Shown here one piece after another: positions 1-26,704 of a DNA stretch of 26,704 bases; the stretch's first letter is position 1; each line of letters opens with the position of its first letter. This DNA comes from a virus, in the IMG/VR virus record IMGVR_UViG_3300002514_000038, positions 1 to 26,704 of that record, one strand, 5' to 3'. The position numbers and the translations under genes were made by a program. The notes below the pieces were generated by a model. The model did no database searches and was not told the origin of the DNA. It saw only the letters and a program-made list of their open reading frames with translations.

Positions 1-3000
1 TGTGGTGACCCAGCAATGCTCTCATGCTTTTGGGGGTCTCAGTACTGTAGTGGAACCACTGGTAATATTTGCAATTTTGGACCAAGCCAACTATCCCCTT
101 ATCTATGTCAACAAAGTAATTCAGGACAATATCCGTGTCAAGCACCCCAAACAGAATATTGTTGTCATGCAGTTGATGGGTGTTTATCATACGTTGGTGC
201 TTATGTAGCAGGGTCCAATCCCATGACAACTGATGGAAATGGATGTGCTGCTTTTTACGGTACCAACCAAGCAGGATGTACAAGTGAATGTAATTTTGTA
301 TGTGGAGATTGTACACCACCATTAGGGGCATGTAATTGTACGTTTGTAAATGCCCCCGTAACTTGTGCCGCCCCTTATCCATTTACTAATATGGCAGATT
401 GTCATACATATCTAACAAGTCTTACTTTATTAGCTGACGCTGGGACATGTTGTGGATGTTATGATTGTTATAATGCTAGTCCTATATCCTTTTTGACATC
501 TACAGATGGAATAACCTGGATAACAACATCACAAGCAGTAACTCCACTATCTCAAGGGGCTTTACTGTGGGTTATGGGTCAATCATATGCAGTAGGAGAT
601 TTGGTTTCATCGTATGACTCCATCGACGGACCAGAATGTTGTTATGTATGTGTTTGGGATACAGCAGGTCTACCAGTAGGTAACCCACTAAATTGGAGTA
701 CTTCACCATACCTTTATTACCAAGCTTATGTTAATGATTTTAATAATAGCGTAGCTGTATGGCCAGGTGGCGGTAGTGGTAATTTAGTATGGATGCCATG
801 TGACCTAAGTTGTCCACCAGGTGTTGCAGTGACAACTTGGGACTGTATTCCAGGAACTCAATATGATGATTGTTCTCACAATACTTACGGAGGTCCTTAT
901 ACAATTATTAATCCAGCATTAACATTAACAGGGTCTTATGATGTATTAAATATGATATCTAATCCAGGTGGGTCTCCTAATTTACAAAGTGTAGATATAT
1001 TAACCCTTAAATTTCCTTATGGAGGTTTAATGCCCCCAAATCCTAATCCATGTCTACATAATGGGCTTCCTCTTGCTGTATTCGGTTCACCAATAACGAT
1101 AAATAGTACTATATACCTAAATTTAGGGCTAACAAGTGGGCCTTATAATTCATGGAATAGTATGATTAATGATTTAATATCAGTCAATCTAACAGATAGT
1201 AATGGCTCTGTAGTAAGCTTAGCTAATACTTATCCAGAAATATGTGACGCATTATGGTCCTCCTATGGTAGTATACCTTCATCTTGGGATAAATGTATAT
1301 ACGTTGGTCTAGACCCATGTAGTTGTACACAAGACCCATGTATTTGCCAATCTATATCTGGTCCAACAGGCGCTTTTAATAATCAGGGTGATTGTCAAGT
1401 AACTTTAACTAATTTACCTTGTTGTGGTTCTTGGACATGCCAAACAGGTTTTTGTGATTGTGTATTTGTACCAGATTATAAAGATGGATTTACTTCACAA
1501 ACAGAATGTTATAACGCAGCTAATTGTTGTGAAGTAGTATATCCAGAATATGATTGTGAACAAACCACAATAAGTACACCACCATATATTCAATGTGATT
1601 GTGTACAAGTAGGGGCAGGAATGGGAACATATCAAGGATTAAATGCATTATATAATTGTGAAAATGACCCATTTACGTGCTGTTCAGCCACTACCTTACC
1701 TGATAGATGGTGTTGTAGTAAAGATTGTCTTTGTATAGTTGACCCATATGGGCAATACAGTACATTAGATGAGTGTCACACAGCTGTAGCTCAGAATTGT
1801 TGTTATACAGGAAGCACTTCTTTATATGAATGTGTAACACATTGTAATGGTCCTTGTAGTTGTGTCCTCACTGCTACTGGTACCCACCAATCCCTTCATG
1901 ATTGTTTAACACAAGTAAATACATGCTGTTATACAGGATTAACTAGATGGGACTGTAAGTTGCAGGCTAACAATAGCTGTCTATGTATCCCAGCTCCTTT
2001 CGGATGGTATGCATCTCAAGGGGATTGTCAAAATAATATACCAGCCGCACCTGCAGGCGTCTGCCGGTGTGACTTGACTATAGCAGATAGGTGTAAGATA
2101 GAGTGTTTAGGAGCAACCCTCAACGTCACTTCATCACCTCATAGCGGTACGTATACCCCAACCACATATATTATGATACCTACATATGGTACTGATATGG
2201 GTATATGGACAAATACTGGTTACGGTTTATTTGATATGGTTGAAGACCCATATGACCATTGTTGTTATGTATTAACGCATGATGGTATGTTCCCTGCCGG
2301 CAGCCCACTAACTCAGTTTTCACCAAGTCAAATATTTCATAATCATATTAATGGGTTATATGCGGATGGGTCCAATGGTAGCGTATCTCCCGCTAATCCG
2401 ACACAAGCTCTACTACAAACTTTACAACTTAATAATAATATATGGTGGCCGTGTGATATACATTGTGTTAGTGTACCCGATGTTGGTTATGATTGTACTA
2501 ATTGTCCTGGAACGTGTGTATGTGTACTTAATAGTAGTTCATCAGCACAATACCAAGGACCTGGTGCATGGTTAGCATGTCTAGCTGCATGTGTGCAAGG
2601 GTGTGAGGATTGTGCAGTTACATTAGCTAGTTCATTAACAGGACCAATAGATTTTGAAGGAATATGGAATTCTTTATATGGATTTTATGATATAAATGAT
2701 TGTGTAACCGACCCACTAGATAAATGTTGTTATTGTTGTGTTGAAACAACTAATATAAATCCATGTACAAGATGGACACCACCAAAAAAGTGCCCAGTAG
2801 GAGAAACATGGCATCCATACCCAATTTGTAAATGTAAACCAAATATCTATCATATTATAAATAGCGGTGGAAAAGATAAAATATCCAAGAATAAAGGTTG
2901 GGGGATTAATAAATCCCTTGACCCGGAACCTTGTATTCAAAATATAAGCTGTTCACCAGGATATCATTGGGTAGGTAATCCAATTTGTGAGTGTGTACCA

Positions 3001-3879
3001 GACGCAGTTGGTTGTGATTCACACTATGGAAATCCATCTTTAAATATAGGAGTTAATCTTGGTAATAATGGGTCGTGGGAACCTTGTGGTATTAATGTAG
3101 ATAATCAACCATGCGGACCCCCTCAACCAGTAGATTGTAATAATTGTGATATTCATATGTCAACAGTATGGAATGCGCCTTTACCATTAAATTGGGTACA
3201 ATTCCCATTGATTACACAACATTTTTCTGAGGGTTGGTGTGTAACAGACCCTAATGATTTCTGTTGTTATTGTTGTGTAAAAAGACCAACACCAGTTGCT
3301 AATGGGGATGACACCCCAGGACTATGGATACAAGACCCTAATGGCCAAACAGCAAGCTGTGGTATATATATGACTGGGGCAACCTGGGAATTCTATGGTA
3401 ATCAACATTGGACTTTACATCCAGGAAATCCTGGTCCATACGGTGCAACTGTATGGGACTATGGTTGGGTAAGTTGTACCAGTAGTAGTCAGGTACCGTG
3501 TGGGAATCCACCAGTTCCAGAAAAGTGGTCATGTTTACTAACAAACCCCTTCTGGAGTATATGGAATTGTATACAAGATGGTATTGGTCCACACCCTGAC
3601 AAAGCAACTTGTTTAGCTGCTCAGTGCCCAGGACCTGTAGCTCCATGTGAACAATGTTGTGAATACTTGAAGCAAGATGGTTCGTACTTATATCAAAAAT
3701 TAGCATCAAATGCAAATCCTTGTGACTGTGAACATTGGCTTGGATTTTTATGGAATCCATCACCATGGGCTAATTGTTGTCAACCACAACAATGTCAACA
3801 AGGATGGTCATGGAGTGTAGCCCAATGTAAGTGTATACCACCTATTATGATAAATGATGATGGGTTTGGTCATGGATAA
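1..3879 (+). CDS. Giant cysteine-rich modular virion/adhesin protein (5' end outside window)
   Basis: The frame is open from base 1, so the ATG at 16 is probably internal and the true start lies upstream. At least 1292 codons are present. By eye it holds about 120 cysteines (9-10%), many as CC or CxC, plus abundant Asn, Gly, Pro, Trp and Tyr. Several module types recur: (A) CxCV...GxY...C...CC, most dense at 1336-2070 with outliers near 331 and 2515; (B) DPxDxCCYxC, near 2239, 2704 and 3241, with a looser copy near 622; (C) CxxGxxW....CxCxP, near 2788, 2950 and 3790. Two longer ~90-residue units (about 586-846 and 2197-2496) each end in W-x-PCD-x-x-C. Such density implies a disulfide-stabilised extracellular protein; no enzyme motif was seen. 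Lying just upstream of baseplate and fibre genes, it is probably a tail-tip or fibre component. A role is inferred; the family is not recognised. Its 3' end shows a frame break (see next entry). Confidence 0.85.
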   Translation, partial: CGDPAMLSCFWGSQYCSGTTGNICNFGPSQLSPYLCQQSNSGQYPCQAPQTEYCCHAVDGCLSYVGAYVAGSNPMTTDGNGCAAFYGTNQAGCTSECNFVCGDCTPPLGACNCTFVNAPVTCAAPYPFTNMADCHTYLTSLTLLADAGTCCGCYDCYNASPISFLTSTDGITWITTSQAVTPLSQGALLWVMGQSYAVGDLVSSYDSIDGPECCYVCVWDTAGLPVGNPLNWSTSPYLYYQAYVNDFNNSVAVWPGGGSGNLVWMPCDLSCPPGVAVTTWDCIPGTQYDDCSHNTYGGPYTIINPALTLTGSYDVLNMISNPGGSPNLQSVDILTLKFPYGGLMPPNPNPCLHNGLPLAVFGSPITINSTIYLNLGLTSGPYNSWNSMINDLISVNLTDSNGSVVSLANTYPEICDALWSSYGSIPSSWDKCIYVGLDPCSCTQDPCICQSISGPTGAFNNQGDCQVTLTNLPCCGSWTCQTGFCDCVFVPDYKDGFTSQTECYNAANCCEVVYPEYDCEQTTISTPPYIQCDCVQVGAGMGTYQGLNALYNCENDPFTCCSATTLPDRWCCSKDCLCIVDPYGQYSTLDECHTAVAQNCCYTGSTSLYECVTHCNGPCSCVLTATGTHQSLHDCLTQVNTCCYTGLTRWDCKLQANNSCLCIPAPFGWYASQGDCQNNIPAAPAGVCRCDLTIADRCKIECLGATLNVTSSPHSGTYTPTTYIMIPTYGTDMGIWTNTGYGLFDMVEDPYDHCCYVLTHDGMFPAGSPLTQFSPSQIFHNHINGLYADGSNGSVSPANPTQALLQTLQLNNNIWWPCDIHCVSVPDVGYDCTNCPGTCVCVLNSSSSAQYQGPGAWLACLAACVQGCEDCAVTLASSLTGPIDFEGIWNSLYGFYDINDCVTDPLDKCCYCCVETTNINPCTRWTPPKKCPVGETWHPYPICKCKPNIYHIINSGGKDKISKNKGWGINKSLDPEPCIQNISCSPGYHWVGNPICECVPDAVGCDSHYGNPSLNIGVNLGNNGSWEPCGINVDNQPCGPPQPVDCNNCDIHMSTVWNAPLPLNWVQFPLITQHFSEGWCVTDPNDFCCYCCVKRPTPVANGDDTPGLWIQDPNGQTASCGIYMTGATWEFYGNQHWTLHPGNPGPYGATVWDYGWVSCTSSSQVPCGNPPVPEKWSCLLTNPFWSIWNCIQDGIGPHPDKATCLAAQCPGPVAPCEQCCEYLKQDGSYLYQKLASNANPCDCEHWLGFLWNPSPWANCCQPQQCQQGWSWSVAQCKCIPPIMINDDGFGHG
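1336..2070 (+). repeat. Tandem array of about six Cys-rich type-A modules
   Basis: This part of the giant protein reads as about six consecutive units of roughly 35-45 residues. Each begins with CxC followed by V/I, then a short loop with G-x-Y/F/H, a Ser/Thr/Gln-rich turn, a single Cys, and a closing CC (CxC in the last copy), often followed by Y/W-x-C. CxC starts are at residues encoded near 1339, 1456, 1597, 1729, 1858 and 1984. Units differ strongly in sequence while Cys spacing is kept, which points to old duplications of a small disulfide fold and not to recent tandem duplication. Confidence 0.7.
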
Positions 3880-4025
3880 AATGTGACTGTGTTATGGGTG
3901 GAGAAAGACCTACTAAGTGTTTAAAATGTTGTGTAGATAATAGTACAGGAGCCCAGATTCAACTAAGTGAAAGTACAATACCATGTGTATGTCCACCTAA
4001 CACTACAGAAACTTTATGTTGGTAA
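3861..4025 (+). CDS. Cys-rich continuation of the upstream protein in the -1 frame (frame break or short separate gene)
   Basis: After the upstream frame stops at 3877-3879, the frame one base back is open from 3861 (stops at 3855-3860) to the TAA at 4023-4025. It encodes about 50 residues with 8 Cys in CxC, CLKCC and CVC arrangements, the same composition and spacing as the upstream modules; the KCLKCCV segment resembles the CCYxCCV of module B. A fused product would therefore read naturally. A separate gene could start at ATG 3894 (43 aa), but it would begin mid-module. No in-phase slippery heptamer is visible: GGGTTTG at 3862-3868 is one base out of phase for a classical X-XXY-YYZ slip. 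A one-base deletion, real or from assembly, is as likely as programmed frameshifting. Confidence 0.6.
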   Translation, partial: WVWSWIKCDCVMGGERPTKCLKCCVDNSTGAQIQLSESTIPCVCPPNTTETLCW

Positions 4026-4097
4026 AAAGAAAAAAATATTTTATTCACCACATATAATATAGAAATAAGTGTTATGATATTTATTATAAAATGAAGA
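4026..4097 (+). promoter_or_regulatory. AT-rich intergenic gap, possible promoter
   Basis: This is the longest gap in the window (72 bp), between the Cys-rich block and the next gene. It is almost entirely A/T and holds a TATAAT at 4053-4058 without a recognisable -35 element. No Rho-independent terminator hairpin and no Bacteroidota TAnnTTTG box are evident. It is a reasonable place for a transcription start of the following virion operon, but the sequence alone does not prove one. Confidence 0.2.
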
Positions 4098-4319
4098 ATG
4101 GCATTACATGAAGTAAAAGTGACGGGATGTATATTACCTTTAACTAAATTAGAGGTTTTAATGAACGTTTGTCAAAGACCAGAAACTAGGTCAAATATAT
4201 TTATTGAAAGAGGCAAAGTAACAGCTTTTGAAAAAGCCCAACGAATGGGACAAATAAATAGTACTGGAGAATTGGAATTACACGGATACGGTTACTATAA
4301 AATAGAAAAACAACCATAA
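4098..4319 (+). CDS. Hypothetical protein, 73 aa
   Basis: A short ORF starting ATG-GCA, followed 3 bp after its stop by the next gene, so the two are probably co-translated. The upstream ATG at 4091 is out of frame and stops after six codons, so 4098 is the plausible start. The protein is mixed-charge with no signal peptide, membrane segment or known motif; its middle has a basic stretch around RGKVTAFEKAQRMG and its end is Gly/Tyr-rich. It lies at the start of a run of virion genes, so a small structural or assembly role is possible. The family is not recognised. Confidence 0.7.
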   Translation: MALHEVKVTGCILPLTKLEVLMNVCQRPETRSNIFIERGKVTAFEKAQRMGQINSTGELELHGYGYYKIEKQP

Positions 4320-4322
4320 ATT

Positions 4323-5243
4323 ATGGCATTAGGAGCATACGGAATTAAAAGACCAGCTGATGTAAAAGTCGAAGACGTACAAATTTTAGTACACCAACAA
4401 GCAGATAGAGACGCTAGTTCAACACCTACAGTATTTGAAATAAATTCATCGACTGTTTTGACACCCATACTTCACAACGGCGCTCCTACAGGAGGGCCTA
4501 CAGGTGAGATTTTAGGTGGATTATATGACTTTAAATTACCAGCAGCAGTTTTCGCAAATAAAGGAATTTATACTGTCTATATAAGACCAGTAGAAATTAG
4601 AACCGTAATTTTAGATTGTGGTATTTTGTCCTCATTACCTAATGTTAAAGGGTTAGTCTTTGATTTAAATTCTATACCGATACAGTTTAGAAATAGGTTT
4701 TCACCTATGGATTTAGTGGGGTATAGAATAGAATATTTAGATGCTGACAACGGAGCAAAAATAAATAATTTTTATAGAATAGTTACTTCCAATTTTTATT
4801 GTGTTACGGTAGAACAAAATAACACAAACCCAAATCAAACTTCTCCTAGGTATGTTTATACAAATTCAAAAACAAATTTAGTTTATTGTACACTAACACC
4901 TACTAGTGCACCATCTAACAATCCTAATGCAATACCATTTATAGGACAACCCGGACAATCAGTCATAATTACTAACACTTACTTTAATCCTATAGTATTG
5001 GATATAGAAATGGCAGACCACGATTTCGAAACACTTGCTATAGCACTTTATGGAAATCAAGCAAAATCTATCGATAGTGGAATCTATACTCTATATGATT
5101 TATCAGGAGCAAACAACATATACATGCAATACGACCTATATGAGGTTAGAGACCAATTTAACGGACAATTATTTGAAATTAAACAAAATAGAGGGAACAA
5201 TATTGATTTTAGTCAACTGTTTAGTACAATAACTAACTTTTAA
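4323..5243 (+). CDS. Putative virion structural protein, 306 aa
   Basis: No catalytic motif, signal peptide or membrane helix is visible. The sequence is rich in Thr, Asn, Ile and Tyr with alternating hydrophobic strands, typical of all-beta phage tail or baseplate proteins. A Pro/Asn/Thr linker (about residues 190-210) separates an N-terminal from a C-terminal half. It sits 3 bp after the 73-aa gene and 5 bp before the large baseplate gene, so a shared operon is likely. A baseplate, neck or tail-tip role is inferred from position only; I do not recognise the family. Confidence 0.75.
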   Translation: MALGAYGIKRPADVKVEDVQILVHQQADRDASSTPTVFEINSSTVLTPILHNGAPTGGPTGEILGGLYDFKLPAAVFANKGIYTVYIRPVEIRTVILDCGILSSLPNVKGLVFDLNSIPIQFRNRFSPMDLVGYRIEYLDADNGAKINNFYRIVTSNFYCVTVEQNNTNPNQTSPRYVYTNSKTNLVYCTLTPTSAPSNNPNAIPFIGQPGQSVIITNTYFNPIVLDIEMADHDFETLAIALYGNQAKSIDSGIYTLYDLSGANNIYMQYDLYEVRDQFNGQLFEIKQNRGNNIDFSQLFSTITNF

Positions 5244-5248
5244 TAATT

Positions 5249-8200
5249 ATGGCTAGCAATCGATTTAGATATCCACCGGCCCCTAATCACGGAGGAGATA
5301 CCTTTAGTGATTTCCTAGTAGGAAATCAATTTATGGGGTCCCAGCAGATGACTTTAGGTAATTTTATAAATCTACCCAAGTCATCTTATAATATAACTTC
5401 TACATTACAATACAATATAGGTAGTTTTTCTACCCCTATAACATTAGAATCTTTAAATATAGATAACCTTAATTTAGCTCGTAAACTATCTAGTAATAAT
5501 TTAGAAGTTTTTGTTAATAATGATATAAGTGACATCTCAACCTTTGTTTTATACGGTTCCCTTAAAAAACGTTTATCTGTAGCAACTCAAAATGTCGTTA
5601 ATTTTTTTCCAGCAGCATTATTTGTTGATGGTGTAAATATTAATAATGTTTCTGGCAATACTACTGCTTATGATATATTATATAATTTAGCTACTAAAGA
5701 AACTACTTTTAAAACTAATGTTAATATAATATCTAATCCATTTAGTATAGAATTTACAACGAATGGAAATCAATTAAATGAACATATTAGTCAAGACCAG
5801 ATATTAAATAATTTTGAAACCTATGGAGTATCAGCAGATACTATCATAAAGATAGCAGAAGGAACAGTAGCTAAATTAAGAAATTTAACTAAAGAATTTA
5901 AAAAATATACATTAAGTTTTAGTGGGACAGTAGGAGAAACAGAGTATAAATTAATGAATGTTAAACCACAAACAGTTAATAATGATTACTTGGAAATTAT
6001 AGTTAAAGGAAATCCTTTTAATGTATCTACAACAGGTGGTACAGTAGTCACAACCACAACAGACCGTTTTTATATCAAACCAACCCAACAACAAACGGAA
6101 GAAGAATTTAAAAGATTTAAAAGTATAGAATCTTTTTTAGTTAATAGAGATATTTCTCCTATTTATACATCCACATTTAAAGTAATTAAAGAAAGTACTA
6201 GTGGTGTTAAATATTATGATAAAATAATTAAAACATGGCCATTAGAAGATAATGTAAATATTGATATAAGTAGTGACACTTATTTAACATATTTAACTGC
6301 TTTAGCGGATTTAGGTGATGAGATAGATATGGAAAAAACTAATTTGGTATCTCGCTTTTTAACAGCACCAGTACTAAAGGAGTTTGACGGAACAGACCAA
6401 AAAATTGAAAAAACTCTACAAATTTATGGTAGAAGTTTTGATGACATTAAAACATTTGTAGAAGGGATTGCATACATGACAAATGTTAGTTATGATGGAA
6501 AAAATAATATCCCTAATGAATTAATTAAGAATTTTGCACAGACTTTGGGGTGGTCCACCCCTAGTACTCTAAACAATACATCATTTTTAGATAGTGTATT
6601 AGGGGTAAATACACCACAATATTCAGGAACTAGTGTTTCAGCAACACCAACAGAATTGGATATTGAATTATATAGAAGAATATTACTTAATACTGCTTAT
6701 CTATTTAAGTCTAAAGGAACAAGAAAATCTATAGAATTTTTATTAGGTCTTTTAGGTGCTCCGGAAGCGTTGGTAGAATTTAATGAATATGTAGTTTTAG
6801 CAGATGCAAGAATTAAGATGAGTCCAGGGTTTAAATTTGAGTGGGCAGTTAAGGGCCGTATACCTTCCTATGTACCAGTACAAACTAAGTTTAATCAACA
6901 ATGGGAATTAATATCTGGGGGGTCTTATACTACGAGTACTTTAAACTATAGTATACCTTTTGCACAATTTTATATTTCTACTGGGACCACACAAAATCCA
7001 TTTACTCGTATAGATTACCCTATTGACGCAGCAGGATATCCTACTGTCCCTAGAGTAACTAACAATTACTTTTTCCAAAGAGGAGCTGGTTGGTTTGAAA
7101 GAACTGCAGAACATAAATCTGATATCTCTATAGACTTAAGTGCATCTACTCTTACAGGATGTACACCTAATGTAATAAATAAATTTAGTGAATTTACTTG
7201 GGGTGGTTTTTGGACTATGGGACAATATTCTAATTTATTGAAATGTCCATATTTAGATAGGTTTAGAAGATTCCCACACATGTCTTTTGGGTTTGGATTA
7301 ACGAGAATGATAGATGATAAAAAATCTTGGGTCCTTAAACAGGGAACCCAGTATAGAGATTATTCTTTTAATAACAGAGACGCATACTATCAAACAGATA
7401 ATGAGAAATTAGTATTAAACGTTAAAAATATAGACTTAAATTTAAATATAGGTCAAGGAATTACTTATGATATTTGGAAACAGTCAGCTCAATCAGATTG
7501 TTTTTTTAGCGGGGGGTCATTACCATTACCATATCCACATGTGGGAGGACAATGGGATTCCACCAACCCACAATTTAATGCAAAAACTATAGATTTTAAA
7601 ACATTTAAAGAACATTTTTGGAAAGTTTTTATTGACGCAAAAAATAGGATGACCATTAATGATGGAAAAACAGGAGGATACCCTACACTACAACAAATAT
7701 ATTTAGATTATTTACATACAAATTGTGGTGAAAATAATCAATACACTTATAATAAAATGATTGATTATGTACAATCCTTAGGGGATTATTGGGTAAAAAT
7801 AGTAGAACAAATGATACCAGCTACTACTCTATGGACGAGTGGTATGAAAGTACAAAATTCAGTATTCCATAGAGATAAGTTTGTTTATAGATGTTTTAGT
7901 GTAACAGGAACCAGTTTACAAAGCGTGTTAACTAGCACCCTATCGGTTTCTAGTAGTGCATTTACAGGATACCCAATCCCATTATTTAGTAATTCTGCAA
8001 GAATGATGGGAATGCCCACACCTCCACAACCAAACACTCCCTATTATAATAATTTATTAAATAATGAGAATCAAACTATACCATTATCGAGTTATGCAAA
8101 TTCTTATAATATTAATAATAAAGGAAGTATTTTTGGAAGTGCATTATTAGGTAAAGAAACTAATATATTAGCGGATAAATTTTATAGTAATAAAAAAGAA

Positions 8201-8425
8201 TTTACAGCCAAATCTATACATGTTAAAAAAGGTAGTACACATAATCTTTTGTGTGTTGATGGCCTTAAAGAATTAAATATAAGAGATTTAAAATGGTTAA
8301 AAAATTATAATTTAGGTGACGATAACGGTGAAACTGGTACAAATATAGTAATTCGTGGTGGAACCCCAGCACCTACCTCAGCGGCACCTGTAGTGTCAGC
8401 ACCAACAGGTGGGATGGGATATTAA
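5249..8425 (+). CDS. Baseplate wedge-like protein with P2 gpI-like domain, 1058 aa
   Basis: The clearest signal is a segment at about residues 375-520. It contains ELIKNFAQTLGW, then an acidic/aromatic stretch with ELYRRILLNTAYLFKSKGTR, in which the SKGTR motif is at residues 488-492, then a hydrophobic helix and LGAPE. This order (LA..LGW, E..RR, KGT, helix, LG) matches the phage tail protein I / P2 gpI baseplate family, where the protein lies at the outer baseplate wedge and helps attach fibres. The rest is beta-rich and Asn/Thr-rich, with a conserved-looking helical region near residues 830-875 (VEQMIPATTLW) and a low-complexity Ala/Pro/Thr/Gly tail. gpI proteins are normally about 180-200 aa, so here the domain is embedded in a far larger protein, of a size closer to T4 gp7. 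Baseplate location is well supported; exact equivalence is not. Confidence 0.75.
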   Translation: MASNRFRYPPAPNHGGDTFSDFLVGNQFMGSQQMTLGNFINLPKSSYNITSTLQYNIGSFSTPITLESLNIDNLNLARKLSSNNLEVFVNNDISDISTFVLYGSLKKRLSVATQNVVNFFPAALFVDGVNINNVSGNTTAYDILYNLATKETTFKTNVNIISNPFSIEFTTNGNQLNEHISQDQILNNFETYGVSADTIIKIAEGTVAKLRNLTKEFKKYTLSFSGTVGETEYKLMNVKPQTVNNDYLEIIVKGNPFNVSTTGGTVVTTTTDRFYIKPTQQQTEEEFKRFKSIESFLVNRDISPIYTSTFKVIKESTSGVKYYDKIIKTWPLEDNVNIDISSDTYLTYLTALADLGDEIDMEKTNLVSRFLTAPVLKEFDGTDQKIEKTLQIYGRSFDDIKTFVEGIAYMTNVSYDGKNNIPNELIKNFAQTLGWSTPSTLNNTSFLDSVLGVNTPQYSGTSVSATPTELDIELYRRILLNTAYLFKSKGTRKSIEFLLGLLGAPEALVEFNEYVVLADARIKMSPGFKFEWAVKGRIPSYVPVQTKFNQQWELISGGSYTTSTLNYSIPFAQFYISTGTTQNPFTRIDYPIDAAGYPTVPRVTNNYFFQRGAGWFERTAEHKSDISIDLSASTLTGCTPNVINKFSEFTWGGFWTMGQYSNLLKCPYLDRFRRFPHMSFGFGLTRMIDDKKSWVLKQGTQYRDYSFNNRDAYYQTDNEKLVLNVKNIDLNLNIGQGITYDIWKQSAQSDCFFSGGSLPLPYPHVGGQWDSTNPQFNAKTIDFKTFKEHFWKVFIDAKNRMTINDGKTGGYPTLQQIYLDYLHTNCGENNQYTYNKMIDYVQSLGDYWVKIVEQMIPATTLWTSGMKVQNSVFHRDKFVYRCFSVTGTSLQSVLTSTLSVSSSAFTGYPIPLFSNSARMMGMPTPPQPNTPYYNNLLNNENQTIPLSSYANSYNINNKGSIFGSALLGKETNILADKFYSNKKEFTAKSIHVKKGSTHNLLCVDGLKELNIRDLKWLKNYNLGDDNGETGTNIVIRGGTPAPTSAAPVVSAPTGGMGY

Positions 8426-8434
8426 AAAGTTAAA

Positions 8435-11400
8435 ATGACAAATAAAACTTATAATACAAATATAGACTTCAGAATATTGGGAGATAAGATAAAATTTTTA
8501 TTTTTTATTTCTAATACCGCAGATAATACAAGAAGTAAAACATACAATAAGGATAAATGTATGACTATTACTTTTGATACGGATATATTAGTAGAAGCAA
8601 TATGTTTGGTGAGTGAAGGCACTAGTGATAGAATGTTTTTAAGGTTCGATTCAAAAGGACTAAAGATAGAATCATATTTAAATATATTTGGGTGGAGAGA
8701 ATCAGATATAATTCTTGAGGTTTTTAAGAATAGTAAAGGTGTATTTGGGTTTGAAAGTGTTGTTGGTGGGGGATTTGGAGCTTTTTTATCTCACCCAAAC
8801 TACTTTTCTATTAAAACCCATAAAGCTACTAGTAGAGGTGTAGGAGCAATTAAACCATTTACCAATATGGTATTGAGCAAAAATCATGCTCTACAAATGA
8901 TATTTCCTGGAGCAAATTTAACTAAACAAGTATCTTTAGGTATATCTTTCGATATGGATATTCATATACAATCTGAAGGCCAATATGTTCAGTCGTTAGG
9001 ATTTAAATTAAACAAGGAAAATATAATAATTATAGAAGGAAATACCACCACTATATTACCACCAAAACAAATTATTAATACAACACCAAAGATAACGTTA
9101 GATACAACATATCTCTCATTAAATAATAGTGATTTAGCTTCAAGAAAAGTATTATATGATTACAAAAAAGTGTTAAAACCACAAAATGTAGATGCGTGCT
9201 CTTTAACTTTAATAGGTAGTAACGTTTATGCAATAAAAAATCCACAAAATTTGAATGTTAATTTAGAAGATATAAATTTAACTAAACACAATTTAATAGA
9301 AATACCATATAATATATCTAGAGAAATAGAAGATGGTAAAATAAAAGCCACTAAAAAGGTATTAAAAAATGGTAAAGCATTATATCCGTTAGGTTGGATA
9401 AATGAAATAAGAGATAATGAAATAGTATCCAGTGCAAATAAATGTATTTCCCTTAAATTTACTAGTAAAGAACAAATAATAGCATTTACTGAAAAATTAA
9501 AAAATCAACAGATAGGTAATATCGAGACTTACCCGACATACCATAAAGGTAGGGGAGCAAGGTTACCTAGAACATATGGAAGCATAACACAATGGGTTGA
9601 AAGAAGTAAATTAGATGAATTTAATGATGTAAAGTTTTCCTATGATGGTGACGGATATATAAAAAATATTTTAATTTGTCCTAGAAAGAAAACTAAAATA
9701 ACTAATAAATTTAAAGGTATTCAATGTGGACTATATAGTGACGGGACACAATATCTAACATTAGACGGCAAACCATATGAAGGAGATTTTCATATAGACC
9801 CAACACATGGAGCCGTAAGTGGGGCAGATAATACTGAACCAAAAAAACAATTATTAAATGAATTATATGGGTTTTCCCCAATTGGTGAAAATACCGCAAC
9901 AGATTTTTATCTAACAACATTTGGGAAAAAAGATGTAGGACTTTATAGTTCTTTTACTGCTAATAGTATATCAGTTAATGAACCTGATGAGACTTATGAT
10001 TTACGTATAAGTGGCTCAGGGTTTACCGCAACTAGTGCTACGACTGGCACCACCTGTATACCAATAAGTAATATAAATAGAACCAAAGTATTACCCATGA
10101 TTGGTGATATTAATAAACAATATAAACCCTATACTTTTAGTGAAGTATATTACAACAATAATGGTTCACTAACTTTGGATGATGCAGACCCCACGCATTA
10201 TATGACTTATACTGTAAGGAGTAGTGGTGTGTATAGATTTACTTATAAAGCGTATTTAGATATTAAGTATACGGACACGAAATGGTGTGATTATGTTGAT
10301 AGAATAGCCCCAAGTGGGGTTACTGCCACCACCGGTGTGTATCCACAAAATAATTATCAAACAAAAAGATTAATAAATACATCTATTATTAGAGCTGGTG
10401 ATGGTGAAACAAATACTATTTTACAAGATACTGGTTTTAAATTACATCCAGGGTATAGATATAAACGTAGTGGAGAAGTAGAAACCACACCAAGCAATAG
10501 CGGACTTTTAAATTTTGATTTTACTGCTTCTTTATTAAAGTATACTACTGGAACCACAGGAACTACTTCTGCAACCCCAGTTACCATAAAGACATTCAAA
10601 GTTCTAAGATGTAAAGAAGATGGTACGGCAGACAATTATTTAACTTTAGATGTTAGTGAAAATGATAAATTTTCTAACAATTATAATGTATGTACTATAG
10701 GGAGTGGTGTATCAGCTACCACTATATTTGGTAAACAAATTCCCGTTATTATCGATACAGGACTCATGAGTTTAACTAATGGGGATATTATAGAATTAGC
10801 ATATGATTTAAATTGGAATTCAACATCCAAAGGAAATTTTTATGGTGGTGGAGGAACTACAAACCTTACTATTAATCTAGGACACGAATTAGATACTACA
10901 GATACACCAATAGCATCTCCTTGGTACAGAGGAATAAAACTTTCTACTAAGGTAGTTAATAAAAATTTATTTTTTGATGCTACAAAAAAGTCTAAAGAGT
11001 TTAAAATGCAGGTAGGAGGAACCCAACAAACAATAATATTAGACGGAGCTTTATATATGTCGGACCAAGCGTGTGGAAATATAATAAGACCAACTATAAC
11101 CCCACAAACTTTTAGAAATCAAACTTTTTTAGATTCTACAGCCCCAAATAATGAATTAGTATGGGACCATCAATCACAAACACCAACAAATAATTGGCAA
11201 AATTTAATAGAAAATAATACCATAAAAGATTATACCTTATCTAGATGTTCTACGGACATATGTCCTCTTACTAAAATGCATAAAGATGGTGTATTTTGCT
11301 TCTATTTGCCGACATATAATGATGAATATGGAGCAAAATGTGATTTTACTTTTCCACAAATAGCCCAATCATATGTTATTGTAAATAAATTTAAGAATTT

Positions 11401-12190
11401 TTTTGGTGGTGAGTTGACACACTACATAGTAATTACTCCTGGATGTAATTTTTATAAACCATGTGCCCCCACTAAACTTAAGTCCGATTATGATATTTTA
11501 CATCAAACTAGACCTGATAGATGGAAGGTAGAAAATATAGGCAAAAAAATTACTATAAACGGAAAAGAAATAACAGTTATTTCAGATAAATCTACATATT
11601 ATGGTAAGCCATTAACGCTTCCCAATAAAACAATGTGCAAGTATTTTTGCGATTGTGGCCAAAATGTATCAGAACGATTAAATATAGACCCGATATACGG
11701 AATAAGTGGTGTGTTTACCGATTTAGAAGCTAATAATTGTGGAGAGTGTGTCACTAATTCTAGAATTCATTGTGCTAAAATAAATAAAGCGTGTAAACCA
11801 GTAATTATAGAAGACTGTACTGAATTAAGGGATTATGATGAGGTAACAACTGAATCGGGCATTCCAGTAAAGTTAAAAGGAAAAATATTAGCTGCAACAA
11901 CTACTGATGGGCCACCTACGAGTGAACCCGTTGTAGAGACTTTATATGGTTGTAATGAAGGAATATGTGTAGAAGACTCAGATGGAATGTACACAAATCT
12001 AGATAATTGTATAGCAAATTGTGAGTCACGCTCGTCAACCCCAAAAGGGGGAGAAGACGGGTCCGACCCAACCCAAGAAGAAGTAGATGACGGTGGAATA
12101 GATGAGGGAGCATGTATAGCTGGTTATTACTGGTGTGATTATATTGGAAGATGCATTTCAGTAGAGGAAAGATGTGGTGAATTAAAATAA
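8435..12190 (+). CDS. Large virion protein with Cys-rich C-terminal modules, 1251 aa
   Basis: The first ~1060 residues are mixed alpha/beta and Thr/Asn-rich, with no recognised enzymatic motif and few Cys; a TTGTTGTT-type Thr/Gly patch occurs at about residues 703-712. From about residue 1068 the composition changes: many Cys appear in CDC, CGEC and CxxxC arrangements. At about residues 1171-1196 there is a type-A-like unit (YGCNEGICVED, then G-x-Y-x-x-L-x-x-C-x-x-x-C), followed by an acidic Gly/Pro linker and a final C...GYYWC....RCI....C motif. The type-A unit resembles those of the giant Cys-rich protein at 1-3879. Position after the baseplate gene and before fibre genes suggests a distal tail or fibre-attachment protein. 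The family of the N-terminal part is not recognised. Confidence 0.75.
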   Translation: MTNKTYNTNIDFRILGDKIKFLFFISNTADNTRSKTYNKDKCMTITFDTDILVEAICLVSEGTSDRMFLRFDSKGLKIESYLNIFGWRESDIILEVFKNSKGVFGFESVVGGGFGAFLSHPNYFSIKTHKATSRGVGAIKPFTNMVLSKNHALQMIFPGANLTKQVSLGISFDMDIHIQSEGQYVQSLGFKLNKENIIIIEGNTTTILPPKQIINTTPKITLDTTYLSLNNSDLASRKVLYDYKKVLKPQNVDACSLTLIGSNVYAIKNPQNLNVNLEDINLTKHNLIEIPYNISREIEDGKIKATKKVLKNGKALYPLGWINEIRDNEIVSSANKCISLKFTSKEQIIAFTEKLKNQQIGNIETYPTYHKGRGARLPRTYGSITQWVERSKLDEFNDVKFSYDGDGYIKNILICPRKKTKITNKFKGIQCGLYSDGTQYLTLDGKPYEGDFHIDPTHGAVSGADNTEPKKQLLNELYGFSPIGENTATDFYLTTFGKKDVGLYSSFTANSISVNEPDETYDLRISGSGFTATSATTGTTCIPISNINRTKVLPMIGDINKQYKPYTFSEVYYNNNGSLTLDDADPTHYMTYTVRSSGVYRFTYKAYLDIKYTDTKWCDYVDRIAPSGVTATTGVYPQNNYQTKRLINTSIIRAGDGETNTILQDTGFKLHPGYRYKRSGEVETTPSNSGLLNFDFTASLLKYTTGTTGTTSATPVTIKTFKVLRCKEDGTADNYLTLDVSENDKFSNNYNVCTIGSGVSATTIFGKQIPVIIDTGLMSLTNGDIIELAYDLNWNSTSKGNFYGGGGTTNLTINLGHELDTTDTPIASPWYRGIKLSTKVVNKNLFFDATKKSKEFKMQVGGTQQTIILDGALYMSDQACGNIIRPTITPQTFRNQTFLDSTAPNNELVWDHQSQTPTNNWQNLIENNTIKDYTLSRCSTDICPLTKMHKDGVFCFYLPTYNDEYGAKCDFTFPQIAQSYVIVNKFKNFFGGELTHYIVITPGCNFYKPCAPTKLKSDYDILHQTRPDRWKVENIGKKITINGKEITVISDKSTYYGKPLTLPNKTMCKYFCDCGQNVSERLNIDPIYGISGVFTDLEANNCGECVTNSRIHCAKINKACKPVIIEDCTELRDYDEVTTESGIPVKLKGKILAATTTDGPPTSEPVVETLYGCNEGICVEDSDGMYTNLDNCIANCESRSSTPKGGEDGSDPTQEEVDDGGIDEGACIAGYYWCDYIGRCISVEERCGELK

Positions 12191-12197
12191 ATAAGAT

Positions 12198-15100
12198 ATG
12201 GCAATATTTAGTGGAGAAATAAAATTAATGGGATATGTGGTAACACATATTGCGAATAATATTTGTAATGGAAGTATAATGGGTGCACAAGTATCTGCAT
12301 CTACAGCTACTACCGCTCCTTATATAGTAACTTGGTCTGGTACTACAGGACAAACTGCATCTACATTTGATATTATTAATTTATGTGCAGGAGATTATAT
12401 TGCAACAATAACAGATATAACAGGGGCAACTGGAACTACACAGATAACAATAAGTGCATTTACAGGAACTAGTTTAGCTGCTAGTTTAACGACGGATAGC
12501 TGCATTTTAGACCCTAATAAGACTGGAGTAATAACAGTTTCAGATTCCACTACAAAAGCCCCAACGTACATATATGAGCTTAGAAAAGATAATAAACTTA
12601 TAGATACTCACTACGGAAATACGTCAGATACCACCCATACTTTTGATAATATAGAAAATGGGATGTATACAGTTACCGTAATTGAAAATAACCCTACAAC
12701 CTATACTGAAACACCAGCTAAAAGTGGATGCACAGCATATAATTATAATGATAATGGCACTTCATATGGATGGGTTCTAGATACAATTATTAATGGTACG
12801 TGGGAAAATTTTGTTCCTTGGGCACCATTCTACCTCTATTTTGCCGCAAGTTGGGGGCCAGCGATAACTACAGGAGTAGAAGGAATATTTGATATGGGTC
12901 TCAAACAAGATGGAGAGATAGATACGAATAATCCATATGTATGGTTATATACCGGAACTACGAGTACTAGATTAACTGATACTGCTGATGATTGGTATTT
13001 AGGAGTTTCAGCATTAACTGCAAATGAAGGTGATGGTAATGTAGGGCCCGATATCGCAAGAAGTGCAGCTAATATAGGTAAATTTTATTATGAAGAACAA
13101 TTAAATAAATTTAGGGTATTATACCCAACCTATAATTCACTTCTGAATTGGGTAACATATGACCCTAGAATAAATTATGGTCAACCAGGAAATCCGATTG
13201 GTATTAGTTTAACCGGCGCTACATCTGGAGTTACAGTACAAGATTTAGGGATTTATGATTACACTATAAATGCATCTGATGTTGTTATTTTAGCAAGCAC
13301 TATTTATCCCGATAGTGGAACATTAGGAAAATTACTTGCGGGTGAGAATGCAAATAATTCACAATATACAGGTCTTCATAGTTTATGTTCTTATAACAAT
13401 TATACTTGGCAAATGAGTTTTAATAGCATCGGTAAGCTATATGCAGCTTATGATGATGATACCATAGGAATAGTTTTAGCCTCATTTAGGGACGATAATG
13501 GAAAATATGGACCATCAGATGTTACACATACTTTATCTCTTCAGTTAAATGGTAATACAGGAGCTATTAGTATAAGTGATAACGCAACAAACCAATCATA
13601 TGGTTTTAATAAAACAACCACTACTCAGTTTAGAAATTGTAATCAATGTGGTACATGTGTTAGTGCTGACCCAGATTATGGTCAAACAACCTTATTAACT
13701 AATAATTCTTATTTAACACCTTTAAGTGCGGCAGGAGAGTGGCATAGTCTTGCGTCACTAAGAACTAAAATAACTCGTTCTGGAACAACGGGAGAACATT
13801 TTAAAATCCAATTTACAGAAACAATGGGTTCTGGAGGAACAGGTGGGGGAACCATTATAGTTGGGGACTCCAACCCATATAATTCTCAATATGAAATTAA
13901 TTTTAATTTATTAGATAAAACTACCTGGTCAGGGAATAGTTATTCAGCATATGATAGTCAAAGTTGGTTAACTGAGTATACGTTATGTAAATATTTAGGT
14001 TCACGAAGAATAGGTGTGTGGGAAAATTCCCAATCAAACACAAGTTGGTATCATTTACAATTTACGGGTTCACCGTCCCAACAACATGTTGAAGTTCCAC
14101 CATGTTCTGCAATAACAGGACCATCTGCTACAGTTCAGATAACAGCAACCACAGGAACGACAGCTCACATAATACAAACTAGTGATAGAAATAGGTATAC
14201 ATCATCAGAACCAAACGTCCCAAAAATTAAACCAAGAGTAAATGTGTCTTTACAAACCATTCCTTTACCTACATTAACAACAGTAGGTTTAAGTAGACCC
14301 AATGTTAAATTAAGTGAAGAAGTAGGTGGAGAACCTACATTATCAGTATATAATACGAGCCAAGGAGGGGGAGCCATTGTGAAGTTTTATTTTGATGGGG
14401 ATAATACTGACATGTTGTTTGGAAATATGTATGCAAAATTCAGAATATTTCCTTATATAACACAGTTAGAAGAAGTTGCAACTTTACCGTCTTATGAAGC
14501 AATTTTTGATACATTACCATCCTACTACGAACCTTCAGTTCAAAGTTTAAGATTAAGTGGAATAACTATTATTCCGTGGTCAGGATGTGCATCTGGTGAT
14601 AGTTGGGAATATATAATTAGAACAAGTTATCTAGCTAAAGATAAAAATTCAAAAAATGAGAGATGGATTGACACCGCATCATACCCACCTAAAAAATATT
14701 TTTCAAATACCAAAGATTTTTATATGGCGGTAGTAGATAATCCACCAACACCGAACTTACTATTAAATAATTTTGTAATGCCATTTACACCGCCTTCTAT
14801 GCAAATAGATAATATAACTGTAGCAAATATGCCTGAAACATGGATGAGTGGGTTTAGCTCAAGCACATATTTCCATTCAGCACCTTCGGCATTCATTAGC
14901 CAACCCCTAGTTAGTGTTAATGGTGTGGTACAAACAGCAGGGGTTGCAGGTGTAGCGTTTGAAGCTGATAATCCATATATTAACGAGAAGAGTCCTGCAA
15001 GATACCCTGAAGTGGCGGGAGGAATGTTGCAAACAGGGGATTATGAAATTTTGCCAAGTAGAGGAATACGATTTTTTCCAGAGACAGTACAAAATGGTGA

Positions 15101-15761
15101 TATTTTAACAGTAATGTATGATAGATTAGGTGGGTCATATACTCAGTATTTTACTGTACCAGCAACAATATCTACCACAAATACGGATATGATATATGAA
15201 GAAAATGGATATTATTATATAAATTTAGATAAACAATCTTTTGGCGGGGTCGTATTATCTATAAATGGTCTAATACAAGCACCAGAAACAACGTATATTA
15301 AAGTAAGCGATTCAAAGATTCAACTTATGAATGATACAACCTTATATAGTGAAGGTGATATAATTGGGTTATTTTATAAAACAATATATACTATAGTTGG
15401 GTTTACAAGTAATAAAGAACCACAGATACCGGTTACGTATTTGAAAGATAAACCATTAGGGGATACTATTAGAGTTAAATTATTTAATAATGATGGTGAT
15501 TTAATAGACGAATTAACTGAAATAATTTCAGAAGATTTTTTAGGTAATATTGAGAAAAGTTTTACCTTAAAACCGCCAGCACCAGGAACCTATAAATATA
15601 GAGTATCGATTACTAGACAATACCCATTATTAAATGGAGAGAGTGTTTATACCACCACCCAAACAGATATTATCTCCTTTGAAATAAGTAGAGATGTTTT
15701 CTATTCACCTAGTGGTGTAGCATTAATAAATAATCTTAATCCAGGACAGACAACTATTTAA
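12198..15761 (+). CDS. Tail-fibre/adhesin protein with SprB-like N-terminal repeats, 1187 aa
   Basis: Residues 19-86 match the SprB repeat pattern: a leading C-N-G, an APY strand (40-42), W46, then LCAGDY (62-67) followed by I-A-T-I-T-D and Gly/Thr strands. A diverged second copy spans about residues 100-178 (APTYIYEL, then IENGMYTVTVIE). SprB repeats are known from Bacteroidota surface and gliding adhesins. Near the C-terminus are two related beta units, VSVNGVVQ...GDYEIL...NGDILTVMY (about 904-955) and LSINGLIQ...SEGDIIGLFY (about 1019-1065), of a type common in phage fibres, followed by an Ig-like segment. The middle is a long Thr/Asn/Gly-rich beta region. A host-binding fibre or tail-tip adhesin fits best. 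Binding target unknown. Confidence 0.75.
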   Translation: MAIFSGEIKLMGYVVTHIANNICNGSIMGAQVSASTATTAPYIVTWSGTTGQTASTFDIINLCAGDYIATITDITGATGTTQITISAFTGTSLAASLTTDSCILDPNKTGVITVSDSTTKAPTYIYELRKDNKLIDTHYGNTSDTTHTFDNIENGMYTVTVIENNPTTYTETPAKSGCTAYNYNDNGTSYGWVLDTIINGTWENFVPWAPFYLYFAASWGPAITTGVEGIFDMGLKQDGEIDTNNPYVWLYTGTTSTRLTDTADDWYLGVSALTANEGDGNVGPDIARSAANIGKFYYEEQLNKFRVLYPTYNSLLNWVTYDPRINYGQPGNPIGISLTGATSGVTVQDLGIYDYTINASDVVILASTIYPDSGTLGKLLAGENANNSQYTGLHSLCSYNNYTWQMSFNSIGKLYAAYDDDTIGIVLASFRDDNGKYGPSDVTHTLSLQLNGNTGAISISDNATNQSYGFNKTTTTQFRNCNQCGTCVSADPDYGQTTLLTNNSYLTPLSAAGEWHSLASLRTKITRSGTTGEHFKIQFTETMGSGGTGGGTIIVGDSNPYNSQYEINFNLLDKTTWSGNSYSAYDSQSWLTEYTLCKYLGSRRIGVWENSQSNTSWYHLQFTGSPSQQHVEVPPCSAITGPSATVQITATTGTTAHIIQTSDRNRYTSSEPNVPKIKPRVNVSLQTIPLPTLTTVGLSRPNVKLSEEVGGEPTLSVYNTSQGGGAIVKFYFDGDNTDMLFGNMYAKFRIFPYITQLEEVATLPSYEAIFDTLPSYYEPSVQSLRLSGITIIPWSGCASGDSWEYIIRTSYLAKDKNSKNERWIDTASYPPKKYFSNTKDFYMAVVDNPPTPNLLLNNFVMPFTPPSMQIDNITVANMPETWMSGFSSSTYFHSAPSAFISQPLVSVNGVVQTAGVAGVAFEADNPYINEKSPARYPEVAGGMLQTGDYEILPSRGIRFFPETVQNGDILTVMYDRLGGSYTQYFTVPATISTTNTDMIYEENGYYYINLDKQSFGGVVLSINGLIQAPETTYIKVSDSKIQLMNDTTLYSEGDIIGLFYKTIYTIVGFTSNKEPQIPVTYLKDKPLGDTIRVKLFNNDGDLIDELTEIISEDFLGNIEKSFTLKPPAPGTYKYRVSITRQYPLLNGESVYTTTQTDIISFEISRDVFYSPSGVALINNLNPGQTTI

Positions 15762-15794
15762 AATAAAATGTATTTATTAATAAAGTAAAAAACT

Positions 15795-18203
15795 ATGAGT
15801 TATATAATTAAAGACAGTACACAAGGAGCGATAGTAGCTCGTCTAACCGACGCGGGTAGAAAAAAACTATCAGAAGGTAAACTAAATATCGGACTTTTTC
15901 AGTTAGGAGACAGTGAAGTTTGTTATGATTGTTATTCCCAATTACCAGCTACAGCTGCAGGGTTGAAGATATTACAGGCAGAACACAATGCACAAAATCT
16001 TAATCCGTTACCTGAAAAAAATAAAGGACATATTAAATACCCATTAGTGGGTGGGTTAAGTAGTGGGGCGACTTTTGGGCCAACTATACCACAGCATCAA
16101 CAAAATGAGGTTTATAATACTGCGACATCCAGAGGGTTTTTTACAGGAACAACAAATAACACTCCGAGTGGGTTAGGAAGTTATAGTAATTTTTCAGCTA
16201 ATACGGGTGGTAGATATACTCTATCTTCTAACTGGTTATTTTGTACTTCAGCAATGACAGGAGGGAGTCAGATGCTTTTACATAGTGCATTTACACAATG
16301 CTCAACTCAAGAATATACTCCAGTTATAGGAGACTTGTTATCAGTAACTTACGAATTTTCAGGAACAAGCTGTTCGGAATTAGATTCCACAGCTCCCTCA
16401 ACAACATTATTTTACCAAATATTAGCTGGTAATAGTAGCTCAACAGGGCCTTCTCCTTTATATGTGACAGTAGATAGAGCTTTACCTAATTTTAGTGCTG
16501 TAACGACACAAATGAATGCAGTATGTATGCATGTAAGAGTGTATCCAGCATTTTCAGCTAACCCTATGACTACATCTAGTATGTATAATACTGCAGGAAC
16601 AATTACATGTTGGTGTGATGAGACACTATCTTTTAATAATTGTTGTGACGTGTCTAATGCAGATGTAAAAATATGGAATATGAATATAAATTGGACGCAC
16701 CAAGTTGCAGGAGTATGGTCGGGTGGATTTGGTAATGATGAAGGTGTAGATAATTACGGCTCTAGTGGATACTGTGGTTCAAAAGAATACTTTGGGTTAG
16801 AGAGCAATAACGGACAATCTTTTAGTGAGCAAGTAACCGATTCTTATCATCCTACAGTTAAAGGTGGTACTTTCTATTTTGATTCATTTTATAATACTCG
16901 AGTAGTTTTACCAGAAGAACAAAAATGTGCTGGATTTATTCATTATACAAACAATTCGACAACCGATTTTTACGGAGAGAAATTTGCTATGAAAGATGAA
17001 GAATTAAATGATATAGGAGAAGCTAAGAATTTCAAATTACATTTACCTTGGTTAATGTGGCATAAGAAAAATGCTAATGGAACAGGTATTGGTAGTGGTG
17101 CTGGTAATGAGACTAAATTAGGACAGACTTTTTATGTGGACCCACAAAATATCTCAACCGTATTTCCTACTAATCCCAATATTATGTTATCTAATTTAAA
17201 TAATAATATGAATGATGACGGTCTAAGATATTGGCAGTTATATGATGATAATTGGGGAAGTGGAAGTACACCTAATAGAGTAGGGAAAGTATTTCCAGAC
17301 TATAAAATGGTTGTAATTGATGATGAAGAATTACTTGCAGCTATGTCTTATAAATCTAATAGAAGTTGGACTCTACCCGCACCAAAAACACAAAAATTTC
17401 CAGCGGGAACCGGTTGTCCAACAGGATGTACCACGGGAGCAATACAAAATCCAGGAACGACTTTATGGATGACCTATATGTTCCTTAATAAGGTAGCTGG
17501 TAGTGCAGGTGTAACAACAGGACTTCACTGTAACTACTATGTAAGTGAAACTCTACAACCGTTAGAAACACCATTTGACCTTGGATTTACATTAGGACCG
17601 GAATTTCCGTATTTAAGAGATGATTTTTCAGTTACTGGTACAGGTTGGGAAGCGGACACTCTATATATTTTAACACAAAAAGTACCTAACGGGACAACAT
17701 TGAGTCCACACGGTTGGGGTTATACAGATGTAACCGCTAAAATACCTGGTCATACTGTAGGTAATAAAATATCTGCAGCGAGTATAATAAATCATACTTT
17801 TTATTTGACAGGTAATGAGTTAGACCCCGGATGTTGTAGTGGATGTACACCAACACCTTATCATTTAAATACTTTCATAGACATTCCCGCGAGTACTGGT
17901 GAAGAGAGCTACTTACAATTTGGGGATGAATATTTTTTCTATGGTAGTTTAGAGACTGATATAACAGCAACTATTTACGAAATGAAACATGTGGTACAAT
18001 TAGGACAAAACCAATATACAACCTCTACAAATCCAACCTGGGTAGATTATACAACCAATACCGGCCCTACAAATCCGCGAATAACCGAAATTGGTTTATA
18101 TGATAATGAGAACGGATTCCCAGACTTAATGGCTATTGCAAAATTGCAGTCACCTGTTGAAAGAACAAGTACTCAGCAATTTACAATATCTATTGATTTT
18201 TAA
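15795..18203 (+). CDS. Baseplate-attached fibre protein (adaptor domain + EIGLYD cap), 802 aa
   Basis: The N-terminus (residues 1-50) contains LTDAGRKKLSEG...FQLGDSEVCYD, an adaptor pattern that recurs in the next two genes and resembles the N-termini of phage fibres that dock on the baseplate. The large middle is beta-rich with scattered Cys. From about residue 495 comes RVGKVFPD...VVIDDEEL, then MSYKSNR. The last 40 residues (763-802) read ITEIGLYD...LMAIAKL...PVERTSTQQFTISIDF, a cap shared with the fibre gene at 21351. The stop overlaps the next ATG by one base (TAATG), indicating translational coupling. A receptor-binding or side-fibre role is inferred. The gap before it (15762-15794) holds a 12-bp perfect palindrome at 15773-15784. 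Confidence 0.75.
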   Translation: MSYIIKDSTQGAIVARLTDAGRKKLSEGKLNIGLFQLGDSEVCYDCYSQLPATAAGLKILQAEHNAQNLNPLPEKNKGHIKYPLVGGLSSGATFGPTIPQHQQNEVYNTATSRGFFTGTTNNTPSGLGSYSNFSANTGGRYTLSSNWLFCTSAMTGGSQMLLHSAFTQCSTQEYTPVIGDLLSVTYEFSGTSCSELDSTAPSTTLFYQILAGNSSSTGPSPLYVTVDRALPNFSAVTTQMNAVCMHVRVYPAFSANPMTTSSMYNTAGTITCWCDETLSFNNCCDVSNADVKIWNMNINWTHQVAGVWSGGFGNDEGVDNYGSSGYCGSKEYFGLESNNGQSFSEQVTDSYHPTVKGGTFYFDSFYNTRVVLPEEQKCAGFIHYTNNSTTDFYGEKFAMKDEELNDIGEAKNFKLHLPWLMWHKKNANGTGIGSGAGNETKLGQTFYVDPQNISTVFPTNPNIMLSNLNNNMNDDGLRYWQLYDDNWGSGSTPNRVGKVFPDYKMVVIDDEELLAAMSYKSNRSWTLPAPKTQKFPAGTGCPTGCTTGAIQNPGTTLWMTYMFLNKVAGSAGVTTGLHCNYYVSETLQPLETPFDLGFTLGPEFPYLRDDFSVTGTGWEADTLYILTQKVPNGTTLSPHGWGYTDVTAKIPGHTVGNKISAASIINHTFYLTGNELDPGCCSGCTPTPYHLNTFIDIPASTGEESYLQFGDEYFFYGSLETDITATIYEMKHVVQLGQNQYTTSTNPTWVDYTTNTGPTNPRITEIGLYDNENGFPDLMAIAKLQSPVERTSTQQFTISIDF

Positions 18204-18988
18204 TGGGTTATTTAGAAATTTATAATAATAATTTATCTGGTAATACATTTAGGATGTACTTATCTGATTATGGTAAAAGTAGATTAGCATTAGGAAATGG
18301 AGTATTAGATGAGATTCAAAAATTTGGATTAGGAGATTTAGATATTGATTATCGTAGATTTGTCGGGAGTGGAGAGTGTAGAGACCAAACAGGATTAAGT
18401 GCTTTAACTGGTTCTTGTTTTTTTGACCTACCGGATGCAAGAGGTGGTGAACCTAGTTATACGAAAGGGGCATATAATGTAATACCATCTATATTTAGAG
18501 GGGCTAGAATTACAATGCAAAGTAATGTACCCTATCTTTATAATACTTCATTAGGAGTAAATCCAACCAACACTACAACACTATGGGCTAAACATAAGGA
18601 AAAAGAGACCGTAACTGATATAGAGGAACCAAATAGTGGAGATTATAATACGTGTTGGTTAGTGGGAGATAGTGTTACAAGATTTTATCCAGCATATTGT
18701 ATTGTTTGTGCTGATTTTAATGGTGATGGTAGGGTTGATATGGATGATTTAAAGATATTTTTAAGTTTGATGGGAGCCAACGCGACAAAAGGAAGTGACC
18801 AATTGATAGGGGATTTTAATGGGGACGGAAAAGTAGATAAAAAAGATTTAATGATTTTTATAGATTGTTTGAGATACAATAATGTAAATATATTAAATCT
18901 TTGCCAAGATAAAGAAATTTATTGTTTACTATGTAAACATTTGGGTACAGATTCACCATGTGGCGGTGATTGTTTAAAATGTATATAA
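18203..18988 (+). CDS. Adaptor-domain fibre protein with dockerin-like double Ca-loop, 261 aa
   Basis: Residues about 18-51 repeat the adaptor pattern of its neighbours (LSDYGKSRLALG...FGLGDLDIDYRR). The central part is beta-like. Residues 171-182 (DFNGDGRVDMDD) and 204-215 (DFNGDGKVDKKD) are two near-identical calcium-loop motifs, each followed by a hydrophobic helix start (LKIFL, LMIFI). Their spacing and form are those of a type I dockerin, which in cellulosomes binds cohesin domains in a Ca-dependent way. The C-terminus ends in a short Cys cluster (CLLCK...CGGDCLKC). It starts on the last base of the preceding stop. The domain resemblance is strong; no cohesin partner is visible in the window, so the loops might serve only as a Ca-stabilised fold. 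Confidence 0.75.
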   Translation: MGYLEIYNNNLSGNTFRMYLSDYGKSRLALGNGVLDEIQKFGLGDLDIDYRRFVGSGECRDQTGLSALTGSCFFDLPDARGGEPSYTKGAYNVIPSIFRGARITMQSNVPYLYNTSLGVNPTNTTTLWAKHKEKETVTDIEEPNSGDYNTCWLVGDSVTRFYPAYCIVCADFNGDGRVDMDDLKIFLSLMGANATKGSDQLIGDFNGDGKVDKKDLMIFIDCLRYNNVNILNLCQDKEIYCLLCKHLGTDSPCGGDCLKCI

Positions 18989-19040
18989 TAGTGATAAGAA
19001 ATCGTTTAACGATATAATTATATAATAAGAGAATAATAAT
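18989..19040. promoter_or_regulatory. Intergenic gap with two abutting palindromes, possible operator/promoter
   Basis: This 52-bp gap separates two adaptor-fibre genes that otherwise would be tightly packed. It contains ATCGTTTAACGAT (19001-19013, 6-bp arms around one base) and, overlapping its last two bases, the perfect palindrome ATATAATTATAT (19012-19023), which includes TATAAT. The first is too tight for a good hairpin at full length and more like a protein-binding site. There is no U-tract typical of a terminator. Function is inferred and weak. Confidence 0.25.
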
Positions 19041-20912
19041 ATGGGTTATATAAGTGCACAAACAGCAACAACATTAACTCTTCAGTTAACAGAAGAGGGG
19101 AGAAGTATGATGTTAACTTCTGGTAATTTTATTAATATGTTTAATAAATTTGCTATTTCGGACGGAGATATAGACTATAGAAGTACAGAAGCACATGTCG
19201 ATACTACTAGTACCGCAAATGATTCTCCACAATTAGGGTATTTAACCGATGTTACAGGACAAGATGCTAATTTTAAAAATTCAGTCAGTAGTGGGTATAA
19301 ACTAAATAATATAATATGGCAAACACCGGCATCTAATAAGTTATTTAATAAAACTAAACAATATGTTGCAATTGGTGTTAGAGGAACAGATAATTTAGTA
19401 AAATATTATAGAAACGAAGTAGAAATAGACGTATACTTATCTGACTACTACGTTTTATGTAAACTATTAGCGGCCAAATATATAGCGGACCATAAAGACA
19501 TACTATCAACCAACTCAACAACTATAGAAGCATCAATGACCACCTATTATGAAAGTGTTTTAAACATATATAATGATAGTGATTATTTAAATTTCTTAAA
19601 TTCATTATCAGACCACGGGATAGGGCAATATATTGATTTTGTAGATTCAGTTAAAGTATATGACGGAACATCTTTAGACGCTACGAATATTAAATTAGTA
19701 TCCGATACTGATAGTAGTTACCATAATGCATTAGCGTTAGCGGGTGGTGCTTTTATGAATAGAGGACAACATACTGGGATAGATTTTGAAGGCACTAATC
19801 TTAAAGGCATGAAATTAGCTTCACCATTCTCTTTACTATTTTCACCAGGATTGAGTGAAGATGGTAGTAGATATTTAAGAGGAGCCGGTAGGTATGGTAT
19901 TGGATTTGCAGCATTTGATATGGGATATTTAAATTGTGGAGGTACAAATGTATGGAATCAAAATGGAGAATCCTACCCAACGTTTGTTATGGATAATTTT
20001 ACTAATGGTTGGGTAACAGAATTAGCGGGAGAAACACAACCTTTAATTGGTTTTGTTAGTACTATAGATATGGAAAGAGAAGCTACTACAACTGGTGGTG
20101 GCTTAGGTAGTGAAGGGTATAAGAATATTAAAACCACAATTCCAACTACTAGATTAGTAGTAAATGCAATTAATACTTCTTTCCCACCTGTATATTACCC
20201 TATAAAAATGAAAAGATTAACTAGAAATCAAGGAGAATATATAAATATAAACAGTGGTGACCAAAAAGGTATTAGAATAACTTATACTACACATCCTTCA
20301 GACACATTTGGGCTTTTAATGGGTAGTATGGAATATACGGCTAATTGGACTGAGGCTGAACAAGGATTGAAATCACAATCTCCTTATTTTTCATTATATC
20401 CGTCTAAAGATAATACATTATCTACGGTTGCTAGTAAAGTTGTTGCAACCACAGACCCTTATTATACATTATATACTAGACAAGCGAAAATGTCAGATGA
20501 TATATTCCTAACAGTTGCTGCACAAAATAATAATTATTGGAAAACTGATACATATTCCGGAGGGTATATAGCTGGTTTAAGTGGAAGTGGTCAGACCTCT
20601 TATAATATATCAATTCCAATAACATGGAATGTTTCTGCGTCCGACGGACGTGTAGCTACACCATGTAAATTAACTGTTAGGTTTAAATTTAATAAAGATG
20701 CAGTTACACAGTCTATGTCATATGATAATACTTCTTCACAGAATTATTATAGGATATATGATAATGCAACTTTCCGTTTTTATGGTGAAGCAGGAGACAC
20801 ATTAGGTTCATATTCAGAAGACCCTAGAGGGCATAATAGTTCTAATCCGTGGCAAACTAGTGCTGGTGCAGCATTATTTTATAAAGTCACATATGGACAG
20901 GTAATAAATTAA
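19041..20912 (+). CDS. Adaptor-domain fibre protein, 623 aa
   Basis: Near the N-terminus LTEEGRSMMLTSGNF...FNKFAISDGDIDYR aligns with the adaptor segments of the two preceding proteins, making this the third consecutive member. A helical, Tyr/Asp-rich region follows (about residues 130-210), then a long beta-rich, Thr/Ser/Asn-rich body. A Gly-rich stretch (TTTGGGLGSEG) lies near residue 350, and the end is beta-strand-like, without the EIGLYD cap of its cousins. No enzymatic motif was seen. It probably forms a separate tail fibre or spike docked through the shared N-terminal domain. A preceding 52-bp gap with palindromes may allow independent expression. The start lacks a Shine-Dalgarno sequence, as do its neighbours. 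Confidence 0.7.
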   Translation: MGYISAQTATTLTLQLTEEGRSMMLTSGNFINMFNKFAISDGDIDYRSTEAHVDTTSTANDSPQLGYLTDVTGQDANFKNSVSSGYKLNNIIWQTPASNKLFNKTKQYVAIGVRGTDNLVKYYRNEVEIDVYLSDYYVLCKLLAAKYIADHKDILSTNSTTIEASMTTYYESVLNIYNDSDYLNFLNSLSDHGIGQYIDFVDSVKVYDGTSLDATNIKLVSDTDSSYHNALALAGGAFMNRGQHTGIDFEGTNLKGMKLASPFSLLFSPGLSEDGSRYLRGAGRYGIGFAAFDMGYLNCGGTNVWNQNGESYPTFVMDNFTNGWVTELAGETQPLIGFVSTIDMEREATTTGGGLGSEGYKNIKTTIPTTRLVVNAINTSFPPVYYPIKMKRLTRNQGEYININSGDQKGIRITYTTHPSDTFGLLMGSMEYTANWTEAEQGLKSQSPYFSLYPSKDNTLSTVASKVVATTDPYYTLYTRQAKMSDDIFLTVAAQNNNYWKTDTYSGGYIAGLSGSGQTSYNISIPITWNVSASDGRVATPCKLTVRFKFNKDAVTQSMSYDNTSSQNYYRIYDNATFRFYGEAGDTLGSYSEDPRGHNSSNPWQTSAGAALFYKVTYGQVIN

Positions 20913-20917
20913 ATAAA

Positions 20918-21349
20918 ATGGATATAAAAGCATTAGAATTTTACAGAAAAGAAAGTAAATGTACGGAAAATAGTAAACTTGTTGGAAAACAACCTATACT
21001 GTATGTGGATGAATTACGTATTCATGGCAATAGAAATAGATTTATAGACCAAGCTAGAAATAATAATCTTAATCAATATTTTGGAACACCAGGAGAATAT
21101 AATGCAATTTATTCCCCATCCAAATATTTATCAGTAGTAAGTTCACCAGATAAAGGAAAATATATGTTTGTTAGTTATGAAAAAAGTTCGGCTCTAACAA
21201 CTCTAACCGTATTCCCAGGAATACAAAATAATTCTAATGGAAGAACGGAAGGTAGTCCATTTCATATACTACCTCTTTACTTTGCTGGGAGAGCTTCATT
21301 AGTTTTAGATAGAACTATAAACTCGAATAATTATAAAAGTTGGATTTAA
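20918..21349 (+). CDS. Hypothetical protein in fibre cluster, 143 aa
   Basis: Begins 5 bp after the previous stop and ends 1 bp before the next ATG, so it is part of the same transcript. The N-terminal third is charged (KALEFYRKESK, then DELRIHGNRNR); the rest is mixed with Ser, Tyr and Asn and probably beta. No Cys cluster, signal peptide, membrane helix or recognised motif was found. Wedged between two fibre genes, it could be a small fibre component or a fibre-assembly chaperone. Both are guesses from position only. Confidence 0.7.
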   Translation: MDIKALEFYRKESKCTENSKLVGKQPILYVDELRIHGNRNRFIDQARNNNLNQYFGTPGEYNAIYSPSKYLSVVSSPDKGKYMFVSYEKSSALTTLTVFPGIQNNSNGRTEGSPFHILPLYFAGRASLVLDRTINSNNYKSWI

Positions 21350-21350
21350 A

Positions 21351-22535
21351 ATGGGAAAATTTAAAAACATAAAAGCAAGTGAGAAAAGAATAGAAACTGT
21401 TCTAGTCCCATATAATGCGTCTGCAGGTACAGGATGGAATACAATAAGTGGTACAAGTTTACCATTCACACTAATACAAAGAAATCCGGATAATGGACGA
21501 GCATTTTCTAATCTTTATTCCTCTTTTAATATGCCTGCTATTTCAGGAGATGTTACAGACTTCCTATCTACATGGGCAAATACAGGGTTTAGTGGACTCT
21601 CTCAATCTCAAGCTATAGTCGCGGAGATTCCTAAAAATGAATACGGGGTATTAATTGATGGAAGAACTATGAAGTTACATATACCGAGAGCTCCAGGATT
21701 TGGAAATACTGTCTATACTATGTATTCCTCGTATTATATGCCCCTTGCAACATCTTCAGATAATTCGGATGAAGGAGAGTACTTTGGAAATCCTAAACTC
21801 CAAGGTCTTACAACTGGGTCACCTGAGTTACCATCTACTAATGTAGCTTTTTTATTTTGTGATGATATTAGAGGACCAGCACTTTCTGCTTCTAATACCA
21901 ATATAACTAGTTGGTCAAATGCTTGGATAGTAGATACCACACCAAATGGATATCCTAATGCTGGGGTAGATAATTTTAGATTTACTACTACAGTTTCTTC
22001 GTCTAATACACCTAAAGCATATGCACAACCACAGGATAAACCTGTAGGTATAGCGTATTTGGATAAAGGATTTGCAGTAATAACTGACCCAATAATTGTT
22101 AGTGCTTTTAATTATAGTGGTTCTTCTACTGGTGGGTCATTAACTTATGGTGGTGATGCGTCTGCTTATACACAAGTAATCTTTACTTCATCTACGTCAG
22201 CATCTTGTAGTTACTATTCATTCGAAAAAGAATGGAGAGTTATAGTAGATATTGTTGCAGGTGCAGGTGAATTTTATATTACTGAAAATCAAACCGCAGC
22301 AGATTCTAATACACCTTATTATGGGGCAGGTGGTGCCGACACAGGAATTCAATTCCAGACACCATTTGGTGACGTACACCAAATATGGGACCTATCTAAT
22401 GTTACTTCAGCCTATATAACAGAAATTGGTTTATATGACACCCAAAATAAATTAATAGCGGTCGGATTACCAGATAGACCAATTGAAAAAGCAAAAAACA
22501 CTCCAGTCACTTTACAATTAGTACTTACTTTCTAA
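21351..22535 (+). CDS. Tail-fibre protein with EIGLYD C-terminal cap, 394 aa
   Basis: A beta-rich, Ser/Thr/Gly/Asn-rich protein. Around residues 225-250 it has KPVGIAYLDKGFAVITDPII, and residues 356-394 read ITEIGLYD...LIAVGL..PIEKAKNTPVTLQLVLTF. Both segments align with the C-terminal part of the 802-aa fibre at 15795, and the cap is of the type found in phage tail-collar/fibre proteins (E-I-G-L-Y-D...L-I-A). It lacks the LTDxGR adaptor of the other fibres, so it may be a distal fibre segment or attach differently. It is the last virion gene before the DNA-metabolism block, which follows after 9 bp. Confidence 0.7.
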   Translation: MGKFKNIKASEKRIETVLVPYNASAGTGWNTISGTSLPFTLIQRNPDNGRAFSNLYSSFNMPAISGDVTDFLSTWANTGFSGLSQSQAIVAEIPKNEYGVLIDGRTMKLHIPRAPGFGNTVYTMYSSYYMPLATSSDNSDEGEYFGNPKLQGLTTGSPELPSTNVAFLFCDDIRGPALSASNTNITSWSNAWIVDTTPNGYPNAGVDNFRFTTTVSSSNTPKAYAQPQDKPVGIAYLDKGFAVITDPIIVSAFNYSGSSTGGSLTYGGDASAYTQVIFTSSTSASCSYYSFEKEWRVIVDIVAGAGEFYITENQTAADSNTPYYGAGGADTGIQFQTPFGDVHQIWDLSNVTSAYITEIGLYDTQNKLIAVGLPDRPIEKAKNTPVTLQLVLTF

Positions 22536-22544
22536 ATTTAGTTC

Positions 22545-23141
22545 ATGGAAAATATTGGAACTACCCCGAAAGTACTTGGCCTAGATATTTCTACAAAGAC
22601 TATAGGTTGGGCACTTTTTAATATACAAACAGAAGAGTTATTAGAATTAACTCATTTTTCTCCTAAAGTTAAACCAAAAAAGGAAGATAAAATAGAGGAA
22701 ATGCTGGTAAAAACAGACCATTTCAGGAATAAACTCATTGATTATAAAAATATTGGGATAACCAAGGTTATCATAGAAGAACCCCTACTAAACTCTAATA
22801 ATATTAGAACAGTTGCAACCTTAATGAGATATAATTCTTTCATAACTAGAGTTATATATGATATTTTAGAGATTGTGCCGGTTTATATCTCAACGTATAA
22901 TTCTAGAAAATTTGCCTTTCCAGACCTAGTTCAAGAAAATGTTAAAGGAAGAAGAGTTCTATTTGGTGGCTATGAAGTGGGGTGCGACAAAAAACAGATT
23001 ATTTGGCAAAAAGTTTCAAATAAAGAACCACATTTAACATGGGCATATACAAGAAATAATACATTAAAAAAGGAAAATTTTGATATGTGTGATGCTTATA
23101 CTTGTGTGTTAGGGCATCTGAACCAAAAACAAATTTGGTAA
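22545..23141 (+). CDS. RuvC-type Holliday-junction resolvase, 198 aa
   Basis: The RNase H-like fold of RuvC is shown by its acidic motifs: D14 in LGLDISTKTIGWA, E78/E79 in VIIEEP, and the C-terminal D180 and D183 in DMCDAY. Length fits cellular RuvC (about 170 aa) and phage resolvases. The enzyme would cut four-way junctions made during phage recombination and resolve branched DNA before packaging, using two metal ions. It is the first gene of the replication/recombination block and follows the last fibre gene after 9 bp. Sequence between E79 and D180 is diverged from bacterial RuvC, so it may prefer other branched substrates. Family assignment is firm; substrate is inferred. Confidence 0.85.
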   Translation: MENIGTTPKVLGLDISTKTIGWALFNIQTEELLELTHFSPKVKPKKEDKIEEMLVKTDHFRNKLIDYKNIGITKVIIEEPLLNSNNIRTVATLMRYNSFITRVIYDILEIVPVYISTYNSRKFAFPDLVQENVKGRRVLFGGYEVGCDKKQIIWQKVSNKEPHLTWAYTRNNTLKKENFDMCDAYTCVLGHLNQKQIW

Positions 23142-23176
23142 TTGATTCCCCATAAAAAATTCCATACATTTACTTC

Positions 23177-24091
23177 ATGGAAGACTCACCACTATTATTA
23201 GAATTATTACAGGACGTTTTAGGAGAAATAAACTCACATTATCCTAATAATGGACAAATATCTTTTGATTGTCCCGTATGTTCTTATGATATAAAAGGAT
23301 TAGATAAAGGAGATGGAAAAGGGAATTTTGAAGTTAATTATTATCAAGGAGTATATAAATGTTGGGCATGTTCAGAAACTTATAGTACACATGGGTCCTT
23401 GAATAAGTTATTTTTAAAATGGGGGAATAGAAGAACTAAATCTACTTGGGAATTAATCGGAGGAGACTTTATAAAAAAAAGAGAAAGAAAATATGAAGAT
23501 GTTAGGCTACCAAAAGAATACATTTCATTTACGAAGGGAAATAAATTAACTATACCATATAAAGAAGCTTATAATTATCTTAGAAAAAGAAATATAACCG
23601 ATGAATTAATTGCTAAATATTCCATAGGTTACACAACTGAAGGAAAATATAGAGGAAGAATTATAGTTCCTTCATTTGATGAAAATGAAGAAATAAATTA
23701 TTTTGTTTCCAGGTCTTATGTGGGGCATAAAAATAAATATAAAAATCCTGAAGCAGAAAAAGATAAAATTATATTTAATGAACATTTAATAAATTGGGAA
23801 GAAGATGTTTATTTGGTAGAAGGGGTGTTTGACATGTTTTTTATAGATAATTCTATACCAGTTTTAGGAAAAAGTGTTAGTGATAAATTATGGGAAAAAC
23901 TATATGATAATTGTAAAAAAAATATTATTATTTGCTTAGATGGCGATGCATGGGAAGACTCGGAAAAATTATATAGAAAGTTAGAGGGTGGCAAGTTAAC
24001 TGGAAAGATAAGATTAATTAAGGTACCTAAAGATAAAGATGTGGGTGAGTTAGGTGGAATAAAAGGATTAAAACAAATTACATTATTATAA
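23177..24091 (+). CDS. DnaG-type DNA primase (zinc finger + TOPRIM), 304 aa
   Basis: The protein starts with a zinc-binding domain, C32/C35 (CPVC) and C62/C65 (CWAC), as in DnaG/CHC2-type primases. A core with KYRGRIIVPSFDENEE (about residues 157-172) resembles the DnaG catalytic N-half. The TOPRIM motifs follow: VEG with E215, CLDGD with D255 and D257, and D288 in PKDKDVGEL. It would make RNA primers for lagging-strand synthesis. At 304 aa it lacks the C-terminal helicase-interacting domain of bacterial DnaG and has no helicase domain; a separate phage helicase is expected elsewhere. The next gene begins 1 bp after its stop. Confidence in class is high. Confidence 0.9.
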   Translation: MEDSPLLLELLQDVLGEINSHYPNNGQISFDCPVCSYDIKGLDKGDGKGNFEVNYYQGVYKCWACSETYSTHGSLNKLFLKWGNRRTKSTWELIGGDFIKKRERKYEDVRLPKEYISFTKGNKLTIPYKEAYNYLRKRNITDELIAKYSIGYTTEGKYRGRIIVPSFDENEEINYFVSRSYVGHKNKYKNPEAEKDKIIFNEHLINWEEDVYLVEGVFDMFFIDNSIPVLGKSVSDKLWEKLYDNCKKNIIICLDGDAWEDSEKLYRKLEGGKLTGKIRLIKVPKDKDVGELGGIKGLKQITLL

Positions 24092-24092
24092 A

Positions 24093-24866
24093 ATGAAAAT
24101 AATTAAAGAATTAGCTAAGTTTAACAATATTAAATTTCATGATAAAGAACATGTTTATTATTTAGACGGAATTAAAACTAAATCCGTAACTTCTATAATA
24201 GGACAATATAAACACCCTTTTGATAAAGAGTATTGGTCACAAAAGAAAGCTGATGAAAGAGGTATAACAAAAGAAGAGATACTAAAGGAATGGAAATATA
24301 AATCAGATTTTTCTTGTGAAAGAGGTTCCGCTTTTCATGAGTTTGCGGAAAATTACCTAACGAATAAAGTATTTCCATTTCCAGAATATAAAATAACTAA
24401 TGTCTTAGGTGATAAAGAAAAGATGTTAGAATGTAAAGAAGGTGTATTTAAGATTATAGAGATGTTTAAAAAATTCTATGACGATTCTCATGGAAAATTA
24501 ATACCTGTTAGAGCAGAGGTTGTTATTGGTGATGAAGAATGGGGTGTAACAGGAATGATTGACCAACTATTCTATAATGAAAAATCAGGAACGTTAGAAA
24601 TATGGGATTGGAAAACTAATAAAGAAATAAAGAAAAATAATAAATGGCAACAATTTAAAAAGCCTCTTTCACATTTAGATGTATGTGAAATGAACACATA
24701 TTCATTACAACTTTCTTTTTATAGATTAATATTAGAAAGAAATACGGATTTAAAATTAGGAGAATCGTATATAGTTTGGTTTAATGAAAATAATGAAACA
24801 TATAAAATTATAAAATGTTATGATTTTAGAGAAGAAATATTAAAAATAATGAAAAATGGCGGATAG
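24093..24866 (+). CDS. PD-(D/E)XK nuclease, RecB/Cas4-like, 257 aa
   Basis: The motif series of RecB-family nucleases is visible in order: H82 in GSAFHEFAE, E142 in AEVVIG, D157 in GMIDQLF, D172-x-K174 in EIWDWKT, and Q206 with Y210 in SLQLSFYRL. These form the metal-binding and catalytic site of a DNA exonuclease or flap nuclease. There is no Cys cluster of the Fe-S type seen in Cas4 and AddB, so a plain RecB-like exonuclease is more likely. Its 3' end overlaps the next ORF by 11 bp. With primase, resolvase and an SbcD-like enzyme nearby, end resection during recombination-dependent replication is the likely role. Host DNA degradation is a possible alternative. Confidence 0.85.
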   Translation: MKIIKELAKFNNIKFHDKEHVYYLDGIKTKSVTSIIGQYKHPFDKEYWSQKKADERGITKEEILKEWKYKSDFSCERGSAFHEFAENYLTNKVFPFPEYKITNVLGDKEKMLECKEGVFKIIEMFKKFYDDSHGKLIPVRAEVVIGDEEWGVTGMIDQLFYNEKSGTLEIWDWKTNKEIKKNNKWQQFKKPLSHLDVCEMNTYSLQLSFYRLILERNTDLKLGESYIVWFNENNETYKIIKCYDFREEILKIMKNGG

Positions 24867-25722
24867 ATATGATTTTGTAAAAAAAATGGAAGAAGAGATG
24901 TATGGGCCAATCATCTCACACCTAAAAAAAGTAAAGGTAGGAGAAATTAAACATACATGGGCAGCGTTTAAACCAAGTTTTATACGTAGATGGTTAGAAA
25001 AGATAATTAAAAGGGCCTTTGGCATCAGAATTTCACTTGCAAGTCGCAAATATAGAGTCCTTAAAAAAAGTTTAACAGAAAATGGGTATAATCCAGAAAA
25101 ATATGGGTATATTGAAATAGAAACACTCTACCCAAATACAGACCAACCATATAGAGCAAGAACTGGAAATCATAGAACTTATTTATTAAAAGAAATATAT
25201 GGTGATGATTATGAAATAACAGTTAACCATTTAAATATAGGAACAACTGAAGAGGAACAAAAAACATTAGAACAAGGAAAAGTTTTTCCAAGTGAAAAGG
25301 GGTTTCTAGGTAAGATATCACACGCGTTTGGAACAATACCTTTTCTATATTATCCGGCTTTTATATTTTTTATAGGGTATATGTTTTTACCCCTTATGTT
25401 AGTATGCATAACTATCTTTTTAACCTTACGGATTATTCCAGACCCTAACTTCAATAGGGTTGACCAAGTACATCCGTTTAAAATTTTAAAACCTATATAT
25501 AATAAATCAAAACGTGTCTATGAATGGATAGTAACATTATATTATAATTATAGAAATATGATTGTGGTTGGTGTATTATTATATTATATATACCATCTAT
25601 TATCCAATTATTTTTACGAGTTTTTAATTTTGGGGTGTAGCACACTTTTAATAAGTTTAATACTTACACGTTTTAAAATAGACACACAAATAAATTTTAA
25701 TGATTTAAGAAAAAGAAAATAA
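24856..25722 (+). CDS. ParB-like domain fused to membrane segments, 288 aa
   Basis: Residues about 60-135 look like a ParB/sulfiredoxin-superfamily domain: a helix with LKKSLTENGYNPEKYGYIEI, then Tyr-Arg-Ala-Arg-Thr-GNHR (G104-R107), then LLKEIYGDDYEITV. GNHR corresponds to the nucleotide-binding box of ParB-like domains. The C-terminal half has several hydrophobic stretches (about residues 155-192 and 233-272), suggesting three or four membrane helices, with a basic C-terminus (RKRK) predicted inside. It overlaps the nuclease gene by 11 bp and shares one base with the next start. A soluble ParB-like domain tethered to the membrane is unusual; DNA- or nucleotide-binding and a membrane anchor for replication are inferences. 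The family as a whole is not recognised. Confidence 0.65.
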   Translation: MADRYDFVKKMEEEMYGPIISHLKKVKVGEIKHTWAAFKPSFIRRWLEKIIKRAFGIRISLASRKYRVLKKSLTENGYNPEKYGYIEIETLYPNTDQPYRARTGNHRTYLLKEIYGDDYEITVNHLNIGTTEEEQKTLEQGKVFPSEKGFLGKISHAFGTIPFLYYPAFIFFIGYMFLPLMLVCITIFLTLRIIPDPNFNRVDQVHPFKILKPIYNKSKRVYEWIVTLYYNYRNMIVVGVLLYYIYHLLSNYFYEFLILGCSTLLISLILTRFKIDTQINFNDLRKRK

Positions 25723-26504
25723 TGGTTGAAAAAATTATACATTATTCAGATTTACATTTAAAACTTTATAAACAACATAATAGAGATAAGAAAATTATAG
25801 AGCAAGCTATTTCAGAATGGAAAAAAATTAAACCAGATAGAATAGTTTTTACAGGAGACTTCGTTCATTCTAAAAATCAGATGACTCCAGAATTAATAAA
25901 TTTAATGTCTTGGGTAATGACGGAAACAGCAAATATTTGTAAATGTGTTTATATCATTGGAAATCATGATTTTTTGGAAAATAACATGGCTAGAATGGAT
26001 GCAATTTCACCACTTGTAGATAGTTTAAATAATCCAAATATAGTATATTATAAAGATAGAGGTTGTTATGAAGACGATAATATATTATGGTGTGTTTATT
26101 CATTAACTAGTCATAATGTAAGTCCGGATATACCAGAACAAACTGATAAGTATAAGATAGGGTTATTTCACGGCCCAATAGAAGGGGCATCTAACGATTT
26201 GGGTTTTATATTTGAAGATGGTTTTAGTATAGATAGATTTGAAGAGTGTGATGTAGTATTTGCTGGAGATATACATAAAAAACAAACATTTAAAATACCA
26301 GGCGGTAAAAAAGTATATATGGTAGGGTCAACCATAATTCAAAATTTCGGTGAAAGTGTAAGAAATCATGGATACGGAGTTTATAATGTTAAAACAAAAA
26401 AATATAAATTTTTTAATCTTGATAATTCCCAACCATATCTTAATTTTAGGATAACAGATATTGAAGATATTGAAAATAAAAAAGAGATTTTAACTAATGC
26501 TTAA
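25722..26504 (+). CDS. SbcD/Mre11/T4 gp47-like metallophosphoesterase, 260 aa
   Basis: All calcineurin-like metal motifs are present: D10-x-H12 (SDLHL), G45-D46 (TGDF), G80-N-H-D83 (IGNHDF), H150 (FHG) and G182-D-x-H185 (GDIH). The order and spacing fit SbcD, Mre11 and phage gp47, the nuclease subunit of the SbcCD/Rad50-Mre11 complex that trims DNA ends and hairpins. At 260 aa it is shorter than T4 gp47 (about 340 aa), and a C-terminal Rad50-interacting part seems reduced. The partner ATPase (gp46/SbcC) is not in the window and is expected downstream. It starts on the last base of the previous stop and overlaps the next gene by 8 bp. Confidence 0.85.
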   Translation: MVEKIIHYSDLHLKLYKQHNRDKKIIEQAISEWKKIKPDRIVFTGDFVHSKNQMTPELINLMSWVMTETANICKCVYIIGNHDFLENNMARMDAISPLVDSLNNPNIVYYKDRGCYEDDNILWCVYSLTSHNVSPDIPEQTDKYKIGLFHGPIEGASNDLGFIFEDGFSIDRFEECDVVFAGDIHKKQTFKIPGGKKVYMVGSTIIQNFGESVRNHGYGVYNVKTKKYKFFNLDNSQPYLNFRITDIEDIENKKEILTNA

Positions 26505-26704
26505 ACTTAATAAACCATTACAGAAAGACTTTGACGCCTATTGTCAGTTAAACGAGATTGAAGATATTTCACATTTTATTGTAAAATGTGCGAAAGATGG
26601 TCTCACCCTTGACAAATACGGTGTAGCACCATTTTTACCCAAATCTCAAATCCAAGAAGTGCCGGTAGAAAAGGAAATAGTAAAAGAAGTAATAAAAGAA
26701 ATAC
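26497..26704 (+). CDS. Partial gene with Glu/Val/Lys-rich helix, cut by the window edge
   Basis: A frame opens with ATG at 26497, overlaps the phosphoesterase gene by 8 bp and is still open at 26704 (69 codons). It begins MLKLNKPLQKDFDAYCQLNE, continues with ISHFIVKCAKDGLTLDKYG, and then enters a Val/Glu/Lys-rich repeat (VPVEKEIVKEVIKEI) that would continue as an extended or coiled-coil tract. Phages with gp47-like genes usually carry gp46/SbcC nearby, but this N-terminus has no Walker A motif, so it is probably a separate small protein placed between the two. Identity unknown. Confidence 0.7.
   Translation, partial: MLKLNKPLQKDFDAYCQLNEIEDISHFIVKCAKDGLTLDKYGVAPFLPKSQIQEVPVEKEIVKEVIKEI

Follow-up and report, generated by a model that had tools for sequence, protein, structure and literature searches.

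A giant cysteine-rich modular protein encoded in the baseplate gene cluster of uncultured phages, a candidate disulfide-stapled tail fibre

The window analysed in this study, i.e. the whole stretch of 26,704 nucleotides, corresponds to bases 1-26704 of a linear virus record of 50,482 bases. Its first open reading frame (ORF 1-3879, plus strand) translates into 1292 residues, 125 of which are Cys (9.7%), and the extreme Cys content reported in the first-pass annotation (about 120 Cys in roughly 1290 residues) is thus borne out. Most other ORFs of the window have a Cys content of 0.5-2.7%; ORF 18203-18988 is the exception, with 4.6%. Since the window starts at the edge of the record, ORF 1-3879 is cut by the contig edge and its 5' end is open. 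At the other end, a Cys-rich stretch (3861-4025) goes on past the stop in a different frame, and the corresponding peptide matches two of the relatives described below (L034, E 5e-5, and L036, E 5e-4, using blastp). This change of frame near position 3860 makes the true C-terminus of the window copy uncertain. No canonical slippery site was seen in the required register around this position upon inspection by eye, and the gene of about 210 aa that close relatives have next to the homologous gene could not be located in the window's record. Considering both the frame change and the missing gene, there may be damage or a misassembly at this end of the window copy.

When viral sequences were scanned using only the window protein, no relatives were returned, as the peptide patterns used were too specific. 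Relatives were instead retrieved from IMG/VR using the 1058-aa neighbour (5249-8425) as a query. The first three of them carry a complete homologue at the equivalent place, of about 2900-3000 aa and with 246-255 Cys, to which the ORF 1-3879 product is 47-52% identical (local match); overall identity to one of the complete homologues (L011, 2902 aa) is 51%. Profile-guided scans enlarged the set to 45 contigs, in which the complete proteins, hereafter called giants, span 2558-2991 aa with 195-255 Cys (7.4-8.6%). Judging from these sequence matches, ORF 1-3879 is the C-terminal ~45% of such a protein. That it is a phage protein, as originally proposed, agrees with its location in a virus record and with its homologues in uncultured phage contigs. 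The phages encoding giants are known only from environmental sequence collections: bacterial and archaeal genomes, scanned twice, gave nothing that could be confirmed, and hence no prophage or host link, and a tblastn search of the giant against about 50,000 phage records gave no match. The frame change and the missing 210-aa gene would also fit an artefact, with ORF 1-3879 being open merely by chance or being a gene that is broken in the window's phage, but this is hardly credible and is largely refuted for the family, since about a dozen contigs of uncultured phages have the 2558-2991-aa frame intact, with a conservation biased towards Cys.

Three kinds of recurring Cys modules (A, B and C) had been proposed for the ORF 1-3879 product, and all three are found far above what is seen in shuffled sequences, with three occurrences each for the 6-Cys A pattern (strict regular expression), the B motif and motif C, against 0.02 in shuffles in every case. 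The recurrence therefore holds, with the correction that the strict form of the B motif (DPxDxCCYxC) occurs just twice (residues 904 and 1083), while variants are present at residues 209 and 749. The A modules are about 35-45 residues long, with up to six Cys, and a profile search located six contiguous tandem copies and one or two more (Table 1). According to the alignment, C copies 1 and 2 lie in a stretch that one of the relatives (L015) lacks, Cys included. Modules A and C did not match anything in any of the libraries searched, the window protein could not be assigned to a family using Pfam, PHROGs, NCBIfam or PDB sequences, and no description of the giant family was found in the literature.

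Table 1 Features of the window discussed in this study.
Feature	Position	Strand	Basis
ORF 1-3879, C-terminal ~45% of giant Cys-rich modular protein	1..3879	+	125 Cys/1292 aa; homologue matches
A-like module (CxC...C...CCxC), upstream of B1, end approximate	331..468	+	main Cys invariant in 16 homologues (alignment)
B1, CBM5/12-like (W-x5-Y-x2-GD-x-V...CCY...W-x-x-C)	568..801	+	alignment, CBM_5_12 matches, PDB profile search
A tandem copy 1	1318..1428	+	profile match
A tandem copy 2	1432..1533	+	profile match
A tandem copy 3	1549..1686	+	profile match
A tandem copy 4	1708..1806	+	profile match
A tandem copy 5	1825..1932	+	profile match, E 2e-11
A tandem copy 6, CRCD in place of relatives' NCC	1948..2070	+	profile match, alignment
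B2 (DPYDHCCY ... WWPC), boundaries approximate	2206..2454	+	motif, alignment
A copy 7	2488..2616	+	profile match
B3 core (DPLDKCCYCC)	2665..2739	+	motif, alignment
C copy 1 (CPVGETW...CKCKP)	2791..2841	+	motif
C copy 2 (CSPGYHW...CECVP)	2950..3000	+	motif
B4 (DPNDFCCYCC ... YGWVSC), boundaries approximate	3190..3477	+	motif, alignment
Degenerate A-like module (WSC...NC...C...C..C..CC)	3526..3663	+	weak profile match, alignment
C copy 3 (CQQGWSW...CKCIP)	3793..3840	+	motif
Cys-rich tail, other frame after stop (WVWSWIKCDCV...CVCPPNTTETLCW)	3861..4025	+	resembles C-terminal modules of relatives (translation)
73-aa ORF homologous to C-terminal domain of smaller members' second Cys-rich protein	4098..4319	+	phmmer

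Module B seems to be related to the chitin-binding CBM5/12 domains, with Cys staples added. Its aligned copies share the consensus W-x5-Y-x2-GD-x-V...CCY...W-x-x-C, in which Y7 and W44 are invariant and W1, D11 and V13 are at least 90% conserved, and which contains the CBM5/12 core signature (W...Y..GD.V) along with its closing Trp. The CBM_5_12 profile (PF02839) matches 8 of 29 B copies with a best E-value of 9.9e-5, while the scores among the matches listed, which do not include that of the best-E copy, are 12.6-19.2 bits and do not reach the cut-off of 26.2 bits. When a profile of B was compared with the PDB, the best matches (E 0.04-0.1) were a chitin oligosaccharide deacetylase and related NodB-domain proteins, over W...Y..GD.V segments. 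The AlphaFold models are of moderate quality (mean pLDDT 65-66), and a Foldseek search with that of B placed chitinase B and a chitin-binding domain among the top matches, none of them significant (E at least 4).

The conserved N-terminal core of the giant family, which lies outside the window, appears to be PKD-like. This is how the N-terminal 500 residues of L011 model, and a Foldseek search with the core model (pLDDT 65) finds the PKD1 structure 6aem (E 5.7e-3, probability 1.00, TM 0.66 over the target) and a PKD protein of an uncultured phage (E 2e-15). On the sequence level, PKD_4 matches two family members, L057 and L064, with 18.8 and 18.3 bits (Pfam E 0.002), neither of which reaches the profile cut-off of 27 bits. 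In UniProt, a homologue of the core (A0A6J5L9U6) is annotated as "PKD domain-containing protein [uncultured Caudovirales phage]". The earlier statement that no described family has this make-up is consequently kept for modules A and C and for the giant assembly, none of which is matched in the libraries, and has to be given up for module B and for the N-terminal core. Overall, the giant is probably unlike any described phage protein.

Because phage structural proteins are synthesized in a reducing cytoplasm, it is unusual for them to contain disulfides. In the region covered by the window, 107 of 125 Cys (86%) are invariant between the window and three relatives (four sequences, at about 50% identity); the second most conserved residue in the same alignment is Trp, with 44% invariant. 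Across 17 giants, 170 of the 274 Cys columns contain at least 90% Cys. When a conserved Cys is substituted, a second loss is found 4-45 aa away in the same protein in 16 of 38 cases, compared to 5.0 under the null (p = 0.0004, each column being counted once), and Gly, Pro, Trp, Tyr, Asp and Asn did not give any such effect. Cys pairs only two residues apart, which are unlikely to be mutual partners, were left out of a second co-loss test. The losses form eight clusters of two, one of three and one of five, in addition to 14 single ones. Furthermore, module A exists both in a 6-Cys form and in a 4-Cys form, the latter in distant members of the family and at the C-terminus of ORF 8435-12190 of the window and its homologues. 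The strong conservation of Cys would also be expected if they were metal ligands, with clustered Cys coordinating Zn or Fe-S in a protein of the cytoplasm or of the virion. This is however improbable: CxxC is not enriched (7 observed, 9.8 expected), whereas CxC is enriched and CC leans in the same direction, the clustered losses come mostly in twos rather than in fours, no metal-binding domain from Pfam matched the giants, and K+R make up 2.2% of the ORF 1-3879 product. Taken together, the conservation of Cys, their pairwise loss, the 4- and 6-Cys forms of module A and the lack of CxxC enrichment favour disulfides over metal sites, and the Cys of the giant would appear to behave as disulfide partners. 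The metal-binding alternative mentioned in the first-pass annotation is accordingly disfavoured.

In every relative for which the neighbours were read, the giant gene sits in a contractile-tail baseplate cluster. It is preceded by genes coding for gp25 (phrog_261/43) and a gp6-like baseplate wedge protein (phrog_219/6), as well as for a protein of about 1200 aa with 31-40 Cys and proteins of about 600 and 300 aa, and it is followed by the gene of about 210 aa (in close relatives) and then by those for proteins of about 306, 1055 and 1250-1345 aa. The gp6-like protein is 26-29% identical to the baseplate wedges of an uncultured 484-kb phage and of two cultured ones, Microcystis phage Mel-JY01 and Flavobacterium Immutovirus, and the baseplate regions of these phages are without a Cys-rich giant. 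It is quite unlikely that the giant is a non-virion extracellular or surface protein freed at lysis (e.g. a decoy, a polysaccharide binder or a superinfection factor) and encoded among baseplate genes by chance. While PKD, CBM5/12 and Cys-repeat features are in the style of secreted bacterial proteins, the tight order between the gp6-like gene and the later tail genes is conserved in diverse clades, and no signal peptide is evident by eye at the N-terminus of complete homologues (MEVYKYRIKR...).

The Cys content of the cluster is also relevant for a second alternative, in which inter-chain disulfides cross-link the baseplate and hold the tail extended until a reducing host cue triggers contraction. 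This has been proposed for Agrobacterium phage Milano, where a disulfide network in the sheath and baseplate has to be reduced for contraction to take place (PMC10811340). Like Milano, the phages considered here have contractile-tail genes (gp25 and gp6-like) adjoining the Cys-rich one, and other proteins of the cluster are enriched in Cys (the one of about 1200 aa, and a 1251-aa protein of the window with 33 Cys). Nevertheless, the gp25 and gp6 homologues are nearly free of Cys, and the Cys of the giant are located inside small repeated modules and tend to be lost together with another Cys close by, as would be the case for bonds within a domain, making such a lock unlikely. As for redox enzymes, a search of 16 related records, of which many are fragments, did not yield any Erv/ALR-type oxidase, and 10 of the 16 contain glutaredoxin-like genes, which are more likely to be reductive partners of ribonucleotide reductase.

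The gene order is common to phages with giants and to those with smaller members of the family, distant clades included. In a tree of the N-terminal core (midpoint-rooted), all giants fall into one clade with a support of 100/99, and the members outside of it have 540-1253 aa and 3-6.4% Cys. The smaller members (L057-L074, from uncultured phages) resemble the giants in their operon position and N-terminal core, several of them having a single B module and some a 4-Cys A module, but are shorter, contain less Cys and are followed by a second Cys-rich gene. The giant clade has presumably grown by module gain. The product of 4098-4319 is homologous to the second Cys-rich proteins of L057, L061, L062, L064, L066 and L068 (E 2e-19 to 3e-28), so the Cys-rich mass is partitioned differently between clades. 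An origin of the giant by fusion of a small PKD protein with the second Cys-rich protein is not claimed, the giant profile having no convincing match to the latter.

Based on these results, the giant is probably a baseplate-associated, disulfide-stapled, glycan-binding tail fibre or adhesin of a contractile-tailed phage, although we hold this with some reserve; we infer its presence in the virion, its oxidised state, the timing of its oxidation and its binding to glycans. The disulfide-linked modular fibre or sheath suggested at first is in agreement with the modularity, the baseplate cluster and the pairwise loss of Cys as far as a fibre is concerned, while nothing points to a sheath. The N-terminal PKD-like region, as seen in relatives, would probably anchor the protein to the baseplate, the A modules may serve as rigid, disulfide-stapled spacers, and the B modules could be CBM5/12-like glycan-binding units engaging polysaccharide on the host surface. 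Because complete homologues have no evident signal peptide, the chain is probably synthesized in the cytoplasm in a reduced state, and would then be built into the baseplate. Once lysis brings it into oxygenated surroundings, its ~250 Cys would form pairs, and the oxidised fibre could be resistant to proteases and shear. More tentatively, and somewhat short of an even chance in our estimation, the giants might represent a class of fibres with folding completed outside the host, in which about 120 disulfides per ~2,900-residue chain form only after lysis, the host-binding apparatus matures by environmental oxidation, and lineages add or remove disulfide modules. A widespread phage family with ~250 conserved Cys in one protein would allow the oxidative maturation of virions after lysis to be tested directly. 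Also of interest are the two module types (A and C) new to the libraries searched, the Cys-stapled CBM5/12-like scaffold, and the giant itself as a tangible candidate for the receptor-binding apparatus in this group of uncultured phages.

Compared with known systems, module B shares the W-x5-Y-x2-GD-x-V core with CBM5/12 (PF02839; Serratia chitinase B), to which sequence, profile and fold searches all lean, but differs from it in its sub-cut-off scores, an added CC pair, the W-x-x-C staple and a longer insert. The PKD domain (PF18911/PF00801) and A0A6J5L9U6 have in common with the giants the conserved N-terminal core of the family, whereas the giants carry about 2000 extra residues of Cys-rich modules and their sequence matches stay under the cut-off. 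The nearest functional precedent is Milano, for which no sequence relation to the giant was found. It has a contractile tail and virion proteins stabilised by disulfides (PMC10811340), as proposed here for the giant. The bonds in Milano form an extensive inter-subunit network in the sheath and baseplate, and its structural proteins contain 2.1% Cys, noted as high next to the 0.9% of T4 and 0.7% of A511 (PMC10811340), compared to 7.4-8.6% in one chain for the giant.

The Cys-rich reading frame runs on in another phase past the stop of the giant ORF (window 3855-4025), where it is similar to the last modules of the relatives. The phase change behind the stop is an indel, which either belongs to the phage itself or arose during assembly. 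Directly after the giant, three uncultured-phage contigs with relatives of it (L004, L005 and L006) carry a gene of about 210 aa, of which tblastn found no copy at window 4025-4098 or elsewhere in the 50-kb record. In the phages with smaller family members (L057, L062, L064, L066 and L068), the second Cys-rich proteins abound in GCxDPxAxNYNPxAxxDDGSC-type repeats, and their C-terminal domain is common to window ORF 4098-4319.

Further Cys-rich or redox-related proteins
Protein	Position	Features
1251 aa	window 8435-12190	4-Cys A-type module at C-terminal end (YGCNEGICV...C...C)
261 aa	window 18203-18988	tail region; 4.6% Cys; dockerin/EF-hand pair
Small thioredoxin-like	L002:6589-6927 (record bases ~33188-33526)	CPTC motif, by eye
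~1200 aa, baseplate cluster, and homologues	L011:13846-17466	~35 Cys

Glutaredoxin-like genes occur in 10 of the 16 related records. The dockerin/EF-hand pair matches PF00404 (E = 1.3e-7), and weak EF-hand or dockerin-like repeats are also found in some smaller giant-family members. The baseplate-cluster protein and its homologues, which have no family match, are candidates for a further disulfide-bearing tail protein. The 1251-aa protein contains a second 4-Cys motif (C.AGYYWC...GRCI....C), kept in homologues together with the A-type module, and this motif looks, by eye, LDL-receptor-A-like.
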